Assembly: GCF_001999965.1 (NCBI RefSeq)
Contig: NZ_CP019646.1
Location: forward strand, 1,240,001 to 1,304,000
DNA: 64,000 bases
Origin: Limihaloglobus sulfuriphilus
Lineage (GTDB): Bacteria; Planctomycetota; Phycisphaerae; Sedimentisphaerales; Sedimentisphaeraceae
Reading direction: 5' to 3'
The notes beneath the pieces were generated by a model. It did no database searches. It saw only the letters and a list, made by a program, of their open reading frames with translations, and was not told the origin of the DNA. Positions 1 to 64,000 of this stretch are shown one piece after another. Position numbers and translations under genes: made by a program. The stretch's first letter is position 1, and each line of letters begins with the position of its first letter.

Positions 1-1
1 G

Positions 2-391
2 GGTAATGCCAGATTTGTAAGAGCTGAATTTCTAAAGCTCCGCAAACAGGATTTTGTCCAGGCCGCCAGGGCACTGGGGCTTCCGCTGCGAAGCATCCTC
101 TTCAGGCACATGCTGCCCAACGGCATGGCACCGGTGCTGGTAAACGCAACTTTCGGCATTGCCGGCGCTATTTTCACAGAGGCGGCCTTGAGTTTTCTTG
201 GTTTTGGAGTGGTGCCCCCGACTCCGAGCTGGGGACAAATGCTCAGCAAGGGAGTAAGCCCCACAGGGGATTTCCTCTGGTGGCTCTCGCTGTTTCCGGG
301 ACTGGCGATATTCCTTACAGTCGTAACCTACAACCTCGTTGGTGAAGGCCTGCGGGACGCTATTGACCCGCGTCTGAGGAAAGCCGCCTGA
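2..391 (+). CDS. ABC transporter permease, peptide/nickel type (3' part only)
   Basis: The C-terminal part of an inner-membrane permease of the oligopeptide/dipeptide/nickel importer family; the 5' end lies outside the window. The reading frame is open from base 2. It shows the cytoplasmic EAA loop that docks on the ATPase (QAARALGLPLRSILFRHMLPN-like, about positions 55-120), then hydrophobic segments and the family ending DAIDPRLR. The stop is 2 bases before the next ATPase gene, so the three genes form one operon. The EAA loop and ending fit the second permease (OppC/DppC type). The substrate cannot be told from the sequence. Confidence 0.9.
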   Translation, partial: GNARFVRAEFLKLRKQDFVQAARALGLPLRSILFRHMLPNGMAPVLVNATFGIAGAIFTEAALSFLGFGVVPPTPSWGQMLSKGVSPTGDFLWWLSLFPGLAIFLTVVTYNLVGEGLRDAIDPRLRKAA

Positions 392-392
392 T

Positions 393-1397
393 ATGCAGAA
401 GAAACCAGACATAAATATGGATAAACAAGACAACACATTACTCTCAATAAAAAATCTGTCTGTCGGATTTTATACCGATGAGGGAGAAATCGTGGCCGTC
501 AATGATGTCAGCTACGATATAGAACGCGGCAAGACTCTCGCTGTAGTCGGCGAAAGCGGCTGCGGAAAAAGCGTTACCGCCATGACAGCGATGAAACTCA
601 TACCCTCACCGCCGGGCAGGATACTTGGAGGGAGCATAAAGTTCAAGGGTGTCGAGGTAACCACTGCCGGCGAAAAACAAATGCGAAAGCTCCGCGGCAA
701 TGAAATCGCCATGATATTCCAGGAACCTATGACGAGCCTCAACCCTGTATATACAATTGGCGAACAAATCGCTGAGGCGATAGAGCTTCACCAGAACCTA
801 AAGGGTGATCAGGCATGGACAAAGGCCGTGGAAATGCTTGACAAGGTTGGAATAGCCGAGCCTGCCAAAAGGGCCTGGGATTATCCGCACCAGATGTCGG
901 GCGGAATGCGCCAGCGTGTTATGATAGCAATGGCAATTTCTTGCGAGCCCGCCCTGCTGATAGCAGATGAGCCTACCACGGCCCTGGATGTAACTATTCA
1001 GGCACAAATTCTGGAGCTTTTGCGGCAGCTGCAGGAAACCAACAACATGAGCATACTGCTGATAACTCATGACCTCGGCGTAGTAGCTGAAAACGCTCAC
1101 GATGTAGTGGTAATGTATGCCTCCAAAATTGTTGAAAAGGCTGATATAAACTCGCTGTTTTCCAAACCAATGCATCCTTATACGATGGGGCTTCTAAGGT
1201 CGCTGCCTAAACTGGATGAAGACAGCACGCGGCTGGAGACAATCGCCGGCGCTGTGCCCAACCCTTCCAACTTCCCGCCGGGATGCAAGTTCCATCCCAG
1301 ATGCCCTCACTGTATGGATATATGCCGCTCAGAGGAACCCCAGCTTGTCGAAATAGAACCCGGCCGGCATACAGCCTGCTGGCTTTACTGCAAATAA
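393..1397 (+). CDS. oppD: Peptide/nickel ABC transporter ATPase, OppD/DppD type
   Basis: One of the two ATPases that drive an oligopeptide-class importer. Walker A GESGCGKS lies at about residues 53-60, the Q-loop [10 protein letters not shown] at 109-118, the signature SGGMRQR at 169-175 and Walker B LLIADEP at 188-194. The tail (about 290-334) is the oligopeptide-transporter C-terminal domain with [10 protein letters not shown] and ACW cysteine motifs. At 334 aa it has the usual length. The start at 393 has a weak GGAAAG upstream. An ATG at 417 is also possible, because it gives a start (MDKQDN) resembling that of the downstream ATPase (MTDKQDN). The symbol stands for the family; dipeptide or nickel use is equally possible. 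Confidence 0.93.
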
Positions 1398-1416
1398 CCC
1401 ACAAACGGTACGATAT

Positions 1417-2409
1417 ATGACTGACAAACAGGACAACATAATATTAAAGGTCAGAAACTTAAAAACCTGGTTTCCCATAAAACGGGGCATTTTTTCCAAG
1501 ACCGTCGGCTGGGTAAAGGCTGTCAACGGTGTAAGTTTTGACGTGCCGGCGGGGAAAACACTTGGCCTTGTCGGAGAAAGCGGCTGCGGAAAAACTACCG
1601 TTGGCAGAACTATACTGCGTCTGATACCTGCTACAGAAGGCAGTGTTGAATTTGAAGGTAAAGATATTTTTACACTCGGCAGCAGAGAGCTTCGCAATGT
1701 GCGCAGGGATATGCAGATAATATTTCAGGACCCCTACGGCTCTCTAAACCCGCGAATGACGGTGGCAAATATTGTCGGTGAATCTCTCACAGCACACGGA
1801 ATCGCCAAAGGAACAGAACGTGGCCGAATTGTAGCTGAAATGCTTGAAAAATCCGGCCTTTCCGCCAAATATGCCAACCGCTACCCGCATGAATTCTCAG
1901 GCGGCCAGAGGCAGCGCCTCGGAATCGCCAGGGCTCTGGCCCTGAATCCAAAACTCGTTATCTGCGATGAGCCGGTCAGCGCTCTTGATGTTTCTATACA
2001 GTCGCAGATTGTAAACCTGCTTCAGGACCTGCAGAACGAGATGGGGCTGACATACATATTTATCGCTCACGATCTGGCTGTGGTAAAGCACATAAGTGAT
2101 TTCGTGGCGGTCATGTACCTTGGGCGGATAATGGAATACGCAGGCTCATCAAGTCTGTACAAGACACCATCGCACCCGTACACACGAGCTCTGATAAGCG
2201 CCATACCGGAGCCTGATCCGAATCCAAAAAAGAAACGGATAATACTCCAGGGCGAGGTGCCGAGTCCCTCAAATCCTCCCTCGGGCTGCCCGTTCCATAC
2301 ACGCTGCCCTCATGCCGAGGAGCGTTGCAGTCAACAGGAAATAAAACTTGAGCAGGTCTCCAAAGACCATTTCACAGCCTGCTGGAAAGTGGTGGAAAAG
2401 GGCATATAA
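1417..2409 (+). CDS. oppF: Peptide/nickel ABC transporter ATPase, OppF/DppF type
   Basis: The second ATPase of the importer, 20 bases after the first. It has Walker A GESGCGKT (about residues 53-60), FQDPYGSLNPRMT Q-loop, the signature SGGQRQR and Walker B LVICDEPVSALD. The tail has the same PSGCPFHTRCP...ACW cysteine pattern as its partner. The F-type is recognised by the TWFPIKRG N-terminus and the SLNPRMTV segment. It ends 43 bases before the end of the converging broken glycosidase gene. Assignment to the ATPase family is firm; substrate is unknown. Confidence 0.93.
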   Translation: MTDKQDNIILKVRNLKTWFPIKRGIFSKTVGWVKAVNGVSFDVPAGKTLGLVGESGCGKTTVGRTILRLIPATEGSVEFEGKDIFTLGSRELRNVRRDMQIIFQDPYGSLNPRMTVANIVGESLTAHGIAKGTERGRIVAEMLEKSGLSAKYANRYPHEFSGGQRQRLGIARALALNPKLVICDEPVSALDVSIQSQIVNLLQDLQNEMGLTYIFIAHDLAVVKHISDFVAVMYLGRIMEYAGSSSLYKTPSHPYTRALISAIPEPDPNPKKKRIILQGEVPSPSNPPSGCPFHTRCPHAEERCSQQEIKLEQVSKDHFTACWKVVEKGI

Positions 2410-2452
2410 AGAGCTTTGAAGCATAAATATCAAGTATGCAGGTTATCGCCGC

Positions 2453-3818
2453 CTAACGGGTCACTTTTACTGAATTAGACATACGGCTTTCGTTGTCATT
2501 AAAATCGACTGAAGTTACCCTGTAATAATAATCGCCTTCGATCGGCATTGCGTTGAAATCGAGGGCGTTGTCCTCAAACGATAATGTATCTTTATAAACA
2601 TATGTAACAAAACTTGCACCATCAGCTTTGAAATTTGCACTCTCACCTCTGTATATCTTATACCAGAAGGCTTTCCCACAAGGTTTCCAGATTATTATTG
2701 TACCCTCAGCCCTAAGCTCAGGTGCTTCAGTAGCTGCATTTTTATCTGTTTTAGTCTGAATACAGGTCAACACCTGATCAGGGGCCGCGGCAGGGAAGAA
2801 GCTCTCATTTCTACCATCAGATGCTTTTATATAATATTCAATACCCTGCTCAGATATTTTTGATGCAGGAACAGTGCAGCAGAATATCGACCGGTTACGG
2901 CGTTTCATCGTTTTGCCTGTCCAGAAAAAAGCACCAGGTTTTCGGTAGTACAATTTCGCGGAGATACAGTCTTAACTCCTTCCATCGAGGATTCTTGCTG
3001 TTATCTCAACAGACTGGCCGGCCCGGACAGAAACCGGCTCGGATATTACTACCACAAGTGGAGCTTCATCGTCCGCATCCCCGGCCAGGCATTTAGAAGC
3101 AACACTATGCGGGCTTTCTGCCGCAGCGTCTCCTATGGCGGTTACAGTATATTCGAATACTCCGTCTGCTCTGTCAGTATAGCTTCGTGTATCGGCTCCA
3201 AGAGGAACCTCGTTTACCTTCTCGCCATCTCTATATACATTAAAGGCTATTACATTATCCTGGCGGTTTCTCCATTGAATCAAAGCCCCGCTTTTGGTGC
3301 CTTTTGCCGTAACATAAGCCGGGGCCTTAACCTGCTGTTTTTGCCTGAGTGAATTTTCCATTCCAAGATACCGCAGCTGAACAAACCTGTTCTGCGAGCT
3401 CTGAACGTTACCCAGTGACGATATGTCATCAACCCTGTGCGTAAAGTTTCTTGCCCAGCTCTCGAATGCACTTGGAAGATCATTCCATTTCGCATAGGGA
3501 AAAGTCTGTTCAAGAACGATATGGTCATGTGTCGCCTGAATTCTGCATCGGAGTTTTTCGAGCCTTGCCCTGTAAGCCGGATTCTCGGTGTTCTCAAGGC
3601 AACAGTCTATAACCGCCAGCTGCTCAACAGCCTTGGGCAGATCGTTGATTTCAGGCCCTACAAAGGTCAACGATATGCCGTGGGAAGGATTTATCGGATT
3701 GATATCGATTTTAAACGTCTGCCAGTCCTGCCAGCCGCCAGTATTTGGAATTTCGCATAAACCCAATATCGGACCGTCCGGATTGTCAAGCCTGACCTCG
3801 ATTGCGCCGCCATTTGCA
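2453..3818 (-). pseudogene. Distal half of an IS-split secreted glycosidase-like gene (CBM6 and Fn3 domains)
   Basis: The 3' half of the gene whose 5' half is at 5349-7229. Reading down the minus strand from the copy of the 10-bp target duplication at 3809-3818, the frame continues a CBM6-like carbohydrate-binding module (GGAIEVRLD, then GGWQDWQTFKI near the IS). A helical spacer follows, then a fibronectin-type-III domain (about 3340-3070) and a second Fn3-like domain near the end (about 2730-2460). At 2972-2974 an in-frame TAA interrupts the coding; the same frame reopens at once (AKLYYRKPGAFFW). The sequence therefore carries two lesions, the IS and a nonsense codon. Removing the IS and one target copy rejoins the two halves in frame (GSAANG|GAIEVRLD). 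No function is expected from this half alone. Confidence 0.85.
3809..3818. repeat. Target-site duplication, left copy (10 bp)
   Basis: GCCATTTGCA directly abuts the left inverted repeat of the insertion sequence and is repeated exactly at 5349-5358, abutting the right inverted repeat. Ten bases is within the range reported for ISAs1-family elements. The perfect match indicates a simple and probably recent insertion. Confidence 0.95.
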
Positions 3819-3837
3819 CAGGGCAATCGCATCTAAA
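3819..3837 (+). repeat. Left terminal inverted repeat of the IS (19 bp)
   Basis: CAGGGCAATCGCATCTAAA is perfectly matched in inverse orientation at 5330-5348. The stop codon of the passenger gene lies just inside it, at 3841. Confidence 0.95.
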
Positions 3838-3840
3838 ATA

Positions 3841-4128
3841 TCATTTTTTAGGCTTTTCGGTTAGTTTTTTTCTTTCAAGGCGTGTTATCCGTATGATTTC
3901 GTCAGCATATTGTTGCACTAAGTCCATGAATTGGTTGTAACTATCTATGTCAGCCTGCAGTGCTTCAAGCTCATCCTTTGGGACATATCGCACAACATTG
4001 GCTCCATTTTTCCACGTTTGGTGGTTGAAATGCTGCCGGTTTTTCATCTGACATATTTTCCCTCGTTCCATTCGCTCTATTTTTGCGATTTTTTCTAATA
4101 ATTTTATAGCTTTTTTTGTCTTTTTCAT
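3841..4128 (-). CDS. Small basic DUF6788-like passenger protein inside the IS
   Basis: A 95-aa protein rich in Lys and Arg. The sequence runs from a basic helix (KKTKKAIKLLEKIAKIERMERG) through a central segment with C-Q-M-K and HFNHQTWKNGANVVRYVP to a C-terminal acidic/basic helix (about residues 50-95). The segment ...RYVPKDELEALQ followed by a long helix is the pattern I know from DUF6788 proteins, which are often found beside transposases; their function is not established. It lies wholly within the IS, divergent from the transposase. No Shine-Dalgarno is clear; the 54-bp space between the two starts is AT-rich with TATAAT-like boxes on both strands. Family assignment is by eye and moderate. 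Confidence 0.65.
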   Translation of the reverse strand: MKKTKKAIKLLEKIAKIERMERGKICQMKNRQHFNHQTWKNGANVVRYVPKDELEALQADIDSYNQFMDLVQQYADEIIRITRLERKKLTEKPKK

Positions 4129-4182
4129 TATAGTATAATATATAGTATTCTATATCTTTGCAACGTTAAAACGAGGAAAATT

Positions 4183-5334
4183 ATGAAAAAAGAACAAAAC
4201 CAACGCAGATTAATGGACTATTTTTCGACAATTGAAGACCCCAGAGTCGAGCGTACTCGCAAGCATGAGCTTAGTGATATTTTATCCATTGCAATTTGTG
4301 CAATAATTTGTGGCGCTGATGGATGGACACAGGTTGAAGAGTTCGCTCAGTGCAAAGAAGAGTGGTTTAAAAGTTTTCTTTCTTTGCCTAATGGCATTCC
4401 ATCTCACGACACATTTGGACGAGTATTTTCTTCTCTCAAACCCGACTCATTTGAACAATGCTTCCTTGAATGGGTCAATGCCTTAGCCCAAAAGAGTGAA
4501 GGCAGGCTCATAGCCATTGACGGCAAAACTATGCGTAGAAGCGTTGATTATGCATCTGAAAAAGCGGCTGTTCACATGGTAAATGCCTGGTGCGACACCA
4601 ACAAAATGGTCATTGGGCAGATTGCAACAGAAACCAAGAGCAATGAGATAACGGCTATACCTAAGCTCTTGGAGTTAATTGATTTAGATGGTGCAGTTGT
4701 AACAACTGATGCTATGGGCTGCCAAAAGGAAATTGCTAATGCTGTAATTGAAAATGATGGGGACTATATCTTGCAGCTAAAGGCAAATCAGACCGGCCTG
4801 CATAAAAATGCAGTTACCCTTTTTGATGAATGTATAGACGATAATGTCTATAATATTCAATATACTGTTGCAAGTGAAACTGATGGAGGCCACGGCAGGG
4901 TTGAAGAACGCACATTGCGGGCTGTTTCAAATGTAGGATTCCTTAACTCTGAAAAGAAAAACTGGGTCGGGCTCAAGAGCCTGATATGTGTGGAGGCAAA
5001 GAGGAGCATAGGAGATGAAACAAGCGTAGAGAAACGGTATTACATATCAAGCCTGACTTGCAAAAATCCGCAAGATTTACTCAAATATATCAGGGGCCAC
5101 TGGGGGGTAGAGAACTCCTTACACTGGTGTTTAGATATCAGCTTTGCCGACGATGAAAGGAGAATAAGAAAAGGTTATGGAGCAGAAAATTTTGCAAGGC
5201 TCTCACGAATAGCACTGAATCTGCTAAAACAGCAAACCAAGCACAAGGTCGGCATAAAGACCAGAAGGCTGTGCTGCGGCTGGAACGAGCAATACCTATA
5301 TCGCGTGCTGACACAACAAAATAAAGGACTTTAG
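4183..5334 (+). CDS. ISAs1-family transposase (DDE)
   Basis: A 383-aa DDE transposase that cuts and joins the IS ends. The N-terminal domain (MDYFSTIEDPRVERTRKH, with SIAICAIICGADGW) is typical of the ISAs1/H-repeat family. Catalytic acidic residues can be placed at LIAIDGKTMRRS, VVTTDAMGCQKE and the HWGVENSLHW segment, followed by the characteristic DDERRIRKG. A good ribosome site (GAGG) lies 7 bases upstream of the ATG. The stop codon lies inside the right inverted repeat, as is common in compact IS elements. It appears intact and full length. Confidence 0.95.
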   Translation: MKKEQNQRRLMDYFSTIEDPRVERTRKHELSDILSIAICAIICGADGWTQVEEFAQCKEEWFKSFLSLPNGIPSHDTFGRVFSSLKPDSFEQCFLEWVNALAQKSEGRLIAIDGKTMRRSVDYASEKAAVHMVNAWCDTNKMVIGQIATETKSNEITAIPKLLELIDLDGAVVTTDAMGCQKEIANAVIENDGDYILQLKANQTGLHKNAVTLFDECIDDNVYNIQYTVASETDGGHGRVEERTLRAVSNVGFLNSEKKNWVGLKSLICVEAKRSIGDETSVEKRYYISSLTCKNPQDLLKYIRGHWGVENSLHWCLDISFADDERRIRKGYGAENFARLSRIALNLLKQQTKHKVGIKTRRLCCGWNEQYLYRVLTQQNKGL

Positions 5335-5348
5335 ATGCGATTGCCCTG
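5330..5348 (-). repeat. Right terminal inverted repeat of the IS (19 bp)
   Basis: Exact reverse complement of the left end at 3819-3837. It contains the last codon and stop of the transposase gene. Confidence 0.95.
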
Positions 5349-5358
5349 GCCATTTGCA
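5349..5358. repeat. Target-site duplication, right copy (10 bp)
   Basis: GCCATTTGCA, identical to 3809-3818, immediately outside the right inverted repeat of the IS. Confidence 0.95.
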
Positions 5359-7229
5359 GCAGACCCGGCACGTACCTCAAATGAATCCATCGCTGTAGTA
5401 ATCTCTGCCGGCTCGTATTTGAGCCAGTTGCCGTGCTGAATATAACCTACGCACTCACCTCCCTCGGAACATTCGGCTTTCTGTGTGCCGCGGTTAAGTT
5501 TGTAATCTACAGCTTGAAATTCAGAAGAGTTTCCAGAAACAGAATCGGTAAGTTTGAATTTACTTATATTAAACAGATATTCTCCGCTGTTGGGCCGGGT
5601 AGAGCCGGAAAACTCAGGTGTTGGTGTACATTCGCCAAATCCGCTGGCAAATGGTTCATTTTCATTTATGATATCTGTTATCTTCGCGGCAGAATTTTCG
5701 CCATAGCTTCGTCTGGCATACTCTGAATAAACGGCTTCAGAAGTTTTATATCTGCCTTTGCTGTCCCATGGCGCTTTGGCAATATAGCTGATCTTTGGAT
5801 CAATTGCATCTGTAAGCCGCCACGTAAGACAGTAAAGCCCTTTCATGTTGGAAGCCCTCTGATTCCAGGCTTCTACAGTATTAGAAAGGTGCACATTGTA
5901 TGGATAATAATATTGAGAGCTGTTAAAATCCCTCTCCAGCCATGGGCAACCCCAGTATTCCCTGTCTCCGTATTCTTTGCCGGAAACACATTTATCCGAA
6001 TAAGCAGAGATTGGAGCACAAATCACATCTTCTGGTAAACCTTCCACAAACTCGGGCTTGAGTCCCCAGCCAGCTACAGCTATCTTTGTTTGTGGAGACT
6101 TCTCTTTCATGCCATCGTAGAACATCCGGAAAATACCCTGCCAGAAATCTTTTTCATCCTGCGGCCCTTCTGAATGGAAACACAAAAGCACATCCAGATC
6201 AGGGTAGTCACGCGTAATCTGTTCAACCCTTGCCGCTACAAGTTCAGGGGCATCTGCCTTTATCCCGAATTTATCAGTATATTCATTGGGTATCAGATCA
6301 ATATCCAGGCCAAGACCTATCTTTACACCCCGCTCATGGGCATAGGCGATAACTTTCTGAAACATTGAGCGGCCCTTATCGAAAACCTCCTGGTTAGAGA
6401 GATTCTCGTTATGAATAGCCGCGTCTGAGCCGAAATCATAATCATCAAATAAATCTGTCGCACCCCAGAGGTAGTCTTCAATATTCCACTTTTCCCCCCG
6501 CCACATGTGGCCGCTGCGGGCAGTTGCCATCCAGACACGTGAGAGATAGCCCTTGTACTCAAAATTATGGTACATCTCATTGTGACCGTGAAACTGCTTT
6601 CCAAAATTGTAGTTATGAACATGGATAAAGTTCATTCTCATTTTCGCGGCGGTATCTATGATATATTTCCAGTCATTCCATGAATACACGGTTGCCGACT
6701 GCGGGAAATTGGTCCAGGGCAGAAATCCGCGAATATAAACAGCTGGATTTTTAACTTCATCAACATCCGGCAGATACAATTCTCTCTTCTGCTCAGGGAG
6801 AATATCACCGCTGAAATAAAAACCGACATCATAATAATCATCCAGCAGACCGTAAACGCCGTACATACAGCCGACGCCGCTACCTCCTGTGATGGCTATT
6901 ATTTCATTGCCGCGATTATTGATTTTCTTTAGAATATACCCTTCTTCTCCAATCAGCCCTGCCGGCTCATCAATCAAAGCTGATTTCGTAAAAAGGTCTG
7001 CCGCAGTGCCGCCCTTGACGCCTAATACAAAGCCTTTTCCGCGAATTGAAGACAAATTATCATCTATTTTAATCAGATCACCAGTGATATGATAAAGATA
7101 TCGCTGCAATTCTCTGGCGGCATAAATTTCTTTAGGCGAGGCCTGATCTGAAATAATTATGTGAGATGAAGAAGCAAAAACACTACAGACACTCAAGAAA
7201 AGCAATGGAAAAAATATTCTAAAAAACAT
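5349..7229 (-). pseudogene. Proximal part of an IS-split secreted glycosidase-like gene
   Basis: The 5' part of the interrupted gene. The ATG at 7229 is the best start: it follows GAGG by 5-6 bases and opens a signal peptide (FFRIFFPLLFLSVCSVFASS). Next comes an N-terminal alpha/beta domain like those of GH67/GH20-type enzymes (AARELQRYLYHITGD, then GGSGVGCMYGVYGLLDD), and a probable TIM-barrel region (MNFIHVHNYNFGK, ERGVKIGLGLDIDLIP, PDLDVLLCFHSEGP). The CBM6 module begins at VGYIQHGNWLKYEP and is cut by the IS; translation would run 5 codons into the IS end. Before insertion the protein would have been about 1,080 aa. Secretion as a truncated enzyme lacking the binding modules is possible but unproven. 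The exact GH family is not certain. Confidence 0.85.
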
Positions 7230-7317
7230 AAATACCTCAAAATGCAAATTATAGCTTTTGACAATTACTTGACATTTGACATTTTAAAGGTTTCTATTTT
7301 TTTGCAAGCAGATAATT

Positions 7318-8367
7318 TTAAAAACAGCGTTTTCCATCTTTTTTTCTGCAGTGCTGGTCGCATTTATAGCAGATTTCGTTCTTTAAGTAGCCGCCTTCAA
7401 AATACTCTTTAAAGTTGCCTAATGTTGTCTCGGCAATATTCTTCACGGCTTCTTTGGTGAAAAAACCCTGATGCGACGTTACCAGAACGTTGGGAAACAT
7501 CAGCAAACGGGCAAGCACATCGTCAGATATAACCTCAGCCGACCTGTCCTCGAAAAAGTACTGATTTTCCTCCTCATAAACATCGAGACCTGCACTGCCG
7601 ATTTTCCCAGACTTGAGCCCATCTATCAGCGCCTGAGTATCTATCAGCTTGCCGCGGCCGGTGTTTATAAGTATTACTCCGTCTTTCATGCGGTTGATAG
7701 ACTCTTTGTTTATAAGCCACTCTGTCTCTTCGTTAAGGGGGCAATGCAGAGATATTATATCCGATTTACTTGCAAGCTCTTCGAATGAGACGTAATTTAT
7801 CCCCTCTTTTTCGGCATAATCCTTATCGGGAAATTTGTCATACGCAAGCACCCTCATGCCGAAACCCTTTAGTATCGATATCAGGCATTTGCCTATCTTG
7901 CCGGTACCGACAATGCCCGCTGTCTTGCCGTGCAAATCAAAACCCATGAGGCCGTTAATCGAAAAATTCGCATCACGGGTTCTATAATAAGCCCGATGCG
8001 TCTTGCGGTTAAGCGCCAGAATCAGAGCCGCGGCGTGTTCGGCGACAGCATAAGGTGAATACGCCGGAACACGCAGGACATGAATTTTGCCGTAGGCGGC
8101 CTTGAAATCTACATTATTGTAACCGGCGCATCTAAGGCCGATTACACCAATTTTGTGCTCATTTAGGTGGTCGATGACATTTTTATTCAACGTGTCGTTA
8201 ACAAACGCGCAAACACCGTCAAAACCCTGGCTTAGCTCGACAGTGTTCTCATCAAGGTGAGCGTCAAAATAATTGATATCGAAGCCGTAATCCTTGTTGA
8301 CCTCATCAAATGATCGCTTGTCGTAGGGTTTGGCATCAAAAAAAGCTATTTTTTTAGGATTAGTCAT
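7318..8367 (-). CDS. ldhA: D-lactate dehydrogenase-type 2-hydroxyacid dehydrogenase
   Basis: An NAD-dependent D-2-hydroxyacid dehydrogenase that most likely interconverts pyruvate and D-lactate in the cytoplasm. The N-terminal catalytic region has IGLRCAGYNNVD, the D-LDH hallmark. The Rossmann motif GIVGTGKIGK is at about residues 149-158. Catalytic residues are recognisable as Arg in NTGRGKLID, Glu in GLDVYEEE and His in TSHQGF. GAGG stands 9 bases before the ATG. The protein ends with an unusual short cysteine-rich tail, CYKCDQHCRKKDGKRC, beyond the usual end of the fold. It is apparently a single-gene unit. Confidence 0.88.
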   Translation of the reverse strand: MTNPKKIAFFDAKPYDKRSFDEVNKDYGFDINYFDAHLDENTVELSQGFDGVCAFVNDTLNKNVIDHLNEHKIGVIGLRCAGYNNVDFKAAYGKIHVLRVPAYSPYAVAEHAAALILALNRKTHRAYYRTRDANFSINGLMGFDLHGKTAGIVGTGKIGKCLISILKGFGMRVLAYDKFPDKDYAEKEGINYVSFEELASKSDIISLHCPLNEETEWLINKESINRMKDGVILINTGRGKLIDTQALIDGLKSGKIGSAGLDVYEEENQYFFEDRSAEVISDDVLARLLMFPNVLVTSHQGFFTKEAVKNIAETTLGNFKEYFEGGYLKNEICYKCDQHCRKKDGKRCF

Positions 8368-8758
8368 TGTTGGGCCTCATTTCTGACTTACACTTTTATT
8401 TACTGAGCGTTAAAACTGCCGCCAAAGATTCATCAAGGTTGCAGCGGTGAACCACATACCATGCAGCGTAATCGTAGCAAAATCTTTATGCTTGTCAAGC
8501 GAGCATACTGCCTGATTGGTTTGCACCGCAACATTAAGCCGCTAAGGAATGAAAACTGGAGACACTGTAAACCTGCCCAGAAAACAAAATCTCTGGATTA
8601 CATTAAACGAAACCATAATTAAGTTTAGCCCTCTATGATATTTAGGAAATACTCTCTTAGGTGTGCCGTAATATACACGGTAAAAACCTGTTTTCTGCGT
8701 CAAAAGCCGCAAAATCGGATAAAACCGCGAGTTTTTATGCTTCTTTGGTAATTTCTGC
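8368..8758. other. Gene-free stretch before tRNA-Pro
   Basis: About 390 bases between the divergently placed dehydrogenase gene and the tRNA promoter. I see no open frame with a ribosome site and no clear RNA family; the stretch presumably holds the promoter of the dehydrogenase gene. Confidence 0.5.
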
Positions 8759-8786
8759 TTGCAAACACAACCGCATTGAGTAGAAT
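8759..8786 (+). promoter_or_regulatory. Promoter of tRNA-Pro(TGG)
   Basis: A -35-like TTGCAA (8759-8764) and a -10-like TAGAAT (8781-8786) are separated by 16 bases; the tRNA begins 17 bases after the -10 box. The same -10 sequence and spacing occur before the other two tRNAs in this window. Confidence 0.7.
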
Positions 8787-8802
8787 CCTAAATCTTTAAA
8801 AC

Positions 8803-8877
8803 CGGGGTGTAGCTCAGCTTGGCTAGAGCACCTGCTTTGGGAGCAGGGGGTCGGGGGTTCAAATCCCTCCACCCCGA
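8803..8877 (+). tRNA. tRNA-Pro, anticodon TGG
   Basis: Cloverleaf by eye: acceptor CGGGGTG pairs with CACCCCG, D-arm GCTC...GAGC, anticodon stem CCTGC/GCAGG around loop TTTGGGA (anticodon TGG), and T-arm with GGTTCAAATCC. Discriminator base is A and CCA is not encoded. Confidence 0.96.
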
Positions 8878-9025
8878 TTTTAATAAACAAGAAGGTTCAC
8901 AACCATTCTGTTTATAAAATCTAAATGCACCGTAACCGGCACTTCTGAAAATTTTCCAGGCAGAAATACGCACTATTTACGCCATAACTTGCCGCATGGT
9001 GCAAAAGCATTCTCTGCAGCTTAAA

Positions 9026-9556
9026 CTATTGGCTTAGAAGTTTCGTAAATCTATCTAAATTTTCCTGGGACGTACTTAACAGCTTGTTAAGAAGCCGCCT
9101 TACCGCCGGAGTAGATACATGAGGGTCTCTAAGCAGCCCGCTGATCTCATCAATGCACAGCGTCTCCACATCTACAGCGGCACGGTAGGCATCTTCCAGA
9201 GACGCCGACCCACTCGATATGTAGCCGTGGTACATAGCAGAATAGCCCGGCAGTGAAAAACTGCCCGGAGCATTCGGATCTAAAGGAATATCCATGTCAT
9301 AACTGTCCATTAAGGAAGCAACCGCAGACATATTCCTTTTCTGGGCTACACTGGTGCTGGCAAAGACCTGCTTGTCCCATACTTTGAAAAATTCAAGATA
9401 TACGTCAAATCCCAGCTTGGACGTATTGATTGCGGTAGTGACTGCTTTGGATTCTGCTTCAGAAAGCGCACCACTTCCATAAACGTCAGTTGAAATTAAA
9501 GACATACATAAGCACAATAGTACATAAACTGTAATTTTAAGAGGTTTGAAACTCAT
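9026..9556 (-). CDS. Secreted hypothetical protein
   Basis: I do not recognise this 176-aa protein. It begins with a signal peptide (basic MSFKPLK, then ITVYVLLCLCMSLIS, cut probably after VYG), followed by a largely helical mature region of about 150 residues without cysteines. GAGG lies 7 bases before the ATG. It stands alone between tRNA-Pro and the divergent GxGYxYP gene. It is probably periplasmic or extracytoplasmic; no catalytic motif is visible. Confidence 0.7.
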   Translation of the reverse strand: MSFKPLKITVYVLLCLCMSLISTDVYGSGALSEAESKAVTTAINTSKLGFDVYLEFFKVWDKQVFASTSVAQKRNMSAVASLMDSYDMDIPLDPNAPGSFSLPGYSAMYHGYISSGSASLEDAYRAAVDVETLCIDEISGLLRDPHVSTPAVRRLLNKLLSTSQENLDRFTKLLSQ

Positions 9557-9958
9557 ATTATTACCTCATTTAAATAAAACTTTATTACAGTTTTGATACC
9601 CGAATCAATTATACAATAAAAAATCACAGATGTCAATCATAGAAATAAAATATTAAAACCAATAATTTTTAACAGGTTTCACCAACAGTTATCTCAACTC
9701 TTTGCTATTATTTATTACAGACGTAAAGTCTTTTTCAGCAAAGTCTTATAAGAGACACACAGGCTATCTACCTGCTGTCGGGCCAACGCGGCTAAAAAAA
9801 GTAAAGCCCAACTATCCATATCAGAATTTGTCACAAAAAAACTAAACCTGCCGCCAGTTTACTGTGAAACTAATTCTTTTATTTTCCGTACTTATTTGCA
9901 TTGTAAAGGTTCGGTAATTTTGTAGAATATGTGAACTTTATAAATGCTAATATTGTTT
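9557..9958. other. Gene-free stretch between divergent genes
   Basis: About 400 AT-rich bases between two divergently transcribed secreted-protein genes. It must hold both promoters. I find no coding frame, clear hairpin terminator or RNA family. Confidence 0.5.
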
Positions 9959-9970
9959 TAAGGATCTGCA

Positions 9971-12409
9971 ATGAAATTGTTAATAAAATTGTTTGCTTTT
10001 TGCTCACTTATTATTTTTTCGGGGTTTTCCGCAGCAGAAACACCCAAAATAGCTGTTTTAGTTGAAAAGGACATGATCAATTTTGCCGGCCAACCCACAC
10101 TCCTGCCTCACCGGATTAAGGATATACTGGCTGAGTACGGTATTGACAGCGTAGAAATTGATGTTCAAAAAATGGCAGACAAGAGTTATTTTAATACAGA
10201 TAATTTCACGATAATTATACTGGCCTACGGAAATGCTTTCCCGCTAACCGGTTATGAAAATCTAAGAGATTTTCATACTAACGGAGGCTGCCTTGTCGTC
10301 AATGGAATCCCATTTACCCACCCCGCAGAGAAAAAGAGAAACACCTGGCATGATTTAGGCCACATTGATTATGTCCATCACGACAAGAAAGGCATGGGCA
10401 CGGGCAACTTCGGCGACCCAGCCACCGCAATAAACGAACTCCGCATTGCAGAAAACAACCCTCTGGGGCTAAAAACACACACGCTTCCTAAAATCAACCA
10501 GTGGGTACAGCATCTTCGTGTTGACACTCTCGCAAAGGAAGATGAGGTTATTCCTATTGTCGAAACTCGTCTCGGTGCCGAGAAATGGGCGCCGGCAACT
10601 GCGATCATAAAACATGAATGCCCTATGTTCAAAGGAGCGATGACTTTATGGCTGGGACAGACCGCAAATCAGCTTCATGAAAAAGACTACTACTTCCTCA
10701 GGCAGACACTTGCCCGCGGCGCAGCCTACATGCTGCGGGAAAAAAGTCATATCAGTGAAGACCAGTACAAAGCTGTATTAACAAAAGTTGACGGCGAAGA
10801 TGCACCGTCACAGTCTGAAAACAATCTTACTCCATATAAAGAGCCAAGGCCGTGGGGCAATACATTTTTACCTAAATCCAAAAAACCGGCAGAGCATATT
10901 CTTGCCGTCGATATTGATACACTCCGGGCAGACGAGCGTATCGCTCTGGCATGTCTTCAGGGGCTTACCAGCCGCGAAAGACCGCAAATATGGCTGAGCC
11001 TATCAGAAGAGAACGGGGACTTCTGGCTTGATGTACACAAGAAAAAAGGCTATATCGATTCATTTGAGTACGTTAAAGACTGGAAAAGCCTTTTCAAAAA
11101 ATTCTCCGCCAGTTTTAAAGGCGGCATAATACCCGATGATAAACTTTACCGCGGCAATATCATCGCGGCTAACGCCGCGGCGTGTGAAGACTTTATAATT
11201 GTAAACGAGCTTATTGCCGAGGAACTGAATATAGACATCAAAATGGATCTTCGGGGGAAATTCGAGACCTATGCCGAGGGAATGAGCTGGGTCTGGAACA
11301 ACTACTCAGACCAGCTTAGCAGGCATCTTTGCGATGTCATCCACGAGAGCCGCTTTCAAAACACAGCCTTTGCCTATGATATACAATGGAAAGCATTGAT
11401 GTTCTGGATTGCCGGCCCCAAAGATGCTGTTCTGCCGGGCGCTGACCCAATAGCCGAAACACAGGTAATGGAGCGTATATTCGCAGAAACCGCGCCAAAC
11501 ACAGCTATGCTCGGATTCCCCTGGAACGGTGAAGGCGTCGGCCTCGGAGAGGTCGGAGGCACGAGTTTTTGCGGCGGTTTCGGCAAGAGCCTGGTCTGTA
11601 CCGACCATCTGCCAAACCTCTGCATTACAAGCGGTGTTGTAACCGGCCCTCTAAAGCAGCGGAAACAGCCGCCTGCTCCAAAACTCGAAAATGACAAGAT
11701 TTACATATCGCTTGTATGCTCAGACGGAGACAATCAGAATCTCTGGCTGACCTATTTCAAAAATTACGTGGAAGACAAACACTATGGCGATTTTCCGTTT
11801 TCTTTCGGCATGGGGCCTGCCATTTATGACCTCCAGCCCGCTGTAGCACAATGGTATTACGAAAATGCCGCCCCGACAACCGAATTTATATCTGACGTTT
11901 CGGGAATCGGATACATGCGGCCGGACGATTATGCTTTAAGATTTGCAGACAAAACCGGCGTTTACGAGGGATTCTTGGACTGGACAGGCAAATACCTTAA
12001 ATTAACTGACATGAAGACTCTTCGCACAGTCGGCGGCGGAGACGAGAGCCTTCGTACATACATAAATCATCTCGACTTCATGCATTCGGTATTTGCTGAT
12101 ATGGGCAGGTATTCAGGCTTCAGCGGCTATGAAAATCTCACTTACACGCTTGATAATATGCCGGTTTTCAGATGCCATACTACGTGGGACAAAGGCCCAA
12201 AAGGATTTATTGAAGATGTCAGGCAGCAGGTAGGAGACCACCGCCCTGCATTTGTAAACGCTATGGCTCACTGCTGGACGCTTGAATCGATTAGTATTGC
12301 CAAACGAGATTTCGTCGATCAGATGGATGAAGACATGGTACTTGTTACTCCTTCTCAACTCGCTGACTTGTACTCGCAGCATAAACAGTCAGACGCCGTC
12401 AAAGAGTAA
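9971..12409 (+). CDS. Secreted GxGYxYP-family protein (putative glycoside hydrolase)
   Basis: An 812-aa exported protein with a signal peptide (residues 1-22, ending FSGFSAAE) and a TAAGGA ribosome site 7 bases upstream. Residues about 25-260 form a glutamine-amidotransferase/ThuA-like flavodoxin-type domain (PKIAVLVEKD, FTIIILAYGNAFPL, GGCLVVNGIPF). From about residue 300 it follows the GxGYxYP family: EHILAVDIDTLRADERIALACLQGL resembles its N-terminal domain, and ISLVCSDGDNQNLW plus DVSGIGYMRPDDY its C-terminal domain; the signature is read here as GIGYMRP. Such proteins are predicted glycoside hydrolases, common in planctomycetes and Bacteroidetes, without a settled substrate. Its role in polysaccharide breakdown is inferred from family and from the neighbouring glycosidase remnant. 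Confidence 0.8.
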   Translation: MKLLIKLFAFCSLIIFSGFSAAETPKIAVLVEKDMINFAGQPTLLPHRIKDILAEYGIDSVEIDVQKMADKSYFNTDNFTIIILAYGNAFPLTGYENLRDFHTNGGCLVVNGIPFTHPAEKKRNTWHDLGHIDYVHHDKKGMGTGNFGDPATAINELRIAENNPLGLKTHTLPKINQWVQHLRVDTLAKEDEVIPIVETRLGAEKWAPATAIIKHECPMFKGAMTLWLGQTANQLHEKDYYFLRQTLARGAAYMLREKSHISEDQYKAVLTKVDGEDAPSQSENNLTPYKEPRPWGNTFLPKSKKPAEHILAVDIDTLRADERIALACLQGLTSRERPQIWLSLSEENGDFWLDVHKKKGYIDSFEYVKDWKSLFKKFSASFKGGIIPDDKLYRGNIIAANAAACEDFIIVNELIAEELNIDIKMDLRGKFETYAEGMSWVWNNYSDQLSRHLCDVIHESRFQNTAFAYDIQWKALMFWIAGPKDAVLPGADPIAETQVMERIFAETAPNTAMLGFPWNGEGVGLGEVGGTSFCGGFGKSLVCTDHLPNLCITSGVVTGPLKQRKQPPAPKLENDKIYISLVCSDGDNQNLWLTYFKNYVEDKHYGDFPFSFGMGPAIYDLQPAVAQWYYENAAPTTEFISDVSGIGYMRPDDYALRFADKTGVYEGFLDWTGKYLKLTDMKTLRTVGGGDESLRTYINHLDFMHSVFADMGRYSGFSGYENLTYTLDNMPVFRCHTTWDKGPKGFIEDVRQQVGDHRPAFVNAMAHCWTLESISIAKRDFVDQMDEDMVLVTPSQLADLYSQHKQSDAVKE

Positions 12410-12468
12410 ACCATAAGGAAATAGCTATATTGAGCTAAGAACGCACTTGCCGCCTGGGTGTAAGCGGT

Positions 12469-12924
12469 TTAGCCTGAAATCTCTTTTACAGCTTCTTCGT
12501 CTTTTATGAGCGATTCTGCCGGCAGTTTCAGCGGCGACCAAAGCACAGCGGTAACCAATAAATCCGCTGCCCCGGCAACGGCAACGACAAAAATACCGAC
12601 TAACTGAATCCAGCCGGCACTCGACTCATATATCCAGTATGGTGAAACAAACGTAACCGCGGCAAGGATTGTAACAAGGTATGTGAAAAACCGCAATGCC
12701 GCTGCGAATCTGCCCGACTTCAAGCGGCCTCTTTGGGGCATAAGCCGAACATGGAAGTTTCTGCAAAGCCAAACCGCCGCGAAAAAAGCAATAACAATGA
12801 ATATTCGCTTGATAAAAACCGCTTCAACGGTATCTGACACTGCTATTCCGAGCAGAGATGCTGTAAGGGCTGCGTAATTGAAAGCCAGGAACAGAATGAA
12901 AATTTTGTTTTTATCAATTTTCAT
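12469..12924 (-). CDS. Small integral membrane protein, unknown
   Basis: A 151-aa protein with four hydrophobic segments (about residues 9-29, 36-53, 78-97 and 106-128) and a short acidic C-terminus (KDEEAVKEISG). I do not recognise a family. It converges on the GxGYxYP gene with 59 bases between them and precedes kdsA on the same strand by 85 bases. No strong ribosome site is seen at the ATG. The hydrophobic pattern is regular enough to support a real gene. Confidence 0.6.
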   Translation of the reverse strand: MKIDKNKIFILFLAFNYAALTASLLGIAVSDTVEAVFIKRIFIVIAFFAAVWLCRNFHVRLMPQRGRLKSGRFAAALRFFTYLVTILAAVTFVSPYWIYESSAGWIQLVGIFVVAVAGAADLLVTAVLWSPLKLPAESLIKDEEAVKEISG

Positions 12925-13009
12925 ATTCTTGCCAAAAAGCTAAACGAGAACAGAGACCGCTTAATAAGACATCTAATTTGCGTAATAACAGATAATTATG
13001 CAATTAAAC

Positions 13010-13831
13010 TTAACTTCTGATCAAACTGAAAATATCTCTGCATTTTTTCACCGTATCTTCTACCCATTCCAGCGGCATCATACAGGCAGAGTCGCAAAGT
13101 GCCTCATCAGGCCGCGGATGAATTTCTATGAACAGGGCATTTGCCCCTGCCGCAACAGCCGCTTTTGCCAGAATCGGTGCCTTCTCGCGGGCTCCGGCAC
13201 TTGAATTCCCCAGTCCCCCCGGCATTTGTGTGCTGTGAGTAGCATCGAATATGACCGGATACCCCAACGACTGCATATCAGCTATGGCCCCCATGTCATT
13301 GACCAGGCGGTTGTAGCCGAAAAAGCTGCCCCTTTCACAAAGCAGAATTTTCTTTGTTCCGGACTCCTGCAATTTTCCCACCACGTTGGCCATTTCGGCC
13401 GGTGAGACAAACTGCCCCTTTTTCACACTGACTGGTTTACCCGTTTCTGCGCAGGCGGCCAGCAGATCTGTCTGGCGGCAGAGAAATGCAGGAATCTGAA
13501 GCAGATCGACAGCTTCACCGCATGGAGCCGCCTGAGACGGCTCATGAACATCGGTCATTACACTCAAGCCGGTATGCTCTCTGAGATCTTTAAGAATTCT
13601 CAGCCCCTTTTCAAGGCCCGGCCCCCGGAAACTGTGAATACTTGTGCGGTTTGCCTTGTCAAAGCTCGCTTTAAAAATAAATTTTACGCCCGTAGATTCT
13701 CGCAAATCCACAAGCCGATCAGCTATCTCAAGGCAAAGATCCCTGCTTTCTATAACACATGGACCGGTCATAACGAAAAACGGCTGATCCAGGCCTACGG
13801 GTATATCATTGATATTGAACAAGACGCTCAT
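13010..13831 (-). CDS. kdsA: 3-deoxy-D-manno-octulosonate 8-phosphate synthase
   Basis: Condenses phosphoenolpyruvate with arabinose 5-phosphate to Kdo-8-phosphate, the committed step to the Kdo of LPS. Family motifs in order are: MTGPCVIES, KASFDKANRTS, FRGPG, MTDVHE, LLQIPAFLCRQTDLL, VKKGQFVSP, FDATHSTQ and MPGG. The Cys in GPCVIES, His in DATHS, Glu in FIEIHP and Asp in PDEALCDSA match the metal ligands of the metal-dependent class (Aquifex type), rather than the Asn-containing E. coli type. The ATG at 13831 is preferred over the TTG 12 bases earlier. At 273 aa it is the normal size. The gene implies a Kdo-containing LPS and hence an outer membrane. Confidence 0.95.
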   Translation of the reverse strand: MSVLFNINDIPVGLDQPFFVMTGPCVIESRDLCLEIADRLVDLRESTGVKFIFKASFDKANRTSIHSFRGPGLEKGLRILKDLREHTGLSVMTDVHEPSQAAPCGEAVDLLQIPAFLCRQTDLLAACAETGKPVSVKKGQFVSPAEMANVVGKLQESGTKKILLCERGSFFGYNRLVNDMGAIADMQSLGYPVIFDATHSTQMPGGLGNSSAGAREKAPILAKAAVAAGANALFIEIHPRPDEALCDSACMMPLEWVEDTVKKCRDIFSLIRS

Positions 13832-14101
13832 AAAAATTTCCAAAAAGTGATAAAATAAATATAATGTAGAAAAACCGAATAAACAATTTAAGTGTATTTA
13901 TGTTAATTACTTGCGATTGTAATTGCAATACAAATAAAGATTTTGTGATTCAAAATACGGATTGACAAAAGAATGCCAGGCGTGGAAAACTTTTGTATTT
14001 TTTTAATAAGTCTTTATCAAATAGATGTTTATTGTTATTTTAGTGATACAGTGATAAATTAAGTCTGCAATAACCTGTTTGTTTAATTATTTAGATCAAA
14101 G

Positions 14102-15215
14102 ATGAAAATTCTCGCAATAGAGCCATACTATGGCGGCAGCCATAAAGCCTTTCTTGACGGTTGGATTGCCAACAGCCGCCATGACTGGCATGTCATGGGG
14201 CTTGGTCCGCACAAATGGAAATGGCGAATGAGAGGTGCCGCGGTCACATTTGCCCGGCAGCTTAAAAACTTACCCGCAAAATCCATTGATTTTGACATAA
14301 TATTCTGCAGCAGTATGCTGAATCTTGCTGAGTTTCTCGGCCTGGCGAGACAAGAGATACAAAATATACCCGCCCTTCTTTATTTTCGAAAACCAGATTA
14401 CATATCCATACCGATTTGAAGATGAACGCGATTATCAGTTTGGAATCACAAATATTACAAGCACACTGGCGGCAGATTTTGTATGGTTCAACTCAGAATT
14501 TCACCGCAAAGATTTTCTTCAGGGAGCAGTCAAAATGCTTCGAAAAATGCCGGACAACCGGTTTATCCGGGAATTTGAAGAAAAAATGTCTCAAAGCACT
14601 GTGGAGCACCTTGGCACTTCTATCGCCGAATATGATCACAGTCAGCCTGAAAGCAGTGAGCCTTTAAGGATTTTATGGTCCGCCAGATGGGAACACGACA
14701 AAAATCCGGAAGATTTTTTCGCGGCAATAGATATGCTCAATAAAACAGACACGCCCTTTGAACTTGCTGTCATAGGCCAGTCTTTTAGAGATGTTCCGGA
14801 AATCTTTGCCGCGGCAAAAGAGAAATACTCAGACAGGATTAAATTCTGGGGACACATCAGCGATCCTTCAGAGTACGCAAAGGTGCTAAGCTGGGCGGAT
14901 GTTTTCGTTTCGACAGCAATGCATGAATTTTTTGGACTTGGCTGTGTGGAATCGGCTCTTGCCGGCGGTTATCCCATTTTGCCCCAGCGACTTGCGTACC
15001 CTGAGCTTTTCAGGGCTGATATCGGGGAAAATAAACGGGACTTTTTTTATGACGGCTCACCAAAAATGCTCGCAAAACGTTTAGAAAAATTAGCGAAAGC
15101 AAAAAAGAACGGCTGTATCTGGAACGGCTCGCCGCAAAGAGTTAAAGATATGCTTAAAAGGTTCTTATGGGAAAACCGAGCCCCGAAGCTCGACGATAAA
15201 ATTGAATGTCTTTAA
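14102..15215 (+). pseudogene. tRNA-queuosine alpha-mannosyltransferase homologue with a frameshift
   Basis: The N-terminus (MKILAIEPYYGGSHKAFLDGW, then HKWKWRMRGAA) is that of the DUF3524/GTDC1 family, whose animal member mannosylates queuosine in tRNA-Asp. Frame one stops at 14417-14419; the family sequence continues in another frame from about 14388 (ENQITYPYRFEDERDYQFG, then a GT-B nucleotide-sugar domain with LRILWSARWEHDKNP and HEFFGLGCVESALAGG). The break falls at TATTTTC|GAAAAC (14381-14393), where relatives have Y-F-H-E-N: two bases of the His codon appear missing. A +1 slip at TTT-C would restore the frame but lose the conserved His. The rest is undamaged, so the break is either recent, a sequence error, or less likely recoding. 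Confidence 0.82.
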
Positions 15216-15342
15216 TTACAAAACTGACACAAAACAAATAAATATTGTAACAATCCTGTAAAGTGGAGAATATATATAGGCAAACAGCATTAGAGCTTTG
15301 ATGCCAAAAATTAATATCTACACTTTTTAGAAAGGTCAAGAA

Positions 15343-16263
15343 ATGAAACCTGCATTATTTATTGTATGTTCTTTACTTACATGTGTTTTATGTATTTCGG
15401 CACCATTGGAGAAAAACCATGTTCCTGCGGACTCACGGTGGGTTGTCCATGCCGACCTGGAACGGCTCAGGGGAAGCGAAATATGGAGTCTGGCTATCAA
15501 TGAATTTTCAGAAAAACACCAGAAAAAAATTGATGCAATTACAAAAGCCATTGGCAGTGACCCGACAACTGATTTTACAGGCATAACCGTTTACGGTTTA
15601 GACGAAGAGCAGGAAAACGCTGTGGCACTTATCTACGCCCGCTACAACAAGGAAAAGCTGATCTCAATTCTCGAAGAAAATGAAAAATACAACCAGGGCG
15701 CCTACAGAGATTATACGCTTTACCACTGGCTTGATGACAAAACAGATCATATTAAGACTGGAATATTCGCTCTGGATGATCTTATAGTAATATCAGACAG
15801 CCAAAAACAGGTTGAGGATTTTATTGATCTGCTCCATAATGAAAAAGATTCTCTCGAAACCATCTCGGCAGCCCCTCTGGCCATACTAGCTTCTAAAACC
15901 GAAAATCCGATATTGCTGGTCGCGGCGGTCGAACTCTCAACAATCAGCCGAGGGAAGACCAACAGAGCAATCGCCCAGAACTCTAAACAGATGCTGATGA
16001 CCCTAAACGAGACTGACCAGAACGTATATTTAGATATCGCTCTTGAAGCTAATTCTCTGCCGGCCGCAGAACAGATAAAAGAGGTTGTATCCGGCATTAA
16101 ATCTTTTATAAACCTCCGACACAGCCAAAATCCGGATGTTATCTCACTGCTTGAAAAGACTCAGGTACAACTGGTTGGAGAACTGGTAACAATACGGTTT
16201 GATTATCCATCAGCAGATATTTTTGATATGATGATGAATAATTGCAAATTTATGAATAAGTAG
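15343..16263 (+). CDS. Secreted hypothetical protein upstream of an ECF sigma gene
   Basis: A 306-aa protein with a signal peptide (MKPALFIVCSLLTCVLCISA) and AAAGG 7 bases upstream. The mature part starts HVPADSRWVVHADLERL and alternates predicted strands and helices; its phrases (WVVHADLE, GITVYGLDEEQENAVALIYAR, ALDDLIVISDS) recall large planctomycete secreted proteins of the DUF3352-like type, but I cannot name the family firmly. The gene lies 14-32 bases before an ECF sigma factor and a membrane protein in the same direction, suggesting one operon. It may be the extracytoplasmic member of a signalling set or simply its target. Confidence 0.7.
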   Translation: MKPALFIVCSLLTCVLCISAPLEKNHVPADSRWVVHADLERLRGSEIWSLAINEFSEKHQKKIDAITKAIGSDPTTDFTGITVYGLDEEQENAVALIYARYNKEKLISILEENEKYNQGAYRDYTLYHWLDDKTDHIKTGIFALDDLIVISDSQKQVEDFIDLLHNEKDSLETISAAPLAILASKTENPILLVAAVELSTISRGKTNRAIAQNSKQMLMTLNETDQNVYLDIALEANSLPAAEQIKEVVSGIKSFINLRHSQNPDVISLLEKTQVQLVGELVTIRFDYPSADIFDMMMNNCKFMNK

Positions 16264-16277
16264 TTAATTGTTACTCA

Positions 16278-16865
16278 ATGCAAAATCATTGTGACATGAC
16301 AGACAAACAGCTGGCCCGTGCCGCCGCCAACGGTGACCGGGCCGCTTTTGATGAAATCATGAACCGCTACCTCCGAAGAATTACAATGTACGCAGCGGCA
16401 AGGACCAACAACATTCACGATGCAGAGGACATAGCACAGGACACTTTTCTTCGGTTGTTACAATATATTGACACGTTTGACGATAAATATCCTTTCCACA
16501 CATGGCTCTTTACCATAGCCTACAGAGTAACAATTTCCAATTATAGCAAAAAACGAACAGTGAGCCTGGCTGATGTTTCGGTTTCAGATTTAATCTCTAA
16601 TCAAGATGAATCACCAGATAACGACTGGATATGGGGTGCCGCCAGAAAAATCGGCAATGAAAGTTTTACAGTCTTGTGGCTTTATTATAAGGAAGAAATG
16701 AGCACAGCACAAATAGCCAAAGTCATGAACAGAACACATGTATGGGTGCGGGTTTCATTGCACAGAAGCAGAAACAAACTGGCTACAATATTAAAAAACG
16801 CCAAGGCAGATAATTCCGGCCAAAAATGGTGCGTCAAAAAAAAGGTTAGCGTCGAAAGGATTTAG
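16278..16865 (+). CDS. ECF-type RNA polymerase sigma factor
   Basis: A 195-aa sigma-70 family factor of group 4. The region 2 core is visible as GDRAAFDEIMNRY...DAEDIAQDTFLRLL (about residues 18-62) and FHTWLFTIAYRVTISNY. Region 4 has a helix-turn-helix (MSTAQIAKVMNRTHVWVRVSLHRSRNKL, about 140-170), with W-V-R-V-S in place of the usual VKSRLxRAR. The start is uncertain: ATG at 16278 or at 16296 (MTDKQLARAAANG), neither with a good ribosome site, so it may be translated by coupling. The next gene, with one membrane span, starts 2 bases after the stop and is the likely anti-sigma partner. Confidence 0.9.
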   Translation: MQNHCDMTDKQLARAAANGDRAAFDEIMNRYLRRITMYAAARTNNIHDAEDIAQDTFLRLLQYIDTFDDKYPFHTWLFTIAYRVTISNYSKKRTVSLADVSVSDLISNQDESPDNDWIWGAARKIGNESFTVLWLYYKEEMSTAQIAKVMNRTHVWVRVSLHRSRNKLATILKNAKADNSGQKWCVKKKVSVERI

Positions 16866-16867
16866 TC

Positions 16868-17350
16868 ATGTTTTCCAAAAACAGGGCAATCGAACAGATT
16901 GAAAAACAGCTTAGAGAAAAAGGGCCTCAGATACCAGAGCACACACTCGAAAGGATTCGCAGCAGAGCAGTACAAAGGTACCTTGATGAAACTGATTTTA
17001 CAGAAAATTCTGTTTCTTATCCGCACAAATCCTTTCAATTGCGATACGGGATGACGGCGGCAGCAATATTGTTAATTGCTGTCTTAGCTGTATTTATACA
17101 TTCTAAACATACAGAGGCCAGAGCCCGTGATATAGCCGCGGAGACCTTCACGGGTCTCTCCATACATTTCAGAGACCGGCTCTCAACCATTACCGGTTCT
17201 CCTGAATTTATCGTTAAACATGAATTAGACCAGATACAGCAGGATCTGCGAGGTACCGTAAATTTAATATTGGACTGCATCCCCGGCCAAATACCCCTTG
17301 AAGCATCTGAATCCGGCGCCCAGATGACAAATAATAATTCTAAGCCTTGA
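16868..17350 (+). CDS. Single-pass membrane protein, probable anti-sigma factor
   Basis: A 160-aa protein starting 2 bases after the sigma gene, with AAAGGA upstream. The N-terminal 58 residues are charged and helical (cytoplasmic side), followed by one membrane span (YGMTAAAILLIAVLAVFIHS, about residues 58-78) and an outer part of about 80 residues. It lacks the HxxxCxxC zinc motif of classical ZAS anti-sigma factors. Size, topology and position make an anti-sigma role likely, but this rests on context; the sequence itself is not recognised. Confidence 0.7.
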   Translation: MFSKNRAIEQIEKQLREKGPQIPEHTLERIRSRAVQRYLDETDFTENSVSYPHKSFQLRYGMTAAAILLIAVLAVFIHSKHTEARARDIAAETFTGLSIHFRDRLSTITGSPEFIVKHELDQIQQDLRGTVNLILDCIPGQIPLEASESGAQMTNNNSKP

Positions 17351-17416
17351 TTTATCTCCTTTACAATGGTATGATTTATTATTGAATTATATATTGTATT
17401 AGTGATGGAGATACTA

Positions 17417-17836
17417 ATGGCAAAAATAGAATGGGACAACAGCCTTTCAACGGGCGTTGAATTTATAGACGAGCAGCACAAAATGCTGCTGGAAAAAATT
17501 AATGACATTTCCAAAGCCGTCGAGGCGGACAGAGGCCCGGAGAAGATCGGAGATATGCTGGATTTTCTGCTTGAATACTCTGATTTTCATTTTAACGCAG
17601 AAGAGTCCCACATGCGTGAAATGGCGTATCCCGACCTTGAAGCCCACCGGCAGCAGCATAAAGAGTTTGTCGAGACAATAAAGGAACTTATCAGGGATTT
17701 TCTTGAAGACGGGCCAACGCGTGAACTGGCGGAAGCTGTCAACACTATGCTTGTCAACTGGCTGCGAAAACACATAAAGACTGTTGACGCCAAACTCGCC
17801 GTTTTTCTCAATGAAAAGGGTCTGGGCAGGCAATAA
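17417..17836 (+). CDS. Bacteriohemerythrin
   Basis: A 139-aa four-helix oxygen-binding protein with a non-haem di-iron centre. Ligand motifs can be read in order: DEQHKML, DFHFNAEESHM, HRQQHKEF and WLRKHIKTVD, matching the HxxxE and HxxxH spacing of the family. The ATG at 17417 is chosen because GGAG lies 6 bases upstream and the family starts AKIEWDNSLSTGV; upstream GTG/ATG codons would remove that ribosome site. It probably stores, delivers or scavenges oxygen, which fits an anaerobe or microaerophile. It follows the sigma operon by 66 bases and may be separate. Confidence 0.93.
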   Translation: MAKIEWDNSLSTGVEFIDEQHKMLLEKINDISKAVEADRGPEKIGDMLDFLLEYSDFHFNAEESHMREMAYPDLEAHRQQHKEFVETIKELIRDFLEDGPTRELAEAVNTMLVNWLRKHIKTVDAKLAVFLNEKGLGRQ

Positions 17837-17924
17837 TTCATCCTGCCAAACCCGCTTTTCTATAAATTGAGATTATGCGAGATAATTGCATAACAGCGAT
17901 TCAGAGCAACAAGGCCCTAAAAAG

Positions 17925-18980
17925 CTAAAATTGCTCAATCATTTTGAAAAGTGTTTCAGCGATTTGAGACTCGGGGACAGAAGCAACTTTTTTACCGTTT
18001 TTATAAATGAATCCCTTGTTTTTGCCCGCGCAGACGGCAATGTCAGAATCAGCCGCTTCTCCAGGGCCATTGACCACGCAGCCCATCACAGCTATCTTGA
18101 GAGGTTTATTGATCTTTTTTATCTCTTTGTCTATTGTCCTGGCAAGTTTTATAACATCTGTCTGGCACCTGCCGCACGTCGGGCAGACCGTCAGCTCGGG
18201 GTGTACTCTCCGGGCCAGTCCGATAGACTGGAGTATTTCAAGCGACATCTGCGGCTCTTTAACCGGATCTCCTGCCAGGCTCACACGAATCGTATCGCCT
18301 ATGCCCTCTGAAAGCAGGGTTCCAAGAACAACAGCCGTAGGAATCCTTGCGTGTTCGGGCAGGCCGGCGTGGGTCAGACCGATATGGACAGGATAATGAA
18401 ACTTTTCGGATATTGCACGGTTGATCTCAATCGTCCGTACCGGATCAGTGCTCTTTGCGCTGAGCACAAGATTTGCAAAGCCGCCCTTTTCAAAAAGGCG
18501 AACGTAGCCGGTCAGCTCACGAAGCATCAGCGGCACTCGCCCGTCCGGCGGCGTGTCATTTTTCAGATCACGTATGCTCGCCTCGTTGACACCGGTTCGG
18601 ATAGCGATTTTATGCTGTTTGGCGCAGTCAATTATTCGATTCAGGTCGTTCTTGTCCTTTATATTGCCCGGATTAAGGCGTATTTTGGCCGCACCGGCTT
18701 CTATTGCTTCGACAGCCCGTGCCGGCGAGAAGTGAATATCCGCGACAATCGGAACGGGCGCCCTGTCTATAATCTGTTTGAGCGCCTTTGTGTCATGTTC
18801 AGTGGGAACTGCAACCCTGACTATCCGGCAGCCCGCCGCGGCGAGTTTTTTGACCTGGCTAAGAGTTGCTGCGACATCTGTCGTAAGGGTATTGGTCATA
18901 GACTGTATGACTACCGGATGTTTCGAGCCGATACCGACATCGCCAACCATTACCGTTAATGTTTTTCTGCGTTTTATCAT
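17925..18980 (-). CDS. ispG: 4-hydroxy-3-methylbut-2-en-1-yl diphosphate synthase
   Basis: The penultimate enzyme of the MEP isoprenoid pathway, a [4Fe-4S] enzyme making HMBPP. Motifs are GSKHPVVIQSMTNT near the N-terminus, VADIHFSP, IRLNPGNI, the cluster cysteines CPTCGRC (about residues 264-270) and the VMGCVVNGPGEAADSDI block with the third cysteine. At 351 aa it is the short bacterial form without the insert of plant or Chlamydia enzymes. Its ATG is 2 bases past the stop of the upstream oxidoreductase gene, so the two are probably translated in tandem. IspH, the next step, is encoded about 9 kb away. Confidence 0.96.
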   Translation of the reverse strand: MIKRRKTLTVMVGDVGIGSKHPVVIQSMTNTLTTDVAATLSQVKKLAAAGCRIVRVAVPTEHDTKALKQIIDRAPVPIVADIHFSPARAVEAIEAGAAKIRLNPGNIKDKNDLNRIIDCAKQHKIAIRTGVNEASIRDLKNDTPPDGRVPLMLRELTGYVRLFEKGGFANLVLSAKSTDPVRTIEINRAISEKFHYPVHIGLTHAGLPEHARIPTAVVLGTLLSEGIGDTIRVSLAGDPVKEPQMSLEILQSIGLARRVHPELTVCPTCGRCQTDVIKLARTIDKEIKKINKPLKIAVMGCVVNGPGEAADSDIAVCAGKNKGFIYKNGKKVASVPESQIAETLFKMIEQF

Positions 18981-18982
18981 GT

Positions 18983-20074
18983 TTATTTATTCTCATTTAA
19001 GATACAACTCGTCCCGTGCGGCGACCAGCACTTATTACAGCTGATACACATGGGTTTGTAGTTTGGGTACTTCTGCCAGCGGTTTACCAGGTCATGCTCA
19101 CATGTAAACGGCCTGCTCATTGAGAAAAAGCCCACCTCTGTTTCGTGGAGTTTTTCCTGCATCCACTCAAAGGAACGATGGCCGCCGACAGATATAACAT
19201 CACTCTCCACTGCCGCGGCAACAACCGCTGCTTCATTGAAAAAATAGGACTGGTCAGCCTCTTTGCGGGCATTGCGTATCGGCCTTTGCGCCTCGGGCGA
19301 GCCCGCTGTGCCGCCGCTGACTTCAATAGCGTCTATTCCCAGCTGAGAAAGCCGGCAGCAGACAGAAAGCGATTCCTCAAATGACATTTCGGCATCATCA
19401 CCGTTAAAGTCCCGACTGTTAATCTTAATATATAAGGGGAAATCCCCGCATTTTCCGCGTATTTCATCATAAAGTTCGTAAAGTATCCTGGCGCGGTTCT
19501 TTATCGGGCCGCCGTAGCGGTCGGTTCTGCGGTTGTAATGGGGGTTTAGAAACTTGCTCAGCATATAGCCGTGAGCCGCGTGGAGCTGGACGGCGTCAAA
19601 GCCGCTTTTTTTTGCCCTGAGTGCGGCTTGAGCAAAAGCAGTTTTAAGGGCTTTTATATCGTCCATGCTCATCTCTTCGGGAACTACGCGGTACATCTTG
19701 TCCTCGACCGCGGAGGGACCTGTCATTCTGCGGCGGCGGGCCCTGTACTTTGTCTGAGAACTGCCGGCTGCCAGCTGTACGGCAATCCTGCCGCCCGCGG
19801 CATGAACACGGTCTGTCAGCTCTGCATAACCGTCTATATATTGATCATCGTGCATACCTATCATACGGGGAGCAACGAGGTCATCTTCTGTAATCCGGGC
19901 AAAACCTGTTATAGTCATACCTACGCCCCCCTTTGCAAAATCAACAAAGAGGCCGGTTAATTTTTCAGTGGCGCTGCCGTCATATTCAGCCATGTTTTCC
20001 CACGTGGCCGAACGAACAAAACGATTTGCTACATTGACACCGCCCAGAGTTGTTTTTTCAATAAGTTTTTTCAT
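18983..20074 (-). CDS. NADH:flavin oxidoreductase, old yellow enzyme family
   Basis: A 363-aa FMN-dependent TIM-barrel oxidoreductase. It shows LGGVNVANRFVRSATWE, GVGMTITGFARIT, AGGRIAVQLAAGSSQ, FDAVQLHAAHGYMLSKFLNPHYN and RTDRYGG, all typical of the family. The end CISCNKCWSPHGTSC carries four cysteines, as in the linker of 2,4-dienoyl-CoA-reductase-type members, but the C-terminal NAD(P)H/FAD domains are absent. The ATG at 20074 is chosen over an in-frame codon 30 bases upstream by family N-terminus. It is followed within 2 bases by ispG. Substrate is unknown; enoate reduction is likely. Confidence 0.9.
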   Translation of the reverse strand: MKKLIEKTTLGGVNVANRFVRSATWENMAEYDGSATEKLTGLFVDFAKGGVGMTITGFARITEDDLVAPRMIGMHDDQYIDGYAELTDRVHAAGGRIAVQLAAGSSQTKYRARRRRMTGPSAVEDKMYRVVPEEMSMDDIKALKTAFAQAALRAKKSGFDAVQLHAAHGYMLSKFLNPHYNRRTDRYGGPIKNRARILYELYDEIRGKCGDFPLYIKINSRDFNGDDAEMSFEESLSVCCRLSQLGIDAIEVSGGTAGSPEAQRPIRNARKEADQSYFFNEAAVVAAAVESDVISVGGHRSFEWMQEKLHETEVGFFSMSRPFTCEHDLVNRWQKYPNYKPMCISCNKCWSPHGTSCILNENK

Positions 20075-20209
20075 TGTTATTTTTCTCTCTATATTAAACT
20101 GCATTATAATCTTAATTCAACAAAAGGGCGATAAGATTAGTATTTTGAGATGTAAAATCAAGAATAAACCCAGATAACCCCGGAAAATGTGCGAAACTTC
20201 CTTGACACT

Positions 20210-20300
20210 ACCAAATGTTTTTTTGACAGGATTACAGGATTGACAGGTTTTTGTTGGTTTTTTTTGTGATTCTGCCAGAGGTCTAATTGGGAATTGGGGA
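20210..20300. repeat. Degenerate short-period repeat in an intergenic region
   Basis: The region contains GGATTACAGGATTGACAGG, a doubled AGGATT(A/G)AC unit, and then AATTGGGGAACTGAATGGAC and GATTGGACGGGG, loosely periodic. Such decayed AACAGGATT-type simple repeats are common between genes in these bacteria; here they lie between the oxidoreductase and yebC genes. Confidence 0.5.
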
Positions 20301-20369
20301 ACTGAATGGACTGATTGGACGGGGTTGGTTGGTAAGAATCTGGAAAAACGTCAGCGGCGTTGTTTGGAT

Positions 20370-20403
20370 CAAATTCGTGAATTTGCTCTACAATGTTATC
20401 GCG
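20370..20403 (+). repeat. 34-bp dispersed palindromic repeat, copy 1
   Basis: Its reverse complement occurs at 49091-49124 with 32 of 34 bases identical. The core CAAATTCGTGAATTTG is itself a near-perfect palindrome. The rest of the 20.1-20.5 kb stretch holds no convincing gene. Confidence 0.75.
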
Positions 20404-20536
20404 AACACCGATATGGAACGAATTAAACAGCCCAGCCCGTCTTCGTTTTTGTCCCGTCAAACCTATGCCATAATAAAAGATAGGACGAGCACCGCCGGCA
20501 GCGATGCCCGTTTTGAGACATATCTTTTATAAATCC

Positions 20537-21289
20537 TTAGTTATTCAGCTTTTCAAGGATTTCATCCGGAATATCGAAGTTTGAATACACATTTTGAACA
20601 TCATCATGGTCTTCAAAGTCCTCGACGAGATTAAGTATCTTCTCCGCCGCGGATACATCTGAAACCTTGATGGTGTTCTGGGGAACCATTGCCAACTCTG
20701 CGGACAAGGGCTCTATACCTGATTCAGTAATGGCATTTTTCAGCCCGTCAAACTCTGAAGGTGCGCAGGTGATTTCATACACTTCACCCAGATTCTGCAT
20801 ATCCTCGGCTCCTGCTCCAAGAGCAGTATCCATAAGCTCATCTTCGTCCACAGACTCTGCGGAAACGGTGATAACACCCTTGCTGCTGAACATATAACTA
20901 ACGCAGCCGCTGGTGCCCATAGAGCCGCCGCGGCGTTCGAACAATTTCTTGACTTCCGGACCGGTGCGGTTTCTATTATCGGTCAGAGTTTCAACCATAA
21001 CAGCTATTCCGCCGGGGGCGTAACCCTCGTAGATAATCTCTTCATAGCTGACGCCGCCAAGTTCGCCGGTGCCCTTTTTTATCGCTTTTTCGATAGTATC
21101 TTTGGGCATATTCGCGGCTTTGCCCTTGTCGATAGCATAACGAAGCGGGAGATTTGAAGACGGATCGCCGCCGCCGTTTTTAGCAGCAACCATGATCAGC
21201 TTTGCTATCTTGCTCCAGGCTCTTCCTCGTTTTGCATCATTTGCGGCTTTTTTGTGTTTTATACCAGCCCAATGTGAATGACCTGCCAT
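20537..21289 (-). CDS. yebC: YebC/PmpR family transcription/translation regulator
   Basis: A 250-aa YebC protein (TACO1 family), recognised from MAGHSHWAGIKHKKAANDAKRG, the hallmark N-terminus, then IYEGYAPGGIAVMVETLTDNRNRT and FERRGGSMGTSGCVSYMF. The family has been described both as DNA-binding regulators and as ribosome-associated factors that ease polyproline stalling; the second role would suit its place at the end of the nusA-infB-rbfA operon. GAGGA lies 6 bases before the ATG. It is full length and has all three usual domains. Confidence 0.96.
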   Translation of the reverse strand: MAGHSHWAGIKHKKAANDAKRGRAWSKIAKLIMVAAKNGGGDPSSNLPLRYAIDKGKAANMPKDTIEKAIKKGTGELGGVSYEEIIYEGYAPGGIAVMVETLTDNRNRTGPEVKKLFERRGGSMGTSGCVSYMFSSKGVITVSAESVDEDELMDTALGAGAEDMQNLGEVYEITCAPSEFDGLKNAITESGIEPLSAELAMVPQNTIKVSDVSAAEKILNLVEDFEDHDDVQNVYSNFDIPDEILEKLNN

Positions 21290-21325
21290 ACGTTCCTCGT
21301 AAAATGAAATGATTTTTAATGTTTT

Positions 21326-22210
21326 TTATTTCTTCTTAGCAGCTGTTTTCTTCTTTGCTGACTTGGCCTTAGGTGCCGTTTTTTTAGCGGTTGTCTTCTT
21401 TGTTGCGGTTTTTTTGGCTGCTGATTTTTTTGTAGCTGTTTTCTTTGCCGTTTTCTTCTTTGCTGTCTTAGTTTCAGCGGCGGATTTTACTGTCTTCTTC
21501 GCGGCTGAACCGGCCTTTGCTGAGGATTTTTTCGATTTAGACGGAGTTTTCTTTTTTGCAGTTTTAGCTTTATTAGATTCTTCGGCATGAGCCTCAATAT
21601 CCTCAATGTCCGCTTGATCAGCGGCGGCTTTTATATAGCAGTACAGGCTGTAAAGCTCGCTAACTGGTATTTGTCTCTCGAGAAAGCCCTTTATCTCAGA
21701 TTCTTTGGAACCCGGATAAACCAGGCCCGCGAATTTGACGTAATCAAACATCCTTTTAGACATAGGAAGGTGCTGAGCCCCCATAGCCGTCAACATAAAG
21801 AAGTCAATTATATACTTGCTCATACCCGTTAGAGTATCAAGCTCCCTGCTGGCTTCACGTTTGCCTTTTTCGAGCAGCATTTCCAGCGAGAGACAATCAT
21901 ATTTGTCAAAAATTGCGTTTAGAGCGGATTTTATATTTTCTCCAAGCAATTTAGATTCAAGGCATCTGCTGCCGAGTACATCTTTGATTTCTTCGTGGCG
22001 TGAAACCCGCAAATCGTTCCAGTCAACGAAGTGTGATTGAAGGGTTGAGTATATTGTGGGTGCGTCTTGAAACGGAACGATTTCATATATTCCCGCCCAG
22101 ACGACAATATCTATCTCATTTTCCTGCTCTATCTGAGGAACAGATATTTCAGATTTCATTTTTTTAATGAATTTTTTTAGTACCTGAGAATATTTTTTGG
22201 ACTCTTTCAT
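21326..22210 (-). CDS. HhH-GPD-like protein with histone-H1-like tail
   Basis: A 294-aa protein in two parts. Residues about 20-200 resemble the helix-hairpin-helix fold of endonuclease III: FVDWNDLRVSRHEEI (61-75), hairpin LDTLTGMSKYI (124-134) and helix KRMFDYVKFAGLV (152-164). The place of the catalytic Asp (VDTHV in active enzymes) reads LPMSKRM (148-154), and no Cys cluster follows, so glycosylase activity is unlikely. Residues about 213-294 are almost only Lys, Ala, Thr and Ser with AAKKTA-type repeats, like eukaryotic and bacterial histone-H1-like tails. AGAGG precedes the ATG; it starts 13 bases after rbfA and ends 36 bases before yebC. A structural DNA-binding or nucleoid role is inferred. 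Confidence 0.8.
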   Translation of the reverse strand: MKESKKYSQVLKKFIKKMKSEISVPQIEQENEIDIVVWAGIYEIVPFQDAPTIYSTLQSHFVDWNDLRVSRHEEIKDVLGSRCLESKLLGENIKSALNAIFDKYDCLSLEMLLEKGKREASRELDTLTGMSKYIIDFFMLTAMGAQHLPMSKRMFDYVKFAGLVYPGSKESEIKGFLERQIPVSELYSLYCYIKAAADQADIEDIEAHAEESNKAKTAKKKTPSKSKKSSAKAGSAAKKTVKSAAETKTAKKKTAKKTATKKSAAKKTATKKTTAKKTAPKAKSAKKKTAAKKK

Positions 22211-22223
22211 TTCAACCTCTGAT

Positions 22224-22628
22224 CTATTTTATGTCTTCTGTATCCTGGTCTTGGATATTCTGCTCGGCGTCTTTTTTATGCAGCTCATCAGCTATCTTTT
22301 CAATTATTTTAAGAGTTTCGCCGGCCTTTTTATATTTTAGATCTTCATGAAAACTTATTATCGGACAAAAACGGATATTAAGCTCATGGGCAAGCAAAGT
22401 CTGAATGTGGCCGCGGGCATGTTTTATCGCACGCAGAGTAATTTCCGCGGTATCCTCGGGTATAAAACTCAGATGAACCGACGCGTTACGCAGGTCAGGA
22501 GTCAATTCAACCTCGGTTACACTGACAAAGCCCTGGATTCGCGGGTCACTGAGATGATTTTGAATCGCATCGCTGACCACTTCTTTTATGATTCTTGCCA
22601 TACGAAGTTTTCGCCGGTTTTCAAGCAT
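22224..22628 (-). CDS. rbfA: 30S ribosome-binding factor RbfA
   Basis: A 134-aa late 30S assembly factor that binds 16S rRNA near helix 1 and is needed for cold growth. The family pattern is visible: ARIIKEVVSDAIQNHLSDPRI, FVSVTEVELTPDLRNASVHLSF and the KH-like half with HELNIRFCPIISFHED. The C-terminus is charged and probably flexible. It lies 47 bases after infB, the usual order. The ATG at 22628 lacks a ribosome site; a second ATG at 22601 (MARIIKE) is possible. Confidence 0.93.
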   Translation of the reverse strand: MLENRRKLRMARIIKEVVSDAIQNHLSDPRIQGFVSVTEVELTPDLRNASVHLSFIPEDTAEITLRAIKHARGHIQTLLAHELNIRFCPIISFHEDLKYKKAGETLKIIEKIADELHKKDAEQNIQDQDTEDIK

Positions 22629-22675
22629 CTGGATACCTATTATTTTAAAGCATTACTGCCTGTTGTTATCAACTT

Positions 22676-25399
22676 TTAAAGAGTCCTGGCAACTTTAATG
22701 ATTTCGTACGCTTCAAACTGATCGTCAACTTTGATATCGTCAAAGCCGGAGATATTTATGCCGCACTCATAGCCGGACTTTACCTCGCGGACATCATCTT
22801 TAAAGTGTTTGAGTGAATCGATTTTACAGTTGTCCTTAACTACGACATTGTTTCGTATCAGACGAATCTGAGAATTTCGCCTTACAAGCCCCTCATTCAC
22901 ATAACATCCGGCAATGGTACCGGCATTTGGAACACGGAAGGTATCTCTAACGGTAAGCCTGCCGAGAATGTTTTCTTTTTCATCCGGCTCAAGCATACCG
23001 GCCATAGCGTCTTTGAGCTCTTCTGTTATTCTGTAAATAACATTGTAAAGCCTTATATCCACTCCGCGTTCTTCGGCGATATTCTTCACCTGGTTCTCTG
23101 GAACCACATTGAAGCCGATAATGATTGCTCCGGAGGCCTCCGCAAGCACGACATCGCCCTCGGTTACGCCTCCAACGCCGGCATGAATGATTTTTATCTT
23201 TACTTCATCTGTGTTGAGCTCACTTAGATATTTGATCAAAACATCAACAGAGCCCTGCACATCTGCACGGATGATAAGGTTAAGCTCTTTGACATTACCT
23301 GCCTCGATCTGGCTGAAGAGATTATCCAGCGTAATGTTAGTCCTGCGGCTTAGGGTTTTCTCACGCTCTAACTGTTTGAGCTGTTCGGCAGCGTCTTTTG
23401 CCCGTGACTGGTCATTGAGGCAATAGAATTTATCGCCGGCACTGGGCACATCACTGAGACCTGTAACCTCTACCGGAATCGATGGTCCGGCTTTTTTGAT
23501 CACTTTTCCACTGCTGTCCCGCATTGTCCGCAGACGGCCGTAGCCAATACCTGCCAGAATAACATCGCCCTTCTTGAGAGTACCTTCTTTTATGAGCAGT
23601 GTTGCCACCACACCCCTGTCCTGGGTCATTTTCGATTCGACAACCCAGCCCATTGCCGGGATCTTTGTGTCGGCCTTCAACTCATGAAGCTCAGCAATCA
23701 GCTCTATTGCCTCGATGAGCTCATCGATTCCTTCACCTGTTTCCGCACTGGTTTTGACAACCTCGGTATCGCCGCCCCATTCACTCGGCACAAGACCGTT
23801 TTCCGCGAGCTGGCCGTATATCTTATTAACATCAACACCGGGTAAATCAATTTTGTTAAGTGCCACAATTATAGGCACTTCTGCCGCCTGGGCGTGATTT
23901 ATCGCTTCTTTTGTCTGAGGCATCACACCGTCGTCTGCCGCACATACAAGTATTACGATATCTGTCATGTTAGCACCGCGGGCACGCATGGCCGTGAAAG
24001 CTGCGTGGCCGGGCGTATCGAGGAATGTTAACTTATGTCCTTTGTAATTTACCTGATGCGCGCCGGTATGCTGAGTAATACCGCCGGCCTCTCCCGCGGC
24101 AACACTTGCTGAACGTATCTTGTCAAGCAGTGAGGTCTTGCCGTGGTCAACATGACCGAGCATGGTTACCACCGGATGGCGGCTTTGAATATTTTTACGC
24201 TCACGCTCTTTGAACTCGGTTTCAATGTCTTCTTCGACTGTCTTTTTCACTTCTACGACAAGCTCAACACCAAATTCCAGAGCCACAAGCTCTGCAACAT
24301 CAGTAGATATAGCCTGGTTAGCCGTCGCCATTATTCCCTGCTTCATGAGCTCTTTGATTATATCCGTGATCTTGACTGAAAGAGACGCCGAAAGTGATTT
24401 TACGGTTATAGGCTCTGAAACAGCAACCTTGTCGGGACGTTCAACCTTTCTGGCAGACTCTGATTTCTTCTTCTCGCCGCCGCCAATCTTTCTTGAAGGC
24501 CGCAAACGGAGTGTCTCGCCCCGAGCCGCGGCAAGGCGGGCACGCCTTTCTTCAATATCACGCATCCGATATTTTTTAGAGTGTTTATCATCATCACTGC
24601 GGCCGGAAGATGACTTTTTGCCTTTTTTACCCTTTTTATCCTTCAACGCATCCATCAGTTTTTCCGTGGGCGGTGCCGCGAAATCAGGAACACTTCTCGG
24701 CTGACGCGGTTTACGGGGGCGGCTGCGGGTGTCTTCTACCGGCTTTTCAACCCTGACAACCTTTGGCCCGCTCAGTTTTGCCGGTTTAGGCACAGAAAGC
24801 TGGGGACCTGCCGGTTTGACATTGACCGGTTTGGGAACTTCTACCATAACCGGTGCAGCCGGCTTGTCTATCTTCTGCGGTATATTGACCCTGAAGGCCT
24901 CTGCCTGCTCAGGTTCTTTGGGCTTTTCTTCTGCTGTGTCGTCATCTGTTTTTTCAGGTTCTTCTCCGGCCTCAGGTTCTGCTTTTTCAGTTTCTTCTTT
25001 AACCTGCGTCTCTTGACCGGCTTCTTTTGCCTCAGTTTCCCTGGGCTCGGCGGCGGCAGAGGGTTGGGCTTCTTTAGGCTCTAATCCGGCCTGCTCTGAT
25101 CCCTGCACACCGGCGGGAGCTGCCTCTTGGGCTGTGCCGGCCTGGCCAGAGGGCTCAGTCTCTGATTTCTGGGGAACAACGCGTACCTCTTTGAGATCTA
25201 CCCGGTCTGTCGTTTCTACTACATGAGTGTGCTCACCCTCGCTGAACCATTCGCGTATTGATGCCGCCTGACCAGCGGTCAATGTTGACATATGGTTCTT
25301 CACGTCCAGGCCCTCTGCCTGGCATTTTTCGACGATAGATTTACTCTTTACGCCTAATTGTTTTGCAAGAATGTGAACTCTGTATTGCGTTTTAGCCAA
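22676..25399 (-). CDS. infB: Translation initiation factor IF-2
   Basis: A 907-aa GTPase that places initiator tRNA on the 30S subunit. The N-terminal IF2 helix domain ([31 protein letters not shown], residues 6-37) is followed by a long Glu/Ala/Pro-rich linker (about 70-240) and a Lys/Arg-rich stretch (about 240-320). A second IF2_N domain then leads to the G domain: GHVDHGKT (G1), DTPGH (G3) and NKID (G4). Domains II-IV complete the factor. The start is TTG at 25399, 7 bases after GGAG; no in-frame ATG fits the family start. It lies 56 bases after nusA. Confidence 0.97.
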
Positions 25400-25455
25400 A
25401 ACTGTTCTCCGAACATCTTTATAAATTTTCTGATACGATTACGACAAATCCTAAG

Positions 25456-26631
25456 TTACTCAGCGGATTCAGACCCTGACTTTTCAGCCTTTAATGTCTC
25501 TATTGCCAGATCGACCAGACGCTGCGCGAGGTCTTGATCAAGACCAAGCTCATCGATAAGCGGCTGCGGGCCGACTTCTTCTATGTCATGCACCGTAAGC
25601 AGGCCTAAAGCAAGGAACTTATCGATCAAATGTTCATCACCTGTTGAAAACTCTTTATATATTTCAGTCAGTTCCTCAACTTCCTGATTATACTCATCGG
25701 GAGTCAAAATATCGATATCCCATCCTGTCAGACGTGCCGCGAGACGCACATTTTGTCCATGCTTGCCGATTGCCAGGCTTAGCTGGCTCTCGGGCACAAC
25801 AGCGGTCGCCCTGCCCAGCTCGAAACAAAGTGCAATTTCCGTGCATTCTGCCGGCTTGATGGCATTGGTTATCAGATCCTGTGATGAATCACTCCAGGGA
25901 ACGATATCTATTTTCTCGCCGCTGAGCTCATCAACTATATTTTTGATCCTGCTGCCTCTTACGCCGACACACGCCCCGACAGGATCTACACGGTCATCGT
26001 TAGAGCCGACTGCAATCTTCGTACGGTAGCCGGCCTCTCTTGAAAGCGCCCGTATTTCTACAATGCCCTCGGCAATTTCGGGTATTTCAGCTTCAAAGAG
26101 CCGCCGTATAAAATCTCTGTGAGTTCTGGAGAGCTTTATTTTAACCTGGCTTGTATCTTCACGTACATCAGCTATAACTGCCCGGAGCCTCTCACCTGTG
26201 TGGTGGGTCTCGCCGGGGATCTGCTCTGTCTTAGGCAGATATGCCTCGGCCCTGCCCTCAAGACTTATGACGGCACTGCCTCTTTCTTTGCGGGTTATGG
26301 TGCCGGTTATCAACTCGCCCCTGCGCTCGGCATATTCTGTATAAATGCTGTCCCGTTCATCGGCTTTTATTTTCTGGATCATAACCTGCTTGACTGTCTG
26401 AGCAGGGATACGGCCGAGCTCTTTGATATCAATCGGGGCATTGTCCTTGTAAGCCGTTATCTGGCCGTTATTTCTGTCGATATTAACAACGACATCACAA
26501 TCAGGGTCACCATAGTGCTTCTTGGCACCGGAGACCATCGCTGCTTCAAGGTCTAAAAAAATTGACTCGCGGTCAAGATTTTTATCTCTTGCAATGTTAT
26601 CAACTATTCTGACAATTTCCTGAGTATTCAT
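25456..26631 (-). CDS. nusA: Transcription termination/antitermination protein NusA
   Basis: A 391-aa RNA-polymerase-binding factor that tunes pausing and termination. The N-terminal domain (about 1-120) is followed by an S1 domain (GELITGTITRKERGSAVISLEGRAEAYLP) and two KH domains with DPVGACVGVRGSRIKNIVDELSGEKIDIV and LAIGKHGQNVRLAARLTGWDIDI. A single C-terminal HhH-like acidic repeat follows (IDKFLALGLLTVHDIEEVGPQPL). The ATG at 26631 is chosen over the TTG 3 bases upstream. The usual rimP gene is not upstream; instead there is a hairpin with a T-run 22 bases before the start. Confidence 0.96.
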   Translation of the reverse strand: MNTQEIVRIVDNIARDKNLDRESIFLDLEAAMVSGAKKHYGDPDCDVVVNIDRNNGQITAYKDNAPIDIKELGRIPAQTVKQVMIQKIKADERDSIYTEYAERRGELITGTITRKERGSAVISLEGRAEAYLPKTEQIPGETHHTGERLRAVIADVREDTSQVKIKLSRTHRDFIRRLFEAEIPEIAEGIVEIRALSREAGYRTKIAVGSNDDRVDPVGACVGVRGSRIKNIVDELSGEKIDIVPWSDSSQDLITNAIKPAECTEIALCFELGRATAVVPESQLSLAIGKHGQNVRLAARLTGWDIDILTPDEYNQEVEELTEIYKEFSTGDEHLIDKFLALGLLTVHDIEEVGPQPLIDELGLDQDLAQRLVDLAIETLKAEKSGSESAE

Positions 26632-26653
26632 CAATTTGCTTTCTTAAAACAAT

Positions 26654-26683
26654 AAAAAAAGTGGAAACCCGGAGATTTCCACT
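26654..26683 (-). terminator. Intrinsic-terminator-like hairpin just upstream of nusA
   Basis: On the minus strand AGTGGAAA (26683-26676) pairs perfectly with TTTCCACT (26667-26660) around an 8-base loop, and seven T residues follow. It ends 22 bases before the nusA ATG. Either it ends an unseen upstream transcript or it is an attenuator of the nusA operon, where NusA could regulate its own synthesis. The 8-bp stem and T-run are seen; the role is inferred. Confidence 0.7.
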
Positions 26684-27149
26684 TCATATTACGTATAAAC
26701 TGTTATCATAACAGACTGCGCCGGGCGGATTTAACCCCGCCACCCATCAAAAGGGCGTAATATTAATTTGAAGCAGAGAATCTGCATCCGAATCTACATT
26801 AAATTTCTCATAACGTTAATTCCAATTAAAAACTCCATAAGATTATAAGCAACTATACTGATATGTCAACAAGGGCTTTACTAAAAAATAAGACGCGGCG
26901 ATTTTTCTTTCAAGTCAAAAAATACGTCCGGGCTAAACCACCCAAAGCCCCGTGTCCAACTCTACACCGCATTCACAGATTTAGTGTCTTAAACATCTTT
27001 CCCGGCAGGACAATCGCACCTTAATATACCTGAATCGCCCGCGGTTTTCATCTTTGTCTTTGCTATACAGGATTATTTTGATATAAATTCAGTCTGCATT
27101 TAGCAGTTTTATAACAGATACAATTTAAAAAAACAGAAAAAAAACACAA
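26684..27149. other. Gene-free region upstream of nusA and ispH
   Basis: About 465 bases between divergent nusA and ispH. It holds a second possible hairpin in the nusA leader (GGCGG...CCGCC, about 26723-26743) and the palindrome CTGTTATCATAACAG at 26700-26714, which could be an operator. No coding frame with a ribosome site was seen; rimP, expected here in many bacteria, is absent. Confidence 0.5.
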
Positions 27150-27980
27150 ATGAACGTATTAGTAGCAGAAAAATGCGGCTTTTGCCAGGGTGTCCGCCGG
27201 GCAATACAGATAGCCAATAAAACACTCGAAGCAAACGGCACGGTTTACAGCCTGGGCCCGATAATACATAACACAGACGTTGTCAAGTCACTTGAGGACA
27301 AAGGCTTAACTACTATTTCCGACATTGACAACCTCCAAAACGGCACCGTCCTGACACGCTCTCACGGCGCCACCCCCGATCAGCTCGAAAGAATCGTTGA
27401 TAACGGGCTTGACCTTGTTGACGGCACATGTTCGTTTGTTAAGCACGTCCAGTTAGTTGCCAAATCGCTGGAAAAAGAAGGCTACAGCGTGGTAATTATC
27501 GGCGATGCGGGACATCCCGAGGTGCAGGCACTGGCAGGTTCTGTAAAACAGTCAACTGTCGTACGAGATGAAAGCGAGCTTGATAAACTGCCCAACCGCA
27601 TGAAGTTAGGCATCATAAGCCAGACAACGCAGTCTAAAGAGCACTTTGCGGAAATGACTGCCCTGATAATGAAACGGGGGTTTAAGGAGATAAAAGTAGT
27701 AAACACTTTATGCAAAGAGGCTTCCAAACGCCAGGAAGCGGCGGTCGAGCTTGCCGGAAGGGTGGAGGTAATGTTTGTTCTTGGCGGCAGGCACAGCGCT
27801 AATACAAAAAAACTCGCTGATTTGTGTAAAATAAAAAATAAAAACACATTTCATTTGCAAAACTGGTCAGAAATTGATAAAAGAATAGTTTCGGGTTTTC
27901 AGACTGCCGGCGTAACGGCGGGTGCGTCAACTCCCGACTGGGTGATCAACGAGTTTGTTGAGAATCTCAAAAAATTATGA
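27150..27980 (+). CDS. ispH: 4-hydroxy-3-methylbut-2-enyl diphosphate reductase
   Basis: The last MEP-pathway enzyme, an iron-sulphur protein turning HMBPP into IPP and DMAPP. Motifs in order are: EKCGFCQGVRRA (Cys12 ligand), YSLGPIIHN, TRSHGA, VDGTCSFVKHV (second Cys), GDAGHPEV, SQTTQS, NTLCKEASKRQEA (third Cys), GGRHSANTKKL and GVTAGASTPDW. It is 276 aa, the compact form. No strong ribosome site is seen before the ATG. It lies 166 bases before rpsA; the ispH-rpsA neighbourhood recurs in several bacterial groups, where the two can be fused. Confidence 0.96.
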   Translation: MNVLVAEKCGFCQGVRRAIQIANKTLEANGTVYSLGPIIHNTDVVKSLEDKGLTTISDIDNLQNGTVLTRSHGATPDQLERIVDNGLDLVDGTCSFVKHVQLVAKSLEKEGYSVVIIGDAGHPEVQALAGSVKQSTVVRDESELDKLPNRMKLGIISQTTQSKEHFAEMTALIMKRGFKEIKVVNTLCKEASKRQEAAVELAGRVEVMFVLGGRHSANTKKLADLCKIKNKNTFHLQNWSEIDKRIVSGFQTAGVTAGASTPDWVINEFVENLKKL

Positions 27981-28018
27981 AATCAGAATATATTGTTTAA
28001 CTAACGAATTACAAGGCA

Positions 28019-28062
28019 CGTACAATCCGGCTGTGTACGCCGGGGCCTGCAAATCTGTGCAG
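28019..28062 (+). promoter_or_regulatory. Two hairpins in the rpsA upstream region
   Basis: CGTACA/TGTACG (28019-28024 with 28034-28039) and CTGCA/TGCAG (28047-28051 with 28058-28062) could form consecutive short stems about 85-130 bases before the rpsA ATG. S1 genes are often autoregulated through leader structure; that role here is only inferred. Confidence 0.35.
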
Positions 28063-28146
28063 TGTTTGCGCAGTGTGCGTTTTGGTGTGATCGCGGGGCA
28101 CAGAATGCACTATAAAAATTAACTTCGCGTAACAGGTAAAATTTTA

Positions 28147-29934
28147 ATGGTTGATTTTAATATTTATTCACGTCTTGGAATCTCCGAAGAGGAGATCAAC
28201 AACGAGTTGAACCAACTCTTCACAAAAGAGCACGAAGAATTACTCGGCGAAGCTATCGTTGACCAGATTCAGACACTTGTACCCGGCAACATCCTTTCCG
28301 GGCGAATTGTTGAGCAGATCGGCAACGATGTTATTCTTGAGATTGGTCTCAAGAGCGAAGGCTATGTTGATGCTTCAGAGTTTGATGACCCTGAAGAAAT
28401 CGTCCCGGGTAACGAAATAGAGGTTTATCTAGAGGATGTTGACGCCGACGGCGGTCTTATCGCGCTGAGCAAACGCAAAGCCGACCGGATACGCGGCTGG
28501 GAAAAACTCATCACGACAAACAAAGAAGGCGATATCATTACAGGCCGCGTAACACGCAGAATCAAAGGCGGTCTGCTGGTAGATATCGGAGTTCCGGTAT
28601 TCCTGCCCGCATCGCAGGTTGACATTCGCAAACCCGGTGATATCAGCCGGTTCATCGGTGAGGATATTGAATGTAAAATCCTCAAGATCGACGAAGAAAA
28701 CAGAAACATCGTTGTATCACGCCGTAAGATTATCGAGGAAGAGCGCCAAAGCGCCAAAGAAAAGCTGCTCAGCGAAATCGAAGTTGGACAGCTGCGTAAA
28801 GGAATCGTCAAGAATATCGCCGATTTCGGTGTATTCGTTGACCTCGGCGGCCTTGACGGTCTGCTTCACATCTCTGACCTCAGCTGGGGACGTATTTCGC
28901 ACCCATCAGAAGTTGTCAAACTCGACGAAGAGATCGAAGCTGTCGTTATCGGCGTAGATCGCGAATCAGAGAAGATATCTCTGGGTCTCAAGCAGAAACA
29001 GGAAAGCCCGTGGGAAAGCGTGGAAGATCGCTACCCTGTAAACTCCAAGGTAAAGGGCACCGTTGTAAATATCATGAACTACGGTATCTTCCTGCGTCTT
29101 GAAGACGGCGTTGAGGGTCTTGTCCATGTCAGCGAGATGAGCTGGACAAAACGCATCATTCACCCCGAAGACATGTTCCAGCAGGGTGAAGAGGTAGAAG
29201 CGGTTGTACTTGATGTCAACAAAGACAAACAGGAAATATCCTTGGGCACAAAACAGCTCGAGGTCAATCCCTGGTCTATTGCTTCTCAGAAATACCCTCC
29301 GGGAACAGTTGTCAATGCAACAGTTACCGGCCTGACCAATTACGGTGCGTTCGCTTCTATAGAGCCCGGTATCGACGGTTTGATACATGTTTCAGACCTG
29401 AGCTGGACAAAGAAGTACAACCACCCCAACGAAGCTATGAGCAAAGGACAGGAAATCCAGTGCGTTGTGCTTGATGTTGAAGAAGAGAAACAGCGTATCT
29501 CGCTCGGCATCAAACAGCTCACGGAAGACCCCTGGATCAGGGCGATACCCGATACTTACATGCCTGGACAGGTCGTCAAGGGCAAGGTTACAAAAATCAC
29601 CAACTTTGGTGTATTTGTTGAGCTTGAGCCGGATCTCGAAGGCCTGCTGCATATCTCTGAGCTTGCCGACGAAAAAGTCGATAAACCACAGGATGTTGTC
29701 GAAGTCGGTCAGGAACTCGAGGTCAAGATACTGCGTGTTGACACTGATTCACGCAAAATCGGCCTGAGCCTTCGCCGTGTACAATGGGCGGCAGAAGACG
29801 CAAAGACCGAACCTCAAGCCCCATCAGATGATGCGCAGCAGACATCGTCAGGCGGACAGAGCCGCCGCGGCGGTCTTGATGGCGGGCTGGATATCGGAAC
29901 CGATTTTATTTCAGCACCAAAAGATAATCAGTAA
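28147..29934 (+). CDS. rpsA: 30S ribosomal protein S1
   Basis: A 595-aa RNA-binding ribosomal protein that brings mRNA to the 30S subunit. Six S1 domains follow one another, at about residues 50-115, 130-195, 210-278, 296-366, 383-453 and 470-540, with repeated GxV..I.NFGVFVxL...GLLHISEL signatures. The C-terminal 50 residues are low-complexity (Gln, Ser, Gly, Asp rich). Only a weak ribosome site (AGGT) precedes the ATG, as is common for S1 genes. A terminator hairpin follows 22 bases after the stop. Confidence 0.95.
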   Translation: MVDFNIYSRLGISEEEINNELNQLFTKEHEELLGEAIVDQIQTLVPGNILSGRIVEQIGNDVILEIGLKSEGYVDASEFDDPEEIVPGNEIEVYLEDVDADGGLIALSKRKADRIRGWEKLITTNKEGDIITGRVTRRIKGGLLVDIGVPVFLPASQVDIRKPGDISRFIGEDIECKILKIDEENRNIVVSRRKIIEEERQSAKEKLLSEIEVGQLRKGIVKNIADFGVFVDLGGLDGLLHISDLSWGRISHPSEVVKLDEEIEAVVIGVDRESEKISLGLKQKQESPWESVEDRYPVNSKVKGTVVNIMNYGIFLRLEDGVEGLVHVSEMSWTKRIIHPEDMFQQGEEVEAVVLDVNKDKQEISLGTKQLEVNPWSIASQKYPPGTVVNATVTGLTNYGAFASIEPGIDGLIHVSDLSWTKKYNHPNEAMSKGQEIQCVVLDVEEEKQRISLGIKQLTEDPWIRAIPDTYMPGQVVKGKVTKITNFGVFVELEPDLEGLLHISELADEKVDKPQDVVEVGQELEVKILRVDTDSRKIGLSLRRVQWAAEDAKTEPQAPSDDAQQTSSGGQSRRGGLDGGLDIGTDFISAPKDNQ

Positions 29935-29956
29935 ATTATCTTATCAGTTGAACTTC

Positions 29957-29993
29957 AAACCCGGAAAGCTTGTTAAAGTTTTCCGGGTTTTTC
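29957..29993 (+). terminator. Intrinsic terminator after rpsA
   Basis: AAACCCGGAAA (29957-29967) pairs with TTTCCGGGTTT (about 29980-29990) around an 11-12 base loop, and the T-rich TTTTTC follows. It separates rpsA from gyrA. Confidence 0.85.
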
Positions 29994-30066
29994 TTTGCCC
30001 TTCCGCAGCCGCTTTGCCTCACTCGTTGTCAATCCCAGTCCAAATGTAAATATTTCAGAGATAAAT

Positions 30067-30095
30067 TTGACTTATAACGCATTTTTGGATATAAT
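30067..30095 (+). promoter_or_regulatory. Promoter of gyrA
   Basis: TTGACT (30067-30072), a 17-base spacer and a consensus TATAAT (30090-30095) lie 60 bases before the gyrA ATG, placing the transcript start near 30102. Confidence 0.75.
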
Positions 30096-30154
30096 GATAG
30101 TTTCTTAAATAATCTGACGAAACCCATACAAATACCTGGAGTTAAAAGATTTAG

Positions 30155-32728
30155 ATGTCTAACGAAATAAACACAGAAGTCATGGAAACCTTCGAGAGTA
30201 TGCCGATTCTCGAAGAGATGAAAACTTCTTACCTCAACTACGCAATGAGCGTCATTGTCTCGCGTGCTTTGCCCGATGTACGCGACGGTTTAAAGCCGTC
30301 TCAGAGACGTATTCTTGTCGCGATGAATGACCTGAGCCTGGGCCCGCGAAGCAAACACCGTAAATGTGCCAAGATCGCCGGCGATACAAGCGGTAACTAC
30401 CACCCGCACGGCGAGAGTGTCGTTTACCCGACACTGGTGCGTATGGGCCAGCACTGGAGCATGAGAAGTATGCTCGTTGACCCGCAGGGTAACTTCGGAA
30501 GCATCGACGGCGACCCCCCCGCCGCTATGCGTTACACCGAAGCCAGAATGACAAGCGTGGCAATGGAAATGCTCCAGGACCTCAAACAGGACACGGTGGA
30601 TTTTATCCCCAACTACGATGAAACACGCAATGAGCCTGTGGTACTGCCCTCAAAATTTCCGAACCTGCTTATCAACGGCTCAACTGGTATTGCCGTGGGT
30701 ATGGCGACAAACATGGCGCCGCACAACCTCAACGAAATATGTGATGCGGCATTTATGATAATGGACAATCCGGATTGCTCTATTGCCGAGCTGATGGATG
30801 TTCTGCCCGGGCCGGATTTCCCTACAGGAGGCTTAATATGCGGCAGAAAAGGAATTTACGATGCATTCACTACCGGCAAGGGACACGTAAAACTCCGCTG
30901 TAAGCACACTATAGAAGAAACTAAGAGCGGAAAACAGAGAATTGTCGTTACCGAGATACCCTACACCGTTGTAAAAACTAACATCGTTTCCAAAATAGCC
31001 GACTGTGTGCATGAGGGCATTCTCACGGAAGTCTCCGATGTACGTGATGAGTCAGACAGAAAAGGACTTAGAATCGTTGTCGAGCTAAAGAGAGATGCCA
31101 ACGCAGATGTTGTTATCAACAAACTGTTCCGCTATACCCAGCTCTCGACAACCTTTGCGATAAACAACGTTGCACTTGTAAACAGCCGCCCGGAAACGCT
31201 GAATATCAAGCAGCTTATCATTGCATATCTTGACCACCGAAAAGAGGTTATCCGCAGACGTACCCGTTTCCTGCTGAACAAGTCTCAAGCCAGAGCGCAT
31301 ATACTTGAAGGTTTGATACTCGCGGTAAGCGATATAGATGAGATAATTGAGCTGATCAAGGCTTCCCCTGATGCCCCGACCGCGAAGGTCAATCTGATGC
31401 AGAAGCCGCTGCGGCTCATTGAAACGGCAACGCTCAAAAATCTGCTCCCGGAAGATTTTCTCAACACCATGGTTCAAAAGGACCAGTTCCTTACCGGACC
31501 GCAGGCTGACGCCATACTGACAATGCAGCTTCAGAAACTCACCGGACTGGAAACAGAAAAACTCGCAAAAGAATTTGCCGCCCTGATGGACGAGATAAAG
31601 GGTTACCAGGCAATCCTGGCAGACGAGAAACTCGTCCTGAATATGATAAAGGACGACCTGCAGGAACTCAAAGACAAATACGGCGACAGCCGCCGCACCG
31701 AAATATCTGACGCGTTTGAAGACCTCGACGAAGAAGACCTCATAGCGGACGAGGAAACTGTGGTAATCATCAGCCACCAGGGTTACATAAAACGTATGCC
31801 TATTGACACTTACCGCAAACAAGGACGCGGCGGCAGAGGAATACTCGGCTCGGATTCAAAAGACGATGACTTTGTAGAACACCTCTTCGTGGCTTCGACG
31901 CACGATTATCTTATGATATTCACAAGTGACGGCAAATGCTACTGGCTGAAGGTTTACAAAGTGCCGGGCATGTCACGCCAGAGCAAAGGCAGAAGCATCG
32001 CCAATCTGCTTGAGCTCGGCGATGAGAAAATAATGTCGATTAAAAACGTCCGTACGTTTGACGACAGGCAGCTCGTATTCGCCACACGCAAAGGCATCAT
32101 AAAGAAGACCACGCTAAGTGCCTACGGAAATGTCAGATCCAACGGAATCAAGGCGATTAACCTTGATGACGATGATGATCTTATATCCGTTAAAATAACC
32201 GGCGGAAACGATGACATTCTTCTGGCTACGGCAAACGGCATGTCAATTCGGTTCAATGAATCAGATGTCCGTTCTGTAGGCCGCGTATCACGAGGCGTCA
32301 AGGGTATTACCCTGCGTAAAGGCGACGAGGTCGTCGGCATGGTAAAACTCGAAGACGGCGACACGGTACTGACGGTCTGCGAAAACGGCTACGGCAAACG
32401 GACTGAACTGGAAGAATACCGGACGCAGTCACGCGGCGGAAAGGGCATTATAAACATCAAGGTTACCGAGCGTAACGGCAAGGTTGTCGGCGTGCTGGCG
32501 GTAACTGATGATGACGATGTTATGATGATGACGCGAAACGGAATCGTTATACGCACCGGCCTGGACCAGATGCGGACTATCGGAAGAAACACAGCGGGCG
32601 TTAGAATGATAAAAGTCGGCGAATCTGATGTTGTATCCTCGATAGCACGGCTGATCAAAGATGATTCAGAGGAAGATACGGACGAAACCGTTGAGACTGC
32701 TGAAACTGAAACTTCGGAAACAGAATAA
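30155..32728 (+). CDS. gyrA: DNA gyrase subunit A
   Basis: An 857-aa type II topoisomerase subunit that breaks and rejoins DNA. The N-terminal winged-helix/tower region starts SYLNYAMSVIVSRALPDVRDGLKPSQRR; the catalytic tyrosine is Tyr127 in AAMRYTEARM. The GyrA box QGRGGRG (about residue 553) and the six-bladed C-terminal beta-pinwheel mark it as gyrase, not topoisomerase IV. The quinolone-resistance region reads HPHGESVVYPTLVRM: the E. coli Ser83 equivalent is Ser88, but the Asp87 equivalent is Pro92. The tail is acidic (EETDETVETAE). GGAG lies 12 bases before the ATG. gyrB is not in the window. Confidence 0.97.
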   Translation: MSNEINTEVMETFESMPILEEMKTSYLNYAMSVIVSRALPDVRDGLKPSQRRILVAMNDLSLGPRSKHRKCAKIAGDTSGNYHPHGESVVYPTLVRMGQHWSMRSMLVDPQGNFGSIDGDPPAAMRYTEARMTSVAMEMLQDLKQDTVDFIPNYDETRNEPVVLPSKFPNLLINGSTGIAVGMATNMAPHNLNEICDAAFMIMDNPDCSIAELMDVLPGPDFPTGGLICGRKGIYDAFTTGKGHVKLRCKHTIEETKSGKQRIVVTEIPYTVVKTNIVSKIADCVHEGILTEVSDVRDESDRKGLRIVVELKRDANADVVINKLFRYTQLSTTFAINNVALVNSRPETLNIKQLIIAYLDHRKEVIRRRTRFLLNKSQARAHILEGLILAVSDIDEIIELIKASPDAPTAKVNLMQKPLRLIETATLKNLLPEDFLNTMVQKDQFLTGPQADAILTMQLQKLTGLETEKLAKEFAALMDEIKGYQAILADEKLVLNMIKDDLQELKDKYGDSRRTEISDAFEDLDEEDLIADEETVVIISHQGYIKRMPIDTYRKQGRGGRGILGSDSKDDDFVEHLFVASTHDYLMIFTSDGKCYWLKVYKVPGMSRQSKGRSIANLLELGDEKIMSIKNVRTFDDRQLVFATRKGIIKKTTLSAYGNVRSNGIKAINLDDDDDLISVKITGGNDDILLATANGMSIRFNESDVRSVGRVSRGVKGITLRKGDEVVGMVKLEDGDTVLTVCENGYGKRTELEEYRTQSRGGKGIINIKVTERNGKVVGVLAVTDDDDVMMMTRNGIVIRTGLDQMRTIGRNTAGVRMIKVGESDVVSSIARLIKDDSEEDTDETVETAETETSETE

Positions 32729-32737
32729 AACTAAATA

Positions 32738-32775
32738 ACACCCCCCTGCGGCTGCAACACGCCGTCTGGGGGTGT
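32738..32775 (+). terminator. Possible terminator hairpin after gyrA
   Basis: ACACCCCC (32738-32745) pairs with GGGGGTGT (32768-32775) around a 22-base loop, 10 bases after gyrA. No T-run follows on this strand, so it may be a Rho-type or mRNA-stabilising stem; it also lies close to the holA start. Confidence 0.45.
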
Positions 32776-32813
32776 ATAAAACAATGCCCGCTCTGCCGGC
32801 AATTCATATTTAT

Positions 32814-33812
32814 ATGGCAAAACAAAAGCAGACAAAACCCGCACCGATATACGTGATTGCGGGAAAGGATTCATTTCTGGTTTCACGCCAGCTGGAGCCG
32901 ATTATAGATTCACTGCTCGAACCCGACGAAAAGGAGATGGGCTACCTCGTAGTGGAAGGTGCCAAAGCCGATGCCGCGGAGATTCTCGATGAACTGCGAA
33001 CCTTGCCGTTCCTTTCATCAAGGCGTGTGGTGTATGTGCGGCAGGCGGATTCATTTGTGAGCGATAACCGCCCGGTACTCGAAAACTATCTTGACTCTCC
33101 GGCTAAAAGCGGCGTGCTTATTATGCACGTTGAAACATGGAGAAAGAACACAAAACTTGCAAAAAAAGTTGACCAGTGCGGCGTCGCCATAGATACCGGC
33201 GAGATAAAGCCCTGGGAGCTTGCGGATTTTGCCCTGCGGTACGCACAATCCGAACACGGCAAAACCCTGACAAAACGTTCTGCTGAGCTGCTTGTCGAGT
33301 TTACAGGCGATGAACCCGGAAGAATCTGCTCTGAAATAGACAAACTTGCGGTGTACGCTATCAATGACAAAAACATCACCGAAGAGCATATATCGACACT
33401 TACCGGAAACAACCGCGAATATGACATATTCAAGGTCATTGATGCTATGGCAACGGCCAACACTTCACAGGCGGTAGCAAGACTGAGAAACATGTTCACC
33501 GCCAGCCCGGACGCGGCATTTACAGTGGTAGCAGCACTTGCATCGCATTTTAGACGCATGTTCAGGGTCAAAAACCTTCAGCAGCAGCGATTGTCTCAAC
33601 AGCAGATATGCACTAAAATGGGAATGAGCAGCTGGTGGCTGAATAAATTTCTTCGGCAGGCAAACCTTCAAAAGTGGCAGTTCAGTGACCTGGCAGGAAT
33701 CATTAAAGCCCTTGCCAGAACAGATTATGAGGCCAAAACAGGACAGACTGACCTTACAGCCGCCGTTGAGCAAATCATTGTAAAGGCGTGCCTGCGAATG
33801 AAACGGCGATGA
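32814..33812 (+). CDS. holA: DNA polymerase III subunit delta
   Basis: A 332-aa clamp-loader subunit that opens the beta clamp. The family start PIYVIAGKDSFLVSRQLEPI and the motifs LPFLSSRRVVYVRQAD, LLVEFTGDEPGRICSEIDKL and NREYDIFKVIDAMATAN match HolA domains I-III. The ATG at 32814 is taken as start; upstream in-frame GTG (32772) and ATG (32784) codons lie in or next to the hairpin after gyrA and lengthen the protein beyond the family. It converges on the HEAT-protein gene 20 bases away. Confidence 0.9.
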   Translation: MAKQKQTKPAPIYVIAGKDSFLVSRQLEPIIDSLLEPDEKEMGYLVVEGAKADAAEILDELRTLPFLSSRRVVYVRQADSFVSDNRPVLENYLDSPAKSGVLIMHVETWRKNTKLAKKVDQCGVAIDTGEIKPWELADFALRYAQSEHGKTLTKRSAELLVEFTGDEPGRICSEIDKLAVYAINDKNITEEHISTLTGNNREYDIFKVIDAMATANTSQAVARLRNMFTASPDAAFTVVAALASHFRRMFRVKNLQQQRLSQQQICTKMGMSSWWLNKFLRQANLQKWQFSDLAGIIKALARTDYEAKTGQTDLTAAVEQIIVKACLRMKRR

Positions 33813-33831
33813 AGGGAGCTCTGCCTTCTGA

Positions 33832-36093
33832 TCAGCCTTCGGCTTTTGCCGGCTCAGCCGGCTGATTAGGCTGCTCTTTTGCCGCCTCGGACGGTTTTTC
33901 AGCCTCCTCTTTTGCCGGCTCAGGCTGTTGAGCCTTTTCCTGCTCCTGAGGATTAACCAGTTTAGAACGCCAATCACCCAGACGTTTATTCCAGTCAGCC
34001 CTGGTCTTTTCCGGGTCTATCTCACTAAGCCGCTTTAGAAGATCATGTTTCGCGGCCGATTTTACTTCCGGATTGCTGAAATACTCGTCAAGCGGTTTCA
34101 CAAGACCACCCTTATCAGCCGTATCGCCCGCATCTACTAAAACCTTTGCGGCAGCGGCAATGCTGTCTGCGTCCCCTGCCGCGGCGGCAGCATTCATTAT
34201 TTCAAGAAGCAGCTCTTCGTGATTTGGCCAGGCACCGGCGGCCGCAAACTTTTCAAGATATTTGATCGCGCGGGCAAAATCATTCTGCTTAAGACAATAA
34301 CGTACAAGCATTACACGAACGTCTGTCTGGATTGGAGCCTTACTCTCGGCTATCTCAAGCAGACCTGTTTTGTGTTCGGCTTTCAAATCACTTTCGATTA
34401 CTGTTTTGCAGAACTCTGCTATCCTGGCAGCTTCCCCGCTTCTGAAGAGCTTCACAAGAACTTCGTAGAATTCTTCGTTTACAGATGAAGCCTCTATAAG
34501 CCAGCCTACATCTGTAATAGCGGCGCCGTCCATTGCAACAGCAGCGGCAGACTGTACCAGGGCAGGTTCCTGGCTGAGATATAATTTGCTCTCACTTATA
34601 TTCTCTACCGCGGAAGCCAGATTGACCGAAGCAAGTCCTTCAAGGCCTTTGACACGGATTTGAACGGGACCTGATTCTAAAGCCCGTAAAAAGAGCGGCC
34701 TGAATATTTCAGAAGAATTATCCCGATTTATCGAAGCGGAATTGCACAACTGAACCATTGCATCAAGAACCCTTAGAGACAACTCAATATCAACAGGCTC
34801 CTGACTGGAAAACTGTTCGTATTTCTCCTTAATCAGATTCAACCCTTCAACAAGCATATTCGCATTTTTTGACGGTATCGAAAATATTCTGCCCGAGCCT
34901 CGGATTCCGGCAGCAGTATCTAAAGCGTTTTCTGATTTAAGCAGCTCAATAGTAAACTCAACCGCCCTGTCAACGGCCTGACCGGGCTCTCCATTTGTTC
35001 GCGGCGAAAGGAAATCATAGTAGCACGCCTGAACAAGAGCCTCGTACTGGAGTAAAAACACATCACGGCGGTTTTCTTTTTCCATTGCAGCCACTAACTG
35101 CTGCTGAGGACGAAGATCACTCATCAAAAGCATCAGTCGGGCGGCTTCACGCCTGACGGTGGTATCAGTGTCACTGATTATCGCAAGCAGAGGCTCAGCA
35201 AAACTTTCGGGCAGCTGTTGGCTGCTTTTCCATTCGCCAACCTTTCGAATCGCCCAGAGCCGTACCTGTGCAACTCTGCTGTTTAGACTGGAAATTATCG
35301 TTTTCTCCCGGGCTTCAGCCGGCTGGAGGCGGTACAGATCTTCAATAACACCAAGGTGCTCATCTGTGAGCCTTAAAAGAGACTCTTGAAGTGTGGCAAT
35401 CCGCTTCTGGCGTTTTTGCATCAGATCCCTGATAACTTCATCGGGAGATTTGCTGCCAAGCTCTTCTATTACGTTTTCCCAGAAAAGATCTTCATTTTCG
35501 TCAGAGGGAACCCATTTTTCCAAAGTCTCGGTAGCCCCCTGCGAAATCTCAGGAGTTTCAGATCTGCTCAGATCATACAAATCTTCAAGGGCCGCACGTT
35601 CTGAGACAAACCTGCTCAAAACGCCAAAGACATTCAGCCTTACCTGCATTTCGAGGTCCTGATTCTTTATCATATCCATCAGGAGCCCGCGAACTTCCGC
35701 GTAATCAAAAACCACCATCGCCCTGGAACAGGACTCCAAAAGCTCCCTGCTCTGGGTTTTAAGAAGCCCAACCATGGCTGGTGCCAGATTCTCGCGGTAA
35801 GTGATCTTCTCACTGATGTTGCGGGTTTCGGAGATTGCCAGGCATACCGCCCTTTTTGCAAGCAGGTTATTCTCCGCTGTAAGTGTCTCAACCAGAAAAT
35901 CCGAAGCGGATTTATCTACGCACTGCAAAAGCTGTTTTGCCGCGAGCTTGCGAAGCTCCAGCTCACTGCCTGTAACAAGCGCCGCTTTGGTTATCTCTAA
36001 CTGCTCTGTAGAAAGTTTCTCCGCACCGTTTTGCGCTGATGCAAAAAGGCTTGCGAATAAAACAAAAAATAATGCAAAAAAAGATTTACTCAT
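33832..36093 (-). CDS. Secreted HEAT-repeat-like protein
   Basis: A 753-aa exported protein: signal peptide (SFFALFFVLFASLFASAQ, residues 4-21), then nearly all alpha-helical repeats resembling HEAT repeats (for example LRKLAAKQLLQC, VRLWAIRKVGEW, VRREAARLMLLMSD, RVKGLEGLASVN). The end (about 715-753) is rich in Pro, Glu, Ala and Lys (EPAKEEAEKPSEAAKE). Such proteins usually act as protein-binding scaffolds; the partner is unknown. No strong ribosome site precedes the ATG. It is a single-gene unit, convergent with holA. Confidence 0.8.
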   Translation of the reverse strand: MSKSFFALFFVLFASLFASAQNGAEKLSTEQLEITKAALVTGSELELRKLAAKQLLQCVDKSASDFLVETLTAENNLLAKRAVCLAISETRNISEKITYRENLAPAMVGLLKTQSRELLESCSRAMVVFDYAEVRGLLMDMIKNQDLEMQVRLNVFGVLSRFVSERAALEDLYDLSRSETPEISQGATETLEKWVPSDENEDLFWENVIEELGSKSPDEVIRDLMQKRQKRIATLQESLLRLTDEHLGVIEDLYRLQPAEAREKTIISSLNSRVAQVRLWAIRKVGEWKSSQQLPESFAEPLLAIISDTDTTVRREAARLMLLMSDLRPQQQLVAAMEKENRRDVFLLQYEALVQACYYDFLSPRTNGEPGQAVDRAVEFTIELLKSENALDTAAGIRGSGRIFSIPSKNANMLVEGLNLIKEKYEQFSSQEPVDIELSLRVLDAMVQLCNSASINRDNSSEIFRPLFLRALESGPVQIRVKGLEGLASVNLASAVENISESKLYLSQEPALVQSAAAVAMDGAAITDVGWLIEASSVNEEFYEVLVKLFRSGEAARIAEFCKTVIESDLKAEHKTGLLEIAESKAPIQTDVRVMLVRYCLKQNDFARAIKYLEKFAAAGAWPNHEELLLEIMNAAAAAGDADSIAAAAKVLVDAGDTADKGGLVKPLDEYFSNPEVKSAAKHDLLKRLSEIDPEKTRADWNKRLGDWRSKLVNPQEQEKAQQPEPAKEEAEKPSEAAKEQPNQPAEPAKAEG

Positions 36094-36227
36094 TCTGAAA
36101 AAAACCGCAAAAACAGTAAAAACCTAAAATTCTATCTTACCTACGTAAAACATATTACGCCGGTTTGTTTTTTTTTCAACACTATTCAGGCGAAATCAAA
36201 CAAAATGAACACCAAAGGCATAAATAA

Positions 36228-37991
36228 TCAGAACAAACCGGTAACCTTGCCTGTTTTTACATCAACATCGATGCGCCTGAACGCAGGATCGGAGGCCGTT
36301 CCGGGCATCAGTTTTATCGTGCCGGCCAACGGAACAATAAACCCGGCGCCTTTGTACACGAGAATTCCCCGTATCGGCAGACGAAAACCGCGAGGTCTGC
36401 CTTTAAGGTCTGGGTCGTGCGATATACTCAGATGCGTCTTGACCATGCAGACACCCATCTTCTGAGCATCCGGATCATTTTCCAGAGCCTCAAGATTCTT
36501 GACCGCCTCCGGTTCAAAATCCACACCGTCAGCACCGTAAACCTCGCGAGCTATTGTCTCTATACGCTCCTTTATCGGCGAATCAAGCTCATACAGGAAC
36601 CTGAATTCGTTCTTCTTTTTACAGGCCTCGACCACAGCTTCGGCAAGCTCAACAGCTCCCTTACCGCCTTCAAGCCAGTGCCGTGATACCGCGGCAATTG
36701 CGCCGGCCTCTTCGGCAATACGTTTTACCGCCGCGATCTCATTGTCAGTATCTGTATAGAAACTGTTTATGCAGACAACCGGCTGGACGCCGCTCTTTAG
36801 TACAGTCTCTATATGGGCCTTAAGGTTCTCGCAGCCCTTTTCAACCAGCTCAACATTTTCCTCTTTGTATTCCTGTGCCAAAGCCATACCCGGTTTAACT
36901 GCCGGCCCGCCGCCATGCATCTTGAGAGCACGGATCGTCGCTACAATCACAACCGCTGATGGTTTTAGGCCGGAATAGCGGCATTTGAGATTCCAGAACT
37001 TCTCGAAACCGATGTCAGCACCGAAACCGCTCTCGGTTACGTGATAATCGCCGAGTTTTGCGGCGAGCTTATCCGCAAGCACAGAGCTCTGACCGATTGC
37101 TATATTGGCGAACGGCCCTGCATGAACAAAGACGGGGTTGCCCTCTATCGTCTGCATCAGCGTAGGGTTAAGAGCCTCAACCATCCATGCTGTCATTGCG
37201 CCGGCAACCTCGAGATCCTCTGTTGTAACCTCCTTGCCTTTCTTGTCATAGGCAACGACAATCTTGCCGATACGCCGGCGGAGATCTTCAAGGCTCGTGG
37301 CAACTGCCAGGATCGCCATAATTTCACTCGAGACAGTGATAGCGAAGCCTGATTCCATCTCATAGCCGTCCATGTGGCCGCCGCGGCCGATTATAATGTT
37401 TCGCAAAGACTGTGCGCAGAAGTCCATAACCCATTTGAGCTGAACACTTTCGGGGTCAATATCAATTCGTTTAAGATTACTCTTTGCCAGCCGCTGATCA
37501 TCATAATTTCTCTCGTGCTGCATTCTCGCGGTCAAAGCTACCATGGCGAGATTGTGAGCGTTGGTTATCTTGTCAATATCGCCGGTAAGTCCAAGCGAAA
37601 AAGGGGTTAACGGAATGCACTGGGCAAGCCCGCCGCCGGCGGCAGAACCCTTGATATTGAATGTCGGCCCGCCGGATGGCTGGCGAATCGCACCTGTAAC
37701 CTTCTTATTGATTTTAGCAAGCCCATCGATAAGCCCGATAGTGGTAGTGGTCTTGCCCTCACCCAGAGGTGTCGGCGTAATGGCGGTTACATCAATATAA
37801 TGAGCCTGCGGATTACTCTGGACTCGTTTGTAAGTCTTCTGATAATCCACCCGCGCCAGATTTTTGCCCATTGGGATGATCTCTTCATCTTCGAGCCCCA
37901 GTTTTTCGGCAAGCCGGCTCACTGAAAGCATGTTCTCTTCTGCCGCCTCAGCGATCTGCCAGTCCTGCATCTTAAGAGGATCTAAATGCAT
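36228..37991 (-). CDS. fhs: Formate-tetrahydrofolate ligase
   Basis: Makes 10-formyl-tetrahydrofolate from formate, ATP and THF; central to one-carbon metabolism and to acetogen-type pathways. Visible motifs are [14 protein letters not shown] (ATP-binding loop), [35 protein letters not shown] and VNPTLMQT-like [27 protein letters not shown]. The ATG at 37991 follows the strong site AAGGAGAG by about 7 bases and is preferred to an upstream in-frame start. At 587 aa it is somewhat longer than the usual 555-560. FolD, which acts on the product, is encoded 10 kb away. Confidence 0.96.
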
Positions 37992-38148
37992 AATGCCTCT
38001 CCTTGTATGTTTTCTTAACATTTAAAATAAAACAATTTATGTTAATGGAGCTTTGCAAATACTAACACAACCAATCACTTTTTCAAGAATAAAAAACAAG
38101 TAAAACGGATATATCAGTAAAAAAGTTGCAATATTGAGGCTAATGTTC

Positions 38149-38176
38149 TTGACACAACCAATACTGATTATAGAAT
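38149..38176 (+). promoter_or_regulatory. Promoter of tRNA-His
   Basis: Consensus -35 TTGACA (38149-38154), 16-base spacer and -10 TAGAAT (38171-38176), 14 bases before the tRNA. Confidence 0.8.
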
Positions 38177-38189
38177 ATTGCCCTCTTGT

Positions 38190-38264
38190 GGTGAGAGTAG
38201 CTCAGTTGGCTAGAGCACCAGATTGTGGCTCTGGGGGTCGCGGGTTCGAATCCCGTCTTTCACC
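38190..38264 (+). tRNA. tRNA-His, anticodon GTG
   Basis: Acceptor GTGAGAG pairs with CTTTCAC; the extra G at 38190 (G-1) opposite discriminator C (38264) is the tRNA-His hallmark. Anticodon stem CCAGA/TCTGG encloses loop TTGTGGC (anticodon GTG). The T-arm has GGTTCGAATCC. CCA is not encoded. Confidence 0.96.
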
Positions 38265-38451
38265 CTTTCTTTCTTGTTCCAGTGAAATCAAATTTACCGG
38301 AACATGCGCGCAGAGATCGCGGGGAGGCTTAGAACGCCAAAACTTAAATTCATACACCGACCCCGGTAATTGTCACCCCCCCATCAGTTAGCTTGCCGCC
38401 GCCGCGTACCCTGAATTCACACAGCCCGCACAAATAAAACTTCGAAAACTG

Positions 38452-38479
38452 TTGACTTTTCGCTCGAATACATCATAAT
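38452..38479 (+). promoter_or_regulatory. Promoter of the ilvBNC operon
   Basis: TTGACT (38452-38457), 16-base spacer, CATAAT (38474-38479). The start point would be near 38486, giving a leader of about 175 bases before ilvB. Confidence 0.65.
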
Positions 38480-38532
38480 TCAAACTGTATATAGGCAAGA
38501 GCCTGATACACAGTACCACAGTTTGTGGATAC

Positions 38533-38620
38533 GGACTTACAGTATATATGTGTCTTCGCGGAGACCGGCTTCAATTGTTAAGCCGTTATTTGCCTGACAC
38601 GGCGAAGGACTGTAAAGTCT
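38533..38620 (+). promoter_or_regulatory. Structured RNA leader of ilvB
   Basis: Three nested stems can be drawn: P1 GACTTACAGT (38534-38543) with ACTGTAAAGTC (38609-38619, one bulged A); P2 CTTCGC (38554-38559) with GCGAAG (38602-38607); P3 CGGCTT (38566-38571) with AAGCCG (38580-38585). GTGTC (38550-38554) can also pair with GACAC (38596-38600), which excludes or knots with P2. The element ends 40 bases before the ilvB ATG and its ribosome site AGGAAAGG. No T-run or Leu/Ile/Val-rich leader peptide is obvious. I do not recognise a known riboswitch class. Confidence 0.6.
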
Positions 38621-38660
38621 GGATTAACTTATATTTAGTTTATCAGGAAAGGTAAAAAAA

Positions 38661-40385
38661 ATGAGCAAGACTGAAACCCAGTCAGCCGGAAAAGGTACCT
38701 GCATAAAGACAGGTGCGCAAATCATCGTTGACATCCTGCAGGAACAGGGTGTCGAAACCGTTTTCGGCTACCTTGGCGGTGTTGTACTTCCCTTGTTTGA
38801 CAAGATTTATGACGCCAAGTTCAATTTCATCATCCCCCGACACGAACAAGGCGGCTGCCACATGGCAGATGCCTATGCACGCGCTACAGGCAAAACCGGA
38901 GTTGTAATCGCAACATCCGGACCCGGTGCTACAAATCTGACCACCGGCCTGGCAACTGCTAATATGGACTCTGTGCCGCTGGTTGCTATCACCGGCCAGG
39001 TACGCAGCGACCTCATAGGCAACGACGCCTTCCAGGAAGTTGACACAACCGGCATAACCCGCCCTATCACAAAACATAACGTCATCGTAAGAGATGTAAG
39101 CGAGCTGGCTTCGACACTCCGCGAAGCATTCCATATCGCCAACACCGGCCGCAAGGGTCCGGTTCTGGTAGATATCCCCGTTGACGTTGCGGTATCTTCC
39201 ATTGAGTGGACTGAGCCGGGCGTGATTGACATGCCGGGCTACAAGCCCCGTCTGACAGGACATGCCAAGCAGATAAAAACTGCCGCACAGGCAATCAACA
39301 GCTCGCAAAGGCCTGTCTTGTACGTTGGCGGCGGAATAATTTCCGCTAACGCCTCAAAACAGCTTTCCGAGCTGGCGGAGAAGGCAAACGTTCCGGTGAC
39401 TATGACGCTGATGGGGCTGGGCGCTTTTGACCAGAAAAAACCGCTCTCGCTTGATATGCTGGGAATGCACGGCGCAGCGTATGCAAATTTCGCCGTTCAG
39501 GAATCCGACCTGCTGATTTCGATTGGAGCAAGGTTCGATGACCGTGTTACGGGTTCATTGAAAACTTTCTGCCCAAACGCGAAGATACTTCATATTGACA
39601 TTGATCCTGCAAGCATATCTAAAAATGTAAAGGTAGATATCCCCGTCGTGGGCGATGCAATTCAGATTCTCCCCGAGCTGGCCGCACTGTGCGAGCATAA
39701 AGAAAGAAAAGACTGGTTTGCCAGGATAGCAGAGCTGAAAAAACGCTACCCGCTGACCTATGACAAGCAGAACGGTCTTCTCAAGCCGCAAATGGTGATT
39801 GAGGAAGTTTATAACCAGACCAAAGGCGATGCTATTGTCACTACCGGTGTAGGGCAGCACCAGATGTGGGCGGCGCAGTTCTTTAAATATTCAAGGCCGC
39901 GTCAGTTTATCACCTCCGGAGGCCTTGGAACAATGGGCTTTGGACTGCCCGCGGCTATCGGCGCTCAGGCAGCCTGCCCTGACAGGACGGTAATTGACTT
40001 TGACGGTGACAGCAGTTTCAATATGACATTAACAGAGCTATCAACAGCAGTTATGTATAAACTGCCGGTAAAGGTTGTCCTGCTCAACAATGGATATATG
40101 GGCATGGTACGCCAGTGGCAGGAGCTTTTCTACGGAAAACGATACTCACAAAGCTCACTGGTAAACCCCGATTTCGGAAAACTTGCCCAGGCCATGGGGG
40201 CAACAGGACTTACATGTGAGAGCAAAGACAATCTGCAAGAAACGGTAAGCAAGATGCTCGCCAGCGAAGGCCCGTGCGTTGTTGATTTCCACATTGAACC
40301 GGAAGAAAACGTCTGGCCAATGGTTCCAAGCGGAAAATCACTGCACGAAATGGACGGAATTGACATTCTTGAGAGACTTGCTTAA
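38661..40385 (+). CDS. ilvB: Acetolactate synthase large subunit
   Basis: The thiamine-diphosphate enzyme that starts valine, leucine and isoleucine synthesis. It has the TPP catalytic Glu region (IIPRHEQGGCHMADAYARATG), the SGPGATNL motif, the FAD/central domain (GARFDDRVTG) and the C-terminal TPP/Mg motif DGDSSFNMTLTELSTAVMYKLPVKVVLLNN. At 574 aa it is a normal catalytic subunit. AGGAAAGG lies 8-9 bases before the ATG. ilvN and ilvC follow at 15 and 21 bases, forming an operon behind a structured leader. Confidence 0.97.
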   Translation: MSKTETQSAGKGTCIKTGAQIIVDILQEQGVETVFGYLGGVVLPLFDKIYDAKFNFIIPRHEQGGCHMADAYARATGKTGVVIATSGPGATNLTTGLATANMDSVPLVAITGQVRSDLIGNDAFQEVDTTGITRPITKHNVIVRDVSELASTLREAFHIANTGRKGPVLVDIPVDVAVSSIEWTEPGVIDMPGYKPRLTGHAKQIKTAAQAINSSQRPVLYVGGGIISANASKQLSELAEKANVPVTMTLMGLGAFDQKKPLSLDMLGMHGAAYANFAVQESDLLISIGARFDDRVTGSLKTFCPNAKILHIDIDPASISKNVKVDIPVVGDAIQILPELAALCEHKERKDWFARIAELKKRYPLTYDKQNGLLKPQMVIEEVYNQTKGDAIVTTGVGQHQMWAAQFFKYSRPRQFITSGGLGTMGFGLPAAIGAQAACPDRTVIDFDGDSSFNMTLTELSTAVMYKLPVKVVLLNNGYMGMVRQWQELFYGKRYSQSSLVNPDFGKLAQAMGATGLTCESKDNLQETVSKMLASEGPCVVDFHIEPEENVWPMVPSGKSLHEMDGIDILERLA

Positions 40386-40400
40386 CCGGAGGATATAACA

Positions 40401-40883
40401 ATGAAACACGTAATAAGCGCATTAGTTCAGAATAAACCCGGCGTTCTGGCACACGTTGCCGGCATGTTCGCCGCCAGGGCTTTTAATATCGATTCACTTG
40501 CCGTTGGAAGAACTGACAACCCCGAGCTGAGTCGAATGACCATTGTTGTTGTCGGCGACAACCGGGTTGTAGAACAGGTTCGCAAACAGCTGGCAAAAAT
40601 TATATCTGTCGTAAAAGTACAGGATTATGTTGACAGAAGCGTGGTAACACGCGATCTTATGCTTATAAGCATCAACACGCCGCAGGATAAAAGATCAGAA
40701 ATACTTGCTTTAATAAATATTTTCCGCGGTAAGGTTGTTGACGTAAGCGCAAAATATGTTATGGTAGAGATTTCCGGCCCGGAAGCAAAAATTGAGGCCT
40801 TTATGGACGCCTGTAAGCCATACGGGATCAAAAGTGTAGTTCGCACGGGCACGGTAGCAATGCCGAGATTTTCTAAAACTTAA
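40401..40883 (+). CDS. ilvN: Acetolactate synthase regulatory subunit
   Basis: A 160-aa small subunit with an N-terminal ACT domain (HVISALVQNKPGVLAHVAGMFAARAFNIDSLAVG) that binds valine for feedback control, and a C-terminal domain ending GIKSVVRTGTVAMPR. GGAGG stands 7 bases before the ATG. Its place between ilvB and ilvC is standard. Confidence 0.96.
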   Translation: MKHVISALVQNKPGVLAHVAGMFAARAFNIDSLAVGRTDNPELSRMTIVVVGDNRVVEQVRKQLAKIISVVKVQDYVDRSVVTRDLMLISINTPQDKRSEILALINIFRGKVVDVSAKYVMVEISGPEAKIEAFMDACKPYGIKSVVRTGTVAMPRFSKT

Positions 40884-40904
40884 TATTCAGGAGCTTAATT
40901 AAAA

Positions 40905-41906
40905 ATGGCAAATGTTATTTACGAAGATGGTGCACCAATACAACCCCTTATGGGAAAAAAGGTTGCAGTAATAGGCTACGGAAGCCAGGGACATGCACAC
41001 AGTCAGAACCTGCGTGACAGCGGCATCGAAGTATCGATTGCTGAGCTGGAAGGCACGGACAACTACAAACTGGCTCAGGAGCATGGATTCTCACCATCTG
41101 CTATCCCCTCAGCTATTGAAAGCGCAGAGCTGATAATTATCACCCTGCCCGACGAAGTTCAGGCAACAGTATTTGAATCACAGATCAAACCGAACCTCAA
41201 ACCAGGCCAGACCCTTGGTTTCTGCCACGGTTTCAACATTCACTTCAAATACATCGTTGCACCGGAAAATACCAACGTGGTAATGATAGCCCCCAAGGGC
41301 CCCGGCCACCTCGTACGCAGTGAATACGTAAAAGGCGGCGGCGTTCCGTGTCTGGTAGCTGTTGAGCAGGACGCATCGGGAACGGCTAAAGATATCGCCC
41401 TTGCGTGGGCGAACGGTATCGGCGGCGCGCGTGCCGGCATCATTGAGACAACATACAAAGAAGAAACTGAAACAGACCTCTTCGGCGAACAGGTTGTCCT
41501 GTGCGGCGGTCTTACTGCCCTTATAAAGGCCGGTTTTGAGACACTAACAGAGGCCGGTTACCAGCCGGAAATCGCGTATTTTGAGTGTATGCACGAAGTA
41601 AAACTTATCGTTGACCTGATGTATCAGGGCGGCATCAACTACATGAGATACAGCGTTTCCAATACAGCGGAATGGGGCGATCTGATTACAGGCTCCAAAA
41701 TCATCACTGACCAGACAAAGGCAAAGATGAAAGAGATTCTCTCTGAGATACAGGACGGCACATTCGCAAAAGAATGGATCGAAGAGTACAAGAGCGGTCT
41801 CAAAAACTTCAACGCCTTGTACAAAGCCGACCACGACTGTCAGCTCGAGGTTGTAGGCCGTAAGCTTCGTAAAATGATGAAATGGATTGATGCCAAAGAA
41901 GTTTAA
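40905..41906 (+). CDS. ilvC: Ketol-acid reductoisomerase
   Basis: The second common step of valine and isoleucine synthesis. The N-terminal Rossmann domain has KVAVIGYGSQGHAHSQNLRDSG, and the catalytic domain has IAPKGPGHLVRSEYVKGGGVPCL, DLFGEQVVLCGGL and the Mg-ligand helix with YFECMHEVKLIVDLMYQGG. At 333 aa it is a class I enzyme. AGGAGC lies 11 bases upstream. Cofactor preference (NADPH or NADH) cannot be settled from reading alone. Confidence 0.97.
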   Translation: MANVIYEDGAPIQPLMGKKVAVIGYGSQGHAHSQNLRDSGIEVSIAELEGTDNYKLAQEHGFSPSAIPSAIESAELIIITLPDEVQATVFESQIKPNLKPGQTLGFCHGFNIHFKYIVAPENTNVVMIAPKGPGHLVRSEYVKGGGVPCLVAVEQDASGTAKDIALAWANGIGGARAGIIETTYKEETETDLFGEQVVLCGGLTALIKAGFETLTEAGYQPEIAYFECMHEVKLIVDLMYQGGINYMRYSVSNTAEWGDLITGSKIITDQTKAKMKEILSEIQDGTFAKEWIEEYKSGLKNFNALYKADHDCQLEVVGRKLRKMMKWIDAKEV

Positions 41907-41942
41907 TAAAGGCTAATTCAAGATTGTTCAAGGAGACTACAA

Positions 41943-42701
41943 TTGAAAAAGTTAACATTAATTATTACAGTTTTGTCCGTAGCTCTTGCAGGCTGCTACA
42001 ATGCACCTAAAAAGTCGGCTCCGGCCAGTAAAAAAATCATGGATCGTTATGATGCGATCGTTCTGCCCCAGAGGGCAACCGACCAGGCAACAGTTGAGCC
42101 CACTTACGCCGATGAGGTTATGGAGATGATCCTTAATGAAGAACTCGGCGAACATCTCAGCAAGAGCGAAGATGTTGTATGCTCATGGGGCGAATACGAC
42201 AACGGTGCTTCAGTATGGATGAACATGGTTGAGTTTGAAGACGATGCCTCTACTGTTGAGTCTAAATGCGCTGTTGTGATTGACCAGGACGCGCCCGGCT
42301 GGAAATCTGTTATTCTCCAGTCAGGTGAAAATGTCAGGGTTGACTTCCAGAGCATTAACGAATTCCCGCCGCAAAGCAGCTACGGTTCAGTATCTGAATA
42401 CAATACCGCTGTTCTGGCGGAAATGTACGATGACCTTCTTGATAATCTTGACAAAATAGTTCAGGACGGTCAGGCTCTAAACAATGCCAGGCTGGCGCTG
42501 AGACAGACATTCTCGCAGGTTTTCCAGCAGATAACTGCCAGCCCTGTCAAGGCTGAGAGTTTGACATCTGAAGACGGCATGGATTTCGATCATGCTGTTA
42601 TCGGACCCGGCAACGTTAAGATAGCGTTGACTGAAAACGGACTGGCTGAAATGACAGTTTCGGTTAAGACGACCGCAAAACAGTATATTACCGGACAATA
42701 A
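41943..42701 (+). CDS. Lipoprotein of unknown function in the ilv operon
   Basis: A 252-aa protein read from TTG at 41943, which follows AAGGAG by 9 bases. It has a lipoprotein signal (KKLTLIITVLSVALAGC; lipobox LAGC, Cys at about residue 18). The mature part is acidic and mostly helical at its C-terminus (about 150-200), without recognised motifs. It lies 36 bases after ilvC with no terminator between, and a strong terminator follows it, so it is co-transcribed with ilvBNC. A metabolic link is not evident; the placement may be chance. Confidence 0.75.
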   Translation: MKKLTLIITVLSVALAGCYNAPKKSAPASKKIMDRYDAIVLPQRATDQATVEPTYADEVMEMILNEELGEHLSKSEDVVCSWGEYDNGASVWMNMVEFEDDASTVESKCAVVIDQDAPGWKSVILQSGENVRVDFQSINEFPPQSSYGSVSEYNTAVLAEMYDDLLDNLDKIVQDGQALNNARLALRQTFSQVFQQITASPVKAESLTSEDGMDFDHAVIGPGNVKIALTENGLAEMTVSVKTTAKQYITGQ

Positions 42702-42726
42702 CAGCCGGTTCAAGTTTTGATAAGTC

Positions 42727-42757
42727 AAGGGCACTGCTAAGCGGTGCCCTTTTTTTA
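42727..42757 (+). terminator. Intrinsic terminator ending the ilvBNC-lipoprotein operon
   Basis: AAGGGCAC (42727-42734) pairs with GTGCCCTT (42744-42751) and is followed by a run of T residues. Confidence 0.92.
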
Positions 42758-42956
42758 TTTCTTGATATATTTCTTGAGGTATTGTCATGATAAACAGAGG
42801 AAATTTCCTCAAGAGTCTTACTGCCAGTCCTGTCCCGGTAGAAGCCGCGGGCAGCTGTATAAGCGAGACAGTTATTACTGATATCGCTGCCGCTGCACTT
42901 GACTATTAAATCCCTGGAGTTATAATCTTTGCCGAAAGTAACTTTAGGATACAATA

Positions 42957-43370
42957 ATGGCAAAACACAAACAGACAAAAAGTTTATGCGACAATTGCAC
43001 GGGCATCTGCTGCAGATATATAGCTCTGCCGATTGAAACCCCGGAGACACGCAAGGATTTCGATGATATACGCTGGTACCTCTGCCATGAGAATATAAGC
43101 GTTTTCGTGGAAGACGGCGACTGGTATATCTCCATAAAGAACGCCTGCAGGCACCTTTGCCCCGAGACGTACAAATGCCTTATATACCCCAAACGACCCG
43201 ATATATGCCGCCGGCACAAGGCAAAAGGCTGCGAACGGGACACAGACGAGTACGATTATGAGCTTCATTTCACCGATGATACTCAAATGGAAGAATACAT
43301 AAAGATTAAGTTTGACAACAACCTCACTCCCTCAGGCAGGAAAAAAGCCGCAAGGAAGAAAAGCAAATGA
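42957..43370 (+). CDS. YkgJ-type cysteine-cluster protein
   Basis: A 137-aa protein of the YkgJ/UPF0153 zinc- or iron-chelating family. The cysteines come as LCDNCTGICCRY (about residues 10-20), then ACRHLCPETYKCLIYPKRPDICRRH (about 62-87) and KGCERD, as in the family. The C-terminus is basic (GRKKAARKKSK). AGGA lies 8 bases before the ATG. Its end overlaps the hisS start by 4 bases (ATGA), so the two are translationally coupled. Function is unknown beyond metal binding. Confidence 0.88.
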   Translation: MAKHKQTKSLCDNCTGICCRYIALPIETPETRKDFDDIRWYLCHENISVFVEDGDWYISIKNACRHLCPETYKCLIYPKRPDICRRHKAKGCERDTDEYDYELHFTDDTQMEEYIKIKFDNNLTPSGRKKAARKKSK

Positions 43371-44659
43371 AGATAAAACCGGTAAAAGGCACGCGTGATT
43401 TCTATCCCGAACAAATGCGTCTGCGCAACTGGATAACTGACGGCTGGAAATCTGCGTCCCTGAGATGCGGTTTCCAGGAATATGACGGCCCGATATTTGA
43501 ATATCTGGCGATGTATCAGCAAAAGAGCGGCGACGAAATAGCTGAACAGCTCTTCTCTCTCGAAGACCGCGGCGGCAGGAATCTGGCCATCAGGCCCGAG
43601 ATAACCCCCACGCTTGCCCGCATGGTAAATCAGAAAATAAACGCACTGCCGCGGCCGATAAAGTGGTTTTCCGTGCCCAGAGTCTGCCGTGCGGAGCGGC
43701 CGCAAAAGGGAAGGCTTCGGGAATTTTTCCAATGGAATATAGATATAATCGGCGTTGAAGACATTATAGCAGATGCGGAAGTCATATTCTGCGCGGTTGA
43801 CTACCTGCGGTCTGCAGGTCTGACAGCCGCTGATATTGTTGCCAAAATCTCATCAAGAAAGATGCTTGCTGATATTTTTGAGAGTCTGGGGGTACCGCCG
43901 GAAAAGCACACCCCCCTTTACGCCGTGCTGGACAAGCGAGCCAAGATCAGTGACGAGGCATTTGCAGAGATGCTCGATAAGACTCTTGCCGACAAGCCGC
44001 TTGAGGCCAAAGTAACTGAACTTATGAACATTAAAACAATCAAAGAGCTCTATGAGACTATAGAGCTTACAGATGCGGCAAAATCCGCTGTTGACGAGCT
44101 CAAACGGCTCTTTGAGATGCTTGATGCGATGGGCATATCGGATTTCTGCCAATTTGATATCAGTATCGTCAGAGGCCTTGCCTATTATACAGGGCCTGTG
44201 TTTGAAATACACGATCGAGGCGGCGAGCTTAGAGCGGTTTGCGGCGGCGGGCGTTTTGATAATCTGTTAAAGGATTTCGGCGGCCCGGAAGTTCCCGCAA
44301 CGGGAATGGGTATGGGCGACTGCGTACTCGAGATACTTCTGCGGGAGAAAGGATTGATAGACGATAATATGACCGGCGAGCTGGATTATTACATCGTCTG
44401 CCTCGACAGCGAGCTTATGAGCACCGCGATTTCAACGACTGCCGCGCTTCGAAGTAAAGGCTTCTCTGCGGAGATGACCTATAAACCGGCTAAGATGGGC
44501 AAACAAATGAAACAGGCTGCCGGCCTTGGAGCAAAGTACTGCATAATCCTCGGACAGGAATATCTCGAACATGGCATGGTTGGCCTAAAGAACATGAAAA
44601 CAGGTGATCAGGAAGATAAAATTCTAAGTGATATTATCGACACCGAGACAAAGGCATAG
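43367..44659 (+). CDS. hisS: Histidine-tRNA ligase
   Basis: A 430-aa class II aminoacyl-tRNA synthetase. It has motif 1 (PVKGTRDFYPEQMRLRNWI and the YDGPIFEYL strand), RPEITPTLARM, motif 2 (RVCRAERPQKGRLREFFQWNIDIIG), the His-specific RGLAYYTGPVFEIHDR and motif 3 region GGGRFDNLL, and a C-terminal anticodon-binding domain. The phrase REFFQ replaces the usual REFHQ. It follows the Cys-cluster gene with ATGA overlap. The cognate tRNA-His is encoded 5 kb upstream. Confidence 0.96.
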   Translation: MKIKPVKGTRDFYPEQMRLRNWITDGWKSASLRCGFQEYDGPIFEYLAMYQQKSGDEIAEQLFSLEDRGGRNLAIRPEITPTLARMVNQKINALPRPIKWFSVPRVCRAERPQKGRLREFFQWNIDIIGVEDIIADAEVIFCAVDYLRSAGLTAADIVAKISSRKMLADIFESLGVPPEKHTPLYAVLDKRAKISDEAFAEMLDKTLADKPLEAKVTELMNIKTIKELYETIELTDAAKSAVDELKRLFEMLDAMGISDFCQFDISIVRGLAYYTGPVFEIHDRGGELRAVCGGGRFDNLLKDFGGPEVPATGMGMGDCVLEILLREKGLIDDNMTGELDYYIVCLDSELMSTAISTTAALRSKGFSAEMTYKPAKMGKQMKQAAGLGAKYCIILGQEYLEHGMVGLKNMKTGDQEDKILSDIIDTETKA

Positions 44660-44719
44660 AAACACCGGTTAAACAAAGCTGATATAATTAACTCAGCGGT
44701 TAAATTCTAAGGCTCCGGC

Positions 44720-45070
44720 ATGAAGCATGATTACGATACCATAAAAAAACTGGCACTGGAATTTCGAAACGAGCGAGACTGGCAGCAGTTTCACACACCA
44801 AAAGACCTCGCCGAGGGACTTACGATAGAAGCCGCGGAACTGCTGGAAAATTTTCTTTGGAAAACGCCTGATGAATCACGCAGCCCATCTGCGAAAACAA
44901 AGAAACAGATTGAACACGAGCTCTCTGATATCCTGCTGTTTTTGATTTACCTCTGCCATGAGCTGAATATCGACCTCTTTGAGGCGGCGGCAGATAAGAT
45001 CAAACACAACGCGGAGAAATATCCTGTCGAAAAGTCAAAAGGTTCCAACAAGAAATACACCGAACTCTGA
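44720..45070 (+). CDS. MazG-like nucleotide pyrophosphohydrolase
   Basis: A 116-aa all-helical protein of the MazG-like/iMazG type, which hydrolyses (d)NTPs or related nucleotides to monophosphates. Metal-binding acidic motifs are seen as LTIEAAELLENFLW (EAAELLE, about residues 35-45) and HELSDILLFLIYLCHELNID (ELSDIL, about 72-80). The N-terminus (FRNERDWQQFHTPKDLAEGL) is typical of the small RS21-C6-like group. A weak AGG precedes the ATG; the gene follows hisS by 60 bases. Confidence 0.9.
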   Translation: MKHDYDTIKKLALEFRNERDWQQFHTPKDLAEGLTIEAAELLENFLWKTPDESRSPSAKTKKQIEHELSDILLFLIYLCHELNIDLFEAAADKIKHNAEKYPVEKSKGSNKKYTEL

Positions 45071-45099
45071 AACCCGACGGCACTGAAAACTAACCGGCC

Positions 45100-46182
45100 T
45101 TACTCAGCGGCTTTATACCAGAAAAGATTTTTGTCTTTGATAAAACCGTTTATAAGGACTGCCAGAAGGATAACAGCCGATAAATTCATAAGCCATTTGC
45201 TGGGCATTGCCATTCCGTGATCGACGACATCTATCGACATGTTAAATGCCAGAAAATCGAGAATCACCCCAAATAACAGTGAACAGACAGCTACAGTTCC
45301 AAGATATACAAGCATAGCCGTTCTGCCCAGTGAATGGTATATTGTCGTCAATGCCGCGGCGTTCGTCGCCGGTCCGGTCATCAGAAAAACCAGCGCCGCA
45401 CCAGGGCTGACACCCTTGAGTATCAAGGCTGCCGCGACCGGTACCGATGCCGCAGAGCAGACGTACATGGGGATGCCCATAACCATCATCACAAGCATCT
45501 GAACAAAACGGTTGCTGATCTTATCGGCAAACAGCGTTTCCGGAACAAAAACAGACACCAGAGCGGCGATTATCAACCCGACAATCATAGCTCCTGCAAC
45601 ATCTGCGGGCAGATCCAGAAAGCCGTATTTCAACGCCTTTATAAACCTGCCGGGGGTTTTATTCTCCGCTTTAGTATCGCAGCAGCCGCTATCCTCATTA
45701 CCGCTGCAGCAGTCTTGAGCTGTATCACTCTCAGGCTCTGATTGCACTTCAGGGCGGCTTTTGCTCTTACTTTTGTCAAAAAACAGCATTACCGCCCCGC
45801 CGGCGATTCCGGACAGGAACGCAGTTACAGGCCGTATAATTGCATAAAACGGGCCAAGCAGTGAATATGTGATTGCAACACTGTCAACGCCGGTCTGGGG
45901 CGTAGATATGATAAACGATACACATGCACCCTTACCCGCTCCCTGTTTACGCAAAGACGCAGTAACCGGCAGTATCCCGCACGAACACAGCGGCAGAGGA
46001 ACACCGAAAAGAGACGCCTTGATAACGCTCCAGATGTTATTGCCGCCAAGATGCCGGCGTACAAACTCTGTGGAAAGTACCACCGACAAAAAACCGGCTA
46101 TCGCGAATCCCAGAAGCAGATACGGCGACATTTCCGCCAGTATGTCCCAGAATTCACTGATTATCGTTAAAACTTTGTTCAT
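45100..46182 (-). CDS. Permease of the SO_0444/YraQ (DUF318) family
   Basis: A 360-aa inner-membrane permease with about eight to nine spans. The hallmark FGVPLPLCSCGILPVTASLRKQG occurs near residue 60, and a second similar half later (MVMGIPMYVCSAASVPVAAALILKG). Between the halves is a soluble loop with DCCSGNEDSGCCDTK (about residues 160-175), likely metal-binding. Members called SO_0444 are tied to copper/zinc efflux; others to arsenicals. The ATG at 46182 follows AGAGGA; this start overlaps the end of scpA by 29 bases. Substrate is inferred only. Confidence 0.85.
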   Translation of the reverse strand: MNKVLTIISEFWDILAEMSPYLLLGFAIAGFLSVVLSTEFVRRHLGGNNIWSVIKASLFGVPLPLCSCGILPVTASLRKQGAGKGACVSFIISTPQTGVDSVAITYSLLGPFYAIIRPVTAFLSGIAGGAVMLFFDKSKSKSRPEVQSEPESDTAQDCCSGNEDSGCCDTKAENKTPGRFIKALKYGFLDLPADVAGAMIVGLIIAALVSVFVPETLFADKISNRFVQMLVMMVMGIPMYVCSAASVPVAAALILKGVSPGAALVFLMTGPATNAAALTTIYHSLGRTAMLVYLGTVAVCSLLFGVILDFLAFNMSIDVVDHGMAMPSKWLMNLSAVILLAVLINGFIKDKNLFWYKAAE

Positions 46183-46978
46183 TGTTATTTTCCTCTTCAA
46201 CAGCTAACATTACGCTGTGAACAGCATCATAAGCAGGCTTATCCGTCAAAGCCTTTAGGTATATTACTTTAGAATCGTCAGATTGTTCGGTCCATACCAG
46301 ACGATCCCGTACAAGCTCCAAAAGAGCAAGGAATAAGCCTATCATGGCGGAGCGGCTGCTGTGATCCTGGAAAATATGTTCAAACGTCATGGGCCCGAGT
46401 TTTTGCAGCCGATGCAAAATATCAACCTGATAGTAATCAATCGGCGTATCATCCTGTATCTCGCTGTAGTCCTGATACCGGCCTATTGACCTCATAAGGT
46501 TGTCGAAAGTCTCAAGCAGCAGCCAGATACTGACATCATCCATATCAAGCTCCGGCTCCTGGTCATTCTTGATGTTTGAGAGAATGCTGTCAGGGCGGGG
46601 ATACTTCTCCTGCTGGTCGGCCTGTCTGCTGTCAAGCAGGTTGGCGGCGTCACGGAATTTCTTGTATTCGAGAAGCTGCTTTATCAGCTCGCTCCGCGGG
46701 TCTATATCATCCCCCTCGCCATCCTCGTCGCCCATCAAAGATGTCCTGGGCAGAAGCATTGCCGACTTAATTTCCATCAGCGTAGCCGCCATCGTCAGAA
46801 ACTCTCCTGCCAGCTCTATGTCAAGCCCGCTGAGCATCTCCATATACTTAAGGTACTCTTGGGTTATCTTTGATATTGGAATATCATAGACATCGACCTC
46901 TTCTTTTCTTACGAGGTAGAGCAGCAGGTCAAGCGGACCGGCAAACAGGTTATCCAGCTGTATTTTGTAGTCTGACAA
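46154..46978 (-). CDS. scpA: Segregation and condensation protein A
   Basis: A 274-aa kleisin that bridges the SMC heads. The N-terminal part shows YKIQLDNLFAGPLDLLLYLVRKEEVDVYDIPISKITQEYLKYM, the family signature, then LAGEFLTMAATLMEIKSAMLLP; the C-terminal winged helix is present (TFEHIFQDHSSRSAMIGLFLALLELVRDRLV). The start is TTG at 46978 after a weak GAGAAA. It lies 46 bases after trpS on the same strand; scpB is not in the window. Confidence 0.94.
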   Translation of the reverse strand: MSDYKIQLDNLFAGPLDLLLYLVRKEEVDVYDIPISKITQEYLKYMEMLSGLDIELAGEFLTMAATLMEIKSAMLLPRTSLMGDEDGEGDDIDPRSELIKQLLEYKKFRDAANLLDSRQADQQEKYPRPDSILSNIKNDQEPELDMDDVSIWLLLETFDNLMRSIGRYQDYSEIQDDTPIDYYQVDILHRLQKLGPMTFEHIFQDHSSRSAMIGLFLALLELVRDRLVWTEQSDDSKVIYLKALTDKPAYDAVHSVMLAVEEENNNEQSFNDNQ

Positions 46979-47024
46979 TTTTTCTCGTTTCTTTTGTATA
47001 AAGCGGTCTCTAAACCGCTGTTTT

Positions 47025-47990
47025 TTACGGGCGAAGCCCTACCGCAAGACGCGCCCGTTCCAGAGTTTTACGGGCCTGCGCGCGAGCCCGTTCGGCGCCG
47101 TCCTTCAAAACCTTGCGAAGGTAATCATGGTCCGCCGCCAGCTCCTCACGCCGCTGCCTGTACGGCCGGAAGTATTCTACCATAAGCTCGGCAAGACGCT
47201 TCTTGGCATCGCCGTAGCCCATCCCGCCGCTGCGGTATCTGGAATCCCAGTCGGCAAGCTCGGATTCATCAGCAAAAAGTTTGAGCAGGGCAAACACGTT
47301 GCATTTATCAGGGTCTTTTGGCTCTTCTACCGGAGTCGAGTCTGTCTGTATCCGCATAACCTTTTTGCGCATCTGCTTTTCCGGCTCGAATATCTGTATC
47401 GTATTGTCGTAGCTTTTGCTCATTTTTCGCCCGTCAGTCCCAGGCACCACCGCTACCGACTCGACGATATGATCCTTGGGAATAACAAACGTCTCACCAT
47501 AGATATTATTGAAACGCATTGCTATATCGCGTGTTATCTCGATATGCTGCTTCTGGTCGGCTCCTACCGGAACAAGCTCACTGTCAAAGGCCAGAATATC
47601 TGCAACCTGCAGCAGGGGATAGGAAAACAAGCCGTGATTCGGCGATAACCCTTGTGCTACCTTGTCCTTATAGCTTACACACCTCTGCATGAGCCCTACC
47701 GGAGTGATGCAGGACAATATCCATTCAAGCTCGACAACCTCCGGCACATCCGACTGGCGCCAGAATACTGTCTTTTCAGGCTCAAGCCCCAAAGCCAGAT
47801 AGTCCGCGGCGACACCGAACACATTTTCATGCAGCTTTTCAGGGTCGGGATTGCTGGTTAAGGCGTGATATTCAGCGATAAAATAATATGCCTCATTATC
47901 ATGCTGCATCGCGAGATGCTGGCGCATTGCCCCGAAGTAGTTACCGATATGAAGTTTTCCTGACGGCTGTATCCCTGATAATATCCTCAA
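47025..47990 (-). CDS. trpS: Tryptophan-tRNA ligase
   Basis: A 321-aa class I synthetase: ILSGIQPSGKLHIGNYFGAM holds the HIGN motif (residues 14-17), and GRKMSKSYDNTI the KMSKS loop (about 190-195). The LSCITPVGLMQRCVSYKDKVAQG segment is family-specific. The start is TTG at 47990, 7 bases after GGAG; this matches the family N-terminus exactly. It lies between folD and scpA on the same strand. Confidence 0.96.
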   Translation of the reverse strand: MRILSGIQPSGKLHIGNYFGAMRQHLAMQHDNEAYYFIAEYHALTSNPDPEKLHENVFGVAADYLALGLEPEKTVFWRQSDVPEVVELEWILSCITPVGLMQRCVSYKDKVAQGLSPNHGLFSYPLLQVADILAFDSELVPVGADQKQHIEITRDIAMRFNNIYGETFVIPKDHIVESVAVVPGTDGRKMSKSYDNTIQIFEPEKQMRKKVMRIQTDSTPVEEPKDPDKCNVFALLKLFADESELADWDSRYRSGGMGYGDAKKRLAELMVEYFRPYRQRREELAADHDYLRKVLKDGAERARAQARKTLERARLAVGLRP

Positions 47991-48014
47991 TTTATATCTC
48001 CGTTACTTTCTTTG

Positions 48015-48902
48015 CTATATAATTCCGTTTGCCATTTTGGCTGATTCCACTGTATTGTAAAGCAGCATTGTTATCGTCATCGGCCCGACACCGCCGGGGA
48101 CGGGGGTTATGCATGCGGCCTTTTCGCTGACTGCTTCAAAATCAACATCGCCGACAAGCCTGAAGCCTTTTTTCTTAGTCGCGTCAGCAACACGGTTTAC
48201 GCCTACATCAATGACGCAAGCACCTTCTTTGACCATATCCGCCGTTATTGTATTGGGTCTGCCTACCGCGGCAATGACAATGTCGGCATTTCTGGTATGT
48301 GCGGCTATATCCTTTGTACGTGTGTGGCAGACAGTCACTGTCGCATTACCCTTGTCAGATTTCTGTATCAACAGGTTTGCAAGAGGTTTACCTACAATAT
48401 TGCTGCGGCCTACGATGACAACTTCAGCGCCGCTGAGCTCTACGCCGGCACGTTTTATCATCTGGATCACGCCGTGAGGGGTGCACGGCAGAAACGCCTT
48501 CTCGCCGACCACCATCTTGCCCACATTCATCGGGTGGAAGCCGTCAACGTCCTTGGCAGGATCAATCGCCAGCAGAACACGCGCTTCATCTATGTGGTCC
48601 GGCAGAGGAAGCTGAACCAGTATGCCGTTTATCTTAGTGTCCTTGTTCATCTTATCAACAAGCGCGAGCAGCTCTTCTTCGCTGGTATCCGCCGGCAGAC
48701 GGTTATCGTCCGAGAATATGCCGATATCCTCACAAGCCCGCTCTTTGGCGGTTACATAAGAAATAGACGCCGGATCCTCACCCACAAGGACCACGCCCAG
48801 ACCCGGGACGATGCCCTTTTTTGAAAGCTGGGCAACCTCGGCCTTGAGCTCTTCACGTATCTGATGGGCTATCTCTTTGCCGCTGATAACTTTAGCTGTC
48901 AT
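48015..48902 (-). CDS. folD: Bifunctional methylene-THF dehydrogenase/methenyl-THF cyclohydrolase
   Basis: A 295-aa enzyme that interconverts 5,10-methylene- and 10-formyl-THF. Motifs are SYVTAKERACEDIGI (catalytic Lys in VTAKE-type motif), ILVQLPLPDH, DVDGFHPMNVGK, PCTPHGVI, VIVGRSNIVGKPLANLL and TPVPGGVGPMTITMLL. The ATG at 48902 follows AGGAG by 8 bases and is preferred to the upstream TTG. It works with the Fhs encoded at 36-38 kb. Confidence 0.97.
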   Translation of the reverse strand: MTAKVISGKEIAHQIREELKAEVAQLSKKGIVPGLGVVLVGEDPASISYVTAKERACEDIGIFSDDNRLPADTSEEELLALVDKMNKDTKINGILVQLPLPDHIDEARVLLAIDPAKDVDGFHPMNVGKMVVGEKAFLPCTPHGVIQMIKRAGVELSGAEVVIVGRSNIVGKPLANLLIQKSDKGNATVTVCHTRTKDIAAHTRNADIVIAAVGRPNTITADMVKEGACVIDVGVNRVADATKKKGFRLVGDVDFEAVSEKAACITPVPGGVGPMTITMLLYNTVESAKMANGII

Positions 48903-49090
48903 ATTCAATACTCCTGTCTAACTTAAACATCATTGTGTATTATTATATATTTTCAAAGGCTTAATAATAACTGAATAAGCCCGCGGTTTCCAGACTTATT
49001 TGCCGGTGTTTAGCATAAAGTCTGCGACATACCCTTGTGGTGATAATTTTCTCGCGGCATATTTTTTGTTATACAAGGATTTGAACTGCG

Positions 49091-49124
49091 TGCGACAACA
49101 TTGTAGAGCAAATTCACGAATTTG
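49091..49124 (-). repeat. 34-bp dispersed palindromic repeat, copy 2
   Basis: Reverse complement of 20370-20403 with 32 of 34 bases matching; weaker similarity continues for about ten bases beyond one end. The core palindrome is CAAATTC(A/G)(C/T)GAATTTG. Confidence 0.75.
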
Positions 49125-49198
49125 CTCCAGACGATTATGTTCATCTGCCCGCCAATTTTAAACGCATTTTTATTCATCAAACGATGTGTCTCGCAACT

Positions 49199-49242
49199 GC
49201 ACCAAAGGTGCGAAATATCATAGCATGGGGCAACGCCCTATG
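49199..49242. repeat. Pair of small palindromes in a repeat-like block
   Basis: GCACCAAAGGTGC (49199-49211) is a perfect 5-bp stem with a 3-base loop; CATGGGGCAACGCCCTATG (49224-49242) is an imperfect stem. Neither is followed by a T-run on the plus strand. Confidence 0.45.
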
Positions 49243-49700
49243 TGTATAAATGGCATCCCGCCCTCCACCGCACCGCCGGCCGTTGTGAAATTTATTTTGT
49301 AGTGCGTGCGGCTTTTGGTCTGTTTGATAGGTAAATTCGTATCTGCGATCAGAATCCGAATAACACATGAGATTCACCATCTTAAGTCATTAGATCACAA
49401 TTATTTACAAAACAAAGAGACTTAACCCCGTTTCGTTTCTTTTGAGTTGCAATGATCGCCACTGATACCCGCGCAGCTTATTATGAAAATTATGATAGTT
49501 TGAATTTCGCTGTTGTCTGCTGAGCCCGGCAATAATTTCATATAGACAATCGGTGAAATCTGTCTCGCAAAAACTAACAAATGCAAGCAAGATGCTTGCA
49601 AAAAAGAGATTAATATTGATAATTCATACCGGGAATAATATAATGCAACAGTGGTTGTAATAGTCATTTTTATGAAAGAACATTAACAGGATAATACGAT

Positions 49701-50483
49701 ATGATGAGCGTTCGGATTTTACTACTATCACTATTTATGTTTCCAATACTTTTTGCAAGCGGTTGTGCAAAAGAACTTTCCAAAACATCAAACATTTCAA
49801 TAAAACGATCCAACCACAGTCATGTTTTATATTCACGCATGAAGCGATATAAAGGGGTTACGATACCAGATGTGATACAAAACATGAATCGAACCTATCG
49901 GATTATTTCATCTGTTGAATTATCACCTGAATTTGACATTCATGTTGAAACTGATCCGTACAAAATAACAGGTGCTTTTGAAGAGTCATTTTGTCTTTCA
50001 ATAACAAAAGATATTCGAGTGATACCGGTTTATGTTATTTCAAAAAAAGATAGCTTGGCTGAAGAATTCACGGTTTCTACTGTTGCTGACCAACGCCCCA
50101 GTTTTAGAATGCATCCAGTTGAGATGTGTAAACATTTTTATCATCTTGATACTTATTTAGATTTATTCAAACCATACGAACCGGCTCACTATCAGTTCAC
50201 AAATTATACACTTTCGGATTTTACGTTTTGGCTGGAACAACATCTCCATTGTATTATTGTAGATGAAACATGCCTTACAGGAGCTTACGATTTTGAACTT
50301 GTTACTGATAAGAAGAAGGGTGTCTCACTGATAGATAGCTTATCGGGGTTGGGATTTGATATAACCAGAGAAGAAAGAACTGTCGAAGCAATATACATAG
50401 ATCAAATACAGGGTTGTCTTCCTTCTATGAAATTTAAACATGTTGATACCGAATATCTTATATATCCGGCATGGGAAAAATAA
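49701..50483 (+). CDS. Lipoprotein with DUF3738-like C-terminal domain
   Basis: A 260-aa protein with a lipoprotein signal (VRILLLSLFMFPILFASGC, Cys at about residue 22). The C-terminal 75 residues resemble DUF3738 (TIGR03435): FTFWLEQHLHCIIVDETCLTGAYDFEL...LIDSLSGLGFDITREERTVEAIYID, where relatives have V-D-K-T-G-L-T-G-x-Y-D-F and a final LVID. The central 130 residues are unassigned. No strong ribosome site is seen. AT-richness and flanking repeats suggest an accessory gene. Its 3' end overlaps no functional gene, but a RhuM fragment follows on the other strand. Confidence 0.65.
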   Translation: MMSVRILLLSLFMFPILFASGCAKELSKTSNISIKRSNHSHVLYSRMKRYKGVTIPDVIQNMNRTYRIISSVELSPEFDIHVETDPYKITGAFEESFCLSITKDIRVIPVYVISKKDSLAEEFTVSTVADQRPSFRMHPVEMCKHFYHLDTYLDLFKPYEPAHYQFTNYTLSDFTFWLEQHLHCIIVDETCLTGAYDFELVTDKKKGVSLIDSLSGLGFDITREERTVEAIYIDQIQGCLPSMKFKHVDTEYLIYPAWEK

Positions 50484-50487
50484 CATT

Positions 50488-50660
50488 GCATTTCGTGATC
50501 GGCAGTTGTTAAGAAATACTTAACAACTGAATTCCCATCTAAGCCACCTTCATTTAAGATGTTATATGTATGCATACTTATATCAGGGACAGAGGTGTCA
50601 AAAAGTTCTGCAATCTGTGCCTGGCTGAGCCCTCTTTCAAAGCAGTGTCGCGCTGACACT
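50488..50660 (-). pseudogene. Remnant of a RhuM-family gene
   Basis: The minus-strand translation LSQAQIAELFDTSVPDISMH...NILNEGGLDGNSVVKYFLTTAD matches the N-terminal region of RhuM-type virulence proteins (normally over 300 aa, with IAELFDTSxxNISxHIxNIxxEGEL). Only about 55 residues are recognisable; both ends run into unrelated sequence. It is a clear fragment left by a lost accessory gene between the DUF3738-like gene and mnmA. Confidence 0.7.
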
Positions 50661-50700
50661 TGCCGCCGCACTCCAGAAAAAAATGTCACAGATATTTTTT

Positions 50701-51762
50701 CTACAGCCAGCCGCCGCCGAGGAGTTTGAAAGCGTTTTCTTCGGGGAGGTAAACCGCGCAGGCCTGGCCGGGGGTAACTGCTGAGGCGGGCTGTTCAAAA
50801 CGTACCAGTACATCCTTGTCCTCTACGATGATATCCGCCCACTGGCCGCGATGGTTGTATCGTATCTTGACAAACGCCCTGAATTCCTCCGCCGGCGGCA
50901 CCAGCAGCCAGTTAAAATCCCGCACCGTTGCGACCTTCTGCATCAAATCCTCTTTTGAGCCCAGGACGACCTTATTAGAATGCGGCTCAAGCCTGACTAC
51001 ATACGCCGGCTCTCCAAGCGCGATTCCGAGCCCCCTTCTCTGGCCGATAGTATATTTATAAATACCCTCATGCCTTCCAAGAGCCGCCCCGTCAGTATCA
51101 ACGATAAGCCCCTCTTTTTTTAATTCCGGGCAGAGCTTCTCCAGCATCGCCGGATAATCATCATCGGGCACAAAACATATTTCCTGTGAATCCGCCTTGT
51201 CGTGTATCGGCAGTTTAAGCTCGCGAGCCATATCCCTGACTCTGTCCTTTGTGAACTGCCCGACGGGAAAAATAACTCTTTGTAAATTTTCCGGTTCCAC
51301 CATACAAAGAATATAAGACTGATCTTTAGCAGTATTCTTTGCGGTCAAAACCTCGCTGCCGCTGTCTGTGTGTCTGAGGCGAATATAATGCCCTGTAGCA
51401 AAGGCATCAGCCCCCCTTTGGCGGGCAAGTTCTATGAGTTTGCCGAATTTGATATGCCTGTTGCAATAGACACATGGATTTGGAGTGCGGGCGTTTTTGT
51501 ATTCCTCTACGAAATACCGTATCACCGTCTCGGCAAATGTGCTGCGAAGATCAACCGCCTCCAGCTCAATGCCCAGGGCAGCCGCGACCCGGCGGGCATC
51601 GGATAGGTCCTGTTCAAAATCGTCATGGGTGATCATGTAAATCCCCGAGACGGCAAACCCCTGCTTTTGCAGCAGAGCCGCCGCGACAGAGCTGTCCACA
51701 CCGCCGCTCATGGCGACCAGCACACTCGAGGTGGACGGTTCTATGTCTCTGGGAATATCCAT
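50701..51762 (-). CDS. mnmA: tRNA-specific 2-thiouridylase MnmA
   Basis: Thiolates U34 of tRNA-Lys, -Glu and -Gln. The P-loop VLVAMSGGVDSSVAAALL is at about residues 14-31; catalytic cysteines are in NPCVYCNRHIKFGKL and DSQEICFVPDDDY. The C-terminal beta-barrel ends CAVYLPEENAFKLLGGGWL. The start is uncertain: ATG at 51762 gives a normal N-terminus, while ATGs at 51792 and 51795 would extend it toward the heptamer repeats; none has a clear ribosome site. It is the last gene of the ilvD-leuD-leuB run. Confidence 0.93.
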   Translation of the reverse strand: MDIPRDIEPSTSSVLVAMSGGVDSSVAAALLQKQGFAVSGIYMITHDDFEQDLSDARRVAAALGIELEAVDLRSTFAETVIRYFVEEYKNARTPNPCVYCNRHIKFGKLIELARQRGADAFATGHYIRLRHTDSGSEVLTAKNTAKDQSYILCMVEPENLQRVIFPVGQFTKDRVRDMARELKLPIHDKADSQEICFVPDDDYPAMLEKLCPELKKEGLIVDTDGAALGRHEGIYKYTIGQRRGLGIALGEPAYVVRLEPHSNKVVLGSKEDLMQKVATVRDFNWLLVPPAEEFRAFVKIRYNHRGQWADIIVEDKDVLVRFEQPASAVTPGQACAVYLPEENAFKLLGGGWL

Positions 51763-51805
51763 AGGTTTGAAAAAAATAAGCAGGGCACGCATCATACCGC
51801 GGCCC

Positions 51806-51849
51806 TGCATTCTTAATTCCTAATTCTACATTCTTAATTCTTAATTCTC
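51806..51849 (-). repeat. Heptamer tandem repeat at the end of leuB
   Basis: On the minus strand GAATTAA-GAATTAA-GAATGTA-GAATTAG-GAATTAA-GAATGCA: six degenerate 7-base units. The leuB stop codon and its last residues (RIKN) are encoded inside this repeat. Confidence 0.75.
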
Positions 51850-52919
51850 TCAGCCACCATGTCGCCGACCTCGGTGGTTGAGTAGCCCATCTGCGCCGCG
51901 GCCATGCTCTTGAGCTTGTTAGCCGTTGCCCAGCGTACCGCATTTTCAATCGCCTCTGCCGCCTCTGTCTCTCCGAGTGTCTGAATCATCATCGCTCCAG
52001 AAAGAATCGCCGCCAACGGGTTGATCTGGTTAAGCCCTGTAAACGAAGGCGCTGTCCCGCCGATCGGCTCGAACATGCTCACGCCCTCGGGGTTGATATT
52101 GCCGCCGGCCGCGATGCCGAGACCGCCCTGCGTGATTGCTCCCAGGTCTGTTATAATATCGCCGAACATGTTGCCGGTTACTACAATATCAAACATCTCG
52201 GGGCATTGAATCATGTAAATGCACGCCGCGTCAACATGGCAGTACGCACGTTTAATATCCGGATATTCCGCATCGCCGATTTCGTTGAAAGCACGTTCCC
52301 ACAGGCCCCAGACATAGGTCAGCACGTTTGTCTTGCCGACAAGGGTCAGGGTGTTATCCTCACCCGCGCCGCGGGCCTTTTTGCCGTATTTGCGGGCATA
52401 ATCAAACGCAAACCGCAGACAGCGTTCTACCTGAAAACGCGTATATACATTGCTCTGAACGGCTACCTCATTGGCTGTACCCATCTGCGAGTTTCCGCCG
52501 ACGCCGGTATAAACCCCGCCGGTATTCTCACGGACTACAACATAATCAATCTCTTTGGGGCCTTTGCCCTTAATCGGTGTCTCAACTCCGGGGAACAGTT
52601 TCACCGGACGCAGGTTTATATACTGATCGAGACCGAAGCGCGCCTTTAGAAGCACTCCCTTTTCGAGGATCCCCGGTTTAATATCCGGATGCCCGATCGC
52701 GCCGAGCAGGATCGAATCGTAACCGCGAAGCTCTTCGAGTGTCTCGTCTGAGAGCGTCTCGCCGGTTTTCAGGTAGCGGGTGCCGCCCAGGTCATATTCT
52801 GTCTTTTCGAACTTGAAGCCGAACTTATCCTCTGCCGCGTTAAGTACCTTTACCGCCTCGGCTGTTACTTCCGGCCCGGTTCCGTCGCCGGGGATTACTG
52901 CTATTTTGTATGTGTTCAT
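51834..52919 (-). CDS. leuB: 3-isopropylmalate dehydrogenase
   Basis: The third leucine-pathway enzyme, an NAD-dependent oxidative decarboxylase. It shows [65 protein letters not shown], the catalytic Lys/Tyr region and [26 protein letters not shown], then [12 protein letters not shown]. At 361 aa it is normal. GGAG lies 11 bases before the ATG. The C-terminal residues ERIKN and the stop come from a heptamer repeat, suggesting the native end was replaced. It follows leuD with a remnant gene between. Confidence 0.95.
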
Positions 52920-52957
52920 GTGGGATATTCTCCAGTTTGTAATAAAATTGTTAGAAT

Positions 52958-53143
52958 TCAGGAGTTTGCGGCCAGAGCCTTATGATACGATGAAATCAGT
53001 TTTGCGATTTCTTCGGACTGCTGTGTCAGGGCAAATAATTCAGCCTTAGGATATGTCTCGGTCGCTTTATAAACCTCAATAACAAATCCATGAGCTTTTT
53101 GCCAGACGATCAGTTCCTGAAATGTTTTTGCCGGCTCACGCAT
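52958..53143 (-). pseudogene. Internally deleted 23S-intervening-sequence (four-helix-bundle) protein
   Basis: The 61-aa frame begins FQELIVWQKAHGFVIEVYKATETYPKAELFALT, the N-terminus of the S23/TIGR02436 four-helix-bundle family (usually about 120 aa), then jumps to QQSEEIAKLISSYHKAL, which resembles the family C-terminus. The middle two helices are missing without a frame change. It lies between leuD and leuB, directly behind a heptamer repeat tract. It may be a stable mini-protein or a decayed gene; decay is more likely. Confidence 0.7.
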
Positions 53144-53152
53144 CTAAATCCT

Positions 53153-53215
53153 GCATTCTAAATTCTATATTCTATATTCTGAATTCTGTATTCTGTATTC
53201 TGTATTCTAATTTCT
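53153..53215. repeat. Heptamer tandem repeat between leuD and the four-helix-bundle remnant
   Basis: Nine degenerate 7-base units of ATTCTRW (ATTCTAA, ATTCTAT twice, ATTCTGA, ATTCTGT three times, ATTCTAA, TTTCTAT), starting right after the leuD stop. The related complementary unit occurs at 51806-51849. Confidence 0.85.
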
Positions 53216-53216
53216 A

Positions 53217-53696
53217 TCATTTCTTCGCTATGTGATCCAAGAGCCCGCCGTCTTCTATAATCTTCAGGGCGAAATCAGGCAGCGGCTTGAACTCTATTTC
53301 TTTGTCCTGCGTATTGCTCTTTATTATGCCGGCTTTGAAATCAATATCGATATCATCGCCGTCATTTATCACCTTGTTGGCATCGGGAAGCTCTATTGGA
53401 TAGAAGCCGCAGTCGATGCAGTTGCGGTAGAAAATCCGTGCAAATGAATTTGCGATAACCGCCGAGAGCTTCGCCCCCTGTATCGCCCAGACCGCGTGTT
53501 CGCGGCTGGAGCCGCAGCCGAAATCCTCGCCGCAGACCACGACATCGCCGGCTTTTGCCTTTTTCATGAAATCAGGATCAAGGTCTTCCATGCAGTGCGA
53601 TGCGAGCTCTTCAACATTGTCAGTATTTAAATACCTTGCGGGAATTATCTCATCGGTATTTACATTATCACGCTGATAAACATGTGCTATTGCCAT
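53217..53696 (-). CDS. leuD: 3-isopropylmalate dehydratase small subunit
   Basis: A 159-aa swivelling subunit of isopropylmalate isomerase. It has VNTDEIIPARYLNT, the family loop CGEDFGCGSSREHAVWAIQGA and ANSFARIFYRNCIDCGFYPIEL. The short length fits the archaeal/thermophile-type LeuD. AAGGA lies 8 bases before the ATG. The large subunit gene leuC is not in the window, so it must lie elsewhere. ilvD precedes it by 55 bases. Confidence 0.94.
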   Translation of the reverse strand: MAIAHVYQRDNVNTDEIIPARYLNTDNVEELASHCMEDLDPDFMKKAKAGDVVVCGEDFGCGSSREHAVWAIQGAKLSAVIANSFARIFYRNCIDCGFYPIELPDANKVINDGDDIDIDFKAGIIKSNTQDKEIEFKPLPDFALKIIEDGGLLDHIAKK

Positions 53697-53751
53697 ATTG
53701 TTTTGTCCTTTATATAAAATTTTTCTGTTCGATTCCGAAAATCAGGGCGGG

Positions 53752-55416
53752 TTACCACCTGAGAACCGCTCCGGTATCGGCACTTGTTGCCATCGCGGCA
53801 TATTTGGCAAGATATCCGTCCTTTATCCTCGGCTCGGGCTTTTTCCAGTTCTTTTTACGCTCGGCGAATTCTGCTTCGCTGAGCTTAACCTCGATCCTGT
53901 TGGCGAGGATATCTATGTCTATGATGTCGCCTTCTTTTACAAGGCCGATCGGTCCGCCGACCGCTGCCTCGGGGCTGACATGCCCTATACATGCGCCGCG
54001 TGTGCCGCCGCTGAAACGCCCGTCGGTGATCAGTGCCACGCTGTCACCGAGACCGGCACCCATGATATAGCTGGTCGGGCTTAGCATTTCCTGCATTCCC
54101 GGTCCGCCCTTGGGGCCTTCATAGCGTATAACAACCACATCGCCGGCCTTGACCTTGCCCGCCAGGATGCCGTCGCAGGCTTCTTCCTGGCTCTCGAAGA
54201 TAACCGCAGGCCCGCTGTGTGTGAGCATAGACTTGGAAACGCCGGCTGTCTTAACAACGCAGCCGTCAGGTGCGAGATTGCCGCGGAGAATACTCAAACC
54301 GCCGGTCTTTGTGTAGGCGTTCTCAAGCGTGTGGATGCACTCGGTGTTTTTTATCTGGGCATCGGCGATATTTTCTCCGAGGCTCTTGCCGGTAACCGTC
54401 GGCCGCGACATATCGAGCAGTTCTGTCTTGCTGATTTCTTTGAGGATAGCGCTGATGCCGCCGGCTTCATTCACATCCTGCATGTGCCAGTGGCTCGAAG
54501 GCGAAACCTTGCAGATATTCGGGCATTTCTGGCTTATCTCGTTTATATTGTTGAGATTGTATTCGATTCCCGCCTCGTTGGCAACGGCAAGTGCGTGCAG
54601 AACGGTATTTGTTGAGCCGCCCATCGCCATATCCAGAACAAAGGCATTGTCTATGTTCTTTGAGTTGAGGATATCCAGAGGTTTCAGGTCCATTTCAACG
54701 AGTTTGAGTATCTGGGCTCCGGCTCTTTTGTATAGATCCTGGCGTTTCGGGTCAACTGCCGGTATTGTGCCGTTGCCAGGCAGTGCTATTCCGATCGCCT
54801 CACACAGACAGTTCATCGAATTGGCGGTGAACATACCCGAACAGCTGCCGACAGTCGGGCAGCCCGTGCATTCGAGCTCATCAAGTTTTTCCTGGTCTAT
54901 CTTGCCGGCGTTGAACTCTGCAACGCCTTCAAATATGCTTATCAGGTCAACATCCTTGCCGTCTTTGCTCTTGCCCGCCATCATCGGGCCGCCCGAGACA
55001 AATACTGTCGGGATATTAACCCGCATCGCCCCCATAAGCATCCCGGGAACGACCTTGTCGCAGTTAGGAATACATACCATACCGTCAAAGCAATGCGCCC
55101 TGCACATCGTTTCAACCGAATCTGCGATAATCTCCCTTGAAGCAAGGGAATACTTCATACCGGTATGCCCCATGGCTATACCGTCGCAAACGGCGATTGT
55201 ATTGAACTCAAACGGCACACCGCCGGCGTCACGTATCGCCTGCTTGACGACCTCTGCCACCTTGTTTAGATGGGCATGGCCGGGAACTATCTCGCAAAAA
55301 CTGTTCGCTACCGCAATAAACGGCTTATCGATCTGGCTTTTATCTATACCGCAAGCCGAAAGAAGCCCTCTGTGAGGAGCCTTTTGGAAGCCGCTCTTAA
55401 TCATATCACTGTTCAT
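53752..55416 (-). CDS. ilvD: Dihydroxy-acid dehydratase
   Basis: A 554-aa iron-sulphur enzyme making the 2-oxo acids of valine and isoleucine. Motifs are [101 protein letters not shown] and [11 protein letters not shown]. The cysteines in CDK and SCSGMF bind the cluster. The ATG at 55416 follows GGAG by 7 bases; an upstream in-frame start would add 14 residues without support. It heads the ilvD-leuD-leuB-mnmA run. Confidence 0.96.
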
Positions 55417-55666
55417 GTTTATATCTCCAATACATAAATAAAAATTAACAAAATCCAAATTATACCGTTAAATCAGTCATTTGCAACGGCTAATGTGTGC
55501 GATGTTTTTTGTTTTGAGCGTTTGTTTTTCTGCCGCGTGCTTAAATATATTAAATCATATTTTGCATAAACTTATCTATGTGATATAATTATGATTTTGA
55601 GATTATGGCTCAAGCGGTTTTATCGCTGGAAAGCCCCGAAATATAACTATATTACAGCAGAAAATT

Positions 55667-57271
55667 ATGCAGCCTGAAATAAGACGATATCTGACAAACA
55701 TTGACACAGTATCGACACAGCAGTTTTTCACAGACGTGCTGGTAGTAGGTGCCGGCGTATCGGGACTTAGAGCGGCAATAGAAGCATCTGAAAAGTGCAG
55801 TGTTACCCTTGTCTGCAAGGATACCCTTGAAAAAAGCAACAGCTGGCTCGCGCAGGGCGGTATCGCATCAGTCCTTGACAAAGACGACAGTCTCGAGTCG
55901 CATTACGAAGATACAATCCGCACCGGATGCGGCTTATGTAACAATGAGACAGTCCGGCTGGTCGTGCAAAATGGGCCAAAACTGGTTCACGAGCTCAAAG
56001 ACTGGGGAACAGAATTCGACATGGTCGGCGACAAATTCGCCGCGACGCTGGAAGGCGGACACTCCTTTGCCCGTATCGCCCACTCTCACGGCGACTCCAC
56101 CGGCAGGGGCATAACCGAGGCTCTTATACGTAAAGCCCGTGGAATAAAGAACATAAATATAATTGAGGAATTTTTCACAATAGACCTTATAACCGATCAG
56201 GACAAAAACTGTCTGGGCATAATCGGCTATAACAGCAAACTTGGCACAGAGATAATCTGGGGCGGCTCGACAATTCTCGCAACCGGCGGAGCAGGAAGAC
56301 TTTATCGCGAAACAACAAACCCCAGAGTTGCGACAGCCGACGGACTAGCTATGGCATACAGGGCAGGCGCGGTACTTGCAGACCTCGAAATGATGCAGTT
56401 TCACCCGACAACTCTTTACATTGCCGGCGCATCAAGGGCACTCATTACAGAAGCACTAAGAGGAGAAGGCGCGATACTTATAGACTGCAACGGCGATAGA
56501 TTCATGTCCGATTATAATCCTGCCGGCGAGTTGGCGCCCAGAGACATTGTCAGCCAGTCAATTCTATCACAGATGCTCAAAACTAATTCCACGCACGTTT
56601 ATCTCGATGTGCGGCATTTTAAAGAAGGTTTTTTCCAAAAACGCTTCCCATATATATACGAACTGTGCAAAGATTTTGATATTGATGTCCGCAAGGACCT
56701 TATACCAGTTCGCCCCAGCGCCCACTACATGATCGGCGGCATAAAAACAGACCTTCAGGCCAGAACAAATATTAAGGGCCTTTTCGCGGTTGGAGAGGCC
56801 GCGGCTACCGGCCTGCACGGCGCAAACAGGCTTGCCAGCAACTCACTTGTAGAGGGTCTCGTATTCGGACAGATAGCGGGGAAAAACGCAGCCTCGGACA
56901 TTGATTCAGCAGGCATTGAAGCAAAACGCACCAGAGTGAACTATCATGTGCCGGTATCACAGCGAACTGTTCTGGACACGGCAGATGTAAGAAACTCGCT
57001 GCGTGCGCTGATGTGGAGAAATATCGGCATAACACGCCACGAAAAGGCACTGCAGGAAGCCCGGGAAATAATACTTTTCTGGCAGCGTTATGTCATGGAC
57101 AAGGTTTTTGATGACTACGAGGGCTGGGAATGCCAGAACATGCTTACAGTCGCGATGCTTATGGCAGAATCCGCCCAAAAACGCAAAGAAAGCCGCGGCG
57201 TCCATTATCGCAGAGATTATCCCGAGAAAAAAGAAGATTTTGCTTTTCACATAGAAACCTGTATGGTTTAA
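55667..57271 (+). CDS. nadB: L-aspartate oxidase
   Basis: A 534-aa flavoenzyme that makes iminoaspartate for NAD synthesis. The FAD-binding start is DVLVVGAGVSGLRAAIEASE (about residues 25-44); ASRALITEALRGEGAILID and RDIVSQSILSQML follow, and the active-site region is RPSAHYMIGGIKTDLQARTNIKGLFAVGEAAATGLHGANRLASNSLVEGLVFG. The C-terminal helical domain is present. The specific HGANRLASNSL sequence favours NadB over fumarate reductase. nadA and nadC are not in the window. Confidence 0.93.
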   Translation: MQPEIRRYLTNIDTVSTQQFFTDVLVVGAGVSGLRAAIEASEKCSVTLVCKDTLEKSNSWLAQGGIASVLDKDDSLESHYEDTIRTGCGLCNNETVRLVVQNGPKLVHELKDWGTEFDMVGDKFAATLEGGHSFARIAHSHGDSTGRGITEALIRKARGIKNINIIEEFFTIDLITDQDKNCLGIIGYNSKLGTEIIWGGSTILATGGAGRLYRETTNPRVATADGLAMAYRAGAVLADLEMMQFHPTTLYIAGASRALITEALRGEGAILIDCNGDRFMSDYNPAGELAPRDIVSQSILSQMLKTNSTHVYLDVRHFKEGFFQKRFPYIYELCKDFDIDVRKDLIPVRPSAHYMIGGIKTDLQARTNIKGLFAVGEAAATGLHGANRLASNSLVEGLVFGQIAGKNAASDIDSAGIEAKRTRVNYHVPVSQRTVLDTADVRNSLRALMWRNIGITRHEKALQEAREIILFWQRYVMDKVFDDYEGWECQNMLTVAMLMAESAQKRKESRGVHYRRDYPEKKEDFAFHIETCMV

Positions 57272-57363
57272 TGTTTATAAGCAGATTTAGTATATGAATC
57301 AGGTTTAGCTGATTTTGAAAAATTTATAACATTAATATTTTAAAATAGTTTAGCGGAGGCATT

Positions 57364-58311
57364 ATGTACCGTAAAGCATTGAGTGCAATGACAGTTTTGT
57401 TTGCAGTAAGTCTATTAGCAACATCAGGTTGCAGCAAATCATATATGGATCTGGATTACCAGAGCCAGGATCTGAGTTACAGGGTTACCCAGGAAGTCGC
57501 CAAAGAGGTTATCTTTGAGCAGCCATCTATTGACAAGTCCAAGACCGATACAGTAAAGACTGTAGTGGAAATGGAATACACACAATCTCCGCTTGGCTTC
57601 TCTGATGAGACAGCGGCAACCCTGCTTGATATCACCGTTACAGACCTCAAATATTTCAGCCAGGGCAAAAACGGCGTAAACACGGACTTTGATTATTCCC
57701 GCGGCCAGGACAAAAACAAACCTCTTGCGGCAATTGTCGGCCAGTCCTACAAGATTGAGGTTGCCCCTGACGGCTCTGTCAGCGTGGTTGACGCGACAGA
57801 CGCAAGAAAAGCCTGTACTGCACGCGAGCTCAAGGCGCTTCTCAGCGACGATAGCATCATCGCCAGACACAAGAGCTACTACTACAAGGGAGCGACCCAG
57901 CTCAAAAAAGGTGCGGCATGGAGCACTGTAGTAGCTTCACCCAAAGGCTCACTCGACCAGAAAAACTTCGAAAAAGTCTACACTGTTAACGAAATCGTAA
58001 AAAACGGCGACAAGAAAATCGCTCACGTGAACATGTCTGCCAATGTTACAAACAAAGAGCCTGAAAACGGCGAAGATACTGACGGCGCTGCCCAGGGCAT
58101 GGGGTTCATGGCAGGCATATTTGACAACACCAACATCTACACCGGGAACCTGGTTTTTGACACAACAGAGGGCGTTCCGGTTTTATACGATGAGACACTG
58201 GTTGCAGAATACGTAGCCGCCGAAGAACCGCGAACAGGCGACAAGACTAAAGGCCCGGATGTGCTGACCATGCGGTTCACCAACATCTATAAGCTGGAAA
58301 TGGTTAAATAG
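57364..58311 (+). CDS. Lipoprotein of unknown function, first of a pair
   Basis: A 315-aa protein with a lipoprotein signal (ALSAMTVLFAVSLLATSGC, Cys at about residue 23) and GGAGG 5 bases before the ATG. The mature part is beta-rich and moderately charged. It resembles DUF6263-type lipoproteins in layout (TVVEMEYTQ, Q-x-Y-K-I-E-V-A-P-D-G-S-V, G-A-x-W near residue 195). The next gene encodes a second lipoprotein with the same layout, 6 bases after its stop. Function is unknown. Confidence 0.78.
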   Translation: MYRKALSAMTVLFAVSLLATSGCSKSYMDLDYQSQDLSYRVTQEVAKEVIFEQPSIDKSKTDTVKTVVEMEYTQSPLGFSDETAATLLDITVTDLKYFSQGKNGVNTDFDYSRGQDKNKPLAAIVGQSYKIEVAPDGSVSVVDATDARKACTARELKALLSDDSIIARHKSYYYKGATQLKKGAAWSTVVASPKGSLDQKNFEKVYTVNEIVKNGDKKIAHVNMSANVTNKEPENGEDTDGAAQGMGFMAGIFDNTNIYTGNLVFDTTEGVPVLYDETLVAEYVAAEEPRTGDKTKGPDVLTMRFTNIYKLEMVK

Positions 58312-58317
58312 TTATAA

Positions 58318-59358
58318 ATGACCCATTATACAGAAAACTTGGATTTAATGAGAAAGGCCGATAAATTGAAACGCTCTATCATATTCATAGCGGCGGGGCT
58401 GATTCTGGCGGTTCTTGCCGGCTGCAGCGAGCCCTACAGCACACCAAATAAGGTTATGGGGCTTAATTTCGAGATGAACAAGCCGCTCAAATACAGGTTT
58501 GTCTCATCAAGAAACGTAGATCTGACACTCAGCGATCAGAAACAAAAAGATACAAAAGAAATGACAGAACAGCTAGAGATGGTGATATCCTACACCCCGA
58601 TAGAAGAAGATATCTACGGCGACATTACCGTAAAAGCCGTCTGTGAGTCATCAAAAGTCACAAAGGGCAGCTTCTCCGGTTCACGCCAGCCGGGCAAAGA
58701 CATCACTGAATCTCTTGCGGGCAGAGAGTGGACCTTTAAGGTAAACTCGCTGGGACAAATAAGGAACTTTAAAGGCTTAAACAAGCTGGTAGAGGAACTC
58801 GGCGCGGCAACTATTACAAAACAGGCAACCAGAAATGTAAAAGACCCTGATATGATATGGGACTTTGTCAATACCCAGTGGTTCATCTGGGATCCTATCG
58901 CCGGCCAGGCAGATGCCGGCAAAGATATTACCCCCGGTGCCACCTGGAAGTCAACCCAGATTATACCATTTGCAAAACTTGTACCCGCTGAAAGAAGAAT
59001 ACATTACACATACGCTCAGGCTGACGAAGAAGCAGATAATATCAAAATATCCGGCGTGATAGAGAAACTCCCTGTAAAATTTGATGATAACAAACAACCC
59101 ATGCCGGAGGTTACGACCCTGCCCAAGCCTTACAAGGTGCCTCACCAGATGAGGGGAATGTTCGGCTTCCTGACCAACTACAGAGTTGATTCTCTCCAGG
59201 GCAGCCTCGAGGCTGTTTATGATGCCCAATCAGCGGTTCTGCGCAGCTGCCGACAGGAATACGACATGAAGATGACAGCCTCATTTATGCTGCCCCTTGG
59301 CGACTCTGTACCGAAACTGGACGTAAAACAGATTATCAAGATGGAGCTGATTGAATAG
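58318..59358 (+). CDS. Lipoprotein of unknown function, second of a pair
   Basis: Up to 346 aa, with a lipoprotein signal (RSIIFIAAGLILAVLAGC). The start is unclear: ATG 58318 has no ribosome site, ATG 58348 a weak one, and TTG 58366 has GAGAAAGG 8 bases upstream and gives a typical short signal. The mature protein shares the order of features of its neighbour: LEMVISYTP, EWTFKVNSLGQIRNF (like IEVAPDGSV), PGATWKSTQ (like GAAWSTVV). This suggests distant homology and perhaps an old duplication. It overlaps the upstream reach of the HIT gene. Confidence 0.78.
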   Translation: MTHYTENLDLMRKADKLKRSIIFIAAGLILAVLAGCSEPYSTPNKVMGLNFEMNKPLKYRFVSSRNVDLTLSDQKQKDTKEMTEQLEMVISYTPIEEDIYGDITVKAVCESSKVTKGSFSGSRQPGKDITESLAGREWTFKVNSLGQIRNFKGLNKLVEELGAATITKQATRNVKDPDMIWDFVNTQWFIWDPIAGQADAGKDITPGATWKSTQIIPFAKLVPAERRIHYTYAQADEEADNIKISGVIEKLPVKFDDNKQPMPEVTTLPKPYKVPHQMRGMFGFLTNYRVDSLQGSLEAVYDAQSAVLRSCRQEYDMKMTASFMLPLGDSVPKLDVKQIIKMELIE

Positions 59359-59365
59359 CACTCTT

Positions 59366-59890
59366 ATGACTTTGCAGAAGAACAACATCTGGGCGCCCTG
59401 GCGAATGGCGTATATCAAGGATATAGAAAAAAGCGATGAATGTTTTTTATGTGCGGCCAGAGAAGACCGTGGGGACGACAGAGAAAAATATGTACTTTGG
59501 CGGACTGAACTAAGCATAGTGGTATTCAACAGGTTTCCGTATAACAACGGACATCTTCTGATAGCACCAAAACGCCATATACCCGACCTGGAAACGGCTG
59601 CTGTTGAAGAAATCTTCGATATCGCAACTCTTGCACGGGATACGCAGATTATCCTTAAAAAAGCAATAAGCCCACAGGGCTTTAACGTCGGCTTAAATAT
59701 CGGCAGATGCGCCGGCGCCGGACTGCCGGGACACCTGCATATGCACATCGTACCCAGATGGGACGGAGACACGGGTTTTATGTCCACATGCAGTGAAGTG
59801 GAGGTTATCAGCCAGTCAATGGACGAGCTCTACGATATGCTTATCGAGCTCAGCGGCGAAATGAATCTTCCTTCGAAAAAGTGCAAATAA
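59366..59890 (+). CDS. HIT-family nucleotide-binding hydrolase/phosphorylase
   Basis: A 174-aa HIT protein of the Ap4A-phosphorylase-like bacterial group. The histidine triad is GHLHMHIVPRW (about residues 124-134), with the family segments NIWAPWRMAYI, ECFLCAARED, VVFNRFPYNNGHLLIAPKRHI and FNVGLNIGRCAGAGLPGH. The ATG at 59366 is chosen because the family starts NNIWAPWR; the upstream TTG is inside the lipoprotein gene. It probably breaks down dinucleoside polyphosphates. Confidence 0.93.
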   Translation: MTLQKNNIWAPWRMAYIKDIEKSDECFLCAAREDRGDDREKYVLWRTELSIVVFNRFPYNNGHLLIAPKRHIPDLETAAVEEIFDIATLARDTQIILKKAISPQGFNVGLNIGRCAGAGLPGHLHMHIVPRWDGDTGFMSTCSEVEVISQSMDELYDMLIELSGEMNLPSKKCK

Positions 59891-59909
59891 CTCTTTATTA
59901 GAGGTACAT

Positions 59910-60947
59910 ATGTCTGTTCAGCAAAGAAAGTTTGCCCAGTTTCAAGGCAATCCGATTACTATGTATATTCTGTCAAACAAGAACGGAATGAAAGCCGAAA
60001 TTATTGATTACGGGGCAATTCTCGTCTCGCTCTATGTGCCGGACAGAGGCGGAAATATCGCCGACGTAACCCTGGGTTTTGACGAGCTTGAAAGCTACGC
60101 AGAACGCAGCCCGTACTTCGGTGCCACTGTCGGCAGAGTCGCAAACAGGATTGACAGCGGCAGCTTCACACTCGACGGTGTTGAATATCAGCTTGCCAAG
60201 AACGAGAACGGCCGCCACCACCTCCACGGCGGCAATAAGGGCTTTAACAATGTAATCTGGAGAGCCCAGCCTCTCGAAGAAGATGACTTCTCTGCCGTAA
60301 CGCTCAACTATATGAGCCCCGATGGAGAAGAAAACTATCCCGGAAACCTCAACGTTACTGTAACATACACGCTCACCGACGAAAATGAGCTTAAGATTGA
60401 TTTCGATGCTGTTGCAGACAAGGCTACCCCTGTAAACCTGACACACCACAGCTACTTCAATCTGGCTGCGGAGCACTCAGCCGACATACTCGGCCATGAG
60501 ATGGAAATATTTGCAGACAGCTATACACCTGTAAACGATGATCTTATACCAACCGGCAAGATTGCCCCCGTCGCAGGAACCGCACTGGATTTTACCCACC
60601 CCCATGCAATTGGTGAACGAATCGGCCAGACACAGGCCGGCTATGACCACAACTACATTCTCGGCAATGACGAACAAACATATATCCTCGCCGCCAGAAC
60701 ATACGAGCCGAAAAGCGGCCGCGTAATGGAAACCTACACCAATCAGCCGGCGATTCAGTTTTACTCGGGTAATTTTCTTGACGGCATAAAAGGCAAAAGC
60801 GGCAAAACATACAGTTCGCACAGCGCATTCTGCCTGGAGCCGCAGATACACCCCAACGCGGTGAATACGCCGGGATTTCCTGATGCCATACTTCGCCCGG
60901 GCCAGAGATACAGGCACAATATGGCGTATGTATTCTCGGTTAGATGA
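59910..60947 (+). CDS. galM: Aldose 1-epimerase (mutarotase)
   Basis: A 345-aa beta-sandwich enzyme converting alpha and beta anomers of glucose or galactose. Motifs are IDYGAILVSLYVPDR, LGFDELESY, YFGATVGRVANRI, HHLHGGNKGFNNVIW (the first catalytic His region), PVNLTHHSYFNL (second catalytic His), YDHNYIL and the catalytic Glu in SAFCLEPQIHPNAVN. AGAGG lies 7 bases before the ATG. It follows the HIT gene by 19 bases. Confidence 0.96.
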   Translation: MSVQQRKFAQFQGNPITMYILSNKNGMKAEIIDYGAILVSLYVPDRGGNIADVTLGFDELESYAERSPYFGATVGRVANRIDSGSFTLDGVEYQLAKNENGRHHLHGGNKGFNNVIWRAQPLEEDDFSAVTLNYMSPDGEENYPGNLNVTVTYTLTDENELKIDFDAVADKATPVNLTHHSYFNLAAEHSADILGHEMEIFADSYTPVNDDLIPTGKIAPVAGTALDFTHPHAIGERIGQTQAGYDHNYILGNDEQTYILAARTYEPKSGRVMETYTNQPAIQFYSGNFLDGIKGKSGKTYSSHSAFCLEPQIHPNAVNTPGFPDAILRPGQRYRHNMAYVFSVR

Positions 60948-61279
60948 AACCGCCGGACTTATGTGATATTGGCTTATTTAATCCCTTTCAGGTAATCCTG
61001 CCTGGATTGCTTACTGCCCTTATTCCTCAATCTTTTTCCCGACTTCGGCGGTTTTGTGTAGATTCTAACAAAAATTGCGACTTATGACATTCAGAGTGCG
61101 GTTTTTCTTTGGGAAAGGCTTATAGTGCTTAGTGTTGCTTTCTGATTCTCAAGATAGTCGGATATGTTATAATTCAGGCATGTTTATACGAGTAAAGACA
61201 TCAAAGAACAGCCCGAAGCGGTCAGTTCAGATCGCGAAGAGCTGCCGTAACGAGAAGAATCAGCCTCGCCAGCGGTCAA
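60948..61279. other. Gene-free stretch between galM and tRNA-Pro
   Basis: About 330 bases with no gene I can support; the one plus-strand open frame runs antisense into the tRNA. No clear terminator with a T-run is visible after galM. Confidence 0.5.
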
Positions 61280-61354
61280 TCGGGCTGAGAGGACTTGAAC
61301 CTCCGACCTCTTGACCCCCAGTCAAGCGCGCTAGCCAAACTGCGCCACAGCCCG
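61280..61354 (-). tRNA. tRNA-Pro, anticodon GGG
   Basis: On the minus strand acceptor CGGGCTG pairs with CAGCCCG, the anticodon stem CTTGA/TCAAG encloses CTGGGGG (anticodon GGG), and the T-arm has GGTTCAAGTCC. Discriminator A; CCA is not encoded. It complements the TGG tRNA-Pro at 8803. Confidence 0.96.
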
Positions 61355-61367
61355 TTTAAGGTTTGGT

Positions 61368-61395
61368 ATTCTAAGCAAAAACGGACTGAATACAA
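61368..61395 (-). promoter_or_regulatory. Promoter of tRNA-Pro(GGG)
   Basis: On the minus strand TTGTAT (61395-61390), 16-base spacer and TAGAAT (61373-61368), 13 bases before the tRNA. Same -10 box and spacing as the other two tRNA promoters. Confidence 0.7.
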
Positions 61396-61452
61396 ACCTT
61401 TTTTGCTAAAATATGAGAAATAAATCTGATTAAATCCCCAAACGCAGAACGG

Positions 61453-62724
61453 TTATTTGTCAAACGGCATTTTTACACCGCCGCCCTGAACCTTTTCCAC
61501 GGAACTCTTACGGCCCGGATCACTAATATAGCCGGGCACACTCATTCCGCGGCGGCCCGGTGTTGCGAATTTGCAGGCCATGCCAACGGTTAAAATTTCC
61601 GGATTACCGCTGACAACGCGGCATAAAGTATGGTCATACATTACGTTGACTGCCTGGAGAACTACTTTTTCCAAAGTTTCCCCGCCAAATGCAGTAAATG
61701 TCATTTCAGGCTGGATCAGCTTGCCGCCGACATCGATAACAACTTTGCCGCCATCCACACTCTCGATACGTATTGGATCGGCGTATTCGAGAACACGGCG
61801 GACAATATCAGCCGCGGCTGCTTCCATTACAATATCTGAAACCTCCTCAGAGGGTATTTCATCAGCATAAACTTCGCCGGTAACCTCGCGGGAAAGTTTT
61901 CGTATGTCCGAGTCATCCATACGCATCCTGTAGGTATCCGCCATGGCCACCTTGCGTGTGTCGGCGTCAAAAAGCCGGTAGTCCATCATAAGCCTTGCCT
62001 CACGGCTGGAAATTCTTCGGCCGATAGCAGGATTGTTTTTGGTAATTTCGCTGTTAAGATAATTTGTGACCGTGCCGGAGAAGACATAATCAGCCCCAAG
62101 TGCCTGTGCCAGTCTTGCCCTTTCCTGGTCCGGCACCATATCTGATGCCAAAAGATTACGCTCGGCCAGATAATCGTTTGTGTACTGTCTGTCAAGAACG
62201 TCAAACCTGCCGGACTGCACCATAAGAACAGATAGCCTTCGGCTAAGCGATTCACTGAAACTGCCTGAAAGATTCAGCCCCTCACCCACATGTACCGGCA
62301 AAACCGCAACACGGATCAGCTTGGAGGTGTCTTCGGGGTATTTGTACACGCCGGCTTTTATCTCAACCCTGTAATTGCCGCCCTCTACTTTGCTCTCGCT
62401 GATTACATCGAATGTCTTAACCATACCTTCGAACTCCTGCATAACCGTGGTTCCTTCGGTTTTCAGGCTCAAATCATCAACGCTGATTCTTCGTTCATCG
62501 TAGGTGTAGAGGCTACTCCTCTGTCCCGTCTGCATGTCAAGCAGATATCTGGCCGTATCAACAGAAACTCCGTTAACCTTTTGCACGGCTTCTTTTAGAG
62601 CTTTTTCGATTGCCAGCTCGCGTGTTTTGCCTTCGCCGATGGCTTCGGTCTCTACGATTTCTACACGGCCCGCCAGGACAATACCTGATACAAGAATAAA
62701 AGCAGTAAGAACTGAAAGTTTCAT
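61453..62724 (-). CDS. Secreted CsgG-like protein
   Basis: A 423-aa exported protein: signal peptide (KLSVLTAFILVSGIVLAG), then an N-terminal domain (RVEIVETEAIGEGKTRELAIEKALKEAVQKVNGV, about residues 20-53) like the LPP20/flagellar-assembly-associated fold. From about 140 a CsgG-type domain follows (IRVAVLPVHVGEG, SLSRRLSVLMVQSGRFDVLDRQY, ERARLAQALGADYVFSGTVTNY). A C-terminal beta region covers about 310-400. GGAGG lies 7 bases before the ATG. It lies 18 bases after the LpoB-like gene and likely shares its operon. CsgG-like domains occur in outer-membrane export and LpoB-type lipoproteins; its exact role is unknown. Confidence 0.8.
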   Translation of the reverse strand: MKLSVLTAFILVSGIVLAGRVEIVETEAIGEGKTRELAIEKALKEAVQKVNGVSVDTARYLLDMQTGQRSSLYTYDERRISVDDLSLKTEGTTVMQEFEGMVKTFDVISESKVEGGNYRVEIKAGVYKYPEDTSKLIRVAVLPVHVGEGLNLSGSFSESLSRRLSVLMVQSGRFDVLDRQYTNDYLAERNLLASDMVPDQERARLAQALGADYVFSGTVTNYLNSEITKNNPAIGRRISSREARLMMDYRLFDADTRKVAMADTYRMRMDDSDIRKLSREVTGEVYADEIPSEEVSDIVMEAAAADIVRRVLEYADPIRIESVDGGKVVIDVGGKLIQPEMTFTAFGGETLEKVVLQAVNVMYDHTLCRVVSGNPEILTVGMACKFATPGRRGMSVPGYISDPGRKSSVEKVQGGGVKMPFDK

Positions 62725-62742
62725 TTTAACCTCCGGGGTTAA

Positions 62743-63348
62743 TTACCAGGACACACTCTTCCTGTCGCCTCTTTTTCCTAAGACGACCTCATTTTGCCAG
62801 AATCTCAAACCGCTTGAGATATCTGTCAAAAGTATCTGGAAGTAGTATTCTACCTGGGTTTCATTTTTATCGATTTTCACATCTTTTTGTATTATCTTAC
62901 CAGAAAGACTCAACTCGGGAGCAATCAGCTGGCCCTTTCCGGCGATGGTTTCAGTGTCAAATTCCTCATTATCACGCAGCTCTCTGGTCTGATAGACCAT
63001 GTCATCTTTGGCGCCGCTGCCGCCCAGAGCTGAAGTCAGAACAACCTTGCCGGTGTTCATAAGCTCTTCTTCGACCTTGGCCATTAGCTGGTCAGTGTCT
63101 ATCCGCTGCATGGTGTCGTTTACCACTCTGCCGGTAGCGACAACATATCTTCCGCCTTCAGGCTTATTAAGAACTCCGGAAGAAACCATAGATTCGATCA
63201 GCTCCGCTGATGCGCGGTCAAAATCACGGTAGTCAAGTCCCATCACAGGACGGCCCTCATCATTAGATGTATCAATATTTGTTGTCTTAGTGGTACAGCC
63301 GCTCAACGCGATAAGTCCAACAGCAATGGCTAAAAGTATGCTTCTCAT
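62743..63348 (-). CDS. lpoB: LpoB-like penicillin-binding-protein activator lipoprotein
   Basis: A 201-aa lipoprotein (signal RSILLAIAVGLIALSGC) with AAGGAG 9 bases upstream. The family pattern of LpoB is clear: DYRDFDRASAELIESMVSSG, RYVVATGRVVNDTMQRIDTDQLMAKVEEELMNTGKV, LSLSGKIIQKDV and VEYYFQILLTDISSGLRFWQNEVVLGKRG. In E. coli LpoB reaches from the outer membrane to activate PBP1b; ycfL is its neighbour there, as a YcfL-like gene is here. The link to a PBP in this organism is inferred, as no pbp gene lies in the window. Confidence 0.88.
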   Translation of the reverse strand: MRSILLAIAVGLIALSGCTTKTTNIDTSNDEGRPVMGLDYRDFDRASAELIESMVSSGVLNKPEGGRYVVATGRVVNDTMQRIDTDQLMAKVEEELMNTGKVVLTSALGGSGAKDDMVYQTRELRDNEEFDTETIAGKGQLIAPELSLSGKIIQKDVKIDKNETQVEYYFQILLTDISSGLRFWQNEVVLGKRGDRKSVSW

Positions 63349-63443
63349 GAGATAATCTCCTTATGATCTCACATAAAATTATGTTGTATATATATTAATA
63401 TTCTTTTTTAATGGATTTGTTCGGAAAAAACTGTAAACCCCGA

Positions 63444-63902
63444 CTAAAACTCATCTCTGGTTACAAGGTTAAAATCAACAGCCTTTTCGCTTGGAGCAAC
63501 TTCTTTTATGGTAAAGTTGTTTTTGGCTACGGCAGAACCGAGTTTCCACACACTGCTGCGTGTTGGTATTTCAAAACCTGATTCATCGAGCCAGACAAAT
63601 TTGTACTGAAATTTTTTGGTTTTAAACGACTGGTTATAGCCCTTTACCTGTACCTCAAGCAAATCTTTGTCGTTAACACGCATGATGACTTCATTTACTT
63701 TGAGCCCCTCTCCTTTGAGGGCACTTATGACCTTTCGAAATGGGGTTAGTATAGGATTAGTGGCAGCGCCGGAGCTTCCTACATTCTCTCCCATGACAAC
63801 ACGCTCATCCACTTTGGACGTGCCGGGGGCACGTTTTTCCGCGCAACCGAACAGAAATATAACCGATGCACAAATTAAAACTATAAAACATTTAGATTTC
63901 AT
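63444..63902 (-). CDS. YcfL-like (DUF1425) lipoprotein
   Basis: A 152-aa lipoprotein (signal CFIVLICASVIFLFGC) with AGGAG 8 bases before the ATG. The C-terminal region (VQVKGYNQSFKTKKFQYKFVWLDESGFEIPTRSSVWKL) fits the YcfL/DUF1425 beta-sandwich family. It stands 95 bases before the LpoB-like gene in the same order as ycfL-lpoB in E. coli. Function is unknown. Confidence 0.82.
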   Translation of the reverse strand: MKSKCFIVLICASVIFLFGCAEKRAPGTSKVDERVVMGENVGSSGAATNPILTPFRKVISALKGEGLKVNEVIMRVNDKDLLEVQVKGYNQSFKTKKFQYKFVWLDESGFEIPTRSSVWKLGSAVAKNNFTIKEVAPSEKAVDFNLVTRDEF

Positions 63903-64000
63903 TACTTATCTCCTGAATTTAATTAAATTTAATAACATTATATACAGGCTCAGCGCCTGCAAAGGGTATTCTAACATAGACTATGGCATTTTTGCAATCA

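Follow-up and report, generated by a model that had tools for sequence, protein, structure and literature searches.

Limihaloglobus sulfuriphilus, presented in the available excerpt of PMC11266412 as one of three isolates of the Sedimentisphaeraceae, has a genome that consists of one contig of 3,868,357 bases. We analysed a stretch of 64,000 nucleotides of this contig (hereafter the window), whose forward strand carries at 14102-15215 a gene of the QTMAN family (Pfam PF12038, QTMAN_N, followed by a GT4 domain) without a single open reading frame. Instead, the gene occupies two adjacent frames, and the break is genuine in the given sequence. The N-terminal part (14102-14386, frame 0) comprises 95 codons, ends on a phenylalanine and matches positions 1-90 of PF12038. 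Past this point the same open reading frame leaves the family's frame and adds only ten residues (14387-14419, TGA at 14417-14419), giving 105 amino acids for 14102-14419 as a whole. The remainder of the gene lies in the +1 frame (14388-15215, stop codon included), where 14388-15212 matches PF12038 positions 92-163 and then the C-terminal GT4 domain (Glycos_transf_1, PF00534, 5.2e-14). The two QTMAN_N pieces score 104.5 and 69.3 bits (cut-off 25), and their E-values of 8.1e-29 and 5.3e-20 in a search of the whole genome rule out chance matches. This search returned these two pieces alone and no second copy of the family.

The one profile position absent between the two pieces is 91, the histidine of the YFHENQ motif. 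At the switch point, TATTTTC|GAA (14381-14390), the codon for this histidine is short of two bases when compared with relatives, which moves the frame by +1. No His codon exists at the break in any frame, and the residue would therefore not be recovered by a +1 or a -2 shift at this point. Codon-usage scoring shows the change as well: the preferred frame switches between the scoring intervals that begin at 14291 and at 14351, and the new frame is held through that beginning at 15071. In the last two intervals (15131 and 15191), which extend over the stop codon and past it, another frame is favoured. A preliminary description made from the letters of this DNA had named a queuosine-tRNA mannosyltransferase homologue (DUF3524/GTDC1 family) that seemed to have lost two bases of a His codon somewhere within 14375-14425, and family, site and type of lesion are all borne out. 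Three promoter-like matches were found, not above the level of shuffled sequences, and both terminator-like matches lie on the opposite strand.

We next asked how the family is distributed and whether the break is shared. Two samples, each including the window's genome, were searched: the order, with the family in 85 of 161 genomes, and an even sample of the phylum, with the family in 82 of 392. As seven genomes with the family are common to both, 160 distinct genomes remain, and in 157 of these a single frame runs through the site. Besides the window's genome, the order search yielded 83 genomes that are continuous at the site and one (G054) that is cut there by a contig end, while in the phylum sample only G281 fails to read through. 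The split at this site is thus confined to the window's genome (1/160); the same break occurs in none of the other 159, of which all but two cover the site. The four nearest genomes compared belong to other genera of the same family, and the relatives include no second genome of the genus. The frame was checked in all 160 genomes and the histidine itself in the aligned ones, where all 51 relatives have it (L030, which ends short of the site, was left out). All 80 named loci taken from public genomes have it as well; this set is biased and not independent, since 78 of them match a pattern that contains the histidine and some genomes are shared with the 51. An exact search of public genomes for the broken site gave no match, in a set from which the window's own genome is possibly missing.

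Two other irregular copies of the family were seen. The locus in G281 (L057, contig C24) lies close to a contig end and has decayed strongly, to a remnant interrupted by two in-frame stops; it is an independent loss of QTMAN elsewhere in the phylum. In G249 the N and C halves of the gene (L055 and L056) lie on separate contigs, one close to the end of its contig and the other within a contig of 3 Mb, indicating a rearrangement or an assembly break.

Apart from the break, the window's gene is in excellent condition. It keeps 54 of the 56 columns that are conserved in at least 95% of relatives, in agreement with the earlier remark that everything else was well kept; the two lost columns are the histidine and an Asp-to-Ser change that also occurs in L011 and L044. 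The motifs KWKWRMR, ENQ, RWEHDKNP and HEFFGL..E are all retained, as are R196, K201, E276 and E284, which we take to be the catalytic-type residues of a GT4 enzyme. The C-terminal domain thus contains the R, K and E-x7-E residues whose role in GT4 enzymes is described in the excerpts of PMC4506291 and PMC9883506. There is no further stop or shift in the gene. Since a stop would arise from about 4.6% of single substitutions, the lack of stops still permits some percent of neutral change. The ratio of the tree branch leading to the window's protein to that of its sister is 1.51, which falls between the values for the controls QueA (0.72) and TGT (1.84), so that a relaxation of constraint is not demonstrated. 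The break is recent, or it is not real.

The second of these options, an assembly or sequencing error in an organism whose gene is intact and whose enzyme works, is unlikely in our judgement. Such an error would likewise leave a gene that is pristine except for one indel, and both the otherwise perfect gene and the branch ratios, which reveal no relaxed constraint, agree with it. The nature of the lesion speaks against it, as the missing bases are two in number and lie between a run of T and a run of A, not within either. A loss of two bases outside homopolymer runs is unusual for the common indel errors. An insertion sequence at 3819-5348 (transposase PF13808/PF01609), with perfect 19-bp inverted ends and a 10-bp target duplication, is present in nine copies of 99-100% identity in the genome; the only two indels among these near-identical copies are common to four and to two of them, and none is private to one copy, which places a weak bound on assembly error over about 13.8 kb. 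Moreover, when 50 protein sequences of the window were compared with Pfam (two being the pieces of the QTMAN-like gene and seven having no family match; the open reading frame 63444-63902 was left out), no further domain proved to be divided by a simple frameshift. The one other domain that these scans showed to be divided between neighbouring open reading frames is explained by the insertion sequence. A home-made frame detector, which even at its loosest setting flagged only 62808 besides, missed the known break; its silence on other genes is therefore worthless, and it was discarded.

The gene divided by the insertion sequence lies on the reverse strand (2975-3832 and 5334-7247) and has matches to GH67-N, CBM6 and RGI-lyase; CBM6 positions 1-59 fall on one side of the element and 58-110 on the other. 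Two further copies of the element, L196 (G000:C1:3601571-3603099) and L202 (2608500-2610027), stand in opposite orientation and have exchanged their 10-bp flanks (10/10 and 9/10 bases alike), the pattern that an inversion of about 1 Mb would leave.

The preliminary description had left room for two readings, a broken gene or a gene read by frameshifting. In the latter, peptidyl-tRNA-Phe would slip by +1 from UUU to UUC while the A site holds CGA, and the resulting protein would be complete except for the histidine. We consider this very unlikely, even though the slip as such is physically plausible. Indeed, the site combines a slippery P-site codon with an A-site codon that is predicted to be slow. 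After the slip, tRNA-Phe (anticodon GAA, one gene found) would pair again with UUC. CGA is the rarest arginine codon, with 417 occurrences among 120,475 codons (260 open reading frames of at least 200 amino acids from the window and 20 sampled stretches, L214-L233). With 150 of 169 tRNA candidates scored, the Arg anticodons found are TCT, CCT, CCG and ACG; of the 45 tRNA genes identified, Arg-ACG alone could read CGA. Bacterial +1 frameshifting of the prfB type served as a comparison system. The likeness to known P-site slippage lies in a UUU-C placed before a rare codon; the excerpt of PMC3617221 reports that tRNA-Phe slips at UUU-CAA if too little of the A-site tRNA is available. In addition, the RNA segment 14340-14400, in which the site lies, folds more stably than most of its shuffled versions (z -2.35, with 4 of 200 reaching the same stability).

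The points that separate this site from such systems carry more weight. Programmed +1 frameshifting is expected at a conserved site, and this one is common to no sampled relative; a break shared by relatives, which the preliminary description had proposed as a sign of recoding, was looked for and found in no genome except the window's own, the nearest genomes being from other genera. There is no clear stimulator either, as the RNA downstream of the site is ordinary (z -0.44 and -0.02) and nothing resembling a Shine-Dalgarno sequence was seen immediately upstream. The product of any slip would be without the catalytic-type histidine kept in all 51 aligned relatives. The broken gene is hence the reading that fits better, and the slip loses ground on all three counts: an unshared break, no clear stimulator and a lost histidine. 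In-frame TTT-CGA is rare (2 occurrences against an expectation of 9 to 10); we considered whether this reflects avoidance of a slippery site, and rejected the idea. NNT-CGN pairs are depleted in general, falling below 0.85 of expectation for 15 of the 16 T-ending codons (window and L214-L233), and the rarity of TTT-CGA is therefore no sign of slipperiness. In the same sample NNC-CGN pairs are at or above expectation for 15 of the 16 C-ending codons.

Whether a protein lacking the histidine could work depends on what this residue does, for which we turned to predicted structure. No solved structure of the QTMAN family itself was found by sequence. The AlphaFold2 model of an intact relative (L024) adopts a GT-B fold (mean pLDDT 86.8). 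Its best structural match is 7qsg_A, the methylmannose polysaccharide mannosyltransferase ManT of M. hassiacum (Z 31.0, rmsd 2.6, 326 residues), and it also matches MshA (3c4q_A, Z 30.1) and PimA (2gej, Z 25.2). By fold L024 thus resembles these GT-B enzymes; it differs from them in sequence, with an identity of 10-19% among the 50 structural matches listed. In the model, His96 of L024 directly follows the strand 91-95, the place expected for this residue, and residues 103-107 nearby have a pLDDT below 50. According to the excerpt of PMC9883506, an N-domain histidine is largely conserved in GT-B enzymes and involved in catalysis, and His142 of ManT corresponds to MshA His133 and to PimA His118, a residue indispensable for mannosylation. 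Sequence alignment did not provide a link between L024 His96 and PimA His118: the profile of the QTMAN N-domain had no match in the PDB, a search with one of the genome's GT4 proteins aligned only the C-terminal part among the matches listed, and hhalign with three of these GT4 proteins was likewise limited to the C-domain. We infer that His96 may be the counterpart of the catalytic histidine of PimA, MshA and ManT, because of the fold match, its place after strand 91-95 and the statement in the PMC9883506 excerpt. A slip product without the histidine would by analogy probably be inactive, as the N-domain histidine is reported to be catalytic in these three enzymes.

A weaker form of frameshifting, in which leaky slippage at UUU-CGA yields small amounts of a histidine-less, partly functional QTMAN-like protein, strikes us as highly improbable. 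If it were true, the residual function would be slow transfer or tRNA binding, and the sugar on queuosine would be tied to the supply of tRNA-Arg(ICG). Re-initiation, by which the C-terminal piece would be made alone as a smaller protein with a different role, can draw on a +1 open reading frame of 296 amino acids from a TTG at 14325 and is scarcely credible, since this TTG lies inside the broken gene and outside the family's frame until 14388, the ATG at 14422 just past the 0-frame stop is in the third frame, and the two-piece pattern occurs in no other genome of the order search.

An ordinary broken gene is most likely, ahead of a gene read by frameshifting. The locus is, with good probability, a pseudogene that arose recently, by a single lesion, from a bacterial GT4 glycosyltransferase gene of QTMAN-like type (PF12038). 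A loss of two bases in the codon of the conserved N-domain histidine would have shifted the frame, and translation would now give the 105-residue fragment, with its last ten residues outside the family's frame and presumably no activity; the loss would be one that the organism itself carries, not a product of assembly. The disrupting lesion at a site that is continuous in 157 of 160 genomes, together with the lack of an intact copy elsewhere in the genome, is what a pseudogene should present. Support comes from another gene of the window being broken, by the insertion sequence, and from the family appearing optional in the order, where 76 of 161 genomes (32 of 66 among near-complete ones) have no match. 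On the other side, the gene shows no decay beyond the break, and its branch is not clearly longer than in the controls.

The optional nature of the family is also apparent in its biochemical setting. In a search of 59 genomes of relatives (own included), QueA was found in 54, TGT in 55 and QTMAN in 29. QTMAN looks like an optional addition because the other two are so much more widespread; being nearly universal in these genomes, QueA and TGT do not track it. No QueH match was obtained in any of the 59 genomes, and QueG was matched in 20 of 21. In one draft genome of the same family, QueA lies in two adjoining pieces (G003:C8:55631-56628; profile positions 2-151 and 167-322). The window's genome has QueA, TGT and QueG and, judged from this gene content, should therefore make queuosine.

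The animal QTMAN mannosylates the queuosine of tRNA-Asp, as stated in the excerpt of PMC12518689. The name comes from this animal enzyme, and an action of bacterial members on queuosine is putative; the addition of a sugar to queuosine by bacterial QTMAN homologues is unreported among the open-licence literature matches listed. The window's gene resembles QTMAN/GTDC1 in its N-domain and GT4 C-domain matches and in the motifs it keeps, and differs in the frame broken at the YFHENQ histidine. With the gene inactive, the organism would have queuosine without the sugar of a QTMAN-like enzyme. Taken alone, the locus is one more inactivated gene. Given that QueA, TGT and QueG are present, that the QTMAN-like gene is broken and that it is intact in relatives, L. 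sulfuriphilus is a possible natural knockout, and the pair of broken and intact genes could test whether bacterial QTMAN homologues add a sugar to queuosine.

Follow-up and report, generated by a model that had tools for sequence, protein, structure and literature searches.

The protein encoded at 21326..22210 (minus strand) of the window, the 64,000-nucleotide stretch of the Limihaloglobus sulfuriphilus genome analysed here, has the fold of endonuclease III (EndoIII) and descends from it. Alignments show that the catalytic residues of EndoIII have been lost in this protein, and a Lys-rich C-terminal tail follows its folded core. We use CORE as a working name for the protein, and our literature search found no published description of it. 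Our favoured explanation is that CORE is an EndoIII-derived pseudoenzyme recruited to the assembly of the 30S ribosomal subunit or to translation, a proposal that in our judgement could equally prove right or wrong.

CORE is a 294-residue open reading frame running from ATG to stop, with exactly the coordinates given in the initial annotation. It forms part of the minus-strand run nusA-infB-rbfA-CORE-yebC, in which the genes are separated by 56, 47, 13 and 36 bases. Its flanks are those originally described: rbfA, encoding ribosome-binding factor A (22224..22628, minus strand; PF02033, E = 3e-24), and yebC, of the YebC/TACO1 family (20537..21289, minus strand; PF01709, E = 1e-58). CORE thus lies downstream of infB (encoding IF-2; 22676..25399, minus strand) and nusA (25456..26634, minus strand), both identified by open reading frame, by the initial annotation and as conserved neighbours. 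Upstream of nusA is a sigma-70-like promoter, TTGACA-16-TATAAT (26842..26869, minus strand), called from a 12/12 consensus match only. A terminator-like hairpin of 12 pairs directly past yebC (20485..20511, minus strand), likewise a consensus match only, is the likely end of the operon. A second 12-pair hairpin with a T-run lies between the promoter-like site and the nusA start (26658-26685, minus strand); it is a possible attenuator of the nusA operon, and an Rfam search of its region gave no match.

The folded core (residues 1-200; 21611..22210, minus strand) falls into no Pfam or NCBIfam family, in line with the original impression that no named family covers it. There is no match to PF00730, the HhH-GPD profile, and Pfam searches with single members of the CORE family, even those holding Fe-S cysteines, also returned nothing. 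The AlphaFold model of the core, built from 30 sequences, has a pLDDT of 93 and a pTM of 0.89, and shows the helical fold of EndoIII. Its top Foldseek match in the PDB is 4uob, EndoIII-3 of D. radiodurans (E = 8.6e-6, TM 0.74), and the best matches are EndoIII-1 (DR2438) and EndoIII-3 of D. radiodurans (PDB 4unf, 4uob), ROS1 and Bst EndoIII. A model of one Fe-S-retaining member aligns with 4uob at TM 0.83. The HhH-GPD fold proposed at the outset is therefore borne out, and no unrelated fold emerged.

Sequence profiles agree with the fold. A profile of cores from the window's order, Sedimentisphaerales, gives a weak EndoIII match (E = 0.011), and a profile of Fe-S-retaining members reaches D. 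radiodurans EndoIII-1 at 2.2e-29, EndoIII-3 at 7e-26 and ROS1 at 2e-18. With an E of 2e-29 between these cysteine-holding relatives and EndoIII-1, descent from EndoIII is shown by sequence. Single members also match the DR2438 glycosylase family of NCBIfam, NF053634, with E values as low as 1.7e-15. The scores required by curated profiles (PF00730, TIGR01083 and NF053634) are not reached, the best being 57 bits to NF053634 in a relative, against a cut-off of 400. In a quick tree with planctomycete EndoIII, MagIII-like and MutY proteins, in which support was computed without bootstrap and many forks stay open, the CORE family forms one clade. The Fe-S-holding members in this tree are either deep lineages or a Gemmatales-type branch beside Fe-S-less Planctomycetia. 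Most simply, the Fe-S cluster was ancestral in the CORE family and was lost more than once.

The active site of EndoIII depends on a Lys/Asp pair, and neither residue is found in the window protein. Alignments to PDB chains place Tyr133 (21812..21814, minus strand) at the catalytic Lys of the bifunctional enzymes, and Ser151 (21758..21760, minus strand) falls at the catalytic Asp of the VDTH motif. The Lys column holds Phe or Tyr in 142/174 family members. The Asp column is T, N, S or H in the 33 members of the window's order and Asp in 98 of the 174 members overall, including most Planctomycetia, so that the reported loss of the catalytic pair holds for the window protein, whereas many relatives keep the Asp. 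The loss of the Fe-S cysteines is likewise confirmed: the window protein has three scattered Cys and no C-X6-C-X2-C-X5-C loop of the EndoIII and MutY kind, a loop retained in Gemmatales-type and deep-lineage members. The GxG of the HhH hairpin is degenerate; the window protein has G-M-S, and most members have Ser or Thr at the third position. Besides CORE, a MagIII-like enzyme and a canonical EndoIII are encoded.

A Ser at the Asp position is also found in Sis-HhH-GPD of Saccharolobus, a member of the same superfamily that is active and requires Glu134 (PMC11754123). The MagIII-type proteins here carry GVGPETA, whose Glu falls in the Lys column, and we infer from this that Glu134 maps to that column. 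The window protein has neither Glu nor Lys there, unlike Sis-HhH-GPD, but Tyr, which makes loss of glycosylase activity likely. Judged by sequence, the activity is most likely gone, at least in the window's order; the window protein may not be representative of members in which the Asp persists.

What the family conserves most strictly lies elsewhere. The motif D-x-N-[E/D]-x-R-V, largely missing from EndoIII, is its best-conserved stretch, and the old active site is less conserved. In the window protein it reads D63-x-N65-D66-x-R68-V69...E74 (21989..22024, minus strand). Among 96 members picked without use of the motif, R68 is present in 96, N65 in 95, D63 in 89 and V69 in 88, and position 66 is Glu or Asp in 95. 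The aligned stretch of EndoIII-1 is DWDAITLA, so the Asp and Trp are old, and the Asn, the Glu/Asp and the Arg were gained. The motif would be a new candidate binding site.

The tail (residues 211-294; 21329..21580, minus strand) is as rich in Lys and Ala as had been noted, with 34 Lys, 20 Ala and 14 Thr in 84 residues, no Arg and a net charge of about +32. It shares with the histone H1-like HC2 proteins a low-complexity segment rich in Lys and Ala. However, it scores only 14.7 bits against the HC2 profile PF07382, below the gathering cut-off of 40, and it is attached behind a folded, enzyme-derived domain. Basic tails are frequent and variable in the family. The length past the core ranges from 13 to 204 residues within the window's order, and there is a short tail or none in some Phycisphaerae and in Gemmatales. 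By a rough criterion, a basic tail is present in 122 Fe-S-less members and missing in 29, and the corresponding counts for Fe-S-holding members are 10 and 13. Several deep members carry both the Fe-S loop and a Lys tail, so a strict trade of one for the other is rejected. The fusion highlighted by the initial annotation is thus not one odd event: a survey of Planctomycetota finds the core and its operon position widespread, but the tail variable and sometimes missing. CORE is a phylum-wide core family whose tails come and go. The tails of several Pirellulales-type (L084, L086, L087, L088) and Gemmatales members have a K-P-[R/K]-like motif in common at their very ends, a hint that the C-terminus makes a specific contact.

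Similar tails occur on other proteins of the same genome. Rho, an RNA-binding protein and transcription terminator, is encoded at a contig position of about 398 kb and has a Lys/Thr-rich N-terminal insert in the same style as the CORE tail. At about 2063043-2064318 lies a gene for a 278-residue protein of almost pure Lys/Ala/Thr repeats (HC2, PF07382, 3e-32), and beside it one for a 100-residue protein with a Lys-rich N-tail and a weak match to DUF1931, which is histone-fold-like. The HC2-like protein, its DUF1931-like neighbour and Rho all bear such repeats. The tail alone cannot separate DNA from RNA as a target, and its value as a sign of nucleoid function is weakened by the repeats on Rho. 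The charge of the core is not decisive either. The CORE core is neutral to acidic, against about +12 for the true EndoIII of the window's order; this was considered as proof of lost DNA binding and set aside, since an acidic charge is likewise seen in the MagIII-like glycosylases of these genomes.

Set against EndoIII, then, the window protein lacks the catalytic Lys/Asp pair and the Fe-S loop, and has a degenerate HhH, a D-x-N-E-x-R-V-type motif, a Lys tail and a ribosomal context.

CORE is present in 56 of 59 genomes of the window's order and in all 41 that are near-complete (41/41), which is not chance. Across the phylum, profile A1 is matched by 232 of 292 sampled Planctomycetota, and with the broader profile A5 about 240 of the 292 have a best E below 1e-15 in the result table, our count of strong matches. 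Most of the remaining genomes have only weak A5 matches, of the kind that true glycosylases may give. Most Planctomycetota have one CORE copy. A scan of genome contigs found 477 relatives, and the best 80 of these 477 are all planctomycete, two of them from Kuenenia.

The position of the gene varies remarkably little. In each Phycisphaerae and Planctomycetia locus examined for which the DNA sufficed, CORE comes immediately behind rbfA. rbfA is directly upstream of CORE in 60/60 loci (L003-L032, L062-L091), and also in all 75 Planctomycetia loci with enough DNA, a set picked by sequence motif and not by position. In deeper lineages, 28 of 30 representatives have CORE near yebC, rbfA or rpsP (S16): yebC is within about 2.6 kb in 15, rbfA is adjacent in one, and rpsP is upstream in 13, usually in an ffh-rpsP-CORE run, one representative having both yebC and rpsP nearby. 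Measured from coordinates, rpsP and CORE are no more than 1.6 kb apart in 24 of the 60 genomes compared. At L253, a deep-lineage locus where no ribosomal neighbour was recognised, a gene for a Volactin-family protein (PF25216) lies upstream (L253:4769-5980). YebC is a ribosome factor (PMC12234827, PMC11990639), and the recurrence of rbfA, rpsP and yebC across the phylum points to a ribosome role for CORE. Any single neighbour is to be read with caution, because hisG is downstream of CORE in several relatives (L065, L070, L095). It sits between CORE and yebC where the stretch includes yebC, a position it does not have in the window, and maf follows CORE in other relatives.

The gene rimM normally lies after rpsP, and in many deep lineages CORE occupies this slot. 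In the genome of the window the rimM place is empty: rpsP (1492875-1493057) is followed directly by trmD and rplS. RimM was found in none of 292 Planctomycetota by PF01782 and in none of 195 above the cut-off of TIGR02273, and controls with the two profiles recovered it in 10/10 bacteria. RimM is a 30S maturation factor, described as conserved in bacteria, and consists of two beta-barrels (PMC9032327); CORE, by contrast, is all-helical and has no sequence or fold relation to it. We rejected strict replacement of RimM by CORE. CORE-less lineages, for example family f49, are also without RimM, and CORE therefore cannot be an obligate substitute; only a partial version of this idea remains. Displacement of TruB was rejected as well. 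In E. coli truB follows rbfA, and neither the genome of the window nor any other genome sampled from its order has a match to TruB_N (PF01509), which is common elsewhere in the phylum. Nevertheless, most Phycisphaerae and Planctomycetia have truB as well as CORE, and truB is beside rbfA in 0 of 30 loci examined.

How might CORE act at the ribosome? We infer RNA binding, with the folded helical core serving as a scaffold that keeps the EndoIII shape. The D-x-N-[E/D]-x-R-V motif would most likely dock on a ribosomal partner or on rRNA, and the Lys-rich tail would supply non-specific RNA-binding charge and hold the rRNA. CORE would probably act in small-subunit assembly or early translation alongside RbfA and YebC. 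A fuller history, in which a DNA-repair enzyme became a 30S assembly factor early in Planctomycetota and assumed some of the work of RimM, with the Fe-S cluster later dropped in several lineages and a Lys-rich RNA-binding tail becoming common, we consider unlikely as a whole.

Several points count against a ribosome role. The HhH-GPD superfamily binds DNA, the Fe-S loop of glycosylases aids that binding, and Gemmatales and deep members keep the loop, as many members keep the Asp. Moreover, hisG and maf share the runs with CORE; gene neighbourhood is suggestive at most. These same companions fit a gene that merely gains steady expression from its place in a strong housekeeping operon and has a function unrelated to its neighbours, and operon membership alone is no proof of function. 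One inherited location does not, however, explain two ribosomal contexts, rbfA-yebC and ffh-rpsP, and we find this explanation improbable. The initial annotation had proposed a likely DNA-binding or nucleoid protein tied to transcription-translation genes. On this reading the dead glycosylase core would recognise DNA shape and the H1-like tail would condense DNA, so that the nucleoid is coupled to the operon. The HhH-GPD ancestry and the tail of CORE speak for this, as do the stand-alone HC2-like protein and the K-tailed, weakly DUF1931-like protein of the same genome, and D. radiodurans EndoIII-3, which has no detectable activity though its Lys/Asp pair is intact, binds damaged DNA tightly (PMC9268735). 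Against it stand the degenerate GxG, a core that is not basic, a tail that several members lack or have only in short form, Lys repeats of the same kind on Rho, and ribosomal neighbours, with no DNA-repair or chromosome gene beside CORE in the loci checked. The nucleoid link has lost support and now seems somewhat unlikely.

It is decidedly improbable that CORE is an unusual working DNA glycosylase or lesion sensor, in which Asp-holding (and Fe-S-holding) members would be monofunctional and the window protein would use another residue. The Asp of most Planctomycetia members, the closest NCBIfam family, which is a monofunctional glycosylase, and the activity of Sis-HhH-GPD with Ser replacing Asp are in its favour. 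Yet the Glu134 that Sis-HhH-GPD needs would fall where Phe or Tyr predominates in CORE, the window protein has no Fe-S loop, there is already a canonical EndoIII as well as a MagIII-like enzyme, and the conserved part of the family is not the old active site.

We return to the pseudoenzyme recruited to the ribosome as our preferred explanation. Transposon libraries exist for Planctopirus limnophila (PMC10632474), which makes the question testable there. CORE is widespread throughout an entire phylum and lies outside every Pfam family and every trusted NCBIfam cut-off. Its family preserves a readable path from an active Fe-S glycosylase towards a pseudoenzyme, and living members still represent the intermediates. 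Should the ribosome role prove true, this path would be a new way of arriving at a ribosome factor, and would bear on how a phylum can lack RimM.
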